DNA from: Clostridia bacterium
Lineage (GTDB): Bacteria > Bacillota > Clostridia > Oscillospirales > Butyricicoccaceae
DNA length: 64,000 nt
Direction of reading: 5' to 3'
NCBI GenBank assembly: GCA_017408985.1
Contig: JAFQTO010000064.1
Span: 1 to 64,000, forward strand
The notes beneath the pieces are model-generated. The model searched no databases. It saw nothing but the letters and a program-made list of their open reading frames with translations, and was not told where the DNA came from. How positions within the stretch are numbered: position 1 is the stretch's first letter; every line of letters starts with the position of its first letter. Shown here one piece after another: positions 1-64,000 of this stretch. Made by a program: the position numbers and the translations under genes.

Positions 1-1
1 A

Positions 2-118
2 GAAGGCAAAAAATCTGGAATTAAAACAATACTCAATTCCGCAGATATGAAAGCAATTCCTTTGTATGAAAGAGTGGGTTTCCATACTTCATCAACAATT
101 ATGTACATAGACCTTTAA
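2..118 (+). CDS. GNAT-family N-acetyltransferase, C-terminal fragment (gene starts before the window)
   Basis: An open frame enters from the left edge and stops with TAA at 116-118. Its 38 residues include AIPLYERVGF, which matches the motif B region (x-LYxxxGF) that closes the acetyl-CoA fold of GNAT acetyltransferases. Only the C-terminal strand and tail are visible, so the substrate cannot be judged. The fragment is noticeably richer in A/T than the genes to its right. Confidence 0.6.
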   Translation, partial: EGKKSGIKTILNSADMKAIPLYERVGFHTSSTIMYIDL

Positions 119-296
119 ATTCAAATTGATTTGACAATAAGTCAAATTCCAATTTGTCTAACTGTTCGAACATAAGGAAGCAAGCTCCATTTTTTGAACC
201 CCCTATAACAAAATGACCCCCCTTTGCGTTAGGGTGTTCATTTCCAAAAAGGGTACATAATCTTTGTATCCTAATAATAGTCATTAGCCAAATGCA
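119..296. other. AT-rich intergenic region, no gene recognised
   Basis: Between the GNAT stop and the shared terminator lies about 180 bases of AT-rich sequence. A 61-codon minus-strand frame (99-284) crosses it, but it overlaps the GNAT end, has no ribosome site and resembles no family I know. I see no regulatory element. Confidence 0.4.
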
Positions 297-326
297 AAAG
301 ACACCCGTGTGGGTGTCTTTTTATTT
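297..326. terminator. Bidirectional intrinsic terminator between the GNAT fragment and tatD
   Basis: AAAGACACCC, a GTGT loop and GGGTGTCTTT form a perfect hairpin. A T-run follows on the plus side and an AAAAG run precedes it, so it can stop transcripts from both sides. It lies directly downstream of the tatD stop. Confidence 0.85.
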
Positions 327-1091
327 TCACTTGATGCCGAAGAATCGGCGGGCGTTTGCGGCGGTTATTTCGCCGGCTTCTTCCGGCGTTATTCCGCGGA
401 GGTCGGCGATTTTTTCCAGCATATATCTGATCATGGTTGAGTCGCAGCGCTTGCCCCTGAAAGGTTCGGGCGCCATATAGGGTGCGTCGGTCTCCACCAT
501 CAATCTGTCCAGCGGCATATTCTGCACAACTTCAAGGGCGCGTCGGGCATTTTTGAATGTCAGCACGCCCGTAAAAGACAGGTAGTACCCCATCTTGAGC
601 AGTTCTTTGGCCGTTTCCCAGCTGCCGCTGTAGCAGTGGAGCACACCGCGGACGTCTTTGGTATTGCGCAGGACTTTGAGGCAATCTTCAACCGCCTCGC
701 GCTCGTGGATGACCACGGGCATATCGAGCTCCTTTGCCAGAGCAAGCTGACGCTCAAACCAGTCGATCTGCACCTCGTGGGGGGCAAAATCGTAGTGGTA
801 GTCCAGACCTATCTCGCCTATCGCCACGGCTTTGGGATGCTGTGCAAGCTTGCGCAGGCGGTCTATATCCCCGTCCTGCGCCTTGCCTGCGTCGTGGGGA
901 TGGATACCCACGGCGGCATAGCAATAATCATACTTATCGGCTATATCAAGGCACATTTTGGACGTATCTACATCGCAGCCGATATTGATAACGTTGCACA
1001 CGTCCTTTTGGGGCAGGTTTGTGAGCACCTCGTCGAGGTCACTCGCAAACCGAGGGTCATCGTAGTGTGCGTGGGTGTCAAAAATTGTCAT
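327..1091 (-). CDS. tatD: TatD family metal-dependent hydrolase (DNase)
   Basis: The 254-residue protein belongs to the TatD branch of the amidohydrolase-like TIM barrels, cytosolic two-metal hydrolases reported to have 3'-5' DNase activity. The metal site is visible: D5-T-H-A-H9 at the start, the glutamate in AIGEIGLDYH, the histidines in VIHERE and LHCYSG, and the aspartate in VETDAPY. Length is normal for the family. The start ATG overlaps the metG stop as ATGA, so translation is probably coupled; metG-tatD order is common in Firmicutes. The exact physiological substrate is not shown by the sequence. Confidence 0.93.
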   Translation of the reverse strand: MTIFDTHAHYDDPRFASDLDEVLTNLPQKDVCNVINIGCDVDTSKMCLDIADKYDYCYAAVGIHPHDAGKAQDGDIDRLRKLAQHPKAVAIGEIGLDYHYDFAPHEVQIDWFERQLALAKELDMPVVIHEREAVEDCLKVLRNTKDVRGVLHCYSGSWETAKELLKMGYYLSFTGVLTFKNARRALEVVQNMPLDRLMVETDAPYMAPEPFRGKRCDSTMIRYMLEKIADLRGITPEEAGEITAANARRFFGIK

Positions 1092-3028
1092 GAAAGTCTT
1101 GCTCCGGGAACGGCGTTGTCGGCAAGCAGGATGCGCACGTCATCCTCGCCGCAGGTGGAGGACAGGATCATACCGTTAGACTCCAGACCCATCATCTTGC
1201 GCTTGCCCAGATTGGTGACTACCACAACGTTATGACCGATGAGATCCTCGGGGTTATGCCACTTGGCGATGCCCGACAGCACCTGACGCTGATGGTCGCC
1301 CATATCCAGCTCGAATCTCAGCAGCTTGGAGCTCTTGGGTACCTTTTCGCAGACGAGCACCTTGCCTACGGTCAGCTCGATCTTTGCAAAATCGTCATAG
1401 ACGATCTCGGGCAGCTTTTCAAACTCGGGCAGGGCGGGCTTTTGGGGCTCTTCCAGCTTCTTATGATACTCTGCGATCTCCTCGAGCTTCTTGGCAACGT
1501 CGATACGGGAGAACAGTATCTCGCCCTCTCCGATCTTGTGGCCTGCTTTGAGGAAGCCGAACTCAGAGAGGCTCTCCCAGTCGGTAGGCTCGATATTGAG
1601 CTGTTTGAATATTCTGTCGCCGGTATCGGGCAGGAAGGGCTTGAGCAAAGTTGCGGCAAAACGGATGGTCTCAAGCAGGTTATACAGCACGGTGTCCAGA
1701 CGGGCGTGCTTGTCCTCGTCCTTGGCAAGGACCCAGGGCATAGTCTCGTCGATATACTTGTTGGCGCGGCGGAGCAGGGCGAATACCTCATCGATGCAGT
1801 CGGCAACGCGCAGCTCGTCCATTTTGGCTTCCATCTTTGCGGGAGTCTCAAGAGCCAGCCTGATAAGCTCGTCGTCAAACTCGCCGCTCACGCTGTGGTC
1901 ACTCAGCACGCCGCCCGAATACTTGTGGCACATAGCTATAGTGCGGTTGACCAGATTGCCCAGAATGTTGGCCAGATCGGAGTTGACTCTCTCGCACAGC
2001 AGCTCATAGGTCAGAGTGCCGTCGCTGGCAAAGGGCATTTCGTGGAGCAGGTAGTATCTTACTGCGTCAACGCCGAACAGGTCGACCAGATGGTCGGCGT
2101 AGATAACGTTGCCGCGGGATTTGGACATCTTATTTTCTCCAACCATCAGCCAGGGATGACCGAATACCTGCTTCGGCAGCTCTACGCCCAGAGCCATCAG
2201 CATAATAGGCCAATAGATAGTATGGAAGCGCAGAATATCCTTGCCGATCAGATGTACGTTGGCGGGCCAATACTTCTTGAACTCCTCGCCGTGGTCACCG
2301 TCCACGTCAAAGCCGGGGAAGGTGATATAGTTGCTCAGCGCGTCGATCCATACGTAGATGACGTGGCCGGGTGCAAACTCAACGGGAACGCCCCAGGTAA
2401 AGGAGGAGCGGGATACGCACAGATCCTGCAGACCGGGACGGATGAAGTTGTTGAGCATTTCGTTCTTGCGGGATTCGGGCTGGATAAACTCGGGATGCTC
2501 CTCGATGTATTTCTCAAGCATGGGAGCGTACTTGGACAGCTTGAAGAAGTATGCTTCCTCTCTTGCGCTCTTGACCTCTCTGCCGCAGTCGGGGCATTTG
2601 CCGTCGACCAGCTGGCTCTCGGTCCAGAAGCTTTCGCAGGGTGCGCAGTACATACCCTCGTAGTAGCCCTTGTAGATATCGCCCTGATCGTAGAGCTTCT
2701 TGAATATCTTCTGGACCTGCTTTTTGTGGTCGGGATGGGTGGTACGGACAAACTTGTCGTAGGAGGTGTTCATAATATCCCAGATACGCTTGATCTCGGC
2801 AGAGGATGCGTCGACAAACTGCTGAGGTTCCATTCCTGCGTCTTTGGCTTTGTCCTGAATCTTCTGACCGTGTTCGTCGGTGCCGGTCTGGAACAGAACG
2901 TCATAGCCGCACAGCTTCTTGAAACGGCAGATAGCGTCAGCCAGCACGATCTCATAGGTATTGCCGATATGGGGCTTACCCGATGCGTATGCTATAGCTG
3001 TAGTAAGGAAAAACGGACCTTTGTTCAT
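1088..3028 (-). CDS. metG: Methionyl-tRNA synthetase
   Basis: This class I aminoacyl-tRNA synthetase charges tRNA-Met with methionine. Visible features are the HIGN motif at residues 20-23 (GKPHIGN), a four-cysteine zinc site (CAPCESF...CPDC), the K300-MSKS loop (ENKMSKSRGN), and a C-terminal tRNA-binding/EMAP-II-like domain from about residue 540. I place the start at the ATG at 3028, where AAAGGGG lies about 9 bases upstream, rather than at the upstream in-frame ATG at 3052, which would give an odd MSRKGTNI extension. The protein is then 646 residues. It is the first gene of a two-gene unit with tatD. Confidence 0.96.
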   Translation of the reverse strand: MNKGPFFLTTAIAYASGKPHIGNTYEIVLADAICRFKKLCGYDVLFQTGTDEHGQKIQDKAKDAGMEPQQFVDASSAEIKRIWDIMNTSYDKFVRTTHPDHKKQVQKIFKKLYDQGDIYKGYYEGMYCAPCESFWTESQLVDGKCPDCGREVKSAREEAYFFKLSKYAPMLEKYIEEHPEFIQPESRKNEMLNNFIRPGLQDLCVSRSSFTWGVPVEFAPGHVIYVWIDALSNYITFPGFDVDGDHGEEFKKYWPANVHLIGKDILRFHTIYWPIMLMALGVELPKQVFGHPWLMVGENKMSKSRGNVIYADHLVDLFGVDAVRYYLLHEMPFASDGTLTYELLCERVNSDLANILGNLVNRTIAMCHKYSGGVLSDHSVSGEFDDELIRLALETPAKMEAKMDELRVADCIDEVFALLRRANKYIDETMPWVLAKDEDKHARLDTVLYNLLETIRFAATLLKPFLPDTGDRIFKQLNIEPTDWESLSEFGFLKAGHKIGEGEILFSRIDVAKKLEEIAEYHKKLEEPQKPALPEFEKLPEIVYDDFAKIELTVGKVLVCEKVPKSSKLLRFELDMGDHQRQVLSGIAKWHNPEDLIGHNVVVVTNLGKRKMMGLESNGMILSSTCGEDDVRILLADNAVPGARLS

Positions 3029-3114
3029 AATATTAGTCCCCTTTCTGCTCATTGGATTTTAGTCTACCTTATATTTTACCATATTTAATATTATTTACAA
3101 CAGTTTTTTGGTGC

Positions 3115-3152
3115 AAAAAACCTCCCGAACAGCTAAAACCTGTTCGGGAGGC
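3115..3152 (-). terminator. Intrinsic terminator of the VanW-family gene
   Basis: CCTCCCGAACAG (3121-3132) pairs perfectly with CTGTTCGGGAGG (3140-3151) around a 7-base loop. On the minus strand it is followed by a run of six T. It lies just past the VanW stop codon at 3166. Confidence 0.9.
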
Positions 3153-3165
3153 AATAAAACTGTTT

Positions 3166-5367
3166 TTATGCCGCTATATCCGAGGGACTGGCGGTGCCTG
3201 TGCCGGGGCCGGGATCGGGAACGACGGGATCGGTACCGGTACCGGGATCGGGAGTAACGGTGCCGCCGGGATCACCGCCGGGAGTAGGATCTGTGCCCGT
3301 ACCGCCGGGGTTGGGATCGGTGCCCGTGTTTCCGGGATCATCGGGGGGATTGACGGTAAAGGTAGGCGAAGGCTCAACGGGCTCGTAGGGGTCGGCTGCC
3401 TGATTGGGGACGTCGGCTACGGTGCCCGCTCTCTCGTCGGTAGCGGGTACCTGCACCACTCTGTTATACTTGGTGTAGGTGCTTCTGGTGATATAGGTGC
3501 GGGAGACTTCCACGCCGTTTACATACTCAACTCTGTAGGTCTCGGCTTTGTAGCCGGTGTAGCCGCCTGCGATCTGCTTCTGTCCGTAGAGCAGGCCGAC
3601 TTCACCCTGATACTCCACCTGGAAGGGGGTCATGCTCGTTATGACAGTCTCGATGTCGATCTTCTTTTCGGGTTCGAGGTTGGTGCCGATGATGGATACG
3701 TCAAGCTGATGGTTTGCTGTATCGAATACGGTGACTATCTTGATGGGCCAGTCGGTATTGTTCTCAAACTGAAAATCCTTGTAGCCCCACGCAACGGTGG
3801 CATCCTGACCCAGAGGCACGTAGGTGACCATACGGCTGTGGGCATATCTCTCCACTATCTCAAGGTCGGCTCTCAGAGCACAGTAGTAGAGTGCCGAGCT
3901 GACCTGACAGATGCCGCCGCCCAGTCCGTCTTCGGCGCTGGTGCCCACGTAGACGGTGGCTTCCTTGAAGCCGCGGGCAGCAGTACGCTGACCGACGGTA
4001 TCGTTAAAGGAGAACACCTCACCGGGCATCAGGATAACGTTGTTGCAGAAGCTTCCCGCAAGTGTGACGTTGGTGGTACGGTTGGCGTTGTCGGTAAGAG
4101 GGGTATCGACACGGGAGAACTCATAGCTGAACAGCAGAGCCTCGTACTGCGCGTCGGTATAGGCGGGATACACGAAGGTGACGGGGATCTCAAGTATGCG
4201 GTCGGAGGAGGTATCCAGCAGCTGCTGTGCTGCTTCGGCGTCAAAGACGATACCCACCTGTCCGGGGGTGATGGTGTTGCCCGAGGGGTCATTTTTGAGA
4301 TCCAGCTGAGGCTCGATCATAGGACGCTCTATCTCTTCCTTGATGGCGATGAGGTCCAGGGTGTTGGTCTCGGTCACGTCAAGCTCAAATACCGCGGGAG
4401 TGAAATCGCCCGTGTACAGACGGTTCTTGACGAAGGTCAGCAGACGGTTCTTGTCCAGAGACAGTCCGATCTGACCGCGATCAAGGGTGACCTTCTGTCC
4501 GTCAAAGGAATAGGAGGCTCTCTCCACCGGCTGCTCAAGCTGGGAAGCCAGACGCTGGATCTGGGTCTCGATGCCCGAATCGGTAATGGAGTAGGCAAGG
4601 TCGATCTCGTAGCCGAAACGCATAGCCTCCACGATATCACGGACACGGGTGGAAAAATCTCCCTGTCTGCCGTAGAGGATGATCTTCTCCGCGGTGGAGC
4701 GGCTGTCATAGCTGATATTGCCTGCGATCTCCAAAACGTATACGTTGCCGCCGATGGTTATCTCAAGATCGCTGCCTGCAGGGACACCGCTGTACTTCTC
4801 GGTGAGCATGGCAAGCACCTCGCGCTTGGTGTAGCCCGAATAATCGACGCCGTCCACCCATACGCCGTCATAGACCTGCGAATAGAAATAGACGTGATAC
4901 ACCACGTAGCCGCCGAATGCGATAGCGCCGAACAGAATGAGCAGCAGCAGAGTGATGACCAAGGCTTTGACGACCTTGGCGCCTGCGCTGCGGGGACGCT
5001 CGTAGTAGTAATAATCGTCGTCCTCGTCATCATCGTCGTGTTCTTCCGTGTACACGGGCTTTTTGGGCTCTTTCTTCTGGCGTTTTTCTTTTTTGCTGAC
5101 CGGTTCAGCCATCCGCTCCAGCTCACTGTGAGGGATATTTACCTCCTGCGCGCTCTCCGCGGGGGCAGGGGTCTCCGCGGGGGCGGGAGTCTCCTGTGCC
5201 TGACCGAGGTCTATGGTCTGGGTCTTTTCGATCTCGGGCTGCCGGGCGGGGGCAGTCTCGGTCTGAACGGCTGTGTCTGCCGCAGTCTCCGTCCCGGGTG
5301 CCTGCTGAGAAGTTTCTTCGGCTTTATTTTCTTCTCCCGTTACGGGGTCTTTTTTGATATCTTCCAT
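3166..5367 (-). CDS. VanW family protein with membrane anchor, G5 domain and Gly/Pro-rich tail
   Basis: A 733-residue envelope protein. The N-terminal ~125 residues are cytosolic, rich in Ala/Pro/Glu/Thr and then strongly acidic (DDDDEDDDYYYY). One transmembrane helix follows at about 129-150. Next come two YoaR-like putative peptidoglycan-binding segments, the VanW domain at about 450-575 (FSFNDTVGQRT, GGGICQVSSALY, RYAHS) and a G5 domain at about 580-655. The last ~65 residues are a low-complexity repeat of Gly, Thr, Pro and Asp. AAAGGAGG lies 14 bases before the ATG. VanW/G5 proteins are thought to act at the cell wall; an enzymatic role is not established. It is monocistronic, with its own promoter and terminator. 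Confidence 0.88.
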   Translation of the reverse strand: MEDIKKDPVTGEENKAEETSQQAPGTETAADTAVQTETAPARQPEIEKTQTIDLGQAQETPAPAETPAPAESAQEVNIPHSELERMAEPVSKKEKRQKKEPKKPVYTEEHDDDDEDDDYYYYERPRSAGAKVVKALVITLLLLILFGAIAFGGYVVYHVYFYSQVYDGVWVDGVDYSGYTKREVLAMLTEKYSGVPAGSDLEITIGGNVYVLEIAGNISYDSRSTAEKIILYGRQGDFSTRVRDIVEAMRFGYEIDLAYSITDSGIETQIQRLASQLEQPVERASYSFDGQKVTLDRGQIGLSLDKNRLLTFVKNRLYTGDFTPAVFELDVTETNTLDLIAIKEEIERPMIEPQLDLKNDPSGNTITPGQVGIVFDAEAAQQLLDTSSDRILEIPVTFVYPAYTDAQYEALLFSYEFSRVDTPLTDNANRTTNVTLAGSFCNNVILMPGEVFSFNDTVGQRTAARGFKEATVYVGTSAEDGLGGGICQVSSALYYCALRADLEIVERYAHSRMVTYVPLGQDATVAWGYKDFQFENNTDWPIKIVTVFDTANHQLDVSIIGTNLEPEKKIDIETVITSMTPFQVEYQGEVGLLYGQKQIAGGYTGYKAETYRVEYVNGVEVSRTYITRSTYTKYNRVVQVPATDERAGTVADVPNQAADPYEPVEPSPTFTVNPPDDPGNTGTDPNPGGTGTDPTPGGDPGGTVTPDPGTGTDPVVPDPGPGTGTASPSDIAA

Positions 5368-5413
5368 GATCTAAAAAGAAGCCTCCTTTCAAGAAAAAAC
5401 TTGCTATATACAC

Positions 5414-5442
5414 ATAGTACACCAATTCTTCTCTTAATGCAA
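5414..5442 (-). promoter_or_regulatory. Promoter for the VanW-family gene
   Basis: On the minus strand TTGCAT (5442-5437) and TACTAT (5419-5414) are 17 bases apart. The element faces the VanW gene and is back to back with the ABC operon promoter. Confidence 0.55.
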
Positions 5443-5507
5443 TTACAAAAAAGTAACAATTTTAGACAACCTGTTTCCATTTTGTTCAAAAACAAGAAAA
5501 AAAGTAG

Positions 5508-5538
5508 TTACAAATTGCCCGCAATAGTGTATTATAAT
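5508..5538 (+). promoter_or_regulatory. Candidate promoter for the ABC operon
   Basis: TTACAA at 5508 and a perfect TATAAT at 5533-5538 are separated by 19 bases. The -10 is strong and the -35 is approximate. It lies about 40 bases before the TTG start of the ATPase gene. Confidence 0.5.
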
Positions 5539-5580
5539 AGGAAAGGCTACTCAGATTATATCCCAAAGGAGGAAAATGAT

Positions 5581-6642
5581 TTGATACAGGTAGAACATCT
5601 CGTAAAAAAATACGGAGAGAACTATGCCGTCAACGACATAAGCTTTACCGTTGAAGAAGGAAAGGTATACGGTTTTCTCGGTCCTAACGGTGCCGGCAAG
5701 TCCACCGCGATGAACATCATCACCGGTTACATAGCCGCAACATCGGGCAGGGTACTCATAAACGGCCACGACGTGCTGGAAGAACCCCAGGAAGCCAAAA
5801 GATGCATCGGCTACCTTCCCGAACTGCCCCCTCTGTATATGGAAATGACGGTGGAGGAATATCTGACCTTTGCCGCCGCCATCAAGAACGTGCCCAAAGA
5901 CAAGCGCAAAGCCGAGGTCGAGCGGGTCATGCAGAAGACCAGCGTCACCCATATGCGCAAGCGTCTGTGCCGCAACCTGTCCAAGGGTTACAAGCAGCGC
6001 GTAGGTCTGTCTCAGGCATTGCTGGGCGATCCCAAGGTAATTATTCTGGACGAGCCCTCGGTCGGTCTTGACCCCATGCAGATCATCGAGATGCGCGATC
6101 TTATCCGCGGTCTTGCCCGCGATCACACGGTCATCCTCAGCAGCCACATCCTCTCTCAGGTCAGCGAGACCTGCGACCACATCCTGATAATCTCCAAGGG
6201 CAAGATAGTGGCTCAGGACACCCCCGAAAATCTCAGCCGCCTCGTTGCCGAGTACGAGACCGTGGAGCTGACGGTCATCAGCGATCCTCAGACGGTCATC
6301 GACGTGCTCAAGCCTCTTGAGGATCTGTCCTACGCCGTTCTGCCTCTCAACGAGCCCGGCAAGGTCAGAGTCACCATCCGCGGTGACAAGGACACCGACG
6401 TACGCTCCATCGTGGCGACCGCGCTGGCACAGGCACGTATCGCTATCGTTGCAATGAACACCATCAGCGCCTCTCTTGAGGATATCTTCCTGCGCCTGAC
6501 GGGCAACACTCCCGGCAAAAAGCCCGTTGCCAAGGCAGCCAAGGCGGAAGAAGCCGCCGAGGACTCTGCCGAGGCAGCCGCCGAGGAAACCGGCTCTCCC
6601 GCAGAGACCGAAGAAACCAACGAAGGAGATGAGGATAAATGA
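5581..6642 (+). CDS. ABC transporter ATP-binding protein (CcmA/GldA type)
   Basis: This is the ATPase of a putative ABC exporter, 353 residues. It shows Walker A GPNGAGKST, signature LSKGYKQRVG, Walker B VIILDEPSVGLDP and the H-loop ILSSHIL. A C-terminal regulatory region is followed by an Ala/Glu-rich acidic tail of about 45 residues. The frame stays open far upstream, but AAAGGAGG at 5565-5572 is 8 bases from a TTG at 5581, which begins the typical start LIQVEHLVKKYG, so I use that TTG. The gene overlaps the permease gene by ATGA. GldA/GldF/GldG-like operons are widespread in Clostridia and their cargo is unknown. Confidence 0.93.
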   Translation: MIQVEHLVKKYGENYAVNDISFTVEEGKVYGFLGPNGAGKSTAMNIITGYIAATSGRVLINGHDVLEEPQEAKRCIGYLPELPPLYMEMTVEEYLTFAAAIKNVPKDKRKAEVERVMQKTSVTHMRKRLCRNLSKGYKQRVGLSQALLGDPKVIILDEPSVGLDPMQIIEMRDLIRGLARDHTVILSSHILSQVSETCDHILIISKGKIVAQDTPENLSRLVAEYETVELTVISDPQTVIDVLKPLEDLSYAVLPLNEPGKVRVTIRGDKDTDVRSIVATALAQARIAIVAMNTISASLEDIFLRLTGNTPGKKPVAKAAKAEEAAEDSAEAAAEETGSPAETEETNEGDEDK

Positions 6643-7505
6643 TCGCAGTATTCAAGCGTGAGTTCAAAAGCTATTTCAACAATATGCTGGGTTACGTCGT
6701 TATCGCGGGTACCCTGCTGCTGATAGCTTTCTACTTCTACAGCACCAACTTAGTCAGCGGTCAGCCCAAGTTCGAGTACACACTTATTGACGCATCGGGA
6801 TTTCTGTTCACCCTGGTCGTTCCTCTTCTGACGATGAAGTCATTTGCGGAAGACCGCAGGCAGAAGAGTGACCAGCTGCTGCTCACTTCGCCCCTCAGCG
6901 TGCCTCAGATAGTTCTGGGCAAGTATTTCGGTACTCTTGCCGTGTTCGGCATAGCCATTCTGGTGCTTATCCCCTATCCCCTCATTCTGGGCATTATGGG
7001 CAAGGTCAATTACATGACCGCATACAGCGGACTTATAGGATACTTCTTCCTGTGCGCCGCACTTTCCGCGATCGGCATATTTATGTCCTCTCTGACCGAG
7101 AGTCAGATAATCTCGGCACTGCTTTCCCTCTGCACCATGCTGTTTCTGACCATGGTACCTATGATAGCATCCAAGATACCCTCCTCCGCACTGGTCAATT
7201 ACATCATCTTCACCGTTATCGCAATTGCAATCGTTATCGCCATCTACGCGCTGACCCGCAACTTTACGGTAGCCGCTATCTTCGCCGTTGCGGCAGAAGC
7301 CATCCTCATCGTTCTCTTCCGCAAATTCCCCGCTGTGCTGGAAAACAGCGTTGCCAACCTTTTGGGTCACATTGCGGTTTTTGACCAGATGGCTTCTCTG
7401 GCATACGGTCTGTTTGATATCACCACTCTTGTATATTACATCAGCGTTGCCGCTCTGTTTATATTCTTTACCATTCAGTCTATTGAGAAAAGGAGGTGGA
7501 GCTGA
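6639..7505 (+). CDS. ABC-2 type transporter permease (GldF-like)
   Basis: A 288-residue membrane protein with about six hydrophobic helices: one near residues 17-37, one near 55-70, then pairs through the C-terminal half. It begins IAVFKREFKSYFNNMLGYV, the amphipathic entry typical of ABC-2 permeases. It carries the cytoplasmic FAEDRRQKSDQLLLTSPLS segment that contacts the ATPase in this family. Its start overlaps the ATPase stop by four bases and its TGA overlaps the next ATG (TGATG), which supports a tightly coupled complex. Confidence 0.9.
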   Translation: MIAVFKREFKSYFNNMLGYVVIAGTLLLIAFYFYSTNLVSGQPKFEYTLIDASGFLFTLVVPLLTMKSFAEDRRQKSDQLLLTSPLSVPQIVLGKYFGTLAVFGIAILVLIPYPLILGIMGKVNYMTAYSGLIGYFFLCAALSAIGIFMSSLTESQIISALLSLCTMLFLTMVPMIASKIPSSALVNYIIFTVIAIAIVIAIYALTRNFTVAAIFAVAAEAILIVLFRKFPAVLENSVANLLGHIAVFDQMASLAYGLFDITTLVYYISVAALFIFFTIQSIEKRRWS

Positions 7506-8980
7506 TGAACGAGAATAACAACACTCCCAAGAAGGGCATTTTCTCCTCCGTATCCACCCGCAGAGGCACATATCTGGCTCTGCTAGTCATCATCGCCATA
7601 CTGGTCGCCGTTATGGCAAACGTGCTTGTACGCAAGCTCCCCCAGCAGTTTACACGCATCGATCTGTCGGGTACGGAGATGTTCACCTTTACCCAGCAGA
7701 CCAAGGATATCTGTAAGAACCTTAAATCGGACATTACACTGTATTTTATCTCCAACGCAGACCAGGGTCACTCCGATCTGTCCAAGTACGTGGAGCAGCT
7801 TATCACCCGCTACGAAAGTCTGTCCAAGCACATCAAGGTAGTCAAGGTGGACCCTGCACAGAATCCTACCTTTGTATCCCAGTACACCACCGCCGCAGTC
7901 AGCGATAAGAGCGTTATCGTTGACGGCCCCAACCGCGCAAAGGTGGTCGACTTCAACGATATCTTCGTCTACGACGAGAATCTGTATATGTCCAGCGGCG
8001 AGGTGGATATGGAGTTTATGGGTGAGCCTGCCATAACCTCGGCTATCAGCTACGTTATCAGCGACAACATCCCCATACTGTACGTCACCATGGGTCACAG
8101 CGAAGTCATCCCCGACGACGGTATCCTTGAGCAGATATGGAGCGAGGGTTACACTACTACCGAGGTATCTCTTGCAACTCTGGACGCCATCCCCGAGGAA
8201 GCCGACTGTCTGCTTATCGACTGCCCCGAGACCGATATCAACGACCGTGAGCTTAAGATGATAAACGAGTATCTGGAAAGAGGCGGCAACCTGTTCTTTG
8301 TCTCCTCTTACGTGGATGACAGTATGCCCAACCTCCAGTCGCTTATGGCTCAGTTCGGTATGTCCCCCGTTCCCGGTATGGTTGTCGAAGCCAATACCAG
8401 CTACTACTACAGCGGCAGGACCTATTTCGTTATGCCTGAGACTCTGTACCATGCGGTCACCGCTCCCATGTACCAAAACGCTCTGCGTGTCCTCATCCGT
8501 CAGGCTCAGGGCATCAAGGTCGATCAGCTCAGCTCCCCCGACAACGTAAAGGTCTCCGAGCTGCTGCGCACCTCCTCCAGCTCCTACTCCAAGGTCTACG
8601 AGGGCTCGGTCGAAAATCTGACCACTCTGGAAAAGACCGAAAACGATATCACCGGCTCCTTCGCGCTGGGCGCTGTGGCTACCGTTGCCAATTCCAACGG
8701 CACAGAAAGCCGCGTTATCTGGCTGAGCGGTGCCGACTTCAACTCCGACGAGGCTGACGCCTACGTATCGGGCAATAACCGTGATATGATGATCAACTCT
8801 CTTGCATATCTGTGCGATTGGGAGCAGACCATCTCCATCCGTTCCTCCGACGTCGCGACCGTCAAGCTGGCACCCTCCACCATCCAGATGATCGTCTGGG
8901 GCGCTGTCTATCCCGGTATCGTGGTTATCATCGTTCTTCTGTTCGGTGCCGTGGTATGGCTGAGAAGACGCACGAGGTAA
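7505..8980 (+). CDS. GldG family ABC-associated protein (membrane-anchored)
   Basis: A 491-residue protein with one transmembrane helix near residues 22-42, a large external domain, and a second helix at the C-terminus (IQMIVWGAVYPGIVVIIVLL) followed by a basic tail. This is the topology of GldG/ABC_transp_aux proteins. AGGAGG at 7491-7496 sits 8 bases before the ATG at 7505; an in-frame GTG at 7496 overlaps the ribosome site itself and was rejected. The gene lies third in the ABC operon. GldG partners GldF and GldA in Bacteroidetes gliding; outside that group the role is unknown. Confidence 0.85.
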   Translation: MNENNNTPKKGIFSSVSTRRGTYLALLVIIAILVAVMANVLVRKLPQQFTRIDLSGTEMFTFTQQTKDICKNLKSDITLYFISNADQGHSDLSKYVEQLITRYESLSKHIKVVKVDPAQNPTFVSQYTTAAVSDKSVIVDGPNRAKVVDFNDIFVYDENLYMSSGEVDMEFMGEPAITSAISYVISDNIPILYVTMGHSEVIPDDGILEQIWSEGYTTTEVSLATLDAIPEEADCLLIDCPETDINDRELKMINEYLERGGNLFFVSSYVDDSMPNLQSLMAQFGMSPVPGMVVEANTSYYYSGRTYFVMPETLYHAVTAPMYQNALRVLIRQAQGIKVDQLSSPDNVKVSELLRTSSSSYSKVYEGSVENLTTLEKTENDITGSFALGAVATVANSNGTESRVIWLSGADFNSDEADAYVSGNNRDMMINSLAYLCDWEQTISIRSSDVATVKLAPSTIQMIVWGAVYPGIVVIIVLLFGAVVWLRRRTR

Positions 8981-8984
8981 GGCT

Positions 8985-9941
8985 ATGAAGAAAAAGAAAG
9001 GACTTCTTATCCTTATTATAATGCTTGCGGTGTTCGTGGGACTGTATTTTGTCATTGATTCGGGCATACTGGAAAAGACCGACGACGGTGACGATACCGA
9101 GGACGAAGTTCCCGAGATCGACCTGACCATCAACGCCTGGACGATACCCGCCGTATATATCAACGTTACCAATCCCTCCGGCACGGTCACCTACGACCGC
9201 ATCAAGTCCTCCACCTGGTACTGCGTCGAGTATGAGAATTATCCTCTCGACACTACCAAGCTTGAGGAAATGGGCGCTATCTTAGGTCAGATGACCGGTA
9301 CACGCCGTTTGGCAAAGAACAGCGACAATATGGAGCTGTTCGGACTCAACGACCCCATCGCCACCGTTACCTTCTCCTCTGCTACCGGTATGAGCGGCAA
9401 GCTGATCATCGGTATGCAGAATCAGGCGACTACCGACTATTACGTATACTATGAGGGCGTGGACGCCATATTCATGATGGCTTCCGGTTACGTGGATTAC
9501 TTCCTCTCCGACCTTATGAGCTACGTTATAGTGCCCGAGTTCCCCGAGATAGTTCTCACCGATATCACTTCCATAGAATACACCTCCGAGAGCAAGAGCT
9601 TTACCACACAGAAGCTGGTCTCCACCAATTCGGCTCACTCCGCTCTCATATCGGGTATCAACTCCATGTACGTGTCCAAGGTAGAGAACCCCTACGCCGA
9701 GGATCTCAGCGTTTACGGGCTTGACACTCCCTATATCGAGGCGACCTTCCGTTACGAGTCCGTCGAAGGCGGTCTCAGCACCGGTGAAAAGGTATTCACC
9801 CTCAAAGTCGGTGATCAGGACCCCGAGGACGACCGCTACTACTACGCCACCATCTCCGATTACCCCAACACCGTGTACCGTCTGTTCTATATGAGCCTTG
9901 AGCATCTGACCGAGGCTGTCGAAAGCTTCCCCGTCAAATAA
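8985..9941 (+). CDS. DUF4340 domain-containing membrane-anchored protein
   Basis: A 318-residue protein with a lysine-rich start, one transmembrane helix at about 6-24, an acidic linker (DDGDDTEDE) and a repeated beta-rich external region. DUF4340 proteins usually follow GldG-like genes, as here, four bases after the GldG stop. Repeated patterns around ENPYAEDLSVYGLDTPY and MELFGLNDPIATV match the internal repeats of the family. No catalytic motif is visible; a scaffold role next to the ABC complex is inference. Confidence 0.82.
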   Translation: MKKKKGLLILIIMLAVFVGLYFVIDSGILEKTDDGDDTEDEVPEIDLTINAWTIPAVYINVTNPSGTVTYDRIKSSTWYCVEYENYPLDTTKLEEMGAILGQMTGTRRLAKNSDNMELFGLNDPIATVTFSSATGMSGKLIIGMQNQATTDYYVYYEGVDAIFMMASGYVDYFLSDLMSYVIVPEFPEIVLTDITSIEYTSESKSFTTQKLVSTNSAHSALISGINSMYVSKVENPYAEDLSVYGLDTPYIEATFRYESVEGGLSTGEKVFTLKVGDQDPEDDRYYYATISDYPNTVYRLFYMSLEHLTEAVESFPVK

Positions 9942-9947
9942 CGGACG

Positions 9948-9990
9948 ATACAATATAATATTGTATAATAATAATATTGTATAATATTAT
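9948..9990. repeat. AT-only palindromic and direct repeats before the ABC operon terminator
   Basis: ATACAATAT (9948-9956) and ATATTGTAT (9958-9966) form a palindrome around one base. The string ATAATATTGTATAATA then occurs twice in tandem with overlap. The block contains several TATAAT-like words, so it may only mimic promoters. Confidence 0.5.
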
Positions 9991-9993
9991 GCT

Positions 9994-10031
9994 CCGTCCC
10001 GTGTACAGAAGATACACGGGACGGATTTTTT
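9994..10031 (+). terminator. Intrinsic terminator of the ABC operon
   Basis: CCGTCCCGTGTA (9994-10005) pairs with TACACGGGACGG (10013-10024) and is followed by ATTTTTTT. It ends the ATPase-to-DUF4340 operon. Confidence 0.9.
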
Positions 10032-10043
10032 GTCCGTTCAGGG

Positions 10044-10072
10044 TTGAAAAATCAATTATGCTGTGATATAAA
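10044..10072 (+). promoter_or_regulatory. Promoter for the ACT-domain gene
   Basis: TTGAAA (10044-10049) and TATAAA (10067-10072) are 17 bases apart. The predicted transcript begins near 10080, giving a leader of about 150 bases. Confidence 0.55.
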
Positions 10073-10103
10073 TAGAATAGGTTATTATATCTTGTTGTTT
10101 GAT

Positions 10104-10200
10104 TGCAGAGGACAGCAGGCGCAGGTCTGTGTCTCGGTTCACAGACGGCGGGGCTTTCAGGGAGGCTCCGCTGCGCAGAAAAGCACCCCCGCACACTGCA
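10104..10200 (+). ncRNA. Candidate structured leader RNA (three-way junction) of the ACT-domain gene
   Basis: Three helices fit together without gaps. GCGCAG (10119-10124) pairs with CTGCGC (10171-10176). GTCTGTG (10125-10131) pairs with CACAGAC (10140-10146). CGGGGC (10149-10154) pairs with GCTCCG (10165-10170), with one G-T. An outer TGCAG/CTGCA (10104-10108/10196-10200) could close it. It is far richer in G/C than its flanks. I do not recognise it as a known riboswitch or T-box, and no terminator follows before the ribosome site. Confidence 0.45.
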
Positions 10201-10233
10201 TAAAAAAACACAAAAATAAGAGGAGAACAGCAG

Positions 10234-10680
10234 ATGGAACAGACAGAACGCTATTATATCGTTCACGAAAACGCACTGCCCCGCGGTCTCAAGATGGTCT
10301 GCGAGGTGCGCTCTTTGCTTATTCAGGGACGGGCAAAGAACATTACCGAAGCTGTCAAGGCTGTGGGCATCAGCCGCAGCGAGTACTACAAGTACCGCGA
10401 CAGCGTAGAGCTTTATACCAGAGAATACGAGGACAACATCATCACCCTGCAGGCGGTTCTTACCGACCGCGCAGGCGTGCTGTCAAGCTTTCTCAACGCG
10501 GTCGCACGTGCAGGCGGCAACGTACTTACGGTCAACCAGAACATCCCCATCGACGGCGCGGCAGGCATCACCCTGTCGGTGAACACCGTTGAGATGCGCG
10601 TCAAGATAGAGACTCTTATGAAGCGTCTGCTTGCCCTTGACGGCGTACAGAGCGCCCAGATACTGCAGGGCAAGCGCTGA
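10234..10680 (+). CDS. ACT domain-containing protein (PheB/UPF0735 type)
   Basis: A 148-residue protein: an N-terminal half with a helix-turn-helix-like segment (AKNITEAVKAVGISRSEYYKYRD) and a C-terminal ACT domain from about residue 70 (ITLQAVLTDRAGVLSSFLNAVARAGGNVLTVNQ). Length and arrangement match the UPF0735 family, including Bacillus PheB, a presumed small-molecule-binding regulator tied to aromatic amino acid metabolism. AGAGGAG lies about 11 bases before the ATG. No amino acid biosynthesis gene adjoins it except ilvE further on. The ligand cannot be read from the sequence. Confidence 0.85.
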   Translation: MEQTERYYIVHENALPRGLKMVCEVRSLLIQGRAKNITEAVKAVGISRSEYYKYRDSVELYTREYEDNIITLQAVLTDRAGVLSSFLNAVARAGGNVLTVNQNIPIDGAAGITLSVNTVEMRVKIETLMKRLLALDGVQSAQILQGKR

Positions 10681-10713
10681 ACCTTTTTTGAGCCTTAGAC
10701 CGCGCATAATATC

Positions 10714-10754
10714 GCCGCTGCTGCATAAATATTTATACACAGCGGCATTGATTT
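10714..10754 (+). terminator. Probable terminator after the ACT-domain gene
   Basis: GCCGCTG (10714-10720) pairs with CAGCGGC (10740-10746); the loop contains a self-complementary ATAAATATTTAT. A weak T-run (ATTGATTTT) follows, so termination strength is uncertain. Confidence 0.4.
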
Positions 10755-10769
10755 TAACCACACATAATA

Positions 10770-10798
10770 TTGACAATCGGGAAAAGGGTGTGTATAAT
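10770..10798 (+). promoter_or_regulatory. Strong promoter of the tRNA-Pro gene
   Basis: A perfect TTGACA (10770-10775) and a perfect TATAAT (10793-10798) are separated by 17 bases. They lie 19 bases before the first base of the mature tRNA. Confidence 0.9.
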
Positions 10799-10817
10799 AT
10801 ATCTGATCCCGATTTTT

Positions 10818-10894
10818 CGGGGTGTAGCTCAGTTTGGTAGAGCGCTTGGTTCGGGACCAAGAGGCCGTGTGTTCAAGTCACATCACTCCGACCA
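10818..10894 (+). tRNA. tRNA-Pro (anticodon CGG), CCA encoded
   Basis: The 77-base sequence folds as a cloverleaf. Acceptor CGGGGTG pairs with CACTCCG (one G-T), the D arm is GCTC/GAGC, and the anticodon arm is CTTGG-TTCGGGA-CCAAG with CGG in the middle. The T arm is GTGTG-TTCAAGT-CACAT, followed by discriminator A and an encoded CCA. It reads CCG proline codons. It has its own consensus promoter and terminator, so it is a single-gene unit. Confidence 0.97.
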
Positions 10895-10900
10895 CCTTTG

Positions 10901-10943
10901 ATCGACAAGTCTCTACGGAGCTTGTCGATTTCTGTCTTTTTTT
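10901..10943 (+). terminator. Terminator of the tRNA-Pro gene
   Basis: ATCGACAAG (10901-10909) pairs with CTTGTCGAT (10921-10929), followed by TTCTGTC and a run of seven T. Confidence 0.85.
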
Positions 10944-11003
10944 CGGGAATTGACCTTATTTTTTGACTAAATTGATTTACATATCTGAAAGGCGGTACTA
11001 ATT

Positions 11004-12080
11004 ATGAAGTACAATTTCACGATCCAGCGTACAACTGCCCCCAAGCAGAAGCCCAACCCCGATACCCTACGCTTCGGCAAGCAGTTTACCGACCACATGT
11101 TCATGATGGATTGGTCCACCGAGAAGGGCTGGCATGACGGCAGAATCATCCCCTACGGCCCCATCGCTTTAGACCCCGCCGCCTCCGTCCTACACTACTC
11201 CCAGCAGATGTTCGAGGGACTAAAGGCATACAAGACCGAAGACGGCCGTATCCTACTGTTCCGCCCCGATATGAACGCTAAGCGCACCAACTCCACCAAC
11301 GAGCGTATGTGCATCCCCCAGATGCCCGAAGATCTGTTCGTCGAAGCTGTCAAGGCAGTAGTTGACGTAGACCGTGACTGGATCCCCGAGAAGTTCGGCA
11401 CAAGCCTTTATATCCGTCCCTTCATCTTTGCGGACGAGGCTTTCCTGGGTGTTCACGCCGCTCACCACTACAAGTTCTGCATCATTCTTTCTCCCGTTGG
11501 CCCCTACTACGAAAGCTCTGACGGCGGCCTGACCGCTAACAGCATTTTCGTTGAGCAGCATTACGTCCGTGCCGTACCCGGCGGCACAGGCTTTGCCAAG
11601 GTCGGCGGCAACTATGCCGGTTCTCTCAAGGCTCAGGAAAAAGCAGCCGAAAAGGGCTGTGAGCAGGTCCTCTGGCTCGACTCCATTGAGCACGACTACG
11701 TCGAAGAGATCGGTACCTCCAACGCATTCTTCGTGATCGACGGTGAGATCATCACCGCTCCTCTGGCAGGAACCATTCTTCCCGGCATCACTCGTAACTC
11801 TGTTCTCGCTCTGCTGAGAAAGTGGGGCATGAACGTTTCCGAGCGCCGTCTGAAGATCAGCGACGTCCTCAAGGCAGGCGAAGAAGGCAGACTTCAGGAG
11901 GTATTTGCCACCGGTACCGCAGCAGTTATCTCCCCCGTCGGCAGACTGGTATTCGAGGACAAGAGCTTTACCATCGGCAACGGCGGCGTAGGCGAGCTGG
12001 CAAACAAGCTGTACAGCACCCTTTACGGCATCCAGACCGGTAAGGTCGAGGATGATATGGGTTGGACTGTTAGCCTGTAA
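11004..12080 (+). CDS. ilvE: Branched-chain amino acid aminotransferase
   Basis: A 358-residue fold-type IV PLP enzyme that interconverts Leu, Ile and Val with their 2-oxo acids using 2-oxoglutarate/glutamate. It has the long-form BCAT layout: SQQMFEGLKAYK, RPDMNAKR, YIRPFIF, and the PLP-lysine region GFAKVGGNYAGSL. Further motifs are the EEIGTSNAFFVIDG loop and the GITRNSVLAL phosphate-binding segment. AAAGGCGG lies upstream of the ATG. A terminator follows, so it is probably expressed apart from the LeuA-like gene next door, although the two may be metabolically linked. Confidence 0.95.
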   Translation: MKYNFTIQRTTAPKQKPNPDTLRFGKQFTDHMFMMDWSTEKGWHDGRIIPYGPIALDPAASVLHYSQQMFEGLKAYKTEDGRILLFRPDMNAKRTNSTNERMCIPQMPEDLFVEAVKAVVDVDRDWIPEKFGTSLYIRPFIFADEAFLGVHAAHHYKFCIILSPVGPYYESSDGGLTANSIFVEQHYVRAVPGGTGFAKVGGNYAGSLKAQEKAAEKGCEQVLWLDSIEHDYVEEIGTSNAFFVIDGEIITAPLAGTILPGITRNSVLALLRKWGMNVSERRLKISDVLKAGEEGRLQEVFATGTAAVISPVGRLVFEDKSFTIGNGGVGELANKLYSTLYGIQTGKVEDDMGWTVSL

Positions 12081-12094
12081 ATCCTAACATTTAC

Positions 12095-12136
12095 ATGCGC
12101 TTCGGGCAACGCATAGCGGCTCGAAGCGCATTTTTT
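12095..12136 (+). terminator. Terminator after ilvE
   Basis: ATGCGCTTCG (12095-12104) pairs with CGAAGCGCAT (12122-12131), followed by TTTTTT. No clear promoter lies between it and the LeuA-like gene at 12160, so that gene may depend on readthrough. Confidence 0.8.
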
Positions 12137-12159
12137 AATCAAACGGAGGAATCTGTATT

Positions 12160-13563
12160 ATGAATACCATAAAGATCTCGGATATATCTCTGCGAGTAAG
12201 CGATCAGGCACTTTCGTCCTCTCTCAGCTTCAAGGAGAAGCTGGAGATAGCCAAGCTGCTGGAAAAGCTGGACGTTGACGTTATTGAGACCGGCTACGTC
12301 ACCGAGGAGGCTGCCGACGCCGTTTTGATGCGCACTCTGGCATCCACCATCAAGAGCTCGGTGCTGAGCGCTCCCGTATATCCCGACACCGCATCGGTGC
12401 GACGCACCTTTGACGCTTTGCAGAAGGCTCAGAGCAAGCGCATCAATCTTATCGTTCCCACCTCCACCGTACAGATGGAGTACATCTACCATATGAAAGC
12501 CAAGGTAATGCTCGAGAAGATCGCCGAGTGCATCAGGCTGGCTGCCGAGCTGGGCGTTGAGGCTGAGTTTACCGCCGAGGACGCCACCCGCTCTGACAGA
12601 GATTTTCTGATCTCCGCCATTAACACCGCCGTTGAGTGCGGCGCGACTATAGTCACCCTCTGCGACACCACCGGCGAGATGCTGGCAGAGGAGATAGGCG
12701 CTTTCGTCAGCGAGCTGAAGGCTTCCTGCCCCGCTCTCGAGGGTGTCACCCTGTCCTTTGAGTGCAAAGACAATCTGGGTCTGGCATCAAGCGCCTGCCT
12801 GGCTGCCGCAAACGCAGGCGTAAAGCAGATCAAGGTAGCTTCCTGCGGCATCACCGGCTATACATCCCTGGAGAAGTTTATGCACATCCTGCAGGTCAGA
12901 CGTGAGACCCTCGGTTTTGAGAGCGGTCTCAAGTACACCGAGCTGCAGCGCACCTGCCAGCGTCTTGAGACGCTGACCGGCCACAGCGGCAGACTGAGCG
13001 CCTCCGACGAGGGCGATGAAAAGATCGAACTGACCACCGATTCGGATATGACCACCGTCCGCCGCCGTCTCAGCGCGCTGGGCTATGACGTATCCGACGA
13101 GGATATGGCAAAGATCTATACTCTGTTTATGGAGCTGGCCGCAAAGAAGAAGGTCGACGACCGTGACCTGGAGGCTCTGGTAGCCGAGAACGCACGTCAG
13201 GTCGCTCCCACCTATCAGCTGGAGAGCTTCGTTATCAACAGCGGCTCCTCCATCTCCTCCACCGCATTTATTCAGGTCAACCGCAAGGGCGTGCCCCTGC
13301 AGACCGTTTCCATAGGCGACGGCCCCATCGATGCCGCATTTTTGGCTATTGACCAGCTGCTGGGCCATCATTTTGAGCTTGAGGACTTCCGTATTCAGGC
13401 TGTTACCGAGGGCAGAGAGGCTCAGGGCGACGCCGTTGTCAAGCTGCGCGCAAACGGCAGACTGTATTCGGGCAGAGGTCTGTCCACCGACATTATCGAG
13501 GCATCCATCCGCGCATATCTGAGTGCCGTCAACAAGATCGTGTATGAGGAAAACGCAAGATGA
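12160..13563 (+). CDS. LeuA/homocitrate-synthase-like protein with altered catalytic motifs and intact LeuA regulatory domain
   Basis: A 467-residue HMGL-like TIM barrel (about 1-290), a linker, and a LeuA allosteric/dimerisation domain (about 355-460; GDGPIDAAFLAIDQ, GRGLSTDIIEAS). True isopropylmalate synthases start with DTTLRDGEQ; here it is D8-ISLR12-VSDQ16, so the Asp, Arg and Gln remain but RDGEQ has become RVSDQ. The metal-binding HxH before NDLG is E201-C-K203, and the later GERAGN motif is CGITGYT. It is therefore unlikely to be a normal 2-isopropylmalate synthase. Its stop overlaps the next start by ATGA. A related condensing enzyme, a lyase or a regulator are all possible. Confidence 0.8.
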   Translation: MNTIKISDISLRVSDQALSSSLSFKEKLEIAKLLEKLDVDVIETGYVTEEAADAVLMRTLASTIKSSVLSAPVYPDTASVRRTFDALQKAQSKRINLIVPTSTVQMEYIYHMKAKVMLEKIAECIRLAAELGVEAEFTAEDATRSDRDFLISAINTAVECGATIVTLCDTTGEMLAEEIGAFVSELKASCPALEGVTLSFECKDNLGLASSACLAAANAGVKQIKVASCGITGYTSLEKFMHILQVRRETLGFESGLKYTELQRTCQRLETLTGHSGRLSASDEGDEKIELTTDSDMTTVRRRLSALGYDVSDEDMAKIYTLFMELAAKKKVDDRDLEALVAENARQVAPTYQLESFVINSGSSISSTAFIQVNRKGVPLQTVSIGDGPIDAAFLAIDQLLGHHFELEDFRIQAVTEGREAQGDAVVKLRANGRLYSGRGLSTDIIEASIRAYLSAVNKIVYEENAR

Positions 13564-16067
13564 AGCTGAGTTTTTATACGGGCGGCTGGCCTAATATCTC
13601 ATGGAACGATGCCTGCATCCTCGCCGCCGATATGGAGTTGCAGGGCGTCGAACTGCTCTATTCCAAGGTAGAAGCCACTCCCCTGCTTGAGGGTGCAAAC
13701 GCAGGCAGCAACCGCAGGAAGTTTATCCGCGCATTCAACGAAGCCAATCTGGAGTGTCCCTGCATCACGGTAAACGTGGGCAAGGGCTCTATCGAAAGCG
13801 CACTTGCCGATGCAAGAAACTGCATCCATCTGGCAAGCCTGCTGCAGATCCCCAACGTATGTCTGGGTATGGACATTCTGGCCGACGAGGACGAACAGCG
13901 CATCGTCACCGTTATCGGTCAGCTGCTGCCCACCGCAGTGCAGTCCAACATAGTCCTGCTGGTGGAGACCTCAGGCATCTATGCCGACTCCTCCCGCATC
14001 TGCAAGATGCTGGACAGATTTGCCAGCGACAATCTGGCCGCTCTGTGGAATCTTCACGATCCCCACTATTACAATGACGAGACCCCCGACAAGACCATCC
14101 GCAATCTGGGCGCATACGTCCGTCACGTGCGTATCTGCGACTCGGAAAAGAGCGAAAACGGCCCCGTATACTGTCTGATGGGCGAGGGCGACCTGCCCGT
14201 TGAGAAGATCCTCGTGGCTCTGCGCAGTATCGACTACAAGGGTCACATCTCCCTCTGCCGCGCTCCCGAAAATGCAGGTATTACCGACACCGATATTATC
14301 CTTCCCCAGTTTACCAACGCTATGGAGATACACTCGGACAAGCAGCGCTCCCGCAAGGCTCTGTACGAGAACAAGACCGGCACAGGCAAGTTCATATGGC
14401 AGAAGGACGTGCTGCTGGATATGACCTTCTCTCAGGTGCTGGACACTCTGGTTGAGACCTTCCCCAACCAGTATGCATTCCGCTTCACCACCCTCAACTA
14501 CACACGCACCTACGAAGAATTCCGTGACGACGTTGACACCTTTGCCCGTGCGCTGGTAGCTCTGGGCGTAAAAGCAGGTGACAAGGTCGCCGTATGGAGC
14601 ACCAATCTGCCCCAGTGGTACATCTCTTTCTGGGCGACCGTCAAGCTGGGTGCCGTTCTGGTCACTATGAACACCGCCTACAAGATCCGTGAAGCTGAAT
14701 ACCTGCTGCGGCAGGCTGACGTACACACCCTCATTATGTGTGACAGCTACCGTGACAGCAACTACGTTGAGATCATAAAAGAGCTGTGCCCCGAGCTTCA
14801 GTATCAGGATGCAAACAAGCCCCTGCACTGCAAGCGCCTGCCATTCCTGCGTCACATCATCACCCTTGAGTCCAAGCAGAAGGGCTGTCTGACCTGGCAG
14901 GATGCCGTGGCGTTTTCCTCGCAGGTGCCCAAGGACGAGGTATACCGTCTTGCCGCCAAGGTGCATCCCGACGACGTGTGCAATATGCAGTACACCTCGG
15001 GTACCACCGGCTTCCCCAAGGGCGTTATGCTCACCCACCGCAACATCGTCAACAACGGCAAGTGCATCGGCGACCGTATGGATCTGTCCACCGCCGACCG
15101 TATGATGATCCAGGTGCCTATGTTCCATTGTTTCGGTATGGTTCTGGCTATGACCGCCGCAATGACCCACAGCGCTATGCTGTCACCCATCCCCTACTTC
15201 TCCCCCAAATCCTCCCTGGCCTGCATCAAGCAGGAGCGCATCACCTGCTTCCACGGTGTTCCCACCATGTTCATTGCCCTTTTGGAGCACAAGGACTTCA
15301 ACCCTGCCGATTTCAGCTATATGCGTACCGGCATTATGGCAGGTTCGCCCTGCCCCATCGCCGTTATGAAGGACGTGGTGGAAAAGATGAATATGAAGGA
15401 GATCACCATCGTCTACGGTCAGACAGAGTCCTCCCCCGGCTGTACCATGTCCAGCACCGACGATCCTCTGGACGTCCGTGTTGCCACGGTCGGCAGACCT
15501 CTGCCCGAGATCGAGTGCAAGATAGTCGATCCCGAGACCGGTCTTGAGTGCCCCGACGGCGTAAACGGTGAGTTCGTTGCACGCGGCTACAACCTGATGA
15601 AGGGTTACTACAAGATGCCCGACGCCACCTCCTCCACCATTGACGCCGACGGCTGGCTGCACACCGGCGACCTTGCCTGCCGCACACCCGAGGGCAACTT
15701 CCGTATCACCGGCAGACTGAAAGATATGATAATCCGCGGCGGTGAGAACATCTACCCCAAGGAGATCGAGGAGTTCCTCTACACCCATCCCAAGATTAAG
15801 GACGTTCAGGTCATCGGCGTGCCCTCCGAGCAGTTTGGCGAGGAGATCATGGCAAGCATCATCCTCAAGCAGGGTGAAGAAATGACCGAAAAAGAGGTCA
15901 AGGATTACGTCTACGCCAATATGGCAAAGCACAAGGTCCCCTCCTTTGTGGACTTTGTGGACGCATTCCCCATGAACGCCGCAGGCAAGATCCTCAAGTA
16001 CAAGATGCGCGAGGATGCTGTCAAAAAGCTGGGTCTGCAGAAGGCCGCCTCCATCGAAACCGCGTAA
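13560..16067 (+). CDS. Fusion of a sugar-isomerase-like TIM barrel with an AMP-forming acyl-CoA synthetase
   Basis: An 835-residue two-domain protein. Residues 1-270 look like an AP-endonuclease-2/xylose-isomerase-like TIM barrel. Likely metal ligands are E136 (LVETSG), D167 and H170 (HDPH) and H189 (VRHVRICD); the usual last glutamate position is C233 (ISLCR). From about 290 on it is a complete ANL-family acyl-CoA ligase: T479-SGTTG, YGQTESSPG, GWLHTGDL, RLKDMIIRGGENIYP and the catalytic K810 (NAAGKILK). The ligase half should make an acyl-AMP and then an acyl-CoA. ATGA overlap with the LeuA-like gene suggests the two act together. The substrate is unknown. Confidence 0.85.
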   Translation: MKLSFYTGGWPNISWNDACILAADMELQGVELLYSKVEATPLLEGANAGSNRRKFIRAFNEANLECPCITVNVGKGSIESALADARNCIHLASLLQIPNVCLGMDILADEDEQRIVTVIGQLLPTAVQSNIVLLVETSGIYADSSRICKMLDRFASDNLAALWNLHDPHYYNDETPDKTIRNLGAYVRHVRICDSEKSENGPVYCLMGEGDLPVEKILVALRSIDYKGHISLCRAPENAGITDTDIILPQFTNAMEIHSDKQRSRKALYENKTGTGKFIWQKDVLLDMTFSQVLDTLVETFPNQYAFRFTTLNYTRTYEEFRDDVDTFARALVALGVKAGDKVAVWSTNLPQWYISFWATVKLGAVLVTMNTAYKIREAEYLLRQADVHTLIMCDSYRDSNYVEIIKELCPELQYQDANKPLHCKRLPFLRHIITLESKQKGCLTWQDAVAFSSQVPKDEVYRLAAKVHPDDVCNMQYTSGTTGFPKGVMLTHRNIVNNGKCIGDRMDLSTADRMMIQVPMFHCFGMVLAMTAAMTHSAMLSPIPYFSPKSSLACIKQERITCFHGVPTMFIALLEHKDFNPADFSYMRTGIMAGSPCPIAVMKDVVEKMNMKEITIVYGQTESSPGCTMSSTDDPLDVRVATVGRPLPEIECKIVDPETGLECPDGVNGEFVARGYNLMKGYYKMPDATSSTIDADGWLHTGDLACRTPEGNFRITGRLKDMIIRGGENIYPKEIEEFLYTHPKIKDVQVIGVPSEQFGEEIMASIILKQGEEMTEKEVKDYVYANMAKHKVPSFVDFVDAFPMNAAGKILKYKMREDAVKKLGLQKAASIETA

Positions 16068-16086
16068 AAAACACAAATATACAAAG

Positions 16087-16130
16087 AATATACCGCAGAG
16101 GGATTCCTCCGCGGTATATTTTTGCTTTTT
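16087..16130 (+). terminator. Terminator after the TIM-barrel/acyl-CoA ligase gene
   Basis: AATATACCGC (16087-16096) pairs with GCGGTATATT (16111-16120), extended by GAGG/CCTC, and is followed by TTTGCTTTTTT. Confidence 0.88.
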
Positions 16131-16174
16131 TGAGGTAATACTGTTCCTATAATATATATTGGGAGGGCAAAACA

Positions 16175-16837
16175 ATGTTCAAACACGAAAAACAGCTTTT
16201 TCACCCCGTTGAGATCGAGAGGGTAAACCCCCAGTACGCCGCCCTGCTTCAGGAGCAGCTTGGCGGAGGCAACGGCGAGCTCAAGGCGGCGATGCAGTAT
16301 ATGTCCCAGAGCTTCAGGGTAAAGGATCCCGAGATCAAGGATCTGTTTTTGGATATTGCCGCAGAGGAGCTGGGGCATATGGAGATGGTGGCACAGACTA
16401 TAAATCTGCTCAACGGGCATGAGGTGGATGCCACCAAGGTCAGCGCAGGCGAGGTGCAGACCCACGTGCTGCTCGGTCTCAATCCCGGACTCATCAACGC
16501 ATCGGGTTACTCGTGGACGGGCGACTACGTGACCGTAACCGGTGATCTGTGCGCCGATCTGCTGTCCAATATCGCCTCCGAACAGCGTGCAAAGGTTGTC
16601 TACGAATATCTGTACAGACAGATAAACGACAAAAAAGTCCGTGAGACCATCGACTTTTTGCTCAACCGCGAGGAGGCGCACAATCAGATGTTCCGTGACG
16701 CATTCAACAAGGTGCAGAACTCAGGCTCCTGCCGGGATTTTGGTACTACCAAGGCCGCGAGAATGTACTTTTCGCTCTCCGACCCCGGCCCCGACGCGTT
16801 TGCAAAGGGCAATACTGTTCCCCCTGCATTCAAATAA
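16175..16837 (+). CDS. cotJC: Manganese catalase family protein (CotJC type)
   Basis: A 220-residue ferritin-like four-helix protein. The di-manganese ligands typical of the family are visible: the glutamate in GELKAAMQYMSQ, E-x-x-H in EELGHMEM, the glutamate in SEQRAKVVYEYL, and E-x-x-H in REEAHNQMF. It is close in length and sequence to the Bacillus spore-coat protein CotJC, so it may disproportionate peroxide and sit in the spore coat. No CotJA/CotJB genes adjoin it. GGGAGG lies upstream of the ATG, and it is flanked by terminators, so it is a single-gene unit. Confidence 0.88.
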   Translation: MFKHEKQLFHPVEIERVNPQYAALLQEQLGGGNGELKAAMQYMSQSFRVKDPEIKDLFLDIAAEELGHMEMVAQTINLLNGHEVDATKVSAGEVQTHVLLGLNPGLINASGYSWTGDYVTVTGDLCADLLSNIASEQRAKVVYEYLYRQINDKKVRETIDFLLNREEAHNQMFRDAFNKVQNSGSCRDFGTTKAARMYFSLSDPGPDAFAKGNTVPPAFK

Positions 16838-16841
16838 AATT

Positions 16842-16877
16842 GCCCCTGCACTCACAAGAGTGCAGGGGGTGTTTTGT
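16842..16877 (+). terminator. Terminator after the Mn catalase gene
   Basis: CCCCTGCACTC (16843-16853) pairs with GAGTGCAGGGG around ACAA, followed by GTGTTTT. Its other side carries ATTTTATTT, so it may also act on the minus strand. Confidence 0.85.
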
Positions 16878-16886
16878 GATATAAGA

Positions 16887-17040
16887 GGCAGGGTGGATAT
16901 GGGGGTTTGCACCTCATCCGTCACGCTTCGCGCGCCACCTGTCTCGCTGCGGCTCGGTCACGCCGCGGGTCTGACAGTCCACCGGACTGTCATTCAACAC
17001 CGCGGCGCCGCTTCGCTACCTCATAGGAGAAGGCTTATAT
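16887..17040. repeat. GC-rich noncoding block with hairpin, probable interspersed repeat
   Basis: About 150 bases of GC-rich, non-coding sequence include a 9-bp inverted repeat, TGACAGTCC/GGACTGTCA (16972-16980/16984-16992), and several CGCTTCG/CGCGGCGCCGC words. The composition and hairpin resemble the dispersed repeats I recall from Ruminococcaceae intergenic regions. Only one copy lies in this window, so repeat status is inference. Confidence 0.4.
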
Positions 17041-17044
17041 ACGG

Positions 17045-18235
17045 TCAATCCAGTTCTTTCAGCGCTTCGGGGAATGGGGCGAGGGAGCGGCGGAGGATGC
17101 CGTTCATATGGGCGATGGCGACGCCGTAATTGGTCATAGGCACGTTTGCGTCCATAGCGCATCGGGTGCGCCACAGCATTTCCCGCTCATTCAGCATACA
17201 GCCGCCGCAATGGATAATAAGCTTATATCCGCTGACGTCCTCGGGGAAGTCGCCGCCCGAGGTGAAGTCTATCCGTATCTCCTTGCCGCCCGTGTGTTTT
17301 CTTATCAGCGCGGGCAGCTTGACCGTGCCGATGTCGCCGCACTGGCGGTGGTGGGTACAGCCCTCGGAGATAAGCACTCTGTCTCCGTTTTGCAGCTTGT
17401 CCAATTGAGCGGCGCCCCGTGCGGCAAAATTAAGGTCGCCCTTATACCGCACGAACAGTATGGAGAAGCTGGTGAGGGTGATATCCTCGGGCACGATTTT
17501 GGACACCCTGCCGAATGCCTGAGAGTCGGTGATGACAAGCTTGGGCTTTTTGCCGAGAGTCTTGAGTGTGTCTGCAAGCTCCTCGGGCTGACAGACGATA
17601 GAGCTTGCGCCTGAGTCAAGAATATCCCTGATAGTCTGCTGCTGGGGCAGGATAAGTCTGCCTTTTGGCGCACTCTCGTCTATAGGGGTGACAAGCACAA
17701 CGAAGTCGCCTTTTTCAATAAGGTCGGCAACCACCCGCTTGGTGTTCTGTTTCGGCGCGGCGAGACGCGCTATCTCGGCTTTCAGCTGCTCTATGCCCTC
17801 GCCTGTTTTGGCGCTGACACACAGCTTGCCCTCTGCGTGAGCAAGGTCACACTTGTTATAGACCAAAATATATGGTATCTCTTTTTGCCCAAGGAGCTGC
17901 ACAAGCTTTTTTATCTGCTCGTTTTCGCCCTTTTGGGCATCCACCACCACAACGGCAACGTCGGTGCGGTTAAGCTCGCGCATAGCGCGTTTGACACGCA
18001 TAGCGCCCAGCTCGCCCTCATCGTCCAGACCGGGAGTGTCGATAATGACCACGGGGCCCAGGGGCAGCAGCTCCATTGTTTTTTTGACCGGGTCGGTGGT
18101 AGTGCCCGCAAAATCGGACACGATAGCCACGTTCTGACCCGTCACCGCATTGACGATGCTTGATTTGCCCGCGTTGCGCATACCGAAAAAACCGATATGC
18201 ACACGCTCGGCCGAAGGTCGCGAGTTCAGGCTCAT
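17045..18235 (-). CDS. hydF: [FeFe]-hydrogenase H-cluster maturation GTPase HydF
   Basis: A 396-residue scaffold protein that receives the diiron subcluster made by HydE and HydG and transfers it to apo-hydrogenase. The N-terminal Ras-like GTPase shows GMRNAGKSS, the switch threonines in GTTTDP, DTPG and NKCD. The C-terminal Fe-S ligands are CTHHRQC and HCGGCM, the HydF signature. GAGGAG lies 7 bases before the ATG, 11 bases after the hydG stop. It is the last gene of the maturation operon. Confidence 0.95.
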   Translation of the reverse strand: MSLNSRPSAERVHIGFFGMRNAGKSSIVNAVTGQNVAIVSDFAGTTTDPVKKTMELLPLGPVVIIDTPGLDDEGELGAMRVKRAMRELNRTDVAVVVVDAQKGENEQIKKLVQLLGQKEIPYILVYNKCDLAHAEGKLCVSAKTGEGIEQLKAEIARLAAPKQNTKRVVADLIEKGDFVVLVTPIDESAPKGRLILPQQQTIRDILDSGASSIVCQPEELADTLKTLGKKPKLVITDSQAFGRVSKIVPEDITLTSFSILFVRYKGDLNFAARGAAQLDKLQNGDRVLISEGCTHHRQCGDIGTVKLPALIRKHTGGKEIRIDFTSGGDFPEDVSGYKLIIHCGGCMLNEREMLWRTRCAMDANVPMTNYGVAIAHMNGILRRSLAPFPEALKELD

Positions 18236-18246
18236 ACTCTCACTCC

Positions 18247-19695
18247 TCAGAATCTGAAATCCCGTCGGTTGGACTGACGGATGGCGGCTATGTTCTCCTC
18301 GGCTATTTTGCGAGTCTTTTCGGTGGGGACCTTTTTGATTTCTCTGTCGATAAGCTCATAACCGAGCTTTTTTGTCTCCTCGCTTGCGTAGTCCTCAAGG
18401 TACTCGCTGAGGGTCATCAGCGCGTTGGGGTGGCAGCAGTTGAGTATCTGGCCCGTTTTGCATAGGCTCATAAATCTGTCGCCCGTTCTGCCCTCGCGGT
18501 AGCAGGCGGTGCAGAAGGAGGGTATGTGACCCAGCTCCATCAGCCAGCGGACGACCTCGTCAAGGGTACGCTGGTCGGACACGTCAAACTGCTCGCTGTC
18601 GTGTGGGCGTTCCTCCTCGGTGTAGCCGCCTACAGAGGTGCGGGATGCGCCGCTGATCTGGGATATACCCAGGCGGAGGGCTTCGCCCCTGACCTTTTCG
18701 GACTCGCGGGTGGAGATTATCATACCGGTATAGGGCACGGCAAGGCGGATGCAGGCGATGATCTTCTTGAAAATCTCGTCGGAGATGGAGTTGTCGAATA
18801 CGTTGGGGTCGATATCGTCGGCGCGCTTGATACGGGGCACCGAAATAGTGTGGGGACCGACACCGTGAACGGCCTCAAGATGCTCGGCGTGCATCAGCAG
18901 GCCTGCAAACTCATATCTGTACAGCTCAAGTCCGAACAGCACGCCCAGACCTACGTCGTCGATGCCGCCCTCCATAGCTCTGTCCATAGCCTCGGTGTGG
19001 TAGCAGTAATCGTGCTTGGGTCCCGTGGGATGAAGCTGCTCGTAGCTCTCTTTGTGGTAGGTCTCCTGGAAGAGAATATAGGTACCGATGCCCGCATCCT
19101 TGAGCTTGCGGTAGTTCTCCACGGTGGTAGCGGCAATATTGACGTTGACACGGCGGATAGCGCCGTTTTTGTGGTTGACGCTGTAGATGGTCTTGATGCA
19201 CTCAAGAATATACTCGATGGGGTTGTTCTTGGGGTCCTCGCCTGCTTCGATGGCAAGGCGCTTGTGTCCCATATCCTGCAGTGCGATGACCTCAGCCTTG
19301 ACCTCCTCCTGGGTCAGCTTTTTGCGGGCGATATGCTTGTTCTTGGCATGGTAGGGGCAATAAACACAGCCGTTGACGCAGTAGTTGGACAGATAAAGGG
19401 GTGCAAACATAACGATACGGTTGCCGTAAAACGCCTGCTTGATCTCCTCGGCTATCTCGTACATACGCTCTACCTTTTCGGGGATTTCGCAGGCAAGCAA
19501 GACCGACGCCTCACGGTAGGTAAGACCCCGGCAGGTGCAGCCGTTGCCCTGCTTTTGAGGACGGGCTTTTTCTAAAAGCTCGTCAATAAGCTCGACGTTA
19601 TTTTTGTTCTCGTCGGCGTAGCGCAGGGTGTCAAGTATTTCCTCGTGGTTGATAAACTCCTCGGCTTTGAGGGAATTAAGATCAAATTTAGCCAT
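18247..19695 (-). CDS. hydG: [FeFe]-hydrogenase H-cluster radical SAM maturase HydG
   Basis: A 482-residue radical SAM tyrosine lyase that makes the CO and CN ligands (as an Fe(CO)2CN synthon) of the hydrogenase H-cluster. The radical SAM cluster motif is CVNGCVYC. The C-terminal auxiliary cluster region is visible as FCTACYREGRTGDRFM followed by NCCHP. Its start overlaps the hydE stop by eight bases, with AAAGGAG in the hydE end. The length is typical of HydG and excludes ThiH. Confidence 0.96.
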   Translation of the reverse strand: MAKFDLNSLKAEEFINHEEILDTLRYADENKNNVELIDELLEKARPQKQGNGCTCRGLTYREASVLLACEIPEKVERMYEIAEEIKQAFYGNRIVMFAPLYLSNYCVNGCVYCPYHAKNKHIARKKLTQEEVKAEVIALQDMGHKRLAIEAGEDPKNNPIEYILECIKTIYSVNHKNGAIRRVNVNIAATTVENYRKLKDAGIGTYILFQETYHKESYEQLHPTGPKHDYCYHTEAMDRAMEGGIDDVGLGVLFGLELYRYEFAGLLMHAEHLEAVHGVGPHTISVPRIKRADDIDPNVFDNSISDEIFKKIIACIRLAVPYTGMIISTRESEKVRGEALRLGISQISGASRTSVGGYTEEERPHDSEQFDVSDQRTLDEVVRWLMELGHIPSFCTACYREGRTGDRFMSLCKTGQILNCCHPNALMTLSEYLEDYASEETKKLGYELIDREIKKVPTEKTRKIAEENIAAIRQSNRRDFRF

Positions 19696-20740
19696 TTTTC
19701 TGCTCCTTTTTTATATCTCCGCGGCTCACGACTACTGTGTAGCCGGCTGCCTTTATTCTATCTTTAAGCTGTTTGAGTGCCTGGGCGCTTTCGGTACCCG
19801 TGTGCAGTTTGTTGTTATACAAAGTATATTTTTCCCGTGCCGACACAGGCGACAGATTGGGCATGACCACGTTGGCGCCTGCCCTGAGCCCCATTTCCCT
19901 GCCGTCGGGGATGATACTGCCCAACGCGGTGGTGGCGGGAAGCAGTATATTTGGCTTCATCAGCCGTATTATGCTCAGAAGAAAGCAGGTCAGGTATGCG
20001 CTGCCCGCCGTTTTATCACGAAAAGGCGTATCTTTGTGTGGGATAAACGGGCCAATGCCGCACATATCGGGGTCAAATTTCTCGATAAACCTGAGGTCGC
20101 GGGCGATATGCTCACTTGACTGATAGGGCGAGCCCACCATAAAACCGCATCCCACCTGATAGCCGATAGCTTTGAGCGCGTGCAGGCACTCAAGGCGGGT
20201 GCTGAGGGTCAGCTCGCTTGGGTGCAGGCGGCTGTAATGCTCTCCGTCTGCCGTTTCGTGGCGCAGCAGGTAGCGGTCGGCTCCCGCATCAAAAAGCCGC
20301 TTGTAGCTGTCATAGGAGCGCTCGCCCAGCGACAAAGTCACAGCGCAGTCGGGATGCTCGCTCTTGATGGCTCTGACTATACTCTCTACCCGCTCGTCGG
20401 TATAGTAACCGTCCTCGCCACCCTGCAGAACGAAGGTGCGAAAACCCAGCCCGTAACCCTCGCGGCAGCAATCGAGGATGTCGCTCTCGGTCAGTCGGTA
20501 GCGGTCACAGCTTGTGTTGCTGCGGCGGATACCGCAGTAGAGGCAGTCGTTTTTGCAGATATTGGATATCTCGATAAGACCGCGGACAAAGACCGCATCC
20601 CCGTACACCTGCCGCCGAACACGGTCGGCGCGGCTTGCGGCGTATTCTGCAAGCTCGGGTGTGTACCCCTCCACAAGCTGTCTGTACTCACTCTCGGTCA
20701 GACTGTGCTCACGCTCAAGCCTGCTTATCAGCTCAAGCAT
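19688..20740 (-). CDS. hydE: [FeFe]-hydrogenase H-cluster radical SAM maturase HydE
   Basis: A radical SAM enzyme of about 350 residues that acts with HydG and HydF on the diiron subcluster. It shows ISNICKNDCLYCGIR (the CxxxCxxC cluster site), VLQGGEDG and LRHETA, all usual in HydE. Two starts are possible. A GTG at 20749 gives VSRMLEL; the ATG at 20740, nine bases after AAGG, gives MLELISRL, closer to known HydE starts, so I use it. It overlaps the TM1266-like gene by 8 bases. Confidence 0.94.
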   Translation of the reverse strand: MLELISRLEREHSLTESEYRQLVEGYTPELAEYAASRADRVRRQVYGDAVFVRGLIEISNICKNDCLYCGIRRSNTSCDRYRLTESDILDCCREGYGLGFRTFVLQGGEDGYYTDERVESIVRAIKSEHPDCAVTLSLGERSYDSYKRLFDAGADRYLLRHETADGEHYSRLHPSELTLSTRLECLHALKAIGYQVGCGFMVGSPYQSSEHIARDLRFIEKFDPDMCGIGPFIPHKDTPFRDKTAGSAYLTCFLLSIIRLMKPNILLPATTALGSIIPDGREMGLRAGANVVMPNLSPVSAREKYTLYNNKLHTGTESAQALKQLKDRIKAAGYTVVVSRGDIKKEQKNG

Positions 20741-21002
20741 CCTGCTCACCCTTGGTTATCACGTTGGAATAGGCGGTCTTGACGCTGACCCCTTTGAGCT
20801 TTCCTATTCTTCCGCTGAGGGTGGATATAACGTCCTGGGGCGCGTCGATGGCAACGCTGAGGATGCTGATGTTCTTTTTGCGGTAGGGCACGCCCATTCT
20901 GCCGATCATCCATATGCCGTACTCACTGAGAAGTCCGTTGAGCTGTTCCACCGAGGACATATCCTCTACTATGATGCCCATAACGGCCACACGTGTTTCC
21001 AT
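20733..21002 (-). CDS. TM1266-type putative iron-only hydrogenase system regulator
   Basis: An 89-residue protein with a single ferredoxin-like/ACT-like fold (METRVAVMGIIVED, then ISILSVAIDAPQDVISTLSGRIGKLKGVSVKTAY). This matches the TM1266 family, found next to [FeFe]-hydrogenase maturation genes and named as a putative regulator by context only. It is the first gene of the operon. AAAGGAG (21011-21017) is 8 bases from the ATG. It has no DNA-binding domain, so if it regulates, it may sense a ligand or bind a partner. Confidence 0.85.
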   Translation of the reverse strand: METRVAVMGIIVEDMSSVEQLNGLLSEYGIWMIGRMGVPYRKKNISILSVAIDAPQDVISTLSGRIGKLKGVSVKTAYSNVITKGEQDA

Positions 21003-21115
21003 AAAAACCGCTCCTTTACTGCAAACAAAAAAGCCGCACCCAAAAAGGCGCAGCTATACCGTGATCAATATATCAGCACCTTTCACTCAGGGTAAAAAAG
21101 CCTTTATGTCAGGAT
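21003..21115 (-). promoter_or_regulatory. hyd operon leader with terminator and competing antiterminator pairing
   Basis: Between promoter and first gene lies a 110-base leader. Near its end GCTGCGCC (21054-21047) pairs with GGTGCGGC (21040-21033) and is followed directly by six T, an intrinsic terminator inside the leader. Upstream, AAGGTGC (21082-21076) can pair with GCGCCTT (21051-21045), seven base pairs including one G-T, and would break the terminator stem. That is the architecture of an attenuator or riboswitch. I do not recognise a known class. Confidence 0.55.
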
Positions 21116-21121
21116 ACCTAT

Positions 21122-21150
21122 ATAATATAACTATTCGTTCGGTTTGTCAA
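21122..21150 (-). promoter_or_regulatory. Promoter of the hyd maturation operon
   Basis: On the minus strand TTGACA (21150-21145) and TATTAT (21127-21122) are 17 bases apart. Transcription should start near 21115. Confidence 0.8.
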
Positions 21151-21209
21151 TGGGATATTTTACGGTTTTGGTGTATATTTTTGAAAGTCAAACCGTTTAG
21201 TATTCTTTG

Positions 21210-21238
21210 TTGACTATTTACCGAAGATTTGGTAAAAT
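21210..21238 (+). promoter_or_regulatory. Promoter for the lipoprotein-MBOAT-DHHW operon, with inverted repeat
   Basis: TTGACT (21210-21215) and TAAAAT (21233-21238) are 17 bases apart. TTTACC (21218-21223) and GGTAAA (21231-21236) form an inverted repeat across the spacer and -10, a position where a repressor could bind. The following leader (21245-21379) is AT-rich with no clear structure. Confidence 0.55.
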
Positions 21239-21379
21239 CTAACTATAATGGGGTTTTGTGGGGTTTTGAAAAATTTTTTTGATTTTTCGGGAACTTTTTT
21301 CAAAAATCACAGTCTTATTATACGGAAAGCAAATTAAAACAAAAAATTATTAAAAATAAAAATCAAAGGAGTACACAAA

Positions 21380-22027
21380 ATGAAGAAGATTCTCGCACTC
21401 ATCCTGGCACTGACCCTGGTATTTGCTCTTGCCGCCTGCGGCGAAGATAAGGGCTCTTCCTCCCCCAGCGACGTAAACAAGGACAACGCAAGCGACAAGG
21501 ACAACGCTAACACCGACAACACCACCCCCGATACCCCCTCTGTTTCCGACGTTACCGACGCTCCGGTAGACATCCTCAAGGCTGCCTGGGGCAAGGTTGC
21601 TGACGATCAGAAGTTCCCCGTAGGCGGCGGCGATGCTGAGCACACCGACTTCGAAGGCCCCGGTCTGGTAGTTGACAAGGCTTTCATGGGCTCCATACTG
21701 CTTATCCCCGAAGCAGAGCAGGCAAAGATTGATGCAGCAGGCTCCTTCATGCACATGATGAACGCCAACAACTTCACCTGCGGTGCTTATCACCTGACCA
21801 GCGCAGCTGATATTGAGGCTTTTGCTCAGACAATGAACGACACCATCATGAACAACCAGTGGATGTGCGGTTTCCCCGAGACTCTGTTCATCGCCAAGGT
21901 TGGCACAAGCAACGTAGTTGTTATGTTTGGTCTTAACGACGCTGTGAACCCCGTAAAGGCAGGACTCAGTGAAGCATACGGCGAGGCGGTTACCGTTCTC
22001 TTTGACGCTCCCATCGCAGTAGGTTAA
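21380..22027 (+). CDS. Lipoprotein of unknown function
   Basis: A 215-residue secreted lipoprotein. A lysine start, hydrophobic core and lipobox LALAAC20 give signal peptidase II cleavage and lipidation at C20. A Ser/Asp/Asn/Thr-rich linker (about 22-62) leads to a ~150-residue domain that I do not recognise (ILKAAWGKVADDQKFPVGGGD..., MCGFPETLFIAKVG). Only 26 bases separate it from the MBOAT gene, so it probably belongs to an envelope acylation operon. AAAGGAG lies about 12 bases before the ATG. Confidence 0.75.
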   Translation: MKKILALILALTLVFALAACGEDKGSSSPSDVNKDNASDKDNANTDNTTPDTPSVSDVTDAPVDILKAAWGKVADDQKFPVGGGDAEHTDFEGPGLVVDKAFMGSILLIPEAEQAKIDAAGSFMHMMNANNFTCGAYHLTSAADIEAFAQTMNDTIMNNQWMCGFPETLFIAKVGTSNVVVMFGLNDAVNPVKAGLSEAYGEAVTVLFDAPIAVG

Positions 22028-22053
22028 GAATCATTACTGAAAGAGTGTAAACA

Positions 22054-23460
22054 ATGCTGTTTTCAAGCGTATCGTTTTTATACTACTTTCTCCCCATAAC
22101 TCTGGTATTGTGCCTTGCGCTGCCCAAAAGGCTGCGCAACGGCGCAATTCTTTTTACCAGCCTTGTTTTTTACGGTTGGGGAGAGCCCAGATATATAGTC
22201 TTTATGGTCATATCCATCCTTGTGGGCTGGATATCGGGACTTTTGACCGAGCGGTTTTCGGACAGAGGCAAGTGGCTCTCACGCCTGCCTATGATAGTCT
22301 CCACCACCGTCTGTCTGGGTATGCTGGGCTACTTCAAGTATGCCGACTTTTTCATTGACAACTTCAACGCCGTTACGGGGCTGAGCGTGCCTCTGCTGAA
22401 AATAGCTCTGCCCATAGGCATCAGCTTCTACACGTTCCAGATACTCAGCTACGTCGTGGACGTGTACCGCAAGGATGCCGCAGCGCAAAAGAACATCGTA
22501 AACTTCGGCGCTTACGTCACTATGTTCCCTCAGCTGATCGCAGGTCCTATCGTCCGTTACCGCGATATCGCCGTACAGCTTGAGGAGCGCGACATCACAT
22601 TCGAGGGTGCGGCTCTGGGTATCCGCAGATTTATCATCGGTCTGAGCAAAAAGGTGCTTATAGCCAACCTGCTGGGCGAGCTGTGCGAGATATTCAAGGC
22701 ATCTTCCGACAAATCGGTGCTGTTTTATTGGGTATACGCGCTGTGTCTTGTACTGCACATCTACTTTGACTTCTCGGGCTACAGCGATATGGCTATCGGT
22801 ATCGGCAAGGTGCTGGGCTTTAACTTCTGCGAGAACTTCAACTACCCCGTCATATCCAAAAGCATTGCCGAGTGGTGGCGAAGATGGCATATGTCCCTGG
22901 GCACATGGTTCCGCGACTATCTGTACATCCCTCTCGGCGGCAACCGCGTAAGCACGGGCAGATGGCTCCTCAACACCCTGATAGTATGGGGTCTCACAGG
23001 CTTTTGGCACGGTGCAAGCTGGAATTTTATCGCCTGGGGTCTGTATTTTGCGCTGTTTCTGATGCTTGAGAAGTTTGTGCTTGGCAAGACTCTCAAAAAG
23101 ATAGGCGTATTCTCCCATCTGTACGTGGCCGTGGTTATGCTCATAAGCTTCGTTATCTTCAACGGTACCGATATGCGCGAGTCATTTGAGTACATCGGCG
23201 CTATGTTCGGCGCAGGGGATGTTCCTCTGGTCTCTGCCGAGTTTGGATACTATATGCGCTCCTACGGCCTGCTTATCGCTGCGGCGCTGTTCGGCGCAAC
23301 CCCTGCCGTCAAGACTCTGGTGCTCAAAGCCAAGGAGCATAAGTCGCTGGACAAGATGATCAACCTGCTTGAGCCCGTGGTGCTGATGGTACTGCTCGTT
23401 ACCGTGACCGCGTTTTTGGTAGACGGAAGCTTCAACCCCTTCCTCTACTTCCGATTCTGA
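22054..23460 (+). CDS. MBOAT family membrane-bound O-acyltransferase (DltB/AlgI-like)
   Basis: A 468-residue polytopic membrane protein of about ten helices. It has the MBOAT hallmarks: the segment NFGAYVTMFPQLIAGPIVRY, DFSGYSDMAIGIGK, and the catalytic histidine in GLTGFWHGASWNFIAWG. AlgI-like members transfer acetyl groups across the membrane to extracellular polysaccharides. The following DHHW gene, 16 bases downstream, is the usual partner. The polysaccharide target is unknown. The ribosome site (GAAAGAG) is weaker than its neighbours'. Confidence 0.92.
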   Translation: MLFSSVSFLYYFLPITLVLCLALPKRLRNGAILFTSLVFYGWGEPRYIVFMVISILVGWISGLLTERFSDRGKWLSRLPMIVSTTVCLGMLGYFKYADFFIDNFNAVTGLSVPLLKIALPIGISFYTFQILSYVVDVYRKDAAAQKNIVNFGAYVTMFPQLIAGPIVRYRDIAVQLEERDITFEGAALGIRRFIIGLSKKVLIANLLGELCEIFKASSDKSVLFYWVYALCLVLHIYFDFSGYSDMAIGIGKVLGFNFCENFNYPVISKSIAEWWRRWHMSLGTWFRDYLYIPLGGNRVSTGRWLLNTLIVWGLTGFWHGASWNFIAWGLYFALFLMLEKFVLGKTLKKIGVFSHLYVAVVMLISFVIFNGTDMRESFEYIGAMFGAGDVPLVSAEFGYYMRSYGLLIAAALFGATPAVKTLVLKAKEHKSLDKMINLLEPVVLMVLLVTVTAFLVDGSFNPFLYFRF

Positions 23461-23476
23461 GAAAGGAGGCAAAAAT

Positions 23477-24601
23477 ATGACGACCAAGACCAAAAACATC
23501 GTAGTTACGGTAGTTTTTGCCCTTTTTCTCGCCGTTTTTTCACTCTACTGCTGGTTTAAGCCTGCCGACGGCTACTCAATTGCCGAGCGCAGAGAGTTGA
23601 AGCAGTTTCCCACTCTTAATCTGTCCACCGTGCTTTCTGCCGAGTTTATGAACAGCTTTGAGAGCTACGCGCTGGATCAGTTCCCCCTGCGCGACTCTTT
23701 CCGCGCTGTCAAGGCATACACCGCTCTGAATATAATGGGGCTCAAGGACGTCAACGATCTGTACGAGAAAGACGGATACATCTCCAAGATGGAATATCCC
23801 ACCAATATTGAGTCGGTGCAGACGGCAGTAAGCAAACTGACCGCGCTGTATGACAGCTTCGTCAAGGACAAAAACTGCAAGGTCTACACCACCGTGGTAC
23901 CCGACAAGAACTACTATATGGCTGACAAATACTCCTATCTGTCTCTGGACTACGCCGCACTTATCAAGGCGTACACCGAGGGTATGGACTTTGCCGAGTA
24001 TATCGACATTACCGGACTGATGGAGCTTGATGACTACTACAAGACCGACACCCATTGGAAGCAGGAAAAGATCTATGACGTAGCTCAGGCCATTGCCGAC
24101 AAAATGGGTGTCAAGCTTGAGGCTGAATATACCGAAAACTCTCTGGGCGAGATATTCAAGGGCGTTTACGGCTATCAGTTTGCGCTGAGCTATGACCGCG
24201 ACGAGCTGAAATATATGACCGCCCCCTATCAGAGCGGCGTCAAGGTCTACACCTGGGAAAGCGGCAAGCCCGTGGAGATACCCATGTACACTCTTGAAAA
24301 GGCCGAGGGCAACGACCCCTACGATATATTCCTCTCGGGCGCAAAGGTGTCTATGGTGACTATCGAGAACGAGAACGCCACCACCGACCGCCAGCTTATC
24401 ATCTTCCGCGACTCCTTCGGCTCCTCCCTGTCCCCCTATTTTGCCGAGGGGTATGCCAAGATCACTATCCTCGACCCCAGAGTTCTGCCCCAGATGACCC
24501 TCAACTATTTTGTGCAGAGCGGTCAGGTCAGCTTCGAGGGAGCAGACGTGCTGTTTATGTTCAGCTCCACCCTGCTCAACAACTCCAACGAGCTGAAATA
24601 A
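23477..24601 (+). CDS. DHHW family protein (AlgX/AlgJ-like, SGNH-type)
   Basis: A 374-residue protein with one N-terminal transmembrane helix (about 9-27) and an external domain carrying YYKTDTHWKQE, the DHHW-type D-x-H-W motif, and IFRDSFGSSLSPY, the probable serine block. AlgX/AlgJ-like proteins work with MBOAT proteins in O-acetylation of exported glycans. A strong AAAGGAGG precedes the ATG. It is the last gene of the unit, ended by a shared terminator. Confidence 0.88.
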   Translation: MTTKTKNIVVTVVFALFLAVFSLYCWFKPADGYSIAERRELKQFPTLNLSTVLSAEFMNSFESYALDQFPLRDSFRAVKAYTALNIMGLKDVNDLYEKDGYISKMEYPTNIESVQTAVSKLTALYDSFVKDKNCKVYTTVVPDKNYYMADKYSYLSLDYAALIKAYTEGMDFAEYIDITGLMELDDYYKTDTHWKQEKIYDVAQAIADKMGVKLEAEYTENSLGEIFKGVYGYQFALSYDRDELKYMTAPYQSGVKVYTWESGKPVEIPMYTLEKAEGNDPYDIFLSGAKVSMVTIENENATTDRQLIIFRDSFGSSLSPYFAEGYAKITILDPRVLPQMTLNYFVQSGQVSFEGADVLFMFSSTLLNNSNELK

Positions 24602-24621
24602 GCAGAAATACGCAATATTAA

Positions 24622-24655
24622 ATCCCTGCCGAAAAATCGGCAGGGATTTTTTGCT
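24622..24655. terminator. Bidirectional terminator between the DHHW and fic genes
   Basis: ATCCCTGCCG (24622-24631) pairs with CGGCAGGGAT (24638-24647), followed by TTTTTTGC on the plus side and a short T-run on the minus side. Confidence 0.88.
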
Positions 24656-24657
24656 TA

Positions 24658-25545
24658 TTACAGCATACTCAGATACTGATCCAATCTTGCGTTCAGGTAT
24701 TGGGCGAACAGTTTTTCCATAGGTTTGATGTCGTTATTAATGTGATAGGCATCAAAAGCGTCGTAGTAGGCTTTTCGGTCTGTGAATTTAATGTCTATGG
24801 GCGGGTAGCCTGCTTTCATCAGTTCAAGATTGACAAGCAGCCTGCCCGTTCTGCCGTTGCCGTCAATAAACGGATGTATGCCCTCAAACTCTATATGAAA
24901 CCGCGCAAGCTTTGTTACGATATGCTCGTTATTGGCATTATGATCCGCCATCAGCCGCTGCATACTTGACTCTATCACATAGGGCGGCACGGGCTGATGA
25001 TATGCGCCCAGAATACGCACAGGCACACGGCGGTAAACCCCTCTGTCCTCACGCTTGTCTGCCAGCACCAAAAAGTGTATCTGCTTGATGACCCGCTCTG
25101 ACATCGGCTCTCTTGACTGCACCAGCTCGCGCACGTAGTCAAACGCCTCTTTGTGGCCCACAGCCTCCATATGCTCACGCAGCGGCTTTTGGTCAATGGT
25201 CAGCCCCCTGAGTACCATATCGGTCTCGCGCAGAGTCAGGGTGTTACCCTCGATAGCGTTGGAATTGTAGGTGTACTCGACCGCGAAATCCTCATACAGC
25301 CGCATAACCTCGCCCTCTGTCAAAGGACGACGGGTGTCAAGCTCTTGTTTCTTGCTGTCAATGACATCCAAAAGCGACTGTGCGCTCCTGAAACGTCGGT
25401 CGGCAGGCTTTTTGGCGTTTGCGGGTATCTTCCATTCGCGCCCCTGCCGAAAAGCGCCCTCTATCTGTCCCGAAGCACACAGAATACGTACCCGTCTGTC
25501 GGATACGCCCCACTTTTCTGCCGCTTCTTTGACGGTCATATACAT
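24658..25545 (-). CDS. Fic family protein with N-terminal helix-turn-helix domain
   Basis: A 295-residue protein. Residues 1-45 form an excisionase/MerR-like winged helix (MTVKEAAEKWGVSDRRVRIL...REWKIP). A Fic core follows with the full motif H224-PFIDGNGR232, so AMPylation or another nucleotidyl transfer is expected. An inhibitory helix of the S-x-x-x-E-G type is present (S95-NAIE99-GN), meaning the enzyme carries its own brake. AAAGGGG lies 8 bases before the ATG. No separate antitoxin gene adjoins it. Three direct repeats over its promoter suggest autoregulation. Confidence 0.92.
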   Translation of the reverse strand: MYMTVKEAAEKWGVSDRRVRILCASGQIEGAFRQGREWKIPANAKKPADRRFRSAQSLLDVIDSKKQELDTRRPLTEGEVMRLYEDFAVEYTYNSNAIEGNTLTLRETDMVLRGLTIDQKPLREHMEAVGHKEAFDYVRELVQSREPMSERVIKQIHFLVLADKREDRGVYRRVPVRILGAYHQPVPPYVIESSMQRLMADHNANNEHIVTKLARFHIEFEGIHPFIDGNGRTGRLLVNLELMKAGYPPIDIKFTDRKAYYDAFDAYHINNDIKPMEKLFAQYLNARLDQYLSML

Positions 25546-25568
25546 AAAACCAACCCCTTTATGCGGTT

Positions 25569-25597
25569 AGTATACCACAGTTGCGGAACAATATCAA
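25569..25597 (-). promoter_or_regulatory. fic promoter
   Basis: On the minus strand TTGATA (25597-25592) and TATACT (25574-25569) are 17 bases apart. The spacer overlaps the first of the three operator-like repeats. Confidence 0.65.
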
Positions 25598-25636
25598 GTC
25601 TTGCGGAATAATATGTAACGCCTAACGGAATAATAC
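25581..25636. repeat. Three direct repeats over the fic promoter, candidate operator
   Basis: TTGCGGAACAATAT (25581), TTGCGGAATAATAT (25601) and TAACGGAATAATAC (25623) share the core CGGAAYAATA. They are spaced by 20 and 22 bases, about two helical turns. The first lies between the -10 and -35 of the fic promoter. Confidence 0.6.
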
Positions 25637-25666
25637 GAGCTGTCGGAGAGATAACGGAGCGGAGTT

Positions 25667-25696
25667 TTGACAGCGGCAGTACTTGTATGATAAAAT
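25667..25696 (+). promoter_or_regulatory. Promoter for the ECF sigma/anti-sigma pair
   Basis: A perfect TTGACA (25667-25672) and TAAAAT (25691-25696) are separated by 18 bases. No second, ECF-like promoter was recognised. Confidence 0.55.
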
Positions 25697-25775
25697 TAAT
25701 TAAACCTCAAAAAAATTTGCATTTTTGGTAAGATTTTTTGTTTTTGACCGTCTTATGAGCAAAGGAGGTGATAGG

Positions 25776-26255
25776 ATGACCGAATTTGAGCAGATTTACA
25801 CCGCCTATTTCCGCGATGTTTTCCTGTATATACGCAGACTTTCGGGCGACGAGCATATTGCCGAGGAGGTTACAAGCGAGACATTCTTCAAGGCGCTTAA
25901 ATCTATCGGCAGTTTCCGCGGTGACTGCGAAATGCGGGTCTGGCTGTGTCAGATAGCCAAAAACTGCTACTCCGACTATTTGAAAAAGAACGGACGATCA
26001 GGCAGCCTTGATGAGCTTAAGGAGGCAGACACGGGCTGCTCGGTGGAGAATACCGTCACCCGACGGGATGAAGCCGCCCGAATACGCAGGGTTCTTCACA
26101 CCCTGCCCGAGCCTTACAAAGAGGTTTTTATGTGGCGGGTGTTCGGTGAGCTGAGTTTTGAGCAGATAGGACAGATATTCGACAAATCGGAAAACTGGGC
26201 CTGCGTCACCTATCACCGCGCAAAAAGCAAAATCAAAGAGAGATTGGAGGCATAG
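25776..26255 (+). CDS. RNA polymerase ECF-type sigma factor
   Basis: A 159-residue sigma-70 family protein with region 2 (FRDVFLYIRRLSGDEHIAEEVTSETFFKAL...VWLCQIAKN) and region 4 (LPEPYKEVFMWRVFGELSFEQIGQIFDKSENWACVTYHRAKSKI). No region 1 or 3 is present, which defines the ECF group. The frame is open further upstream, but AAAGGAGG at 25761-25768 fits the ATG at 25776. The anti-sigma gene starts three bases after its stop. Confidence 0.92.
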   Translation: MTEFEQIYTAYFRDVFLYIRRLSGDEHIAEEVTSETFFKALKSIGSFRGDCEMRVWLCQIAKNCYSDYLKKNGRSGSLDELKEADTGCSVENTVTRRDEAARIRRVLHTLPEPYKEVFMWRVFGELSFEQIGQIFDKSENWACVTYHRAKSKIKERLEA

Positions 26256-26258
26256 AGC

Positions 26259-26939
26259 GTGATAAACGAGTGTAGTATTGTCAGGGATATTCTCCCTCTG
26301 TATCTTGAGGATATGGTCAGCGAGGACACGGCGGCGTTTATAAGACAGCATCTTGAAAGGTGCGAAAGCTGCCGCAAAGAACTTGAGGCGCTGAAATCAG
26401 ACAGCGACATAGCCGATATGACCGATGAGCAAACAGACGAGGACAAGGCGGCTTTGCTGGCGCTGAAAAAGAAGCTCAGGCGCAAGAAGATCACCACCAT
26501 AGCCGTGACCGCTCTGTGCATTATCGCGGCAGCTGCGCTGTGCGTGCAGTTTTATTTCTATATGAATATCAGCGGCAAGCGGCTGGATAATCTTGACAAG
26601 CTTGACGAGGTTCCGCTGAGGATATCGGTATTGCGCAACGATCCGTATCAGACTCCGGGTCCTGTGCCCCAAATAACCCTGACAGCCGAGCAATTGAGGC
26701 AGCTGCAGGAGCTTTTGAGCGAAACGACCTTCAAGCGGAGATTTACTTCTCTCCGCCCCACAGAATTTCGCACCGCCGATTATTACATTACTGCAGACTG
26801 GGACAACGACGGACTTTACGAACGTTTTGTTTCTATATCAGACAACGGGTATATGGCTATCGGCAAAAGCACAATATACCACCGGGCAAAAGACTCCGAT
26901 TTTGCAGCCAAGTTCAGAGCAATAATCGAAAACAAATAA
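26259..26939 (+). CDS. Anti-sigma factor with zinc-finger-like N-terminus and one membrane helix
   Basis: A 226-residue protein. The N-terminal ~45 residues hold the HC2 zinc-binding pattern (C5...H30...C34-x-x-C37: HLERCESC) typical of ZAS anti-sigma factors. A single transmembrane helix follows at about 85-108 and then an external domain of about 115 residues of unknown fold. The start is a GTG with GGAGG 8 bases upstream. Position directly behind the ECF gene supports the pairing: it should hold the sigma factor at the membrane until a signal arrives. Confidence 0.85.
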   Translation: MINECSIVRDILPLYLEDMVSEDTAAFIRQHLERCESCRKELEALKSDSDIADMTDEQTDEDKAALLALKKKLRRKKITTIAVTALCIIAAAALCVQFYFYMNISGKRLDNLDKLDEVPLRISVLRNDPYQTPGPVPQITLTAEQLRQLQELLSETTFKRRFTSLRPTEFRTADYYITADWDNDGLYERFVSISDNGYMAIGKSTIYHRAKDSDFAAKFRAIIENK

Positions 26940-26942
26940 CAT

Positions 26943-26976
26943 AAAAAAGACTGTTCCCGTGGGAACAGTCTTTTTT
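26943..26976. terminator. Bidirectional terminator between the anti-sigma gene and aspS
   Basis: GACTGTTCC and GGAACAGTC around CGTG, flanked by A6 and T6 runs, can terminate on both strands. Confidence 0.9.
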
Positions 26977-26987
26977 ATGTTTTTATC

Positions 26988-28766
26988 TTACTTTTCTTCG
27001 ATATCGGTCTTGATGGACAGTTCGCGGAGCTGCTTATCATCTACAAAGTCGGGGGCATCGGTCATCAGCTCGGATGCGTTCTGCACCTTGGGGAATGCGA
27101 TAACGTCGCGGATGCTCTCGGTGTCTGCCAGATGCATTACGATACGGTCAAGGCCGTATGCCAGACCGCCGTGGGGAGGTGCGCCGTAGCGGAATGCATT
27201 GATGAGGTAGCCGAAGCGGGCCTGTGCTTCTTCTTCGCTGAAGCCGAGGGCCTTGAACATCTGCTTCTGCACATCAGAGCGGTGGATACGGATGGAGCCG
27301 CCGCCCAGCTCGGTGCCGTTGAGGACGATGTCGTAGGCTTTGGCGCGCATATTCTGAGGCTCGGTATCAAACAGATGGATATCCTCGTCCATGGGAGCGG
27401 TGAAGGGATGGTGCTTGGCGTACAGACGGGTGTTGCCCTCGTCGTCCTCGCCGTACTCGAACATGGGGAACTCGGTGACCCACAGCAGCTTGTAGACGCC
27501 TGCGGGGATGAGACCCATCTTCTTGGCCACGTGGCAGCGCAGTGCGCCGACGGCGTTCTGTGCGGTCTCCTCATCCTCGTGTGCAACGCACAGCAGCAGG
27601 TCGCCGGGAACTACCTGAGCCTTGTCCTTGATGGCCTGGATGCTCTCCTCGGTCATAAACTTGGCAAAGGAGCTGCTCTGCTCGCCATTAGATGTAGTCT
27701 TGAGCCATGCCAGGCCCTTGGCCTTGTAGCTCTTGACGAACTCGCCCAGAGCGTCGATCTCCTTGCGGCTCAGCTTGTCGCCGCCGCCCTTGACGTTGAT
27801 GGCCTGAACGCTCTTGGCATTCTCAAACACGGCAAATCCGCACTTTTCGCACTTGTCGGTGAGGTCAACCAGCTCCATATCAAATCTCAGGTCGGGCTTG
27901 TCCGAGCCGTAGCGTGCCATAGCTTCCTTGTAGGTGATGCGCATAAAGGGGGTCTCGATGTCCTTGTTCAGCACTTCCTTGAACAGGCGCTTGATAAAGC
28001 CCTCCTGCATTGCGATGACGTCGTCAACGTCCACGTAGCTCATCTCGAGGTCGATCTGGGTGAACTCGGGCTGACGGTCGTAGCGCAGGTCCTCGTCTCT
28101 GAAGCAGCGGGCGATCTGGAAATAGCGGTCAAAACCGGACAGCATCAGCAGCTGCTTGTACTGCTGGGGGGACTGGGGCAGAGCGTAAAACTTGCCGGGA
28201 TGTACGCGGGAAGGCACAAGATAGTCGCGTGCGCCTTCGGGGGTGGATTTGGTCAAAATAGGGGTCTCTATCTCAAAAAATCCGTTCTCGTCAAAGTAGT
28301 CGCGGGTGATCTTGGCGACACGGTGACGGATGGCGAGAGTCTTCTGCAGAGAGGGACGGCGCAGGTCGAGGTAGCGGTATTTGAGGCGCAGAGCGTCGTT
28401 GACGTTGACGTCGTCGGAGATCTCAAAGGGAGGGGTCTCGGATGCGGAGTACAGCTCAAGCTCCTCGGCAACGATCTCGATCTTGCCGGTGGGGATCTTG
28501 TCGTTGACAGCCGAGCGCATACGGACGGTGCCGGTTACGCGGACGGTGTATTCGGCGCGGAGGGAGAAGGCTTTTTCTGCCAGTTCGTCGTTGACGCTGC
28601 GGTCAAACACGCACTGTACGATACCCTCTCTGTCGCGCACGTCGATGAATATCAGCGCGCCAAGGTCACGGTTGCGGGCTACCCAGCCGCAGACGGACAC
28701 TCTCTTGCCAATATCTCCCTCACGGAGGCTGCCGCAGTATACGCGGGGTGCAGACATATTTTTCAT
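26988..28766 (-). CDS. aspS: Aspartyl-tRNA synthetase
   Basis: A 592-residue class IIb synthetase of the bacterial type. It has an N-terminal OB-fold anticodon-binding domain (residues ~15-110), then motif 2 (FRDEDLRYDRQPEFTQIDLEMSY), a GAD insert and motif 3 (GLAYGLDRIVM). The ATG at 28766 has AAAGGA 10 bases upstream and is one base after the hisS stop; an upstream in-frame ATG at 28799 would lie inside hisS. Whether it is a discriminating or non-discriminating enzyme was not settled here. Confidence 0.96.
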   Translation of the reverse strand: MKNMSAPRVYCGSLREGDIGKRVSVCGWVARNRDLGALIFIDVRDREGIVQCVFDRSVNDELAEKAFSLRAEYTVRVTGTVRMRSAVNDKIPTGKIEIVAEELELYSASETPPFEISDDVNVNDALRLKYRYLDLRRPSLQKTLAIRHRVAKITRDYFDENGFFEIETPILTKSTPEGARDYLVPSRVHPGKFYALPQSPQQYKQLLMLSGFDRYFQIARCFRDEDLRYDRQPEFTQIDLEMSYVDVDDVIAMQEGFIKRLFKEVLNKDIETPFMRITYKEAMARYGSDKPDLRFDMELVDLTDKCEKCGFAVFENAKSVQAINVKGGGDKLSRKEIDALGEFVKSYKAKGLAWLKTTSNGEQSSSFAKFMTEESIQAIKDKAQVVPGDLLLCVAHEDEETAQNAVGALRCHVAKKMGLIPAGVYKLLWVTEFPMFEYGEDDEGNTRLYAKHHPFTAPMDEDIHLFDTEPQNMRAKAYDIVLNGTELGGGSIRIHRSDVQKQMFKALGFSEEEAQARFGYLINAFRYGAPPHGGLAYGLDRIVMHLADTESIRDVIAFPKVQNASELMTDAPDFVDDKQLRELSIKTDIEEK

Positions 28767-28767
28767 A

Positions 28768-30039
28768 TCAGTTCTGTCCTTTCTTAACTGCCGAAGCAAT
28801 ATCGTCAGCCTCCAGAGCGATCTCTGTCTGCTCTTTGAGGCGCATATTCTTGAGGATGGCGCGGTTTGCCTGAACTTCGCTTTCGCCCAGCACGATGGTG
28901 TACTTTGCGCCTATTCGGTCGGCGTTCTTCATCTGCGCTTTAAGTCCGCGGGCGCAAAGATCGGTCTCAACCGAAACACCCTTGTCGCGCAACTCAGCGG
29001 CAAGTCTCAGCGCTGCCAGCGCGCCGCAGGGATCAGCCGATGCAACGAACACGTCGCAGGTGGGGGCGTCGGGGAATACAAAGCCCGATGCGTCTGCCGC
29101 AAGCAGAAGGCGCTCAAGGCCGCAGCCGAAGCCCACCGCAGGGGTGGCGGCGCCGCCCAACTGCTCGATAAGGCCGTCGTATCTGCCGCCGCCGCAGACC
29201 GTACCCTGCGCGCCGATGCCCGAGAACACGAACTCGAACACCGTCTTGGTGTAGTAGTCGAGGCCGCGCACAATAGAGGTGTCCACCTCATACTCGATGC
29301 CCATCTGGGTGAGGGAGGTCTTGAGTCCCTCAAAGTGGCTTGCGCAATCCTCGCAGAGGAAGTCTACTGCGCGGGGTGCGTCCTCGGCTATTGCCGAACA
29401 GACGGGGCTCTTGCAATCCAAAATACGCATGGGATTCTTGTCAAGTCGGCTGAGGCAGGTCTCGCAGAGCTCCTGTTTTTTGCCCTCAAAATACTCGTGG
29501 AGCGCCTTGTGGTAGGCGGGACGGCAATGGGGGCAGCCGATGGAGTTGATACGCAGTTTGGTGGAGATGCCCAGCTTTTTGATAAAGGTGCTTGCCAGCG
29601 CGATGACCTCGGCATCGGCTGTGTAGGTTGCGGCGCCGAAGCACTCGATACCGAACTGGTGATGCTCACGGAGTCTGCCTGCCTGAGGCTTCTCGTATCT
29701 GAAGTTGGGGACTATGTAATAGGCTTTGTAGGGTGCGCCGTTCTGTGCCTCGCCGTTCTCGATATAGGAGCGCACGGTGGAGGCGGTACCTTCGGGTCTC
29801 AGGGTGATGCTTCTGCCGCCCTTGTCCTCAAAGGTGTACATCTCCTTCTGCACAACGTCGGTGGTGTCGCCTACACCGCGGATAAACAGCTCGGTATGCT
29901 CAAACACGGGGAAACGTGTTTCGCGGTAGCCGAACAGGCGGGCAGTATCACGAAGGAGATTTTCGGCATAGTGCCAGCGGTAAACGTCCGACACGGTAAC
30001 GTCTGCCGTGCCCTTTGGTCTCTGGATCTTCTGACTCAT
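28768..30039 (-). CDS. hisS: Histidyl-tRNA synthetase
   Basis: A 423-residue class IIa synthetase charging tRNA-His. It shows motif 1 (RFPVFEHTELFIRGVG), motif 2 (RPEGTASTVRSYI, FRYEKPQAGRLREHHQFG), the HisA block (VRGLDYYTKTVFEF) and the C-terminal anticodon-binding domain. Its ATG overlaps the upstream gene's stop by ATGA, and aspS follows after one base. The hisS-aspS pair is a common Firmicutes arrangement. Confidence 0.97.
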   Translation of the reverse strand: MSQKIQRPKGTADVTVSDVYRWHYAENLLRDTARLFGYRETRFPVFEHTELFIRGVGDTTDVVQKEMYTFEDKGGRSITLRPEGTASTVRSYIENGEAQNGAPYKAYYIVPNFRYEKPQAGRLREHHQFGIECFGAATYTADAEVIALASTFIKKLGISTKLRINSIGCPHCRPAYHKALHEYFEGKKQELCETCLSRLDKNPMRILDCKSPVCSAIAEDAPRAVDFLCEDCASHFEGLKTSLTQMGIEYEVDTSIVRGLDYYTKTVFEFVFSGIGAQGTVCGGGRYDGLIEQLGGAATPAVGFGCGLERLLLAADASGFVFPDAPTCDVFVASADPCGALAALRLAAELRDKGVSVETDLCARGLKAQMKNADRIGAKYTIVLGESEVQANRAILKNMRLKEQTEIALEADDIASAVKKGQN

Positions 30040-30455
30040 TTCTTCTTTCCGTCCTTGAATATAGGATTGACTATCTCGCGCCAGTCAAGGTCGCCCTGAT
30101 CGAGGGCGCGCACCAGAACTTCGGCGGAGGCAAGGTTTGTGGCTACGGGGATGGTATTAATATCGCAGTTGCGAATGATCTCGTTGTGATGGGGGGTCTG
30201 GGTATAATCGACCATAGGGTCGCGGAGCATAATAACCAGATCGATCTCGTTATAGGCACAGCGGGCAGATATCTGCTCCTCGCCGCCTATGCCGGGCAGC
30301 AGGCACTGTACGTCCAGACCCGTGGCGTCGGCTACCATTTTGCCCGTGGTGCGGGTGGCAAATATATTATGCTTTGCCAATATTCCGCAATAGGCGATGC
30401 AGAACTGGATCATAAGCTCTTTTTTGGTGTTTTCGGCAATAATAGCTACGTTCAT
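30036..30455 (-). CDS. Methylglyoxal synthase-like protein with altered active site
   Basis: A 139-residue MGS-fold protein. True MgsA turns dihydroxyacetone phosphate into methylglyoxal. The fold and several phosphate contacts are kept (K12, T34/T36/T37, H89). Residues known as catalytic in E. coli differ: His19-Asp20 is E8-N9, Asp71 is E59, Asp101 is E92, and Ser65 is P54. The start is taken at the ATG with AAGGAGG upstream; longer frames run into minD. It lies between minD and hisS. Activity is doubtful, and a sensing or structural role is possible. Confidence 0.8.
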   Translation of the reverse strand: MNVAIIAENTKKELMIQFCIAYCGILAKHNIFATRTTGKMVADATGLDVQCLLPGIGGEEQISARCAYNEIDLVIMLRDPMVDYTQTPHHNEIIRNCDINTIPVATNLASAEVLVRALDQGDLDWREIVNPIFKDGKKK

Positions 30456-30474
30456 CCGATAAAGTCCTCCTTCT

Positions 30475-31227
30475 TCAGAAACGTCCGGGAACAAGCTCCA
30501 AGAGACGGATCTTCTCTCCTTTTAATCTTCCTGCTATATTAAAATATGCCTGCCATGCAGGGCTTTTTTTCTCGAATGCAAGCAGTTTGCCGCTGTTGCC
30601 GCAGGCTATGACGCCCTTATCCTCGGGCACTATGCCCACAAGACCCAGTCCTGCCTGATCCATAGCGGCGTCGATATTGACCGCCTCGCCGCGGTTTATC
30701 ATATTGCTGCGTACACGGTTGACGGCTATCTTGACGTTCTCCTGTCCCTGCTCGCGCATAAGTATACCCATCTTCTGCCCGCCGCGAAGGGAGGTATGGT
30801 CGGGCGTGGACACCACAACGGCGCGGTCAGCACAGATGCAGAAATCCAGCACGTTATCCGACATTCCCGCAGGGCAGTCGATGACGGTATATGTAAAATG
30901 CTCCCTCGCCCGCTGAACGAGCGCCTTGATCTGCCCGCATTCAAAGACACGGGGACTTGCGGGTGCTGTGAGCAGGCGCAGGTTCCTGACTACGGGGTGT
31001 TTAACCGCGGCTTCCTTGAGGCTTGCGTTGCCCTCGATAACGTCGGCGTAGCTGAAGAGCACACGGTTGGTCATACCCAGGATAAGGTCTAAACTGCGGA
31101 GTCCTGCGTCGGTATCAATAAGCAGCACCTTTTCGCCGCGGGCGCACAAGGCTACCGCGATATTGGCGCAGAAGGAGCTTTTACCCGTTCCGCCCTTGCC
31201 CGATGCAACTGCTATGACTGTGCCCAC
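30475..31227 (-). CDS. minD: MinD-like ParA/MinD ATPase
   Basis: A 250-residue deviant Walker ATPase (VASGKGGTGKSSF, DTDAGLRSLD, VIDCPAGM). These are the MinD features used in placing the division site at midcell with MinC. The C-terminus (RLKGEKIRLLELV) is basic and hydrophobic but is not an obvious canonical membrane-targeting helix. The start is chosen as the GTG with AAAGGA 10 bases upstream; another GTG 9 bases earlier is too close to that site. minC and minE are absent nearby. FlhG-like identity is less likely, as no flagellar genes are present. Confidence 0.82.
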   Translation of the reverse strand: MGTVIAVASGKGGTGKSSFCANIAVALCARGEKVLLIDTDAGLRSLDLILGMTNRVLFSYADVIEGNASLKEAAVKHPVVRNLRLLTAPASPRVFECGQIKALVQRAREHFTYTVIDCPAGMSDNVLDFCICADRAVVVSTPDHTSLRGGQKMGILMREQGQENVKIAVNRVRSNMINRGEAVNIDAAMDQAGLGLVGIVPEDKGVIACGNSGKLLAFEKKSPAWQAYFNIAGRLKGEKIRLLELVPGRF

Positions 31228-31259
31228 AAGATTCACTTCCTTTGTATTGGTAATATAAT

Positions 31260-31288
31260 ATTATACATCACTATCCGCCGTTTCACAA
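31260..31288 (-). promoter_or_regulatory. Promoter of the minD-mgsA-like-hisS-aspS operon
   Basis: On the minus strand TTGTGA (31288-31283) and TATAAT (31265-31260) are 17 bases apart, just past the mrdA stop. Confidence 0.7.
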
Positions 31289-31308
31289 TAGGATGAACGA
31301 AATATTAT

Positions 31309-33351
31309 CTACTCATTTGCCGTAAGACCGAAGTAATAGTTATAAATATCTATACACACGGGTGCCACGCTGCCGCCCGAGCCTGCGTACTCGCCCACCA
31401 CGCACACCACTATCTCGGGGGCGTCGTAGGGAGCAAAGGATACGAACACACCGTGAGCCGATCTGCCTTCTTTGGTCTGTGCCGAACCGGTTTTTCCGCC
31501 CACGTCTATGGGGAAGTTGCGGAATACCGACGATGCGGTACCGTCCTCGGTAACGACCCCTCGCATACCCTCTTTGATGGCTTTGACCGTCCTTGCGGAA
31601 ATATCAAGGCTCTGCGAGCTTATCTTTTCGCTCCGAATGATCTCGGTGCCGTCGTTGTTGGTTATGGCTTTGATGATGTGCGGGGTATACTTTGTGCCGC
31701 CGTTGACAACCGTGGCAACGTATGAAGCGATCTGCAGGGGTGTGAACTGCTGTTCGGTCTGACCGATAGCCGCCTGAATGGTCTCACTTTCCTGCCACAC
31801 TCCGCCGCCGTTTTGTTTGCGGCTTTCGGGGCCTGCAAGGTTGCCCGCTTCCTCGCCGCCTATCTCGATACCCGTTTTCTGACCCAGACCGACGGCGGTG
31901 GCGTATTTGTTGAGTATCTCGATGCCCATTACTCTGCCCACTTCAAAGAAGAAGTAGTTGCAGGAATACTTGAGCGCCTCGCTGACGTTGATGTCCCCGT
32001 GGCTTCTGCCGTAGTCGTTGTAGTACCAGCAGGCGGGGGTATAGGAGGGTGCGTAGTACGTATACACGCCCGTGGTGTGCATCTTTTCTTCGGGGGTGAT
32101 TATCCCCTCTTCCATCGCCGCAAGGGCGGTGACCATCTTGAAGGTGGAGCCCGGGGGATAGGTGCCCGCTATGGTGCGGTTGAAAAACGGCTTGAGGGAG
32201 TTTGCCAGATTTTCGTTATAGTCGGCACCGTAGGTAGCAAGATTATAGGTGGGGTAGCTTGCCATCGCCAATATCTCACCGGTTTTGGCTGACAGAACCA
32301 CCACCGCGCCGCCTTCGGCATCCAGACCGCGGTCGCCGTTGGCGCCGTTTCTGATGCTCTCCATAGTTTCTGCAAGTGACTGCTCCGCCACCTCCTGCAG
32401 ACCTAAGTCTATGGTCAGCACTACGTTGTTGCCCGGCTGTGGGTCTTCCAGCATATATTCGTCCACAAGCTGACCCGTCTGCTTATCGACCTCCACGTTC
32501 TTTTTGCCGTCAATGCCGCGAAGCTCACTCTCAAAGGCTTTTTCTATACCCATTTTGCCGATGCTGTCGGTAAGGCGGTAACCGCTTGACTTGAGCTCGG
32601 CGTATTCGCTTGAGGATATGGCTGCCACCCTGCCCAGAATATGCGCGGCACAGGTGGTAAAATACTCCCTGCGCGCGCCCACCGCCACGGTGACGCCCGG
32701 CAGGCTGTTCGACAGCGCCGACACCTCCACCACCGTATCTATATCCACGTCGGTGGCTATGGTGACGGGGGAATTGTAGGCGGAGAACTCGCACTGCTCC
32801 AGATAGTAGCGCACGCCGATGATGATGCGCTTTTCGCGGCCGGTCAGCTCCTCTGCCACATTGTACCGCTCGCACAGCAGGGTGAACAGACGGGTGGCGC
32901 TTACATCTTCGTCCCAGCCGCGTTCAGAAATAAACTTCATAAGCTTTTTGCCCGAGCCGCTTTTCCTGTCGGCATAGGTATAGCCGTATGGAACCTCCTC
33001 CGTTATGGGAAGCTCGTCGCTCCACTCAAAGCCGCCCTCGGACAGCATAGTGCAAAGGGCAAGGATGACATCGTTCTGATTGGTCTTGTCCCACTCGTAA
33101 TAGTCAAAGGTTATATTATAGCAGGCGACGTCGGATACAAGTACGTTGCCGTTGCGGTCCTGTATCTCACCTCGGGATGCCGTTTCCTTGTAGGTGCGCA
33201 CGCTTCTGTTCTGCACCTGCCGCACGGCCTCTTCATGCTCTACCAGCTGTATATCCGCCATACGGGTGACCATTATCACCACGACGCACAGCATCATCAG
33301 GCAGAGAACGACTATTTTGCGGGTATATTTGCCGCTGCCTACGTTATTCAC
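31309..33351 (-). CDS. mrdA: Penicillin-binding protein 2 (class B transpeptidase of the elongasome)
   Basis: A 680-residue class B PBP: a short cytosolic start, one transmembrane helix (about 12-32), a pedestal domain and a transpeptidase domain. The active-site serine is S402 in STFK, followed by SCN and KTG (GGKTGSAQ). It cross-links side-wall peptidoglycan. The start is a GTG overlapping the mreD stop (GTGA), inside the mreD ribosome context; the upstream open frame runs through mreD and has no membrane-protein character. mreC-mreD-mrdA order is classic. Confidence 0.94.
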   Translation of the reverse strand: MNNVGSGKYTRKIVVLCLMMLCVVVIMVTRMADIQLVEHEEAVRQVQNRSVRTYKETASRGEIQDRNGNVLVSDVACYNITFDYYEWDKTNQNDVILALCTMLSEGGFEWSDELPITEEVPYGYTYADRKSGSGKKLMKFISERGWDEDVSATRLFTLLCERYNVAEELTGREKRIIIGVRYYLEQCEFSAYNSPVTIATDVDIDTVVEVSALSNSLPGVTVAVGARREYFTTCAAHILGRVAAISSSEYAELKSSGYRLTDSIGKMGIEKAFESELRGIDGKKNVEVDKQTGQLVDEYMLEDPQPGNNVVLTIDLGLQEVAEQSLAETMESIRNGANGDRGLDAEGGAVVVLSAKTGEILAMASYPTYNLATYGADYNENLANSLKPFFNRTIAGTYPPGSTFKMVTALAAMEEGIITPEEKMHTTGVYTYYAPSYTPACWYYNDYGRSHGDINVSEALKYSCNYFFFEVGRVMGIEILNKYATAVGLGQKTGIEIGGEEAGNLAGPESRKQNGGGVWQESETIQAAIGQTEQQFTPLQIASYVATVVNGGTKYTPHIIKAITNNDGTEIIRSEKISSQSLDISARTVKAIKEGMRGVVTEDGTASSVFRNFPIDVGGKTGSAQTKEGRSAHGVFVSFAPYDAPEIVVCVVGEYAGSGGSVAPVCIDIYNYYFGLTANE

Positions 33352-33866
33352 TGCTCTTCCTCCCCAAAAAACCTGTGCAGCCAACGGATCGCAAAGCAGA
33401 CCGCCGCACCTGCGGGCACAGACAGAATGAGACTGCCCAGCAAAGTGAGCATTCCCGCGCCTGCGCTGAGACTGTATACCAGCTTGTAATAGAACACGTA
33501 CTTGCAGGCTTCGGCAATGATGATGCACAAAGCGCCTGCCATAATGGGAAGCAGGACGTTGCGGCGAAAATATTTGTCAAACAGCCAGCCCAGCACGACA
33601 CCCGTAAGGGACAGGTACAGGCAGGCAAGTCCTTCAATGGTGATGCCGTGGACGGCAAGCAGCAGTCCCGAAAAAAATCCTACAGACCCCGCAAGATACG
33701 GCCCCTCGTACAGAGCCAGAGCGGTGACCAGAAACGGCAGAAAATCGGCTCGGGCACTCCACAGAGTCAGCGAGGGGGTACGGGAGCTTTGCAGCACCAA
33801 TAAGACTACGGCAGCAACGCCGTAGACCAGCCATTTGAGTACCGATTTGCGCTTAAAAAATGACAA
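33348..33866 (-). CDS. mreD: Rod shape-determining protein MreD
   Basis: A 172-residue integral membrane protein with five or six helices and a basic start (SFFKRKSVLKWLVYG). Sequence similarity in this family is low; identity rests on size, topology and position between mreC and mrdA. The start is a TTG six bases after the mreC stop, with GGAG about 11 bases before it. Confidence 0.88.
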   Translation of the reverse strand: MSFFKRKSVLKWLVYGVAAVVLLVLQSSRTPSLTLWSARADFLPFLVTALALYEGPYLAGSVGFFSGLLLAVHGITIEGLACLYLSLTGVVLGWLFDKYFRRNVLLPIMAGALCIIIAEACKYVFYYKLVYSLSAGAGMLTLLGSLILSVPAGAAVCFAIRWLHRFFGEEEQ

Positions 33867-33872
33867 CTGTGT

Positions 33873-34709
33873 TCACTCCGTGATCTCAAAATCCTTGACG
33901 ACGAATACCGTGTGCAGCTTATCTATATCCACAGCAGGCTCGATGATCGCATAGCTGGATATACCGTGCTCCTCACGCCTGACCTCCTTGACGGTGCCGA
34001 CTATGACACCCTTGGGAAACTGCTCGGTTTTTCCGCTGGTCTCTATTATATCGCCCACCTGCACGTCGGCGGTGTTCTTGAGGTAGGGCATCTTGACACA
34101 TCCGTCGGATGCCAGCACGAAATCACCCTCCACCACCACAGCCTCACGGGTGCGCGAGACTATGCAGGCAAGCTTGGTCTCGATATTGATAAGGGTGATG
34201 ACCTCGGCAGAGCGCAGAGACACCGAGCTTATATAGCCAACGAACCCCGCGTCGGTCATAACGCAGTCGCCCGTTTCGATGCCGTCAAGGCTGCCGCGGT
34301 TTATGGTAAAGGTGCTTGTGTAGCCGTTTGTAACGGTGGATACCACCGAGCACATCTCAAACTCAAAATCGCTCCGCCGCTGTTTGAGCCCCGCAAGGCG
34401 CCTCAGTTCCTCGTTTTCGCTGACGGCGGCGTAGAATTCCGACTCTAATTTTTCGTACTCAGATATCCGCGCAAGCAGGCGGGCATTTTCGCGCTCAAGG
34501 TCGTCATAGCCCTTAAAATAAGCAAAAAAGCCTCCTATCCCGTCGCCTACCCAGCTGACGCCCTTTTCCAGAGGCGTAACTATAGCGCCCATCAGGTTGG
34601 TTATAGGCGTGGGTGACGGGGACACGAAGGCGTATATCATTATTCCAACAGACAGTATGGCAAGAATGAAGCCGAACACAAAAATTTTTGACTTGAAAAG
34701 CTTACGCAT
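33873..34709 (-). CDS. mreC: Rod shape-determining protein MreC
   Basis: A 278-residue bitopic protein: basic start, transmembrane helix at about 9-29, coiled coil at about 68-105 (DDLERENARLLARISEYEKLESEF), and two beta-barrel domains. The conserved motifs INRGSLDGIETGDCVMT and VQVGDIIETSG...FPKGVIVG are visible. MreC links MreB filaments to PBP2 and RodA. Its ATG lies inside the end of maf (8-base overlap). Confidence 0.95.
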   Translation of the reverse strand: MRKLFKSKIFVFGFILAILSVGIMIYAFVSPSPTPITNLMGAIVTPLEKGVSWVGDGIGGFFAYFKGYDDLERENARLLARISEYEKLESEFYAAVSENEELRRLAGLKQRRSDFEFEMCSVVSTVTNGYTSTFTINRGSLDGIETGDCVMTDAGFVGYISSVSLRSAEVITLINIETKLACIVSRTREAVVVEGDFVLASDGCVKMPYLKNTADVQVGDIIETSGKTEQFPKGVIVGTVKEVRREEHGISSYAIIEPAVDIDKLHTVFVVKDFEITE

Positions 34710-35262
34710 CTAAGCCGCTTCCTCCGATTGTATTCAAAAGGTGATAAAGTCTGCCCACGGGCAGTCCCACCACGTTAAAATAATCTCCGCAAATACCTTT
34801 GACCAGCACGCAGCCTTTTCCCTGAATGCCGTACGCTCCTGCTTTGTCATAAGGCTCTTTCGTGTCCACGTACCGGTCTATAAGCTCCTCTGACAGCTCA
34901 TAGAAGGTCACGTCGGTACGCTCACAGAAGGTGTGCGCTCCGCCGTTTTTCAGCACGGTGACGCCGGTGAACACCGAATGGGTCCTGCCCGACAGCTTGC
35001 GGAGCATATTTTTGGCATCCTCGGCGTCTTTGGGCTTGCCCAGGATCTCGCCGTCCAATGCCACAACCGTGTCAGCGCCGATGACCGTATCCTCCGTGCC
35101 TGCCCTGCAGGCCTGCGCTTTGCGCTTTGACAGCTCACAGACCAGCTCCTCGGGGGACGTGAGGGCACAGCTTTCGTCACAGTCGGTGGCTCTTACTTCG
35201 AAATCGCATATCTGCCCCAGCAGTTCGCGCCTGCGCGGGGATGCCGATGCAAGAATTATCAT
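34702..35262 (-). CDS. maf: Maf family nucleotide pyrophosphatase
   Basis: A 186-residue nucleoside triphosphate pyrophosphatase. The SASPRRRELL substrate loop, GADTVV with the catalytic aspartate, GKP and EPYDKAGAYGIQG are all in place, matching the YhdE/Maf dTTP/UTP subgroup. It is thought to remove unusual nucleotides and is often tied to division arrest. It sits between the U32 peptidase gene and mreC in one operon. Confidence 0.94.
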   Translation of the reverse strand: MIILASASPRRRELLGQICDFEVRATDCDESCALTSPEELVCELSKRKAQACRAGTEDTVIGADTVVALDGEILGKPKDAEDAKNMLRKLSGRTHSVFTGVTVLKNGGAHTFCERTDVTFYELSEELIDRYVDTKEPYDKAGAYGIQGKGCVLVKGICGDYFNVVGLPVGRLYHLLNTIGGSGLDA

Positions 35263-35282
35263 ATCAAACCTCTGTATCTATG

Positions 35283-37361
35283 TTATTGACCCCTGTAGTA
35301 CATTCCTCGGGTTGCCCGCTCGGGGGTCATCTCGGTCTTGCCCATATAGGCTTCGACCACGCGCAGGCACTCTTTGCTGTTCTCGGTAGTAAAGCAAAGG
35401 CGCAAAGTACGGCAGCCCAGACGCATATAATCGTCTTTTTTGTCTGCAAGCCACAGCTTTTCGGCATTGTACAGGGTGTTGCGGCAGCCTTTTTCGCTGA
35501 GGAGGGGGTAACTGCGTCCTGTTTTGTCGATAAGCGCCATAGAGCCGTTATGGCAGATATGTACGCCGTGATGCTTGTGGATGATGCAGTTCTCGGTATA
35601 CATAAGGGGCAGTCTTCCGTATATTATAAGCTCACAGTCAAGGCTCTGGGACAGCTCCTTTATCTGCATAAAACTCTGTTCAAAGCTCAGCGTGCAGCTG
35701 GAAAGACCAAGTGCTTTGACTTCTTTTATGCTCTGTGAATTGAGCAGGTTCATCCCGAAATCGCCTCTCAAGGTAAATCCCAACGGTGAAAGCAGCGCCG
35801 TCTGACCCAGACTGGTACACAGCACCTGACTGAGTCCTGCCTGCTTGAGCTCACGCAGAGCCATAAGCACCTCGGGCCACTGCTTATCCGATACCACTCT
35901 GTCCAGCACGGCGCAGGGGGTTATGCCGCGCTTCAGGAGCAGCTCGATTATTTTGGTATCCTCGTGCATACGCCATATGGGCAGGTAAACTATCTGAGGT
36001 CTGAGGTCCAGTATCTCGGGGGTTATCTGCTCGGTCTTGAGAAAAGACAATGCTATCTCCGGTGCCTGCGCAAAGGAAAGCCGCTTAAGTCCCGGCTGCC
36101 AGTTGCCCTCAACACGCTCGGGCGACTGTTTGCGCTTGGCACTCAACATGTCAAGGCAGGCACGGCGCATAGCGCTGACTGCGGCAGGGGTTATCCTGAG
36201 CCCCTCCTCTATATCTATCTGACAGTTGTCAAGATAGAACACCGTCTTGTCGGTCTTGCTCAAAAGGGCACGTATCTCCTGCTTGGAGGTAGCTTTTTTG
36301 CCCGATTGGGCGGCAGGCGAGCGGGAGACAGCTTCGTTGCCGTCGCCGTCACAGCAGACGAGGGTTATATCCTCGCCTGCGCGGGCAGAAAACAGCATAT
36401 CCACGGCCACAAGTGGCTTTTCGCCCTCGCCCTGATAGAGCTTGCGGGCGTCAGCATAGGCGCTTCTTGCTTCGCGCTCGGGGGCAGGGTTGGGCGAGCC
36501 GAACATACAAACGCCCTTTTCGCCCTTTATGTAGGAGTCGCTGAAGCCCTCACGTGAAAACAGACTCTCCAGTCTGAGCATATCGGCTTTTGAGGGAGGA
36601 GTGCCGGTTTTCAGACAGCTGCTGTACATAGAGCAGAGCATAGCCGTGTATTCGGGCCGCTTGGCGGTGCAGTCGATTACAGCGGCGGCAACGCCCGCCC
36701 GTTTAAGGTCACCCAGATGGTTCGCAAGACACATATCCTTGAGGCTGAGATGCTCGCCCGGTGCGTCGCCGAAATAGGAGTAGGCAGTGCGGCAGGGATG
36801 CATACACTGGCCCCTGCTGGCAGGGCGGGACGCTACCGCTGTGGACATATAGCACTGACCCGAATAGGAAACGCATTGCTCACCGTGGCAGAACGCCTGA
36901 GTCTCTATATCGGTACGCTCACTGATGAACCGCATCTGCTCGGCGCTTAATTCACGGGCAAGGGTGATGCGGGACAGACCCAGCTTCTGCGCGGCAAGTG
37001 CGCCCGCAAGATCGTGTACCGCCAGCCCCTCCGAGCCGAATATGGGCAGCTGAGGTGCCTGCTGTCTGATGACACGCACCAGACCCAGGTCACCGACAAC
37101 GGCGGCATCGGCACCCGATGCGTTGATAATACGCACAAGGTCACGGTGACGGAGCAGGTCGCTGTCGGTGCAGAGAGCACCGAAATAAACGTAGCTTTTG
37201 ACTCCGCGCAGACGGCAGTATCTGAAAGCCTCCTGCAGTTCGGAAACAGAGAAGCAGTCTTTGGCGCAGCCGTCGGGAGCGCAAAGGTATACTCCGTCAG
37301 CCCCGGTCTGCACCGCGGCTGCGAGGGATTCTGTTGAACTGACTCTGACAAGAAGCTGCAT
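35283..37361 (-). CDS. Peptidase U32 family protein with DUF3656-type insert
   Basis: A 692-residue protein beginning with a U32 TIM-like domain (RVSSTESLAAAVQTGADGVYLCAP). The conserved cysteine cluster reads CHGEQCVSYSGQCYMS and RGQCMHPCR, which in several family members (RlhA, TrhP, UbiU/V) holds an Fe-S cluster. The middle part matches the DUF3656 region and the last third repeats a U32-like fold. In the RlhA/TrhP subgroup such proteins hydroxylate RNA bases; the exact substrate is not clear here. GGGAG precedes the ATG. It is second in the zapA-to-mrdA operon. Confidence 0.88.
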   Translation of the reverse strand: MQLLVRVSSTESLAAAVQTGADGVYLCAPDGCAKDCFSVSELQEAFRYCRLRGVKSYVYFGALCTDSDLLRHRDLVRIINASGADAAVVGDLGLVRVIRQQAPQLPIFGSEGLAVHDLAGALAAQKLGLSRITLARELSAEQMRFISERTDIETQAFCHGEQCVSYSGQCYMSTAVASRPASRGQCMHPCRTAYSYFGDAPGEHLSLKDMCLANHLGDLKRAGVAAAVIDCTAKRPEYTAMLCSMYSSCLKTGTPPSKADMLRLESLFSREGFSDSYIKGEKGVCMFGSPNPAPEREARSAYADARKLYQGEGEKPLVAVDMLFSARAGEDITLVCCDGDGNEAVSRSPAAQSGKKATSKQEIRALLSKTDKTVFYLDNCQIDIEEGLRITPAAVSAMRRACLDMLSAKRKQSPERVEGNWQPGLKRLSFAQAPEIALSFLKTEQITPEILDLRPQIVYLPIWRMHEDTKIIELLLKRGITPCAVLDRVVSDKQWPEVLMALRELKQAGLSQVLCTSLGQTALLSPLGFTLRGDFGMNLLNSQSIKEVKALGLSSCTLSFEQSFMQIKELSQSLDCELIIYGRLPLMYTENCIIHKHHGVHICHNGSMALIDKTGRSYPLLSEKGCRNTLYNAEKLWLADKKDDYMRLGCRTLRLCFTTENSKECLRVVEAYMGKTEMTPERATRGMYYRGQ

Positions 37362-37391
37362 CTCTACACTCCCGAAAAATATTGGACAGGC

Positions 37392-37685
37392 TTACTTGCG
37401 CTTATTGAGGCGGTTGAGCTGTGCGCGAAGCTCGGCACACTCTTTGGTATAGTCCTTGAGCTGTTCGCGCAGACCCTCGCTCATAGCAAGAGCCTTGTAA
37501 TACTTGTCTGCGATATTCATAGCCGCAAGCACGGCAGATGTCATGGACGAAAAGGGCGTGGCAGCCTTGATGCTGTCTATCTCCTTGTCCACGAGTGCGG
37601 CGTTTTTGCGGATGTATTCTTCACTTTCTTCCGCCACTACGGTGTAGGGCAGTCCGTCGATAGTAACAACTACGCGATTGAGCAT
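37392..37685 (-). CDS. zapA: Cell division protein ZapA
   Basis: A 97-residue protein with the ZapA head (NRVVVTIDGLPYTVVAEESEEYI) and a C-terminal coiled coil (about 55-95). ZapA binds and bundles FtsZ. The ATG at 37685 has GGGAGG 7 bases upstream; an earlier TTG would start inside that site. It heads an operon of envelope and division genes. Confidence 0.9.
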   Translation of the reverse strand: MLNRVVVTIDGLPYTVVAEESEEYIRKNAALVDKEIDSIKAATPFSSMTSAVLAAMNIADKYYKALAMSEGLREQLKDYTKECAELRAQLNRLNKRK

Positions 37686-37857
37686 ATTGTCCCCTCCCAA
37701 ACTTATTTTTCTTTTCTATACAGTTCTATACATTATACATTCTATCACACATTTGCAAAAAATAAAAGAGCTATATAAAAGTTTACGAACAATATTTTGT
37801 TTTTTTGTTGCCCGACAGATCGACGGGTGATACAATATGTAGTATAGAGGTGATAAT
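37686..37857. other. Intergenic region between zapA and the CYTH gene
   Basis: This AT-rich stretch carries the divergent promoters. On the minus strand a TATAAT lies near 37725-37720, with TTGCAA only 15 bases upstream of it, a weak candidate for the zapA operon. The plus-strand promoter is listed separately. Confidence 0.35.
37808..37836 (+). promoter_or_regulatory. Promoter of the CYTH gene
   Basis: TTGCCC (37808-37813) and TACAAT (37831-37836) are 17 bases apart, giving a leader of only about 15 bases before the start codon. Confidence 0.5.
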
Positions 37858-38577
37858 ATGGAGATAGAGATCAAATTAGCTCCCGTGCCGGGTGAAACGG
37901 GGCGCCGCATCATCGAAAGCGAGCCCATATACACAGGTGAAAGCTCGGTCATAGAGATGAACGCATCCTATTACGATACCCCGTCGCGGGCGCTGAAAAA
38001 GCAGGGTGTTTCTCTGCGTTTAAGGCGCGAAAACGACGTGAGCGTGTGCTGTCTCAAGATGCGGGTAAGCGACATTGCGCGGCAGGAGTTTGAGGTGCGC
38101 GCAGGCAGTATCGCGGAGGGTATAGCGGCGCTCTGCGCTCTTGACGGCATCTCAGGCGAGATAAAAACCCTCATCACCACCGCGCCTCTCGAGTGTCTGT
38201 ATTCATCCCGCTACCTCCGTCTGTGCCGTTTGGCAAGCTCAAACGGTTCTCTTATTGAGGTAGCGTACGACAAAGGCGAGCTGTACAGAGGTGAACTTAG
38301 CTGTGCAGTCAGCGAGGTGGAGTTGGAGCTCAAAGAGGGTGAGGCCGCCGAGTTGGAGGCACTCTGCGCCTATCTGCAGGCAAAATATCTCCTCACACGT
38401 TCAAACAGCACCAAAGCAGGCAGGGCAAGCGCGCTGACGGAGGAAAATTTCGGCGTGCTGGCGGTATCTGACCCTGCGGCATCCGTGGAGGATACGTATC
38501 AGGCGTATCTTATGGGCGCACTGTGGAAAAAGCAGAGCGCAGAGGGTGTCGAGTACCGCAAATCGGGCAAATATTGA
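37858..38577 (+). CDS. CYTH domain protein, probable inorganic triphosphatase
   Basis: A 239-residue triphosphate tunnel enzyme. It opens with the signature E-x-E-x-K (MEIEIKL), followed by RLRREN, CLKM, LEVAYD-like (LIEVAYDKGELY) and VSEVELELKEG, which supply the charged tunnel. Family members cleave tripolyphosphate, thiamine triphosphate or make cAMP; without further evidence triphosphatase is the safest call. GAGGTGAT lies just before the ATG. Confidence 0.88.
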   Translation: MEIEIKLAPVPGETGRRIIESEPIYTGESSVIEMNASYYDTPSRALKKQGVSLRLRRENDVSVCCLKMRVSDIARQEFEVRAGSIAEGIAALCALDGISGEIKTLITTAPLECLYSSRYLRLCRLASSNGSLIEVAYDKGELYRGELSCAVSEVELELKEGEAAELEALCAYLQAKYLLTRSNSTKAGRASALTEENFGVLAVSDPAASVEDTYQAYLMGALWKKQSAEGVEYRKSGKY

Positions 38578-38603
38578 ACCTATCCTCTCTACACATAAAC
38601 AAC

Positions 38604-38634
38604 AAACCCCCGGCAGAGCTTCTGTCGGGGGTTT
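38604..38634. terminator. Bidirectional terminator between the CYTH gene and pta
   Basis: AAACCCCCGGCAGA (38604-38617) pairs with TCTGTCGGGGGTTT (38621-38634) around GCT. Confidence 0.85.
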
Positions 38635-38648
38635 GACATTTATTAAAC

Positions 38649-39650
38649 TCAGCTGAGTGCGGCGGTGATGATAGCCATCTTGTAGACTTCGTCAGCGTTG
38701 CAGCCGCGGCTCAGATCGTTGATGGGAGCGTTGAGACCCTGCAGGATGGGGCCGTATGCCTCAAAGCCGCCCAGACGCTGTGCGATCTTATAGCCGATGT
38801 TGCCTGCCTCGATGTTGGGGAAGATAAAGGTGTTGGCATAGCCTGCGACCTTGGAGCCGGGGAACTTGAGCTGGCCGACTTCGGGTGCGACTGCTGCGTC
38901 AAACTGCATCTCGCCGTCGATGTTGATCTCGGGAGCCTTTTCTTTGACTACCAGAGTTGCGTCGTGGCTCAGCTTGACCGTTCCGCCCTTACCGGAACCG
39001 TTGGTGGAGAAGGAGAGCATAGCGACCTTGGGATCGATGCCGAATACCTTGGCGGTATTTGCGGTCTCGATAGCGACCTCTGCCAGCTTCTGTGCGGCGG
39101 TAACGGTGACGTTGCCTTCCTTGTCAAGGGTATCTTCGTAGCTCAGGTTGATAGCGCAGTCGCCCATAGCGATCTTCTCGTCGCCGCGGACCATAATAAA
39201 GCAGGAAGATACCAGATTTGCGCCCTTCTTGGTCTTGACCAGCTGGAGAGCGGGACGTACGGTGTCAGCGGTGGAGTAGGTTGCGCCGCCCAGCAGGCAG
39301 TCAGCCTTGCCGGCCTTGACCAGCATAGTGCCGAAGTAGTTGCCCTTGCTCAGTGCTGCCTTGCACTCCTCAGCGCTCATCTTGCCCTTGCGCAGCTCGA
39401 CCATAGCGTTGACCAGAGAATCCATCTCGGCATAGGCAGCGGGATCGATGATCTCGATACCTTCGATGTCAAATCCGCCCTTTGCGGCAGCTGCCTTGAC
39501 CTCGTCAACGTTGCCGATGAGCAGGGGGGTCAAAAAGCCGCCTTCTTTGAGACGAGCGGTTGCTTCCAGAATACGGGCGTCGTGGCCCTCGGTGAATACG
39601 ATGGTGCGCTTCTTGTCAGCTTTGAGCTGAGCGATAAGTTTGTCAAACAT
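38649..39650 (-). CDS. pta: Phosphate acetyltransferase
   Basis: A 333-residue short-form Pta that swaps CoA and phosphate on acetyl groups, feeding ATP production through acetate kinase. Motifs include GHDARILEATARL, GGATYSTADTVRPALQ, MLSFSTNGSGKG and FPNIEAGNIGYKIAQRLGGFEAYGPILQG, all usual in Pta. The ATG at 39650 has GGAGG 8 bases upstream. It is a single-gene unit with its own promoter; ackA is not nearby. Confidence 0.96.
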   Translation of the reverse strand: MFDKLIAQLKADKKRTIVFTEGHDARILEATARLKEGGFLTPLLIGNVDEVKAAAAKGGFDIEGIEIIDPAAYAEMDSLVNAMVELRKGKMSAEECKAALSKGNYFGTMLVKAGKADCLLGGATYSTADTVRPALQLVKTKKGANLVSSCFIMVRGDEKIAMGDCAINLSYEDTLDKEGNVTVTAAQKLAEVAIETANTAKVFGIDPKVAMLSFSTNGSGKGGTVKLSHDATLVVKEKAPEINIDGEMQFDAAVAPEVGQLKFPGSKVAGYANTFIFPNIEAGNIGYKIAQRLGGFEAYGPILQGLNAPINDLSRGCNADEVYKMAIITAALS

Positions 39651-39682
39651 TGTAATAACCTCCAAAAATTGTCTTTTGTACT

Positions 39683-39711
39683 ATTATACACCTACCCTGC
39701 GCCGTTCTCAA
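39683..39711 (-). promoter_or_regulatory. pta promoter
   Basis: On the minus strand TTGAGA (39711-39706) and TATAAT (39688-39683) are 17 bases apart. Confidence 0.75.
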
Positions 39712-39729
39712 GATATTTAAGCAACTTTT

Positions 39730-39831
39730 TTAGCCCATTACGCACAAAAGCCACACAAAAACGGTCACCGCACTGCCCGCGAGAAACCCCAGCACCGCCG
39801 AGGCGATAAGATCTTTAAGCGAATATCTCAC
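39730..39831 (-). CDS. 33-residue single-helix membrane peptide coupled to spoIIE
   Basis: A tiny reading frame starts with GTG overlapping the spoIIE stop as GTGA and ends with TAA at 39730. GGAGGGG (39843-39837) lies 5 bases before the GTG, within the spoIIE end. The product is MRYSLKDLIA followed by one hydrophobic helix of about 20 residues (SAVLGFLAGSAVTVFVWLLC) and ends VMG. Coupled start, strong ribosome site and membrane helix argue that it is real. I know no named family; a partner of SpoIIE is inference. Confidence 0.65.
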   Translation of the reverse strand: MRYSLKDLIASAVLGFLAGSAVTVFVWLLCVMG

Positions 39832-41582
39832 TCACGCCCCTCCGATACGGTGATCACCGCCGCCGTCATATCGTCGCTTGCCCTGCCCGAGGTCATACAC
39901 GCGCACAGACGTCGGGCGTCAAGCTCGATATCACCCGGCAGGCTTGCACCGTCGGTCATCATAATTATTCTGTCGCCCGGGGCAAGCACACAGCTGAGCA
40001 CCACTCCTTCGCCGCCTAACCCCGCAGGCAGAGACTGCTTCCACACACTTTGTACCTTGCCGCCCCGGACTATATAGGATGGCTGTGCCCCGTACTTGAC
40101 GAACACGCAATGTCCCGATATCAGATCTATCTCCACCATATCAAGGGTGGTAAACCCCGAAACGTCCACGTTGGTCTGCAGTACGTTCTCCACCGCCTCT
40201 GCCGCCGCCGACAAAGATACCCCTGCCCTGACGAGGCCCATAACGGCATCGGCTGACGCCTGACTGAGCCGTGCCGCCGCCTCGCCCGTACCCATTCCGT
40301 CGGAGAGTATGACTATCTGCCGTCTGTCGGGGGTCATTATGAACTTACAGCAGTCGCCGCACACCCCCTCGCCTCTGCAGGGAGCGCTTGAGCTCACCAC
40401 CTCGGCGCTTATCCGTCTGTCCATATAGTACCGCAGTACCTTTCCGCTCTCGGTGTCGACACATTCACCGCCACGAAGGGCGCACCCCAGAGCAAGAGCC
40501 AGACTGTCACCCACAGCGACCGCGTCCTCGGCGTGCCATTTGCGGGGCAGGGGCAGTTCTATGACGGCACGGTCCCGCTCACAGCTTACCCGACATTCAC
40601 CTGCGCACAGATAGCTTTTTGCCACGCGGTCGACTTTTTTGTACACCTGCTCCAAAAACTCCCCACGCGCGCCCTTTCCGTCCTCGGCGTCACGGAGCAG
40701 CATCGCCACGCTGTCGTACTGCTTCTTCATCATCAGACTGTCGGTATGCCTGCTCCTGCGGGCGGTCTCACGGGAGCGCAGGGCGGAATACTGCTTGTTG
40801 AGCTGCCGGCACAAAAGCTGCGGGCGCAGACATTTTTGCGCTAACGGCTGAGGCAGACTGCTCTCCCCTATCGCTCCCTCGGTCTGCAAAATACGGTCTA
40901 TCTGTCCCACCGCCCTGCGCGTTGCGGTGTAATCGGTGCTCCAACAGCTTTTTACATTGTTGCAGGAGGCGCAGACGGTGTCAAACGCCCATTCAAGGGC
41001 GTTGCCTCTGTCACTCCTTTTGACCTCGCCCTTTAATGTGTCCACCATACCGCCAAGCTTCTCCAGCGCGTCGGAAATAGGTATACAGCCGCTTTTTTCG
41101 CTCTCACAGCGCACGGCGTCGGCGGGCTTTTCCCTCTCTGCGGCGTATTCCTCTGCCGCCGCGGTCAAAAGCGCCGTGAACACGCCTTCGAGCAGCAGGT
41201 TTACGGTCCTTCCTATCCCGTAGGGCATTACGGCGGGAGCTTTGACGCATATGACCGACAGCATAACGCACACGGGCATAAACAGCCGATGTCTGCCCAC
41301 TGCCGTGTCGCGCAGTACCAGTCGGCAGGAAAAACATATCATAATAGCGGCTGCGTACAGCACTCCGCCCTGCTTAAGCCACAGGATACTGCCCAAAAAC
41401 GCGCCCGCGCAGGCATAGGCGTCTTTGAACCCGCCCATTCCGCAGGCTATACCCAGCGGCCGCCACTCTCCCAGCTGTGCCCCCGCAAGGATAAAGCCGA
41501 GGGAGAACCTCAAAACGGCTTTGAATACCGCTTTGTCGACCGTTTTGCACAGCTTGTCCAGAGTCTTTTGAAGCGTTGCCAT
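39828..41582 (-). CDS. spoIIE: SpoIIE-like sporulation serine phosphatase, short form
   Basis: A 584-residue protein with an N-terminal membrane domain of about five helices (residues ~25-150), a linker with several cysteines, and a C-terminal PP2C-type phosphatase (VILSDGMGTGEAAARLS, GFTTLDMVEIDL, MTDGASL, SDDMTAAVI). In Bacillus SpoIIE dephosphorylates SpoIIAA to free sigma-F in the forespore. The Bacillus protein is 827 residues with ten membrane helices, so this version has about half the membrane part. AAAAGGGATG lies upstream of the ATG. Confidence 0.85.
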   Translation of the reverse strand: MATLQKTLDKLCKTVDKAVFKAVLRFSLGFILAGAQLGEWRPLGIACGMGGFKDAYACAGAFLGSILWLKQGGVLYAAAIMICFSCRLVLRDTAVGRHRLFMPVCVMLSVICVKAPAVMPYGIGRTVNLLLEGVFTALLTAAAEEYAAEREKPADAVRCESEKSGCIPISDALEKLGGMVDTLKGEVKRSDRGNALEWAFDTVCASCNNVKSCWSTDYTATRRAVGQIDRILQTEGAIGESSLPQPLAQKCLRPQLLCRQLNKQYSALRSRETARRSRHTDSLMMKKQYDSVAMLLRDAEDGKGARGEFLEQVYKKVDRVAKSYLCAGECRVSCERDRAVIELPLPRKWHAEDAVAVGDSLALALGCALRGGECVDTESGKVLRYYMDRRISAEVVSSSAPCRGEGVCGDCCKFIMTPDRRQIVILSDGMGTGEAAARLSQASADAVMGLVRAGVSLSAAAEAVENVLQTNVDVSGFTTLDMVEIDLISGHCVFVKYGAQPSYIVRGGKVQSVWKQSLPAGLGGEGVVLSCVLAPGDRIIMMTDGASLPGDIELDARRLCACMTSGRASDDMTAAVITVSEGRE

Positions 41583-41677
41583 AGTATCATCCCTTTTGCA
41601 CTGTTTGGTATGATAATATCCTCAAAAGTGCGCGGAAAAGGACGGGAAATAAAGGCGCAAAAGGGAAATAAAACGGC

Positions 41678-41706
41678 TTGACAGAAGGGATTTGCAGGCG
41701 CATAAT
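41678..41706 (+). promoter_or_regulatory. Promoter of the symporter/ceramidase-like operon
   Basis: A perfect TTGACA (41678-41683) and CATAAT (41701-41706) are 17 bases apart. Because transcription would start near 41713, an earlier in-frame TTG at 41692 cannot be the translation start. Confidence 0.6.
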
Positions 41707-41754
41707 AACACTAAAAGTACTTTTTCCTTCTTACGGAAAGCGAGATGGATTATC

Positions 41755-43272
41755 GTGACTTTATCGGGTATGCATATACTGGGTATCGCGCTGACTCTGG
41801 TGCTTATTGCGCTTGTCGGTGCCTACTCGGGCAAAAAGGTCAAAAACGCCGCCGATTTTGAAACGGGCGGCGGCAAAGCGGGCAGTCTGATAGTTGCGGG
41901 CACTATTATAGGCACTCTCGTAGGCGGTCAGGCTACCGTTGGTACGGCACAGCTGGCGTTCAGCTTCGGATTCAGCGCCTGGTGGTTCACACTCGGCTCC
42001 GGTCTGGGGTGTCTTGCGCTGGCGCTCGGCTACTCACGCCGTATGCGCCACAGCGGCAGAGTGACCCTTATCGGCATTATCGAGCAGGAGTACGGCAAAA
42101 CCACAGGCTATATAGGCTCGGTACTCAGCGCGCTGGGCAGTTTTTTCAGCCTGCTGTCGAATATGCTGGCGCTGAGTGCGCTGCTTACGGCTATCTTGCC
42201 CGTCAATATGCTGACCGCCCTTATCATAGCCGTGATTTTGGCCTCCGCCTACGTCATATTCGGCGGCGTGTGGGGCGCGGGTATGGGCGGAATACTCAAG
42301 CTTCTGCTTCTGTGCTTTGCCTGCGCGGTGGGCGCCGTTCTGGTGCTGTATCTCAGTTCCGGTCAGATAATGCAGCCGCTCGGTCAGCTTCTTGACGGCA
42401 CTTCTATGGGTACCGTGGCAGGTCTGGACAGTGGCGAAACGGCACGGGCGCATTTTCTCAGTCTTGTTTCACGGGGCGTCAAAAAAGACCTCGGCTCGGG
42501 TCTTTCGCTTATACTGGGCGTTCTGTCCACTCAGACCTACGCTCAAGCCGTATGGAGCGCAAAAAGCAACAGAAGCGCCCGTCGCGGTGCTCTTATCAGC
42601 GCCTTTATGATACCTCCCATCGGTGTCGCCTGCATACTTATCGGTCTTTATATGCGTGCGCACTATATCACAAGTGCCGAAATAGCCGCTCTGGCACAGC
42701 TGGGTCAGTCCGTGCCCGAGGGTATGCGTGAGATAGCCTCCTCCTCGCAGGTGTTCCCCGCATTCGTGCTCAATCATATGCCCAAACTTCTGGGCGGCAC
42801 CGTTCTGGGCACTCTGCTCATCACCATCGTCGGCGGCGGTGCAGGTCTTGCGCTGGGTATTGCCACCATACTGTCGGGCGATATCATCAAGAAGCTCTCC
42901 CACCGCTTTGACTCGGAAAAAAAGTCGCTGGCTATGCTCCGCGTGCTTATAGTCATTATACTGTCCGCCGCAGCGGCAGGTGCGTGGATGGTGCCCGGCG
43001 CTGTCATCAACGATTACGGATTCCTGTCTATGGCGCTCCGTGCCGCCGTGGTGTTCGTGCCCTTTACCTGCGCGCTTTTCATGCGGGGCAGGATAGTCAA
43101 AAAATGTGCCGCCGTATCCATTATTGCAGGACCGCTGACCGTCATTGCGGGAAACCTGCTGAATATCCCGTTTGATCCCCTTATCGCCGGTATTCTGGTC
43201 TGTATCGCCGTTATGGCAGCAGGCGCTGTTGCCGCAAAAAGACAAACCGCCCCTATAACAAAGGAGGACTGA
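41755..43272 (+). CDS. Sodium:solute symporter family transporter
   Basis: A 505-residue membrane protein with about 13 hydrophobic helices in the SSS/LeuT-type arrangement. The family pattern near the start, GAYSGKKVKNAADFETGGGK, and the helix 1-2 region TIIGTLVGGQATVGTAQLAFSFG are visible. The GTG at 41755 is used because the promoter lies at 41678-41706; an ATG at 41773 (MHILGIALTL) is also possible, and neither has a strong ribosome site. The substrate is unknown. The ceramidase-like gene starts two bases after its stop, so substrate uptake and hydrolysis may be linked. Confidence 0.85.
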   Translation: MTLSGMHILGIALTLVLIALVGAYSGKKVKNAADFETGGGKAGSLIVAGTIIGTLVGGQATVGTAQLAFSFGFSAWWFTLGSGLGCLALALGYSRRMRHSGRVTLIGIIEQEYGKTTGYIGSVLSALGSFFSLLSNMLALSALLTAILPVNMLTALIIAVILASAYVIFGGVWGAGMGGILKLLLLCFACAVGAVLVLYLSSGQIMQPLGQLLDGTSMGTVAGLDSGETARAHFLSLVSRGVKKDLGSGLSLILGVLSTQTYAQAVWSAKSNRSARRGALISAFMIPPIGVACILIGLYMRAHYITSAEIAALAQLGQSVPEGMREIASSSQVFPAFVLNHMPKLLGGTVLGTLLITIVGGGAGLALGIATILSGDIIKKLSHRFDSEKKSLAMLRVLIVIILSAAAAGAWMVPGAVINDYGFLSMALRAAVVFVPFTCALFMRGRIVKKCAAVSIIAGPLTVIAGNLLNIPFDPLIAGILVCIAVMAAGAVAAKRQTAPITKED

Positions 43273-43274
43273 AT

Positions 43275-44654
43275 ATGAACAAGCTCTACGCAGGCTACGC
43301 AAGAAGCGTAGTCACCCCCTCGTTGGGAATAAGTCTGGCAGGGTATTTCTACCGCCGTGACGCAGACAAGGTGCTGGACGATCTTGAGCTCGTTGCCCTT
43401 GCGCTGAGACAGGACGGCAAGACGGTCATTATGCTGGCACTGGATCAGTGCAGTATCGCAAACGACATCAGCGACGGCTACAGACAGGCAATTTCCGACA
43501 GAACGGGCGTGCCTATGGACGCTATCTTCCTTCACGCTACCCACACCCACACCTCTCCCTACGCCTCCCCCGACAACATCCTCTCCAAAGACAAGTCCCC
43601 CGAAGGGGTTGCACGGGCGGCAATGATAACCGAGAACATTAAAAAGCTCACCGTCAAGATGGCGGATACTGCCGCCGCCGCCATAGCCGATCTCAAAGAG
43701 GCAAAGGCAGGTTATCAGACGGTCAAGGCGCCCAATATCGCCTTTATCCGCCGCTACCGTATGGCAGACGGCTCCATCCGCACCAATCCCGGAGTCAACA
43801 ATCCCGACATCGTCGCGCCCATCGGTGAGATAGACGATCGGGTCAACGTTATAAGGTTCGACCGCGAGGGAGCAAAGAGCATCGCGCTTATAAACTTCGG
43901 CAACCATCCCGACACGGTGGGCGGCTGCGGCATCTCCGCCGACTGGCCCGGTTTTGCACGACGCGAGCTGGAAAAAGCCCTGCCCGACACCCTTGCCGTG
44001 GTGTTCAACGGCGCGCAGGGCGACGTCAACCACATCAACGTACATCCCGAAGCCGGCTACTACAACAATAACACCGCGCCTTCCGGCACTCCCCGCGGCC
44101 ACGGACACGCACGGTTTATGGGCAGAGCGCTGGCAGGTTCGGTACTGCAGGTATGGGATATAACCAAACCTATGGAATACACCGATCTGGATTATGCGCA
44201 GAAGATGATCTCCCTGCCCTCCAATATGCCCACCGAAAAGGACGATATGGAGAGAGCCCATTACTACCGCAAGCTCCATCTTGAGGGCAGAGACAACGAG
44301 ATACCCGGCACCGGTATGCTCCGCACCACCTATATTGCCGAAGCTATGCGTCTGTGCAGGCTTGAGCACGGGCCCGAAAGCTATCAGATACGCCTGAGCG
44401 CGGTAAAACTCGGCGATATAGCATTCGTGGGTCTGCCCTGCGAGCCCTTTACGGGTATCGGCGTAGGCATCAAGGAGGCCGAGGGCTGGGGTCTTGTTTG
44501 CCCCTGCTGTCTGACCAACGGCTCCAACGGCTACGTGCCTATGCGCGACTCATATATCGAGGGCGGATATGAAGCCAAAAACTCCAACCTCAAAGAAGGC
44601 TGTGCCGAACTGATAATCGAAGAAGCAAAAAAGCTGCTTGAGACGATACGATAA
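43275..44654 (+). CDS. Neutral/alkaline ceramidase-like hydrolase (N-terminal domain only)
   Basis: A 459-residue protein resembling the zinc-dependent catalytic domain of neutral ceramidase. It shows ATHTHTSP, the zinc histidine cluster, FGNHPDTVGG and NGAQGDVNH with the catalytic region. It lacks a signal peptide and the C-terminal immunoglobulin-like domain of true secreted ceramidases (about 650-700 residues), so it is a cytosolic amidohydrolase-like relative and its substrate may not be ceramide. AAAGGAGG lies before the ATG, at the end of the symporter gene. Confidence 0.8.
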   Translation: MNKLYAGYARSVVTPSLGISLAGYFYRRDADKVLDDLELVALALRQDGKTVIMLALDQCSIANDISDGYRQAISDRTGVPMDAIFLHATHTHTSPYASPDNILSKDKSPEGVARAAMITENIKKLTVKMADTAAAAIADLKEAKAGYQTVKAPNIAFIRRYRMADGSIRTNPGVNNPDIVAPIGEIDDRVNVIRFDREGAKSIALINFGNHPDTVGGCGISADWPGFARRELEKALPDTLAVVFNGAQGDVNHINVHPEAGYYNNNTAPSGTPRGHGHARFMGRALAGSVLQVWDITKPMEYTDLDYAQKMISLPSNMPTEKDDMERAHYYRKLHLEGRDNEIPGTGMLRTTYIAEAMRLCRLEHGPESYQIRLSAVKLGDIAFVGLPCEPFTGIGVGIKEAEGWGLVCPCCLTNGSNGYVPMRDSYIEGGYEAKNSNLKEGCAELIIEEAKKLLETIR

Positions 44655-44661
44655 AATAGAT

Positions 44662-44706
44662 AAAAAATCACGACCTCCGTACTTGATCGGAGGTCGTGAT
44701 TTTTTA
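44662..44706. terminator. Bidirectional terminator between the ceramidase-like gene and the Rnf operon
   Basis: AAAAAATCACGACCTCCG (44662-44679) pairs with CGGAGGTCGTGATTTTTT (from 44688) around an 8-base loop. Confidence 0.92.
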
Positions 44707-45198
44707 TTTGACTTTGATATCCACTCGTTTGATCATTATGGCGGAGATAACTCCGATGGCGATGCCGGCGAGGGTGCCCGAGAGGAGCAAAAAGGGTGCG
44801 TAGTAGGTCAGCAGGTTTGTTTCCATTATGATGCACGCCATACCTATCTGCGCCATATTGTGCATTACACCGCCCGCAACGCTGACTGCGGTGGTGGAGA
44901 ACACTTTTGCCCGTTTGAGCAATACCATCACAAGGAAGCTGACGCAGGCGCCCGCAAGGCTGTACAGCAGGCTGACGGCGTTGCCGAACAGTATTCCCAC
45001 CAGCAGCACGCGCACCAGAGAGATGACTGCGGCGTATTTCCAACCTAATTTATACAGAGCGTATATTATTACGATGTTTGTCAGTCCGATTTTTACTCCC
45101 GGTATAGCCACGAAGGCAGGTATCTGACTTTCGACAAAAGCGAGGATCATAGCCAGCGACACGCTCAGCGCCGCAAGAGAGAGCCTGGATGCTTTCAT
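44704..45198 (-). CDS. Gx transporter family membrane protein
   Basis: A 164-residue protein with five or six helices. The opening SQIPAFVAIPGVKIGLTNIVIIYALY matches the Gx transporter/Hpre_diP_synt_I family, whose members are often mislabelled as heptaprenyl diphosphate synthase subunit I. It is found widely next to NusG-II and Rnf/ApbE genes, as here. An S-component-like transport role is likely, but the substrate is unknown. It is the last gene of the Rnf operon. Confidence 0.83.
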   Translation of the reverse strand: MKASRLSLAALSVSLAMILAFVESQIPAFVAIPGVKIGLTNIVIIYALYKLGWKYAAVISLVRVLLVGILFGNAVSLLYSLAGACVSFLVMVLLKRAKVFSTTAVSVAGGVMHNMAQIGMACIIMETNLLTYYAPFLLLSGTLAGIAIGVISAIMIKRVDIKVK

Positions 45199-45211
45199 TT
45201 TTCCTCCTTGG

Positions 45212-45589
45212 TCAGCTGATGAGGTCTATCCCGTCATCTTCGCCGCCTATTACGGTAACGGTAAGCTTATTGGGCCTGCAGGTTATCATCTGTCCGTTTT
45301 TTGAGATCTTTCCATGCTCGGTGCACACGTCTCCCCCGGTTTTGGGGCAGTCAGCTTCGATCATCCACGCCTTACCGTCCTCAATTTTGAGGGTGTTGGT
45401 GCCGCCGTTGAGAACAAACACGCCGTCAACAGCCAGACTGTAGCGGCCTATCTCCTGAGATCCGACTTTGACCACCACTTCGCTCCCCTCTCCTTTGCCG
45501 AGGCGGAGAAACACGAACAGCAAGCCTGCAAGCAGCAGACAGCCGCCGATAAGGACTATGTCCCACAGATGCTTTTTTGCCCTATTCAT
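45212..45589 (-). CDS. NusG domain II-containing membrane-anchored protein
   Basis: A 125-residue protein with one N-terminal helix (about 8-28) and a NusG-II/DUF1312 beta domain (QEIGRYSLAVDGVFVL...DGKAWMIEADCPKTGGDVCTEHGKISKNGQMITCRPNKLTV). Two cysteine pairs stand out. Its ATG overlaps the rnfA stop by one base (TGATG). The family is a regular companion of Rnf and Gx transporter genes; its job is unknown and it is not a transcription factor. Confidence 0.85.
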   Translation of the reverse strand: MNRAKKHLWDIVLIGGCLLLAGLLFVFLRLGKGEGSEVVVKVGSQEIGRYSLAVDGVFVLNGGTNTLKIEDGKAWMIEADCPKTGGDVCTEHGKISKNGQMITCRPNKLTVTVIGGEDDGIDLIS

Positions 45590-46143
45590 CAGAAGGCGAA
45601 CAGAGTGAGTGCCAGAATGGATGCGGCCATCAGGTAGATGGGCAGACCGCGGAAGGCGGCGGGGACGTACTTCATATTGATCTTGGAGCGCACGCCGCAG
45701 AACAGCACCATAGCAAGGGTGAAGCCAGCACCCACGGCAAAGGATGCCACAGCCGACTGCAACAGGGTATAACCTGCACTTGCGTTATTGACGGCAACGC
45801 CCAGCACGGCGCTGTTAAGGGCAAGCAGGGGGAAGAATACGCCGAGAGGCTTCTTGAAAACTATTTTGGCAAGAGTTCCGAGAACGGTAGCCACGGCAAG
45901 CACTACGGCGGTGAACAGCAGGGGCTGCAGATAGTCACCGTTCATGCCCTCAAGCACCAGGGTGTCAAGCAGGTGGCAGAGGACACCAGAGATGAGGGTG
46001 ACTGCGGTGACGCAGGCACCCATAACGGCGGATTTTTTGGTCTCTTTGGAGTTGCCCAACAGAGTGGTCACGCCCAAAAAGCTCTGGAGTGCGTAGTTGT
46101 TGAGCAGAACGCCGCCCATCAGGATAGCAAACAATTCTTTCAT
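45589..46143 (-). CDS. rnfA: Electron transport complex subunit RnfA
   Basis: A 184-residue six-helix membrane subunit of the Rnf ferredoxin:NAD+ oxidoreductase, which pumps sodium or protons. Conserved features are MGGVLLNNYALQSFLGV, with the inverted half-helix asparagine pair, FFPLLALNSAVLGVAV and FRGLPIYLMAASILAL. RnfA and RnfE are homologous and insert in opposite orientation. The ATG at 46143 has AAGGAGG upstream. Confidence 0.94.
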   Translation of the reverse strand: MKELFAILMGGVLLNNYALQSFLGVTTLLGNSKETKKSAVMGACVTAVTLISGVLCHLLDTLVLEGMNGDYLQPLLFTAVVLAVATVLGTLAKIVFKKPLGVFFPLLALNSAVLGVAVNNASAGYTLLQSAVASFAVGAGFTLAMVLFCGVRSKINMKYVPAAFRGLPIYLMAASILALTLFAF

Positions 46144-46144
46144 A

Positions 46145-46792
46145 TTACATACCCTCCTTGTCGGAGCAGCCCATTCCCACAGCTGCTGTGGTGTACGAGC
46201 AGGTGCAGCTGTCGGGGGTTGCAAAGCACTTGGAGATAACGGCGGCTACAAAGCTGAACACGATGAATCCGCCGGGGGCTTTTTGAAGCAGGGGGATGCT
46301 GTAGTCGGCAAAGAATTTGATCTCAAAGCCTGCGATACTGCCTGCGCCGAACACCTCGCGCACGGCACCCATAAAGCCCAGCGCGACGATAAAGAACACA
46401 CCGATTTTGAGTGCGCCCAGCACGGCTTTGGCGGTACTGCCCTCATAGGCGGCTTCGCCGTTGGCGAACACCAGCAGGTCAACTGCGGCAACGGTCAGGT
46501 AGATGCCCATCATACTGTAGGTGTCGGGCAGAAATGCCTGCATAAGCATCTGCACGAGGGTGACGAAGCCTGCCGTGATGATGACCGACACGGGGATGAA
46601 TGCGCCCGCGGGGATGAGTTTTTTGAGGGATGCGATGACAGCGCCCGACAGCACCATAACTATCGTAGCGGCAACGCCCATTCCCAGCGCACCCATAAAG
46701 GTGGCTGTTGCACCCATGGCGGGGCAGGCACCCAAAAAGAGTATAAGCACGGGGTTGGTTGCGAGAACCTTGCTGATCTTACTGCAGCTCAT
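46145..46792 (-). CDS. rnfE: Electron transport complex subunit RnfE
   Basis: A 215-residue six-helix membrane subunit, the RnfA homologue. Visible blocks are NPVLILFLGACPAMGATATFMGALGMG, PAGAFIPVSVIITAGFVTLVQMLMQAFLPDTYSMMGIYLTV and GAVREVFGAGSIAG. It ends with a cysteine-containing tail (SCTCSYTTAAVGMGCSD) not usual in RnfE. Stop and start overlap neighbouring genes or lie one base away, as in a compact operon. Confidence 0.93.
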   Translation of the reverse strand: MSCSKISKVLATNPVLILFLGACPAMGATATFMGALGMGVAATIVMVLSGAVIASLKKLIPAGAFIPVSVIITAGFVTLVQMLMQAFLPDTYSMMGIYLTVAAVDLLVFANGEAAYEGSTAKAVLGALKIGVFFIVALGFMGAVREVFGAGSIAGFEIKFFADYSIPLLQKAPGGFIVFSFVAAVISKCFATPDSCTCSYTTAAVGMGCSDKEGM

Positions 46793-48057
46793 CAGTTGGC
46801 GCCTCCCTTCAGCATATTATATACGGCGAATATATCGTTGGTCGCCTGCTTGATCGAGTCGGCTGTGTAGGTCGCACCTGCGATAGCGGTGATATCAGCC
46901 GAGAAGGTATCCTGAGTCAGGCCCTTGAAGCCTGCTTTGTAGCTTGCGGGGTCGAGGGTGTAGCTGTGATAGTATTCCGCATCGAATATCAGGGTATCGA
47001 CGTTCATACCCACGATAGCACCGCTGCCGTCAAGTACGTAGTAGACGCCCATAGTCTTGTTGTCGTAGCCGTAGGTACGGGAGACAAGACCGTAGTAGGT
47101 GCTGCCGTCCTTTTCCAGAGTGTACAGATTGGTGACCGAGCTGTAGGTCTCGGGCAGGTCGGCGGCGGTTATGGTCGCGCCCTCAAGCAGAGCAGTAAGA
47201 CGCAGGGTGTCGCGATCAATGGTGTTTGCGGGGTTTGCGAGGGTGTGCGCCTTGGCTGTTTCGGCAGCGGCGGCGTACTGAGCGGTAACGTCGGCGCCCT
47301 CGACGTTGACTATTTTGACGTCTCCGCTTGTGTTGGTAACGGCAAGCAGGGTAATGTCACCGTCTTTGATGATATAGCCGAAGCCGGAGCCGTTTTTGGC
47401 TTTGAGTATCTTCTGCACGGCTGCACCGTCGCCGTCAAGCTCATCGTACTGTGCGATGCCCTTTTCGTTGACGAGACCCGTGTGAACGGCGGGGAGAAGC
47501 TCAAGGAGTATCTGCTCGTCGCTCTTGACGCCTGCGCTTACAAGACCGTTGGCGATAAGGGTGTTCATACCGTCGGCGACTGCGTCACGGAATGCCACCG
47601 ACGAATATGTGCAGCCTGCAACTACCTGCACGTCTGCAAGAGCGGAGTCCTGACCGATGAAGGTGTCGGGGTAGCCTGCGCCGAAGTCCTTGGTCTCAGG
47701 GTATTCGTCCAGGCTGATGCCCACGATCTTACCCTGAGCATCCACGCCGAAGCTCAGCTTGATGGCGTTGCCCGTGTAGCCCTTGGTGGTGGACATATTG
47801 AGAACGTAACCTGCGCCCGAGGTCTCTCTGTGTACCGACACAACGGTATCGGCAACGTCCGTCAGGGTGGTGAGGTCGACCTCCTCAAAGCCTTTTCCGT
47901 CGGGGAAGACTTTGGCAAGAGCGCCCGATGCGCGGGCGGCAGTGTTCTTCTCGATAATGGGGCCGGTGACAAAGTTGAGGCCTATTGCCGCTGCCGAGAA
48001 CACTATCAGCAGGGCAAAGATCAGCACGCAGGTGGTGATACAATGTTTCTTAGCCAT
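46792..48057 (-). CDS. rnfG: RnfG-like subunit, double length with two FMN-binding domains
   Basis: A 421-residue protein with one N-terminal helix (about 8-29). RnfG is normally about 180-220 residues with one FMN domain; here two copies follow each other (about 60-190 and 250-415). The second has IAGATYT with T396, the usual site of covalent FMN attachment by ApbE. The first reads VAGCTYSS with T150, having cysteine instead of alanine. Upstream of both, the usual acidic residue of the D-x-S-G-A-T motif is not clear. Its stop overlaps the rnfE start by one base. Confidence 0.88.
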   Translation of the reverse strand: MAKKHCITTCVLIFALLIVFSAAAIGLNFVTGPIIEKNTAARASGALAKVFPDGKGFEEVDLTTLTDVADTVVSVHRETSGAGYVLNMSTTKGYTGNAIKLSFGVDAQGKIVGISLDEYPETKDFGAGYPDTFIGQDSALADVQVVAGCTYSSVAFRDAVADGMNTLIANGLVSAGVKSDEQILLELLPAVHTGLVNEKGIAQYDELDGDGAAVQKILKAKNGSGFGYIIKDGDITLLAVTNTSGDVKIVNVEGADVTAQYAAAAETAKAHTLANPANTIDRDTLRLTALLEGATITAADLPETYSSVTNLYTLEKDGSTYYGLVSRTYGYDNKTMGVYYVLDGSGAIVGMNVDTLIFDAEYYHSYTLDPASYKAGFKGLTQDTFSADITAIAGATYTADSIKQATNDIFAVYNMLKGGAN

Positions 48058-48977
48058 TATCTTACACCTCCCAGCGGCTTCTTTTCGGTCCAGGTTTCAA
48101 TAAAGGGGGTGAGTATGTTCATAATCAGGATGGAGAAGGATACTCCTTCGGGATATGCGCAGAAGTAGCGGATAACGAAGGTTATAACACCGCATCCCAC
48201 GGCAAATATCACTCTGCCGGCGGTGGTGATGGGCGAGGTGACGTAGTCGGTAGCCATAAAGATGGCGCCGATGAACAGACCACCTGCCAGAATCTGGCTG
48301 AGCGCCATCATAACATCACCTGTGAATACGAGATACAGCACGAAAACGGTGGCGATGAATACCACGGGGGTATGCCATGTGATGACCTTGCGTACCAGCA
48401 GGTAGACAAAGCCGATGATCAGCGCCAGCACGCAGGTCTCACCGATAGCGCCGCCGTGCAGACCGAGGAACAGATCAAGCACATCAACGCTCTCGCCTTT
48501 TGCCAGCACCTCAAGGGGTGTTGCCGAGGATACTGCGTCGACGATGGTGGGGTTTGCGCCGCCTGCAACCGCCGAGAATGCAACAAGCATAAATACGCGG
48601 CCGGTGATGGCGGGGTTTGCAAAGTTGCGGCCCAGTCCGCCGAACAGGCACTTGACGCAGACGATGGCAAACAGAGTGCCGATGACGCACTGCCATGCGG
48701 GGACGTTGGTGCTCAGGTTGAGTGCCAGAAGCAGACCTGTTACCACGGCGCTGAGGTCGCCGACGGTCTGCTTTTTGCGGCAGATGAGATTAAAGAGTGC
48801 CTCGCCCGCTACTGCGGTGATAATGCAGGCTGCGAGGACGATGAGGGACTTGACGCCGAAGATTATCACCGATGCCGCCGTTGCGGGCAGCAGGGCGATA
48901 ATAACGTCAAGCATAATGTTGCGGGTGGATGCACCGCTGTGGATATGGGGTGTTGCCGATACATACAGATTGCTCAC
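48057..48977 (-). CDS. rnfD: Electron transport complex subunit RnfD
   Basis: A 306-residue membrane subunit with about ten helices. The flavinylation motif is DAVSSATPL with T153; ApbE attaches FMN there through a phosphoester bond. NFANPAITGRVFMLVAFS and DYVTSPIT are also family features. TAATG overlap with rnfG supports strict coupling. Confidence 0.95.
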   Translation of the reverse strand: MSNLYVSATPHIHSGASTRNIMLDVIIALLPATAASVIIFGVKSLIVLAACIITAVAGEALFNLICRKKQTVGDLSAVVTGLLLALNLSTNVPAWQCVIGTLFAIVCVKCLFGGLGRNFANPAITGRVFMLVAFSAVAGGANPTIVDAVSSATPLEVLAKGESVDVLDLFLGLHGGAIGETCVLALIIGFVYLLVRKVITWHTPVVFIATVFVLYLVFTGDVMMALSQILAGGLFIGAIFMATDYVTSPITTAGRVIFAVGCGVITFVIRYFCAYPEGVSFSILIMNILTPFIETWTEKKPLGGVR

Positions 48978-48980
48978 AGC

Positions 48981-50312
48981 TTATTTCCTCCCCTCTTCGG
49001 CATGTGCTGCCTCGTATTGTTTGATGAATCTTCTTGCGTCGTTGTTGGTATGCATAATGGGCTTGTGTGCGGGACAGACGTAGGAGCAGCAGGCACACTC
49101 GATGCACTGGCCTACGCCCAGACGCTTGAGCTCTGTGTACTTCTTGTCCTCGTTCTCCATCTCCATGGCGGCTGCGATGCCCTCAAGGTTGAGGTCGACG
49201 GGGCAGTTTGCCATACATCTGCCGCAGCGGATGCAGACCGAAGGCTCCAGCTTGACAGCCTCGCGCTTGTCCATGGCCAGAACGGCATTGGCCACCTTCT
49301 GGATGGGCTGATCGAGGGAGGATACGGCTGTGCCCAGCATGGGGCCGCCGATGAGCACCTTGGCAGGCTCGCACTTGAGGCCGCCGGCCTGCTCGATGAT
49401 GTGGCTGATGGGGGTGCCGATGGGAGCCTTGACGTTCTTGGGCTCGCGCACGGCGGTACCGTCAACGGTGACGATACGCTCCACGAGAGGCATACCTGTG
49501 GTCATATACTCGGCCATCTTGGTGACAGAGGATACGTTGGTGATGAGCACGCCTAACGATGCCATACGCTGGCCACCCTTGACCACCTTGCCGGTGACGT
49601 TGTAGAGCAGGACCTGCTTTGCGCCCTGAGGATAGATGCTGGGCAGAGGCCGGATCTCAACGTAATCAACGCCCGCAAAGACCTGAGTCAGGTTGTCGAT
49701 GGCATCCTGCTTGTTGTCCTCGATGCAGATGACGAAGCGCGCGCCTATATACTTGTGCAGCAGCTCGATACCTGCTTTGAGCAGCTCGCCCTCCTCAAGC
49801 ATAATACGGTGGTCGCTGGTGATATAAGGCTCGCACTCGGCGCCGTTGATAAGAACGGTGTCCACCTTGTTGCGGCGGACTGCGTCGAACTTGCCCCACA
49901 GGGGGAAGGCTGCGCCGCCCAGACCGACCACGCCGCTGTCTTTCATGGCGGCAAGGAAGCCGTCAAGATCGTCAAACACGGGAGGTGCGAGGTTGGGGTC
50001 TTTTTCCATCTTTCCGTCGCTCTTGATACGGATTATCTGTACGCTCTTGCCGTCTGCCTGGGTAAAGGGCTCGATAGCTGTGACCGTGCCCGAAACGGTG
50101 GCGTGGACAGGAGAGGACATACCGCTGCCTGCCTTGGCAATAAGCTGACCGATGCGCACGTAGTCGCCTGCGGCAACGATGGGCTCAGCGGGACTGCCGC
50201 TGTGCATGGTCAGAGGGAGCAAAACCTCCTCGGGGGGTGCAATAGCTGCGGCTTTGCAGCCTGCAGTGTGCTTGTTGTGGTGCAATTTGAGAGTTGAAAT
50301 ATTCTTTCGCAT
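48981..50312 (-). CDS. rnfC: Electron transport complex subunit RnfC
   Basis: A 443-residue peripheral subunit with an FMN/NADH-binding domain resembling complex I NuoF (GLGGAAFPLWGKF, NGAECEPYITSDHR). It also has two four-cysteine [4Fe-4S] sites, CIRCGRCMANCP and CIECACCSYVCP. It passes electrons between NAD and the membrane subunits. The ATG at 50312 has GAGGAGG 10 bases upstream; the longer frame starts in the apbE spacer. Confidence 0.95.
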   Translation of the reverse strand: MRKNISTLKLHHNKHTAGCKAAAIAPPEEVLLPLTMHSGSPAEPIVAAGDYVRIGQLIAKAGSGMSSPVHATVSGTVTAIEPFTQADGKSVQIIRIKSDGKMEKDPNLAPPVFDDLDGFLAAMKDSGVVGLGGAAFPLWGKFDAVRRNKVDTVLINGAECEPYITSDHRIMLEEGELLKAGIELLHKYIGARFVICIEDNKQDAIDNLTQVFAGVDYVEIRPLPSIYPQGAKQVLLYNVTGKVVKGGQRMASLGVLITNVSSVTKMAEYMTTGMPLVERIVTVDGTAVREPKNVKAPIGTPISHIIEQAGGLKCEPAKVLIGGPMLGTAVSSLDQPIQKVANAVLAMDKREAVKLEPSVCIRCGRCMANCPVDLNLEGIAAAMEMENEDKKYTELKRLGVGQCIECACCSYVCPAHKPIMHTNNDARRFIKQYEAAHAEEGRK

Positions 50313-50369
50313 CAGGTTGCATCCTCCTCTATAGTCAAATTTTTTAATAAACACTCGGGTATCAGCAAT

Positions 50370-51434
50370 TTAATAACCCTCCACAAGCATATCGGCGATG
50401 CCGTCGGTGCAGAGCATATTACCGCCATGGTCTATCCATATTACCTCCACGCCCTCAAGACCGTTGACCAACTCTTTTCCGTCCTCATAGGACATACAGA
50501 ACAGCGCTGTGGACAGCGCGTCGGCAAGGCCGCTGTCACGGGTGATGATGCTGACCGACAGAAAATACTCGGCAGGATAGAGGGTATCTTTGTCGATGAT
50601 ATGATGGTACTGCTTGCCGTCTACGTTAAAAAAACGCTCGTACACGCCCGAAGTAACGCAGGCGGTGTCCTTAAGCTCCACAACCGCGGCGTACTTGGTG
50701 TCCGGATCAAGGGGGTCTTTGATAGCGGTGCTGAAGCCCTTGCCCTCGCTCTTGTCGCCTATGACACGGATGTTTCCGCCTACGTCAAGGATATAGTGCT
50801 CCACACCCAGCCCCTCAAGGTACTCAGCTGCTTTCTCGGCGGCGTAGCCTTTGCCCAGCGCGCCTACGTCGATACGTGCAAGAGGGTCAGAGATACGGAC
50901 GGTGCAGTTGACCTCGTCTATCTCAAGGCAGGAGATATCGGTATGCAGAGCCGCCTCAGCGAGCGCCTGCTCATCGGGCAGACGGGCTTTTGAGGGGTCC
51001 TCGCTTGCCAAACTGCGGCAGTCGTGCCACAGCGACAGCACCGAGCCCATCATAACGCTCATCTCGCCCTGCGTCTTCCCGTACATATCAACGGCATAGA
51101 GCAAAAACTCCACAAGCTTGGGGTCGACCTTTACACTTTCGCCGCCTGCGTTTTTGTTGACCGTGCATAAATTGTTGATGCCCGAATATTCATTGTAAAT
51201 ATCAAACAGTTTGTGATACTCACTCAAAATGCCGGAAATCCCGGCAGAGCATTGTTCAAACTGCTCTGCCGGGTCTCCTGCATAGCTGTAAATAGTTGTA
51301 ACTGTGTCGAACCAGTCAAAATAGACTATCCCACGGGGGGCTGTACTCTGTGCATTGTTTTGGGAGCAGCCTGCAAAAGAGGCAAGCAGCCCCAGCAAGC
51401 AAAACAGACAAAGTACGATTGCAAGTCTTTTCAA
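50370..51434 (-). CDS. apbE: FAD:protein FMN transferase ApbE, lipoprotein
   Basis: A 354-residue lipoprotein (lipobox ASFAGC23) that covalently attaches FMN to threonines of RnfG and RnfD outside the membrane. Motifs include FDTVTTIYSY, VDVGALGKGYAAEKAAEYL-like (IDVGALGKGYAAEKAAEYLE), the ILDVGGNIRVIG core and AVTSGVYERFF-like (CVTSGVYERFF). The gene lies directly upstream of rnfC in the same direction, fitting its role. Confidence 0.94.
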   Translation of the reverse strand: MKRLAIVLCLFCLLGLLASFAGCSQNNAQSTAPRGIVYFDWFDTVTTIYSYAGDPAEQFEQCSAGISGILSEYHKLFDIYNEYSGINNLCTVNKNAGGESVKVDPKLVEFLLYAVDMYGKTQGEMSVMMGSVLSLWHDCRSLASEDPSKARLPDEQALAEAALHTDISCLEIDEVNCTVRISDPLARIDVGALGKGYAAEKAAEYLEGLGVEHYILDVGGNIRVIGDKSEGKGFSTAIKDPLDPDTKYAAVVELKDTACVTSGVYERFFNVDGKQYHHIIDKDTLYPAEYFLSVSIITRDSGLADALSTALFCMSYEDGKELVNGLEGVEVIWIDHGGNMLCTDGIADMLVEGY

Positions 51435-51468
51435 CGGTTCAAGTCTCCTGTGTGGTGGATTTTACGGT

Positions 51469-52497
51469 TTAGCGAGCGTGGTCGCAAGCCAGAGCGATAG
51501 CATCTCTCATGCCGGTGATCTGCATGGAGCAGCCTGCCTCGAGCAGCTTGGACTCAACGGTGATCTGGTGGCCCTTGGCTTCCTTGGTCTCCATAGCCTT
51601 GACCTCAGCGCCGGTCTTGCCTGCAACGAAAGCGGAGAATGCAGCACTCTGTGCATCCCACTCCAGCATAACGCCGTTTTCGTCATTGTCGACCTTGCCT
51701 GCCATACCGTAAGCAGAGCCCAGCTCGCGCTTGGTGCCCTTGAACTCAGCACTTACGATAGCGCCTGCGGTGGTGAAAGCGATCTTGGGCTGGGTTGCAT
51801 CGTTGAGAGCAGCAAGGATCTTGCCGTCCTTGGAAACAGCAGCTGCACCGAAATCGGTGTACATCTTTGCGCTGCCGTCTGCATCAGCGGCAGCAGCGGT
51901 GGACTCGGCAGCGGTGGAGATAGCTGCTACGCCCAGAGTGAACTCGTCAGCGGTCTTGAAGGAAACAGCGAACTTGTCCTCGCAAGCCTTTGCGACTGCT
52001 TCGATAAAGTCGGTGATCTGCATGGAGCAGCCTGCCTTGAGCAGGGTCTCGTCAACAGCGATCAGGTGGCCGTTAGCTTCCTGAGTCTTGATGCCCTTGA
52101 CCTCAGCGGCGGTCTTGCCTACTACGTACTCTTCAAAAGCCTTGGTCTGTGCATCCCACTCCAGCATAACGCCGTTCTTATCATTGTCGACTTTGCCTTC
52201 CATACCGTAACGGGAGCCCAGCTCCATCTTGGTCTCAAACTTCTTGGCAGTATCAACAGCGCCGCCGGTGATATCCATCTTGTTCTGTGCTACGTCGATG
52301 CGGCACTTGACTATCTTGCCGTCAGCGTCCAGAACGACGGTTGCTACGGTAGCGTCTACCTGAGCATTGTTCTCTGCAGAACTTGCGGTGCTGAGCACTA
52401 TGCCCATACCCAGTTTGTACTCGGCCTCCTTTGCGCCGCATGCGACCAGGGACAGCATGCACATTGCAGCCAGAGCAATTGCGATGATCTTCTTCAT
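51469..52497 (-). CDS. Lipoprotein with two tandem FMN_bind-like repeats
   Basis: A 342-residue lipoprotein (lipobox SLVAC20) made of two ~150-residue repeats. They share near-identical blocks: YGMEGKVDNDKNGVMLEWDA and YGMAGKVDNDENGVMLEWDA, then GCSMQIT followed by A-V/I-x-x-AC in each. The overall pattern (TVVLDADGKIVKCRID, then a terminal AGCS/T block) recalls an FMN_bind domain with the threonine motif changed to AGCSMQ. It lies first in the Rnf/ApbE run, 34 bases before apbE. A role as an extracytosolic redox partner is inference. I know no named family. Confidence 0.75.
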   Translation of the reverse strand: MKKIIAIALAAMCMLSLVACGAKEAEYKLGMGIVLSTASSAENNAQVDATVATVVLDADGKIVKCRIDVAQNKMDITGGAVDTAKKFETKMELGSRYGMEGKVDNDKNGVMLEWDAQTKAFEEYVVGKTAAEVKGIKTQEANGHLIAVDETLLKAGCSMQITDFIEAVAKACEDKFAVSFKTADEFTLGVAAISTAAESTAAAADADGSAKMYTDFGAAAVSKDGKILAALNDATQPKIAFTTAGAIVSAEFKGTKRELGSAYGMAGKVDNDENGVMLEWDAQSAAFSAFVAGKTGAEVKAMETKEAKGHQITVESKLLEAGCSMQITGMRDAIALACDHAR

Positions 52498-52643
52498 AAT
52501 TACACTCCTTCTATTTTGTGAGGTAGTTTACGCACTCTATCAGCAAATATTCGGCATGCTCCTACCTGAATAATTGCATATAATTGCATAAATCCACCAT
52601 TTTTGACCATACTTCTGATTCAGCCTCACGAAAATCCACGATA
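52498..52643 (-). other. Leader of the repeat-lipoprotein/Rnf operon
   Basis: About 140 bases lie between promoter and start codon. On the minus strand there is a tandem ATGCAATTAT repeat (about 52583-52562) and a possible GGTAG/CTACC pairing. No terminator is seen in it. I could not match it to a known RNA family. Confidence 0.35.
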
Positions 52644-52672
52644 ATTCTACCATAATAAAACTTTCCAGTCAA
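52644..52672 (-). promoter_or_regulatory. Promoter of the repeat-lipoprotein/apbE/Rnf operon
   Basis: On the minus strand TTGACT (52672-52667) and TAGAAT (52649-52644) are 17 bases apart. Confidence 0.7.
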
Positions 52673-52735
52673 TATATAATAACTGATATATTGTTTATAC
52701 TCATTATAATATTTTTATTATATTGCAGGCATAAA

Positions 52736-52765
52736 AAAAAGAACACCCGAGGGTGTTCTTTTTAT
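52736..52765 (-). terminator. Terminator of the rplJ-rplL operon
   Basis: GAACACC and GGTGTTC around CGAG form a hairpin flanked by A-runs and T-runs, just past rplL on the minus strand. Confidence 0.88.
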
Positions 52766-52779
52766 AAGAGAAATCAGAC

Positions 52780-53160
52780 TTACTTGATTTCGACCTTTGC
52801 GCCGGACTCTTCGACCTTAGCCTTGATGGTGTCAGCCTCTTCCTTGGAGACCTTCTCCTTCAGAGCCTTGGGAGCGCCGTCTACCAGGTCCTTAGCTTCC
52901 TTCAGGCCGAGACCGGTAACTTCGCGGACAGCCTTGATAACAGCGATCTTGTTAGCGCCAACCTCAGCCAGGATGACGTCGAACTCGGTCTGCTCTTCAG
53001 CTGCTGCTGCGCCGCCTGCTGCGGGGCCTGCTGCTACTGCTACTGCTGCTGCTGCGGAAACGCCGAACTCTTCTTCGAGAGCGTGTACGAGCTCAGAAAG
53101 CTCGAGAACTGTAAGCTGCTTAACTTCTTCAATAAGGTTTGTGATCTTTTCGCTGGCCAT
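52780..53160 (-). CDS. rplL: 50S ribosomal protein L7/L12
   Basis: A 126-residue stalk protein. The N-terminal dimerisation part ([22 protein letters not shown]), an Ala-rich hinge and the C-terminal factor-binding domain ([32 protein letters not shown]) are all standard. TTGGAGGT precedes the ATG. It follows rplJ under the L10 leader. Confidence 0.98.
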
Positions 53161-53192
53161 TTTAATGTACCTCCAATTTTTTAATTATAAAA

Positions 53193-53702
53193 TTATTCTG
53201 CTGCTCCGCCCTTCTGCTCTGCGATTGCGTTGATAACGCGTGCAAAAGCAGCGATGGGAGCGTTCATTGTGCCGAGGACTGTGGAAAGCAGACCCTGCTT
53301 GCTGCCAAGCTCGGATATAGCTTCGATCTCCTGGGCATTCATAAACTTACCCTCAAAGAAACCACCCTTAACGGCAAAGACCTTGGGGTTCTTCTTTGCA
53401 AAGTCGACGATGTGCTTTGCGGGGACGATGGGATCTTCCATACCGAGTGCAAGAGCGGTGGTGCCGTTCAGCAGGGGATCCAGCTCGGTGTATCCCAGCT
53501 CATTGGCTGCGAATCTTGTAAGTGTGTTCTTGACGACAGCGTACTCGATTCCGTTCTTACGAAGCTCGGCGCGCAGCTTGGTGTCCTCCTCGACGGTGAT
53601 ACCCTTATAATCAACAAGGATTCCGGACTGGGCGTTCCTCATCTTCTCGGTAAGCTCGGCGACTACAGACTTCTTGGCTGCCAATACCTTCTCGTTAGGC
53701 AT
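53193..53702 (-). CDS. rplJ: 50S ribosomal protein L10
   Basis: A 169-residue base of the ribosomal stalk (MPNEKVLAAKKSVVAEL...QSGILVDYKGITVEEDTKLR). The ATG at 53702 lies 11 bases after GGAGG; the earlier in-frame GTG is part of that site. L10 in complex with L12 represses its own operon through the leader upstream. Confidence 0.97.
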   Translation of the reverse strand: MPNEKVLAAKKSVVAELTEKMRNAQSGILVDYKGITVEEDTKLRAELRKNGIEYAVVKNTLTRFAANELGYTELDPLLNGTTALALGMEDPIVPAKHIVDFAKKNPKVFAVKGGFFEGKFMNAQEIEAISELGSKQGLLSTVLGTMNAPIAAFARVINAIAEQKGGAAE

Positions 53703-53859
53703 TTCTCGTTTCACCTCCGTAGATTATGCAATAAAAATACCCTCGCGCCAAAAGACATGAGGGCATAAAGAAAAATACATTATCATTCTAATGTCATTCT
53801 CTCTTCCTCGGCAGGACGGCTGTGCCGTTTACTTGTCTCCTGCTGTCTGTGGTTTGAGC
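53703..53859 (-). ncRNA. Ribosomal protein L10 leader with attenuator
   Basis: The 5' region of rplJ carries the conserved words of the Firmicutes L10 leader: CCACAGACAGCAGGAGA, an ACGGC/GCCGT hairpin and CCTGCCGAGG, which form the kink-turned arm bound by L10(L12)4. It ends in a hairpin (CCCTC...GAGGG, 53764-53738) followed by TTTTTATT, which would stop transcription when L10 is in excess. Confidence 0.82.
53735..53767 (-). terminator. Attenuator hairpin in the L10 leader
   Basis: On the minus strand ATGCCCTC pairs with GAGGGTAT (one G-T), extended by TG/CG-type pairs past one mismatch, and is followed by TTTTTATT. Confidence 0.7.
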
Positions 53860-53865
53860 TTGTTC

Positions 53866-53894
53866 ATTATATCAGCAAACCGATGGCTTGTCAA
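53866..53894 (-). promoter_or_regulatory. Promoter of the rplJ-rplL operon
   Basis: A perfect TTGACA (53894-53889) and a perfect TATAAT (53871-53866) are 17 bases apart on the minus strand. Confidence 0.92.
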
Positions 53895-53958
53895 TATATT
53901 TTTCGGGAGTTTTTTGCATTTGGGGGCACTTTTGCCCCAAAATTGCGGATTTTTCATC

Positions 53959-53991
53959 AAAATACCCTCACGCCAAAAGGCGCGAGGGTAT
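53959..53991 (-). terminator. Terminator after rplA
   Basis: ATACCCTCGCGCC pairs with GGCGTGAGGGTAT around TTTT on the minus strand (53991-53979/53974-53962), followed by TTTGATG. It resembles the L10 attenuator hairpin just downstream. Confidence 0.85.
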
Positions 53992-54005
53992 GAGAAAGCT
54001 TGTTC

Positions 54006-54704
54006 TTACAGCTCCATCAGCTTTGCAGGGTTCAGCTTGACGCCGGGGCCCATGGTGGAAGCGATGACGCAGCTGCGGATGTACTGACCCTTTGCAGCGG
54101 CGGGCTTAGCCTTGACGATAGCGCCAAGCAGAGCCTTGAAGTTCTCCTCCAGCTTCTCAGCGCCGAAGGAAGCCTTACCGACGGGGCAGTGGATGATGTT
54201 GGTCTTGTCGAGACGGTACTCGATACGACCTGCCTTGGACTCCTTGACAGCCTGTGCAACGTTCATGGTAACGGTGCCTGCCTTGGGGTTAGGCATAAGG
54301 CCCTTGGGACCGAGGACACGGCCCAGACGGCCGACAACACCCATCATATCGGGAGTTGCGATAACGACTTCGTAATCGAAGAAGTTCTCACCGGTGATCT
54401 TTGCGACCATATCTTCTGCACCGACATAGTCAGCGCCTGCTTCCAGAGCTTCCTTGGCCTTGTCGCCCTTAGCGAATACCAGGACGCGGATCTTCTTGCC
54501 GGTACCGTGGGGCAGAACGATTGCGCCGCGGACCTGCTGGTCAGCGTGTCTGGAGTCAACGCCCAGCTTGACGTGAACTTCAACAGTCTCGTCAAACTTA
54601 GCCTTTGCGGTCTTGAGAACGGTCTCTATACCCTCTGCGGGATCGTGAAGCTTCTGACGGTCGTACAGCTTTGCGCTGTCGACATACTTTTTACCTCTTT
54701 GCAT
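54006..54704 (-). CDS. rplA: 50S ribosomal protein L1
   Basis: A 232-residue protein of the L1 stalk that binds 23S rRNA near the E site. Hallmarks include [39 protein letters not shown] and [18 protein letters not shown] lies before the ATG. It follows rplK and ends the rpmG-secE-nusG-rplK-rplA run. Confidence 0.98.
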
Positions 54705-54784
54705 TGTTTTTCCTCCTAAAAGTGGTTTTTCGGATCTATGATCCTCCCACGACCGCGGATTAAAGTTTTCCCGCGGCTTTGAAA

Positions 54785-55210
54785 TTAGTCTTCGACGGTG
54801 ATGCCCATGCTGCGAGCGGTGCCCGCTACCATGCTCATTGCGCTCTCGATGGAAGCAGCGTTGAGGTCAGGCATTTTGATCTCAGCGATCTTTCTGACAG
54901 ATTCCTTGCTGAGCTTTGCAACCTTCTGCTTGTTGGGAACACCGGAAGCCTTGTCGATTCCGCACTCTTTCTTGATCAGGACTGCTGCGGGGGGAGTCTT
55001 GGTGATGAAAGAGAAGGAACGGTCGGCATAAACGGTGATAACGACGGGGATGATAAGGCCGATATCATTCTTGGTACGCTCATTGAACTCCTTGGTGAAG
55101 CCCATGATGTTTATACCGTGGGGGCCCAGAGCCGAACCTACAGGGGGAGCAGGTGTTGCCTTGCCTGCGGGGATCTGAAGTTTTACTATAGCTGTAACTT
55201 TCTGTGCCAC
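54785..55210 (-). CDS. rplK: 50S ribosomal protein L11
   Basis: A 141-residue protein of the GTPase-associated centre ([34 protein letters not shown]). It starts with GTG, with AAGGAGG about 10 bases upstream. The length and both domains are normal. Confidence 0.98.
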
Positions 55211-55281
55211 TTTCGTGCACCTCCTTGAAAATATGTGGTAAAATGGGCAGAATGCCCTCCCACTGACACGCCGATACTGAC

Positions 55282-55821
55282 TTATTTGCTCATCAGGACG
55301 ACCTGCGAGAATTCAAACTCAACAGGCATCTCTCTGCCGACGAGCGAAACGTTTACCGTTACGCGGCCCTCGGGGATATTGATAGCCGAGACCACACCGA
55401 CAAAGCCCTCAAAGGGACCTTCGGTGATCTTGACCGAGTCACCAACATCGTAGGACAGACGCACAACGACCTTCTCAACACCCAGGGCATCGGCTTCCTC
55501 GGGAGTGAGGGGGACCGGCTTGGAACCGGGGCCGACAAAGCTTGTTACACCGCGTGTGTTGCGGACAACGTACCAGCTCTCATCGGTCATAAGCATCTTA
55601 ATAAGAACATAGCCGGGGAAAAGCTTCCTCTCAACCTCTTTAGACCCGGAATCGGTAAATTCCGTGACCGTTTCCATAGGGATACGGATGTCAAAGATAA
55701 GGTCTTCCAGGTGACGGTTTTCCACCGTTTTCTGAATCGTGGCGGCTACCTTGTTCTCGTAGCCCGAGTATGTGTGGACCACATACCACCTTGCCTCAGT
55801 GCTCAGAGCCTCATCCTGCAT
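55282..55821 (-). CDS. nusG: Transcription termination/antitermination factor NusG
   Basis: A 179-residue elongation factor: an N-terminal NGN domain ([26 protein letters not shown]) and a C-terminal KOW domain ([25 protein letters not shown]). It binds RNA polymerase and links it to Rho or ribosomes. GGGAGG precedes the ATG. Position between secE and rplK is the bacterial norm. Confidence 0.97.
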
Positions 55822-55837
55822 ACCTTAATCCTCCCTA

Positions 55838-56119
55838 TTAGAAAATAGTGGCAATAAGGTCTCGTGCTGCACCGAATACGAAATCCAGCAGAGCAACGAA
55901 AAGGCATACGACTATAGCAGCGATGATAACGATGACAGTGTTGTTAACAACCTGCTTACCGGTGGGCCATACGACTTTCTTAGCTTCGCTCTTAAGGTCG
56001 CGGAACCACTTGGCTATTTTAGCGAAGAGACCGGGTTTCTTCTCTTTCTTCTTGTCTGCTTTTTTTGTTTCAACAGCTTTTTCTTCTGTCGATACGGTTA
56101 CTTTTTCATTTTCAGCCAT
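55838..56119 (-). CDS. secE: Preprotein translocase subunit SecE
   Basis: A 93-residue protein with a lysine/glutamate-rich N-terminal extension, the conserved amphipathic segment (KIAKWFRDLKSEAKKVVWPTGKQVVNNT) and one transmembrane helix (about 64-86). SecE clamps SecY in the translocon. The ATG at 56119 is used; a TTG one codon earlier is also in frame. Confidence 0.95.
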   Translation of the reverse strand: MAENEKVTVSTEEKAVETKKADKKKEKKPGLFAKIAKWFRDLKSEAKKVVWPTGKQVVNNTVIVIIAAIVVCLFVALLDFVFGAARDLIATIF

Positions 56120-56146
56120 CAAAGCACCTCTTTTCTCAAAAATCCC

Positions 56147-56296
56147 TTACTTGGTTTCCCTGTGTAAGGTGTGCTTCTTGCAAAAACGGCAGTACTTGTT
56201 GAGCTCGATACGGTCGGGAGTATTCTTCTTGTTCTTGACGGTATCGTAGTTCCTCTGCTTGCACTCGGTACACGCTAAAGTGATCTTAACGCGCAT
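56147..56296 (-). CDS. rpmG: 50S ribosomal protein L33
   Basis: A 49-residue protein, short but clear: [19 protein letters not shown] with a CxxC pair, then [17 protein letters not shown] with the second pair. Four cysteines mean the zinc-binding (C+) form. AAAAGGAGGT lies directly upstream. It is the first gene before secE and nusG, the standard order. Confidence 0.96.
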
Positions 56297-56410
56297 TTTC
56301 GGCACCTCCTTTTAGATTAAGACACAGACGCTCTCCGCGCCTTGCCTGTTTGCCTCCCTGCTATGGCCTTCTTTTTGCAGACATAAAAAAAAGACCTGAC
56401 AGGTAGAATA

Positions 56411-56439
56411 ATCATAACACACCCATTATGTCAAGTCAA
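56411..56439 (-). promoter_or_regulatory. Promoter of the rpmG-secE-nusG-rplK-rplA operon
   Basis: On the minus strand TTGACT (56439-56434) and TATGAT (56416-56411) are 17 bases apart; an overlapping TTGACA lies five bases inside. The leader to rpmG is about 105 bases and contains a T8 run, without a clear terminator stem. Confidence 0.7.
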
Positions 56440-56508
56440 GTATTTTTTGAAAAAAGTATAATTTGCTTCAAAATCCGTCCGTGCATCGCCCGAAAAAAAC
56501 AATTTTTG

Positions 56509-56538
56509 TTGGCAATTTGTACATATACAATATATAAT
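56509..56538 (+). promoter_or_regulatory. Promoter of nnrD
   Basis: TTGGCA (56509-56514) and TATAAT (56533-56538) are 18 bases apart. Confidence 0.65.
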
Positions 56539-56573
56539 ATGTGTAACGAAATGTCAATACCGAGGTGTCCCCT

Positions 56574-57437
56574 ATGTTTTTTGAAAGTTTAACTCCCGCC
56601 CTTGTGTACGGCATGCTGCCGCCCCGCGACGACGGGTGCGATAAAACGGGTTTCGGCAGACTTCTGTCTATCTGCGGCAGCCGCAATATGCCCGGTGCCG
56701 CAGTTCTGTCCTGCGGCGGCGCTCTGCGCTCGGGTGTCGGACTGTGCAACGTGGCCGCCCCCGAGTCGGTCTGCCGCAGTGTCAGCACCCACTTCCCCGG
56801 TGCGGTGCTGAACATCCTGCCCGAGGCGCCCGACGGAGGGTTTGAGCCCGCTTGCGCAGAGGATATCCGCAACGTGCTGCACCACTACAGCGCCGTGCTG
56901 TTCGGTTGCGGCGTGGGACTGACAGACGGCGGCAGGGCGGCGCTTGAAATGCTGCTTAAAAACTGCACCGCACCTCTGGTCATAGACGCCGACGGACTGA
57001 ATCTTCTGTGTGAGGATATATCTCTGCTGAAAAGCGCCCGATGCCCGGTGGTGCTGACCCCTCACGCACGGGAGCTGAAACGGCTGCTTTCTGCCTGCTC
57101 TCTGCCCGACGCGCAGACGCTGGCAAAAGAGTACGGGGTGACTCTTGTATCAAAGAGCGCTTGCACCGAAATATACGGCAGTAAAAATTATCTGCTATGT
57201 GCCCCCAACTCGGCGCTGGCAAAGGGCGGCAGCGGAGATATATTGGCAGGCATCACAGCCTCCCTGCTGGCTCAGGGCGCATCCCCCGTCAACGCGGCGG
57301 CGGCAGGAGTGTACATCCACTCTCAGGCAGGCAGGATAGCCTCCGAAATGCACGGAGCGCGAAGCGTGCTGGTCACCGATATTCTGGACAGCCTGAGCAT
57401 CGCATTCTGCGAGCTTGAAGAAAACGAAGAAGACTAA
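56574..57437 (+). CDS. nnrD: ADP-dependent (S)-NAD(P)H-hydrate dehydratase
   Basis: A 287-residue ribokinase-like enzyme that repairs hydrated NADH and NADPH. Visible motifs are KTGFGRLLSICGSRNMPGAAVLSCGGALRSGVGL, DADGLN, LTPHARELKRL and the GSGDxLAG block (AKGGSGDILAGI). The epimerase domain (NnrE), often fused in front, is missing, so this is the stand-alone form. GAGGTG lies 6 bases before the ATG at 56574; a GTG three codons earlier overlaps that site. Confidence 0.92.
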   Translation: MFFESLTPALVYGMLPPRDDGCDKTGFGRLLSICGSRNMPGAAVLSCGGALRSGVGLCNVAAPESVCRSVSTHFPGAVLNILPEAPDGGFEPACAEDIRNVLHHYSAVLFGCGVGLTDGGRAALEMLLKNCTAPLVIDADGLNLLCEDISLLKSARCPVVLTPHARELKRLLSACSLPDAQTLAKEYGVTLVSKSACTEIYGSKNYLLCAPNSALAKGGSGDILAGITASLLAQGASPVNAAAAGVYIHSQAGRIASEMHGARSVLVTDILDSLSIAFCELEENEED

Positions 57438-57443
57438 AAACAA

Positions 57444-57493
57444 TTTCATCGCTCATTTCATCGCTCATTTTTGCCCCAAAATGAGCGATGAAA
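57444..57493. repeat. Perfect 16-bp inverted repeat with a duplicated 12-bp half
   Basis: TTTCATCGCTCATTTT (57456-57471) and AAAATGAGCGATGAAA (57478-57493) are perfect complements around TGCCCC. The word TTTCATCGCTCA occurs twice in tandem (57444 and 57456), so a second hairpin register is possible. No T-run follows, so it is not a normal terminator. Confidence 0.75.
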
Positions 57494-57510
57494 CAGTGAG
57501 AATAATACAG

Positions 57511-57545
57511 GCACCCGTTGACTGCGGTCAACGGGTGCTTTTTTA
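57511..57545. terminator. Terminator after nnrD, shared with the GNAT gene
   Basis: GCACCCGTTGAC (57511-57522) pairs with GTCAACGGGTGC (57527-57538) around TGCG, followed by TTTTTTAT on the plus side; the minus side has only a weak T-run. Confidence 0.88.
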
Positions 57546-57560
57546 TACAGATCGGTCGTT

Positions 57561-58031
57561 TTATTTGCCTTTTGCTTCCATGGGGGTGAACACTATGCCG
57601 TCCTCGCAGCGTTTTTCGCCCGTGGGGGTAAATCCCATTTTTTCAAAGAAGCCTACAGCGGTGGGGAACGCGTTTACGGTCACGCGGGAAAAGGTCTCGT
57701 CGGCTCTTCGGGCATCCATTACGCTGCGCTTGAGCAGGGATGAACCCACGCCTTTTCTCTGGGCATCCGTCTCCACGAACAGCATATCTATATGGCTCTC
57801 GTTGCGCAGGATACACATACCCACGATGTCGTCGCCGTAAAAAGCGCCCCATACTCTGTAGTCGGCATCGCCCATACGGTGCAGGACGTACTCGTACTCT
57901 GTGCTCTGCCAGAATTCCTCCCTGCCCTCCTCGGTGCAGTCTTTGCCCGCCGTTTCGGAGAATACCGTCCAGGCAAGGTCAAGTGCGTCCATAAGCTCGG
58001 CGGCTGCAAGAGGTCTTATTTCTTTTTTCAT
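57561..58031 (-). CDS. GNAT-family N-acetyltransferase
   Basis: A 156-residue GNAT enzyme. The acetyl-CoA pyrophosphate loop is VETDAQRKGVGSSLLK (Q/R-x-x-G-x-G/S), followed by VNAFPTAVGFFEKMGF, the motif B tail. The acceptor is not predictable. Its start overlaps the rsmI stop by ATGA, so it is the last gene of a three-gene unit with the TrmN6-like and rsmI genes. Confidence 0.88.
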   Translation of the reverse strand: MKKEIRPLAAAELMDALDLAWTVFSETAGKDCTEEGREEFWQSTEYEYVLHRMGDADYRVWGAFYGDDIVGMCILRNESHIDMLFVETDAQRKGVGSSLLKRSVMDARRADETFSRVTVNAFPTAVGFFEKMGFTPTGEKRCEDGIVFTPMEAKGK

Positions 58032-58885
58032 CGTTCTTCCTCCTCGGATATCATTTGGAGTGCGGCGTCGTACAGATGGTTTTTGGGATAGGACAGAGCT
58101 TTGCTGGTCTCTTTGACCGCGTCCTTGAGGCTCTTGCCCTCTGCCATCAGGCTTTTTACCATCTGCAGGGGGTCGGGCTTTTCGGCTCCTGCCTCATCCT
58201 CGCCCTTGTATCCGCGGATGACCAGCACGAACTCCCCTTTGGGCGGGGTCTCTGTATATTTGGCGATAGCCTGCGACAAGGTGGTGCGGATTATCTCCTC
58301 GTGCATCTTGGTAAGCTCGCGGCAGAGAGATATCTCCCTATCGCCGAAATACTTGTACATATCCTCCAGCGTGCGCATCAGCTTGTGGGGCGCTTCGTAA
58401 AACACCATAGTGCGTCTCTCTTTTGCCACGCTTTCAAGATGGTCGGCACGGCTTTTGTTGGCTGTGGACAGAAATCCCTCAAAGGTAAACCTGCCGCACT
58501 CGATACCCGACGCGCACAGAGCGGTGATGATGGCACAGCAGCCCGGGATGGGTACTACTTCTATGCCCCGCTCGATGCACAGATCAACAAGCTCGGTGCC
58601 CGGGTCGGAGATGGCGGGTGAGCCTGCGTCGGTGACGAGGGCACAGCTTTCGCCCTGCTCGATACGGCTGACTATGTATTCGCCCTTTTCCCTGCGGTTA
58701 TGCTCGTAATAGCTGATAAGAGGCTTTTTTATCTCGAATCGGCTGAGAAGCTTCATCGTGACTCTTGTATCCTCGGCGGCGATAAAATCCACCTGCTCCA
58801 GAGTCTCTATTGCACGGGGAGAAAAGTCGCTGAGATTGCCTATGGGTGTGGCTATGGGGTACAGCTTACCGCAAATATTGTCCAT
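58028..58885 (-). CDS. rsmI: 16S rRNA (cytidine(1402)-2'-O)-methyltransferase RsmI
   Basis: A 285-residue SAM enzyme of the tetrapyrrole-methylase fold that methylates C1402 of 16S rRNA. It shows GKLYPIATPIGNLSDFSPRAIETLEQVDFIAAEDTRVT, SYYEHNRREK, VTDAGSPAISDPG and FYEAPHKL. The ATG at 58885 overlaps the end of the TrmN6-like gene by 20 bases; AAGGAG lies about 13 bases upstream, somewhat far. Confidence 0.95.
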   Translation of the reverse strand: MDNICGKLYPIATPIGNLSDFSPRAIETLEQVDFIAAEDTRVTMKLLSRFEIKKPLISYYEHNRREKGEYIVSRIEQGESCALVTDAGSPAISDPGTELVDLCIERGIEVVPIPGCCAIITALCASGIECGRFTFEGFLSTANKSRADHLESVAKERRTMVFYEAPHKLMRTLEDMYKYFGDREISLCRELTKMHEEIIRTTLSQAIAKYTETPPKGEFVLVIRGYKGEDEAGAEKPDPLQMVKSLMAEGKSLKDAVKETSKALSYPKNHLYDAALQMISEEEER

Positions 58886-59564
58886 ATATATCACAATACT
58901 CCTTCGTATATCCGTTTTGGTCCCGCAGGATAAGGGGCGGCTCGATCTTGACTCCCTCGTTGCCCCGCCGTGCTGAGATAAGCACAATTGACGCTTTGGA
59001 TTCGGCTCTGTCGTGAACGAATCTCAGCCGCTTGACAAAAAATCCGCATCCGTGCAGCGCCGAAAACGCACCGTCCAGCCGCTCGGGACGCAGGCAGAAA
59101 TAAAAACTGCCCGAAGTCTTGAGCGCTCTCGCTGCAGCAGAGCACACGCCCTCAAGCTCGGCGCGTCGGGCGGCGTCTATCTCGGGCGAGAGGCTGGCTT
59201 TGCCCCGTGCGGGAGAAAAGTACGGCGGGTTGGAAATGCAGAAATCGTATCTGCGTTCAAACTTATATCGGGTATAGTCGGCGTTTACGATCTTTGCCCT
59301 CTGTTTGACACCGCACCGCTCATAATTGCGCTCTGCCAGCGCCGCCGCACCCTCAATAAGCTCCACGCCGTCAACCGTCACTCCGGGGTTGCGGAGCATA
59401 CACAGAAGTCCCAGACAGCCTGTGCCCGCACCCAGATCAACGCCGTGCTCACCCTTACGGGGTTGGGCAAAATAAGACAGCAGCACGGTATCCGTGGTCA
59501 GCTTAAAAAATCTGTCGTCCATCAGGATGGTATGCCCTGAGTAGAACGGGTATTCTTTTTCCAC
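58866..59564 (-). CDS. tRNA1(Val) (adenine(37)-N6)-methyltransferase-like protein (YfiC/TrmN6)
   Basis: A 232-residue class I SAM methyltransferase with GVDLGAGTGCLGLL (SAM loop) and the N6-adenine motif NPPY (ISNPPYFSPARG). These fit the YfiC/TrmN6 family, which usually sits next to rsmI, as here. I start it at the GTG at 59564, which has GGAGGG 8 bases upstream; an ATG 24 bases earlier has no ribosome site. Confidence 0.87.
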   Translation of the reverse strand: MEKEYPFYSGHTILMDDRFFKLTTDTVLLSYFAQPRKGEHGVDLGAGTGCLGLLCMLRNPGVTVDGVELIEGAAALAERNYERCGVKQRAKIVNADYTRYKFERRYDFCISNPPYFSPARGKASLSPEIDAARRAELEGVCSAAARALKTSGSFYFCLRPERLDGAFSALHGCGFFVKRLRFVHDRAESKASIVLISARRGNEGVKIEPPLILRDQNGYTKEYCDIYGQYLR

Positions 59565-59678
59565 CGGGCATCCCTCCCTCTGCAGCATTTTTGCACCTAT
59601 ACTATACCATATTTTACAACGTATATTCTACCATATTTCGTAAAAAATACAAACAAAAACCACGGGAGACAAAAATGT

Positions 59679-60314
59679 ATGAAGAGAGCTATATCCATTA
59701 TTCTCATTTTGCTGATACTGGTATCCATCACGGCTTTTGCCGCCTACAGGCAGGGCGACAGAGGCGAAAAGGTCAAGCAGATACAGACCCGTCTCAAGCG
59801 CTGGGGGTATTACAGCGGCAATATCGACGGTATCTACGGCAAAAAGACCACCGAGGCGGTCAAGTATTTTCAGCGCACCAACGGACTGACGGTGGACGGC
59901 ATCTGCGGAAAGGAGACCTTTGCCGCATTAGGGTTGTCGGAGGGCAGTAATCAGTCGGGGTCAAACGATTTTTACCTGCTTGCCCGTATGATAGCCGCCG
60001 AGGCGAGGGGCGAGCCTTACGTGGGGCAGGTGGCGGTAGGCGCCGTTATCCTCAACAGAGTTGAGCATCCGTCATTCCCCAACAGTATATCGGGGGTCAT
60101 ATATCAGCCGGGTGCTTTTTCGGCTATAGGCGACGGACAATGGGCAAAGACCCCCGTCACCGACAGCGCACGCAAAGCGGCGCAGGACGCACTTAACGGC
60201 TGGGACCCAACGGGCGGCGCCATCTATTATTATAACCCTGCCAAGACCACGAGCACGTGGATATATTCCCGTCCCGTAGTCACCACCATAGGTGCACACG
60301 TTTTTGCCAAATAG
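59679..60314 (+). CDS. SleB-like cell wall hydrolase with peptidoglycan-binding domain
   Basis: A 211-residue secreted protein: signal peptide (residues 1-21), a PG_binding_1 domain (about 27-86; GDRGEKVKQIQTRLKRWGYYSGNIDGIYGKKTTEAVKYFQ) and a hydrolase_2 domain (about 97-211; LLARMIAAEARGEPYVGQVAVGAVILNR). The glutamate in AEARGE is the expected catalytic residue. SleB is a spore-cortex lytic transglycosylase used at germination. The neighbouring ypeB gene is absent, so a SleB-like CwlJ-type or vegetative role is also possible. Confidence 0.88.
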   Translation: MKRAISIILILLILVSITAFAAYRQGDRGEKVKQIQTRLKRWGYYSGNIDGIYGKKTTEAVKYFQRTNGLTVDGICGKETFAALGLSEGSNQSGSNDFYLLARMIAAEARGEPYVGQVAVGAVILNRVEHPSFPNSISGVIYQPGAFSAIGDGQWAKTPVTDSARKAAQDALNGWDPTGGAIYYYNPAKTTSTWIYSRPVVTTIGAHVFAK

Positions 60315-60362
60315 CACCTCTTTTTGCAGGGGAAGGAATATAAAAATGTTATATTCTTGCTA

Positions 60363-60391
60363 TTGATTTTGTTAGAATTTTACTATATAAT
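60363..60391 (+). promoter_or_regulatory. Promoter of the GH20-like tandem
   Basis: TTGATT (60363-60368) and TATAAT (60386-60391) are 17 bases apart, 34 bases before the start codon. No operator-like repeat was recognised. Confidence 0.6.
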
Positions 60392-60425
60392 CCAAATCAA
60401 GAAGACCTGCAGAGGAGGATTATAT

Positions 60426-62648
60426 ATGCACAGCATCAAGAGCAGACTTACGGTTATTCCGCAGCAGTTTACCTGCACCCGGGATGCGGGAGCAAGCTTA
60501 TACAAAGACGGCAAAGGCTGTTACCTGCTTGAAAACAGAGCGGGCGGCGAGTTTTCCGAGAGGGCAAAGGAACTTATCGCAGACAAGCTGGGTGCGCCTC
60601 AGGCAGAGGGCACGGACTGCGCACGTATCGTTGTACAGCTCGATGAAAAGTCGGATATCCCCAACGCCGATCAGGGCTACTCGCTGACGGTCAGAGACAA
60701 CGCAGTCACCCTGACGGGTTTCGGCGGCAGAGGGCTTATTTACGGAGCCGTTACCCTGTGTCAGCTTCTCTGTGCAGACCAAGCTCTGCCCGCACTTGAA
60801 ATAACCGACTGGCCCGATATAGAAAAGCGCGGACATTTTATCGAAAGCCGATTCGGCACCGATCTTATGGAGCTCAGCGACTGGCAGGCGGTAGTGGACG
60901 ATATGGTGCAGAAAAAGCAGAATACCCTGACCATATCCCTCTACGGCTGCTGGTGCATTCAGTTTGACAACCGCGTCAGCGAGTATATATTCGTCCCCAT
61001 CCCCAAATACCCCGAGCTTAAGACCCCCGTATATACCAACTACTTTTCGCCCAAACAAAACCGCTGGATAAAAGAGATCTGCGACACGCCTATTGCCGCC
61101 AAGGACTTTTTCGGTGAGATATGCCGCTACGGCAAAAAATGGGGTGTGGAGGTCCTTCCTCTGTTCAACTCCTACGGGCATAACACCCTTATCCCCGACC
61201 GCTACCCCGAGGTCTCGGCAAAATATGAGGACGGCACGCCTACCTACAACGGCTTCTGCACGTCCGAGGAGAAAACCTACGAACTGCTGTTTGATCTCTA
61301 CGATACCATTATAGATAATTATCTTGTACCCTGCGGCATAACCTCATTCCATATCGGACTTGACGAGGTGGGCCTGGGCGACGAGACTACGGGCGTCAAC
61401 GCAAGAGAGCCGTTTAAGTCACACCCCGCATTCTGCCGCTGTGAAAAGTGCAAAGACATCCCCGCAAAAGAGCGGTTTATCTCCCACGCAATCAGGCTTA
61501 TCTCACACCTGAAAAGCCGCGGTATGACCGATATATATCTGTACAACGATATGCTCTACCGCGCACACCGCACACCCGAGCAGGACTTTCTCCCCGATTT
61601 TGTCAAGGCGCTGGAGGATAACGGTCTTACGGATGTCACGGTCATCGACTGGTGGAAGTACAACTGCCGAAAAAAGCTGTTTGACTCCACCGGCTTCGGC
61701 GCCGAGGATATACGCCGCAGCAAGGTACGCTGCGCCGTCAAGCCGATGAACGGATACTACCATTGGCAGATGCTTCACCCCGCAATAGAAAACAGCTGTC
61801 TCCACGGTGTTGTCGCCAACGAGACCCGTTGTATGGGCTATATCTCCTACTCCTGCTGGGACGATATGTACGACCGCACCAACTCGGCGCAGGCGCAGTA
61901 CAGTTGGAACTTCGAGGGTGCCCCCTCTGTGGCAAAAGCCTCTATGGCGTACTGCCGCAGGCTGTTCCCCACCGCCGCAGAGGATGCATACAAGGCGTTT
62001 GAGCTGCTGGAGAGGTGCAACGAGGAGGGCGGCGAAAAACGTGAGGACGGCAGCAAGATACTGTCCACCCGCGTACTCAGCGAGAGCATACTCAGCTACT
62101 ACCCCTACAGCTATCTGCGGCTGAGCAAGCCCTATCCCCGCAACTTCCCCGGCGAGGCAATGAGCACCATACTCCAAAACCGCGAGGAGACCGAAAGGCT
62201 GATCTATCAGGCCCTCGGCTGTGCCGAAAGCGCACAGCGGATATTCAAAGAGCTGTCCGAAACGGCAGGCTGCGACAGGTATTTTGCCCGTGTCTACGAG
62301 CTGGAGAGCGAGAACTTCGTCTGTCTGTTCGAGGATTTTCTGGCTCTGCTGAGAATGTATGACCTGACGCAAGCGGGTATTGATGAGTGTGCAAGACAGG
62401 AGATACTGTCCCTTGCCGCCTCGCGAAAAAACGCACGGCTGTACCATATGGCAAAGCGCGAAGAGGTAAAAAGCGCCTGCAACGCACCCATACAGATGCG
62501 CCATCAAAGCATATTCATGCAGCTGTTTGCCGATATAGAAGCCTATGCTTCCGTAAACCGCGCCGGGGATATGCGGCTCGATATGCTCGATCTCAGCGCC
62601 GTAGGTTCGGACAGATTCTTTGACGTCAGGGGAGGAAAGACCGTATGA
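60426..62648 (+). CDS. GH20-like glycoside hydrolase (beta-N-acetylhexosaminidase-like), cytosolic
   Basis: A 740-residue protein without signal peptide. Residues ~1-125 form the GH20b/alpha-glucuronidase-type N-terminal domain (DQGYSLTVRDNAVTLTGFGGRGLIYGAVTLCQLL). The TIM barrel then shows KRGHFIESRFG, FNSYGHNTLIP and SFHIGLD313-E314-V, the H-x-G-x-D-E pair that assists substrate-mediated catalysis in GH20. The C-terminal ~270 residues are helical and unassigned. GAGGAGG lies about 9 bases before the ATG. It overlaps the next gene by ATGA. Cytosolic location implies that it acts on imported oligosaccharides. Confidence 0.82.
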   Translation: MHSIKSRLTVIPQQFTCTRDAGASLYKDGKGCYLLENRAGGEFSERAKELIADKLGAPQAEGTDCARIVVQLDEKSDIPNADQGYSLTVRDNAVTLTGFGGRGLIYGAVTLCQLLCADQALPALEITDWPDIEKRGHFIESRFGTDLMELSDWQAVVDDMVQKKQNTLTISLYGCWCIQFDNRVSEYIFVPIPKYPELKTPVYTNYFSPKQNRWIKEICDTPIAAKDFFGEICRYGKKWGVEVLPLFNSYGHNTLIPDRYPEVSAKYEDGTPTYNGFCTSEEKTYELLFDLYDTIIDNYLVPCGITSFHIGLDEVGLGDETTGVNAREPFKSHPAFCRCEKCKDIPAKERFISHAIRLISHLKSRGMTDIYLYNDMLYRAHRTPEQDFLPDFVKALEDNGLTDVTVIDWWKYNCRKKLFDSTGFGAEDIRRSKVRCAVKPMNGYYHWQMLHPAIENSCLHGVVANETRCMGYISYSCWDDMYDRTNSAQAQYSWNFEGAPSVAKASMAYCRRLFPTAAEDAYKAFELLERCNEEGGEKREDGSKILSTRVLSESILSYYPYSYLRLSKPYPRNFPGEAMSTILQNREETERLIYQALGCAESAQRIFKELSETAGCDRYFARVYELESENFVCLFEDFLALLRMYDLTQAGIDECARQEILSLAASRKNARLYHMAKREEVKSACNAPIQMRHQSIFMQLFADIEAYASVNRAGDMRLDMLDLSAVGSDRFFDVRGGKTV

Positions 62649-64000
62649 ACATACTTGACAGAATAATCACTCCGCCCAAGCAGGTTCGGTTTTTTGGCGG
62701 TGAGGACGTTATATTGGGCACGGCGGGCAAAAGTCTGTGCCATATCCAAAACAGCGCCTCGGGTCAGCTTGGGCAGACCGCCGAAAACAAGCTGCGGCAC
62801 ACTCTGGGCGGACTGCTCGGCGAGCTTGAGGGCGCTCTGCCCGTTACTCTCGCCTATGCACCCGCCCCCGACGGCATCAAAAACGCCGATCAGGGCTACC
62901 GTCTGACGGTGGACGAAAGCGGCGTGCGTATAGAAGGCTTCGGTGAGCGGGGGCTCTTGTACGGTGCGGTCACCCTGTGCCAGATGGCGGCGATCGAAAA
63001 CAACCGCCTTGCTTTGCCTCAGCTTGAGATAGTCGACTGGCCCGATCTGCAAAGACGCGGACATTTTATCGAGAGCCGCTACGGCACCAACCTGATGAAG
63101 CTCTGCGACTGGAAGAGCATCATCGACGATTTTGTTGAGAAGAAGCAGAACATTATGAGTATGTCTCTCTACTGCTGCTGGGGTATGCAGTATGACAGCG
63201 AGGTATGCGAGTACGTGTATTTTTCACTTGACAAGTATCCCAAGCTCAAGACCTCGGTGCGTACCAAGTATTATTCGGTCAAGCAAAAACGCTGGATAGA
63301 CAAAACCGAGCCTACCCCCATAGCAAGCGAGGACTTCTTCCTTGAGCTCTGCCACTACGCCAAAGCACACGGTGTGGAGGTGGTGCCCCTGATCAACTCC
63401 TACGGACACAACACCCTTATCCCCCGCTCCTATCCCGAGGTGTCGGCAAAATTTCCCGACGGCTCCCCTACCTACAACGGCTTCTGCACATCAAGTGACG
63501 CTACATATAACCTGCTGTTTGATATTTATGACGCCATCATAGACCGCTATCTTGCCCCCTGCGGATTTACTTCGTTCGATATCGGTATGGACGAGATAGA
63601 CGATCAGAGCGGTGTTATCGGCGTGTACCCCGACGACCCGTTCTCGGCGCGACCTGCATTCTGCGAGTGCGAAAAGTGCCGAAAAGTGCCCAACTACCTC
63701 AAATTCGTCAACCACGCCATCAGGCTTGCCACACACCTGAAAGAAAAGGGTATGAAGACGGTCTACATCTGCAACGATATGTTCTTCCGCTCCTTTGACC
63801 CCAAGCGGGATTTCTACCTGACCCCCATACTTGATGCACAGCGGGCGGAAACGGGCGATCTGTCCATAACCGCCGCTATGGACAACCATCTTGCCCTCTT
63901 CTGGGGTGAGCTGATAAAGCACGGCCTGCAGGATATTATGGTGATGAACTGGTGGAAATACACCGACGTGCGTGAGCGTATGTCTTTTACTGCCGAGGAT
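62645..64000 (+). CDS. Second GH20-like glycoside hydrolase, cut by the window end
   Basis: A paralogue of the preceding protein, about 452 residues visible, running past base 64000. It keeps the same domain order: DQGYRLTVDESGVRIEGFGERGLLYGAVTLCQMAA, RRGHFIESRYG, INSYGHNTLIP, and FDIGMD316-E317-I. The catalytic D-E pair is present, but the histidine before it is replaced by aspartate (HIGLDE becomes DIGMDE). The start overlaps the first gene's stop by ATGA. Different but related substrates for the two copies are likely. Confidence 0.8.
   Translation, partial: MNILDRIITPPKQVRFFGGEDVILGTAGKSLCHIQNSASGQLGQTAENKLRHTLGGLLGELEGALPVTLAYAPAPDGIKNADQGYRLTVDESGVRIEGFGERGLLYGAVTLCQMAAIENNRLALPQLEIVDWPDLQRRGHFIESRYGTNLMKLCDWKSIIDDFVEKKQNIMSMSLYCCWGMQYDSEVCEYVYFSLDKYPKLKTSVRTKYYSVKQKRWIDKTEPTPIASEDFFLELCHYAKAHGVEVVPLINSYGHNTLIPRSYPEVSAKFPDGSPTYNGFCTSSDATYNLLFDIYDAIIDRYLAPCGFTSFDIGMDEIDDQSGVIGVYPDDPFSARPAFCECEKCRKVPNYLKFVNHAIRLATHLKEKGMKTVYICNDMFFRSFDPKRDFYLTPILDAQRAETGDLSITAAMDNHLALFWGELIKHGLQDIMVMNWWKYTDVRERMSFTAED

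Follow-up and report, generated by a model that had tools for sequence, protein, structure and literature searches.

A conserved leader hairpin before H-cluster assembly genes of Clostridia, a putative off-switch

How the assembly of [FeFe]-hydrogenase is regulated is, to our knowledge, little known, and we know of no function of the TM1266 protein beyond that of a 'putative regulator'; the protein was found in 237 of the 391 genomes that we sampled from the class. The window analysed here, a stretch of 64,000 nucleotides from a Clostridia bacterium whose genome assembly comprises 2.0 Mb and is 84.5% complete, carries a TM1266-family gene at the head of an operon of hydrogenase maturation genes, and the leader of this operon raises the question of whether it acts as a switch and what such a switch might recognise. 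A sequence-only reading had proposed a riboswitch or attenuator controlling these genes, and to the extent that a test is possible this proposal is correct.

The operon and its leader

The features concerned, all on the minus strand of the window, are the following.

21150-21122, minus strand: promoter, with TTGACA at 21150-21145, a 17-nt spacer and TATTAT at 21127-21122
21115-21076, minus strand: putative sensor hairpin of about 40 nt, conserved and pseudo-twofold-symmetric (homologues in many genomes, covariance-model matches, covarying helix)
21113-21101 and 21091-21079, minus strand: the two strands of this hairpin, CCUGA-CAU-AAAGG and CCUGA-GUG-AAAGG, with the loop between them
21083-21076, minus strand: AAAGGUGC, hairpin 3' strand and predicted antiterminator 5' strand (own-versus-swapped complementarity, nascent-RNA folding)
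21051-21044, minus strand: GCGCCUUU, terminator 5' arm and loop, predicted antiterminator partner of AAAGGUGC
21055-21032, minus strand, with a U-tract to 21026: intrinsic terminator AGCTGCGCCTTTTTGGGTGCGGCT, 10 bp of which 6 are GC, -17.0 kcal/mol
21017-21011, minus strand: ribosome-binding site AAAGGAG of the TM1266 gene, by inspection
20733..21002, minus strand: TM1266-family gene, ATG at 21002, 89 aa (TIGR03959, 106 bits against a cutoff of 60.8)
19688..20749, minus strand: hydE (TIGR03956, 553 bits), overlapping the TM1266 gene by 17 nt
18247..19695, minus strand: hydG (TIGR03955, 930.8 bits)
17045..18235, minus strand: hydF (TIGR03918, 551.6 bits)
16868-16843, minus strand: operon-end terminator, probably bidirectional (11 bp, 8 GC, listed on both strands)

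The promoter matches the consensus at 11 of 12 positions and ranks first among 10 promoter-like sites across 11 kb; judging from its spacing, the transcript is expected to start at about 21116. The four genes overlap or are closely spaced and are all clear by NCBIfam. The TM1266 family is labelled 'iron-only hydrogenase system putative regulator' (PF21699/TIGR03959; PDB relative 2NZC), and the protein consists of a single 89-aa domain without a DNA-binding domain. The near-consensus promoter, the intrinsic terminator as the last leader hairpin ahead of the ribosome site, the competing pairing of AAAGGTGC (21083-21076) with GCGCCTTT (21051-21044), the identity of the downstream genes and the absence of a DNA-binding domain from TM1266 had all been recognised correctly from the letters alone; the main feature of the leader, the conserved pseudo-symmetric hairpin containing AAAGG, had been missed.

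Elsewhere in the window there are a ribosomal protein L10 leader (RF00557, 53725-53870, minus strand, 56.1 bits) and, at 13560-16067 on the plus strand, an 835-aa open reading frame with an acyl-CoA ligase at residues 282-827. The N-terminal part of this product, about 280 aa, has no listed match and looks sugar isomerase-like by eye.

Conservation and covariation of the hairpin

Leaders of TM1266 homologues were gathered from the genome of the window and its relatives (90 loci), and about 40 of them have in common the motif CUGA-nnn(n)-AAAG-loop-CUGA-nnn(n)-AAAG. The hairpin is built, in this order, of CU/AG pairs, a GA/AA internal loop, a helix of 3-4 bp, an AA/GA loop, AG/CU pairs and the apical loop. 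The nnn(n) stretches pair with each other, as CAU/GUG in the window and as CGGG/CUUG, CCUG/CGGG, UAUC/GAUA, CACC/GGUG, UACC/GGUA or CUU/GAG in others, so that the helix between the loops covaries freely while the GA/AA loops themselves are nearly invariant.

Because MAFFT, applied to all 30 leaders, misregistered the 3-bp against the 4-bp helices, the first model was restricted to the 22 leaders with a 4-bp helix. From this 22-sequence alignment RNAalifold gave the hairpin structure unprompted; 95% of the cells are paired, against 80.7% after shuffling and at most 55% when the strands were slid, and 7 of the 10 pairs change on both sides. Changes on both sides were counted in 36 cells, compared with 11.2 in shuffled alignments, and none of 500 shuffles reached 36. 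A covariance model from whose training the window sequence had been left out detects the window hairpin with 24.1 bits (E 1e-4), and a second model, trained on the window sequence as well, scores it at 34 bits; the E-values are rough owing to short calibration, and whole-genome searches with these models lose weak copies. Several loci (L068, L073, L075, L078-L088 and L099) have two hairpins in a row, the conserved loops of the first copy being altered to CCGA/AAGG or CUUU, and in the first copies of L068, L073 and L075 the otherwise invariant U5-A36 pair becomes C-G. Fifteen candidate loci were set aside as chance or coding matches.

A scan of 84,980 species genomes, with a DNA pattern in which most loop bases were fixed but one pair of the helix and the pair closing the loop could take any combination, matched at least 80 loci. 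Among the 80 matches listed, the variable helix pair is CG in 41, UA in 35, UG in 3 and CA in 1, and the loop-closing pair is AU in 74 and GC in 6, without a single mismatch. These counts include related genomes and do not represent independent events; both pair states occur across distant groups. Of the listed matches 76 precede H-cluster genes or their companions, and 4 look like chance occurrences in unrelated sequence. Judged by their record titles, the hosts among them include Oscillospiraceae, Lachnospiraceae and other Clostridia, Loigolactobacillus, Agrilactobacillus, Erysipelotrichia, Lentisphaerae and Desulfovibrio. Butyricicoccus pullicaecorum is an example of an isolate that bears the motif. 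Most of the genomes are MAGs and the evidence is comparative throughout; within these limits the riboswitch criterion of a conserved, structured 5'-leader aptamer with compensatory changes is met.

It is hardly tenable that the leader is a T-box, works by a leader peptide or belongs to the riboswitches and protein-binding leaders described so far. The nearest approach to a catalogued family is the PyrR leader (RF00515), the top weak Rfam score by bits, with 21.5 bits (E 0.73) against a gathering score of 54; no family of Rfam 15 reaches its gathering score in the window leader or in the leaders of 33 homologous loci, and permissive E-values also returned nothing. By inspection the leader contains no T-box sequence, and there is no ATG in it ahead of the gene. 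In the open-licence literature we found no report of a hyd-operon riboswitch. By all the sequence evidence the hairpin would represent a new RNA of an uncatalogued family, serving as an off-switch for the H-cluster assembly genes.

The terminator and its competitor

A downstream terminator of -10 kcal/mol or lower accompanies 67 of the 76 matches among those listed, whereas 4 of 76 have one once the sequence downstream is shuffled, and a terminator is present in 101 of 110 homologous leaders. In these 101 leaders the hairpin 3' strand pairs with its own terminator 5' arm at a mean of -12.8 kcal/mol and with swapped arms at -9.4 kcal/mol (p 1e-18); in a few importer leaders (L177, L186, L213) there is little antiterminator pairing. 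The alignment of related leaders, which had been suggested as a check, found both competing pairings conserved and covarying, and the lack of conservation that would have refuted the proposal was not encountered. Since the hairpin and the pairings are conserved, chance is excluded. On these pairings the leader also meets a second riboswitch criterion, namely an expression platform that is mutually exclusive with one state of the aptamer.

In stepwise folding of the window transcript the consensus hairpin is the best structure at 40-70 nt; at 76 nt, once the terminator 5' arm has emerged, the base of the hairpin gives way to the antiterminator, and a binder locking the hairpin should therefore cause termination. 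The complementarity leads to the same inference: because the 3' strand complements the terminator 5' arm, with own pairs beating swapped ones, the hairpin and the antiterminator cannot coexist, and the OFF state is expected on binding. We propose that a small molecule or ion connected with H-cluster assembly binds to the hairpin of about 40 nt with its two symmetric GA/AA loops. In the bound state the hairpin would retain its 3' strand (AAAGG...), the 5' arm of the terminator would stay free, the terminator would form and TM1266-hydE-hydG-hydF would be silent; when unbound, AAAGGUGC would invade GCGCCUUU, the antiterminator would form and the operon would be transcribed. In two hydG leaders the ribosome site is formed by this same 3' strand (GAAAGGUGG or GAAAGGAGC), an arrangement predicted to have the same OFF polarity by another route.

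In the unbound state the antiterminator, at -19.0 kcal/mol, is stable by itself, as would suit a constitutive attenuator or 5' mRNA stabiliser in which the hairpin and the terminator set basal expression and sense nothing. The near invariance of the loops beside a freely covarying helix speaks against such an element, and the presence of tandem copies, together with the wide distribution of the element ahead of a single pathway, favours a recognised ligand; we regard the constitutive explanation as very unlikely. What the sequences establish is the hairpin with its covariation, the conservation of the competing pairings, the terminator and the regulon, and the element, although there are no binding or expression data, is very probably a genuine conserved switch, whether bound by a small molecule or by TM1266.

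Comparable systems offer parallels to both kinds of binder. In PyrR-binding pyr leaders and other protein-controlled terminator attenuators a leader hairpin likewise excludes an antiterminator and binding leads to termination; the PyrR-type attenuators are also alike in that the first gene may encode the binder, but their sequence and structure differ. The RAT sites of the LicT/SacY/BglG family are short pseudo-symmetric hairpins whose two internal loops suit a dimer, and they resemble the present hairpin. However, a RAT overlaps the terminator and its binding prevents termination, whereas our hairpin overlaps the antiterminator and its binding is predicted to cause termination. Small OFF-type riboswitches, for instance preQ1-I and HMP-PP, share with our element the single compact aptamer that feeds a terminator or ribosome site, the importer and biosynthesis genes downstream and the tandem copies in some genomes; in contrast to them, the present hairpin has no Rfam sequence or structure match and no evident pseudoknot.

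The regulon and the nature of the binder

Among the 76 matches listed, the first gene is TM1266 in 55, NifH-like in 6, hydF in 5, hydE in 5, a FecCD permease in 2, SsuA-like in 2 and BtuF-like in 1. Three operon types are seen: TM1266-hydE-hydG-hydF, with hydG in 27 loci among the matches listed; TM1266-FecCD permease-ATPase-hydE-NifH/D/K-like-BtuF, with nitrogenase-like genes in 21 of them; and TM1266 with an SsuABC-like importer. HydG and nitrogenase-like genes occur together in none of the 76 listed loci (p 2e-5, incomplete loci included). In the class sample the motif also heads hydG and, at one locus, a gene that by its sequence encodes aspartase, an enzyme recently linked to H-cluster assembly (PMC11736057). 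Specific support for an iron or SAM-related ligand, as had been suggested, is lacking: the genes around the motif direct attention to the H-cluster pathway and to ABC importers of two kinds, and the SAM riboswitch families gave no Rfam match.

The mutual avoidance of hydG and nitrogenase-like genes was followed in the TM1266-bearing hydF-positive, hydG-negative genomes of the 391-genome sample, after two genomes with hydG pieces at contig ends or split had been reassigned to the hydG-positive group. A NifD-like protein is present in 15 of 20 hydF-positive, hydG-negative genomes, against 2 of 35 with hydG, where the match is distant in both, and 0 of 25 that lack the two maturases (p 1e-7). Six hydG-less genomes that are at least 99% complete have HydA and HydF. 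It is possible, as an inference, that the nitrogenase-like proteins stand in for HydG and constitute a HydG-independent H-cluster route; since three genomes with TM1266-hydE-hydF have neither hydG nor a NifD-like protein, the replacement is not universal.

Operons of NifH/NifD/NifK-like genes under the RNA, often with FecBCD-type importers and without hydG, were noted at nine loci and others. An SsuA/NMT1-type ABC importer of unknown substrate stands alone or after TM1266 at ten loci. The TM1266 leaders of one genus (eleven loci) are of a different, long and conserved type, GCGCAGGCAGA...CACTGCAAACC...TGTACCGACCCGCAAGGAG...CCTGACGGAAAAGAC with a terminator, which has no Rfam match, could not be forced into the motif and may be a further regulatory RNA of these genes.

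The reading that we favour, with no more than even confidence, is a feedback OFF-switch of an uncatalogued kind, in which a small molecule or ion related to H-cluster assembly is bound by the hairpin directly; the binding, the polarity and the ligand, which may be an intermediate or input of the assembly, are all inferred. It rests on the motif heading ABC importers and enzymes away from TM1266 and occurring in tandem. At four loci it lies between TM1266 and the next genes, and at one of these it also precedes TM1266. In one genome it heads hydG and TM1266 was not found, which counts in the same direction; this MAG is 97% complete, and since HydA is missing too, the absence of TM1266 may be an assembly gap. 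Against a small molecule stand the presence of TM1266 in 21 of 22 motif genomes, the exception being an 81%-complete MAG, and the simplicity of the hairpin, whose symmetry and lack of a junction or pseudoknot are no less typical of a site bound by protein.

The binder may instead be TM1266 itself, as the sequence-only reading had also allowed: a ferredoxin-like oligomer (ACT/NikR-C type) that would sense its own ligand, bind the hairpin and attenuate its own operon and a small regulon in the manner of PyrR, a possibility that we hold tentatively but take seriously. Its place as first gene in most of the listed matches and its co-occurrence with the motif fit this idea, as do the name of regulator borne by a protein without a DNA-binding domain and the twofold pseudo-symmetry of the RNA, which suits reading by a dimer. 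Among hydG-bearing genomes the motif occurs in 17 of 189 with TM1266 and 1 of 49 without, a difference that is not significant (p 0.13). In a residue comparison aimed at an RNA-binding signature, a basic residue 68 is commoner in motif-associated TM1266 (27 of 33 against 10 of 23 clusters, p 0.004 uncorrected), an effect lost after correction for about 85 columns. The MAG in which TM1266 was not found speaks against the protein, with the caveat just given, and so does the occurrence of TM1266 without the motif in most genomes, TM1266 being present in 237 and motif candidates in about 50. Moreover, ABC-transporter ATPases with a C-terminal TM1266-like domain were observed at six loci (for example at 3336-4427, plus strand, in L142). 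This domain recalls others that sense ligands, NIL of MetN being one, and its position suggests that it senses the transported compound, pointing away from RNA.

Returning to the small-molecule reading, the three operon types could be joined in a bolder proposal: the hairpin would be the first riboswitch for an organometallic-cofactor intermediate, sensing a compound common to the routes through HydG, through nitrogenase-like NifH/D/K with the FecBCD-type importer and through the SsuABC-type importer, with the nitrogenase-like operon as a HydG-independent H-cluster route. As a whole we consider this proposal speculative and rather improbable. Since the shared element also marks importers and nitrogenase-like operons, it places genes whose role is unknown alongside the H-cluster pathway and suggests that HydG has an alternative, and a compact RNA of this kind makes the signal that governs H-cluster synthesis in gut fermenters testable, with candidate ligands and with TM1266.
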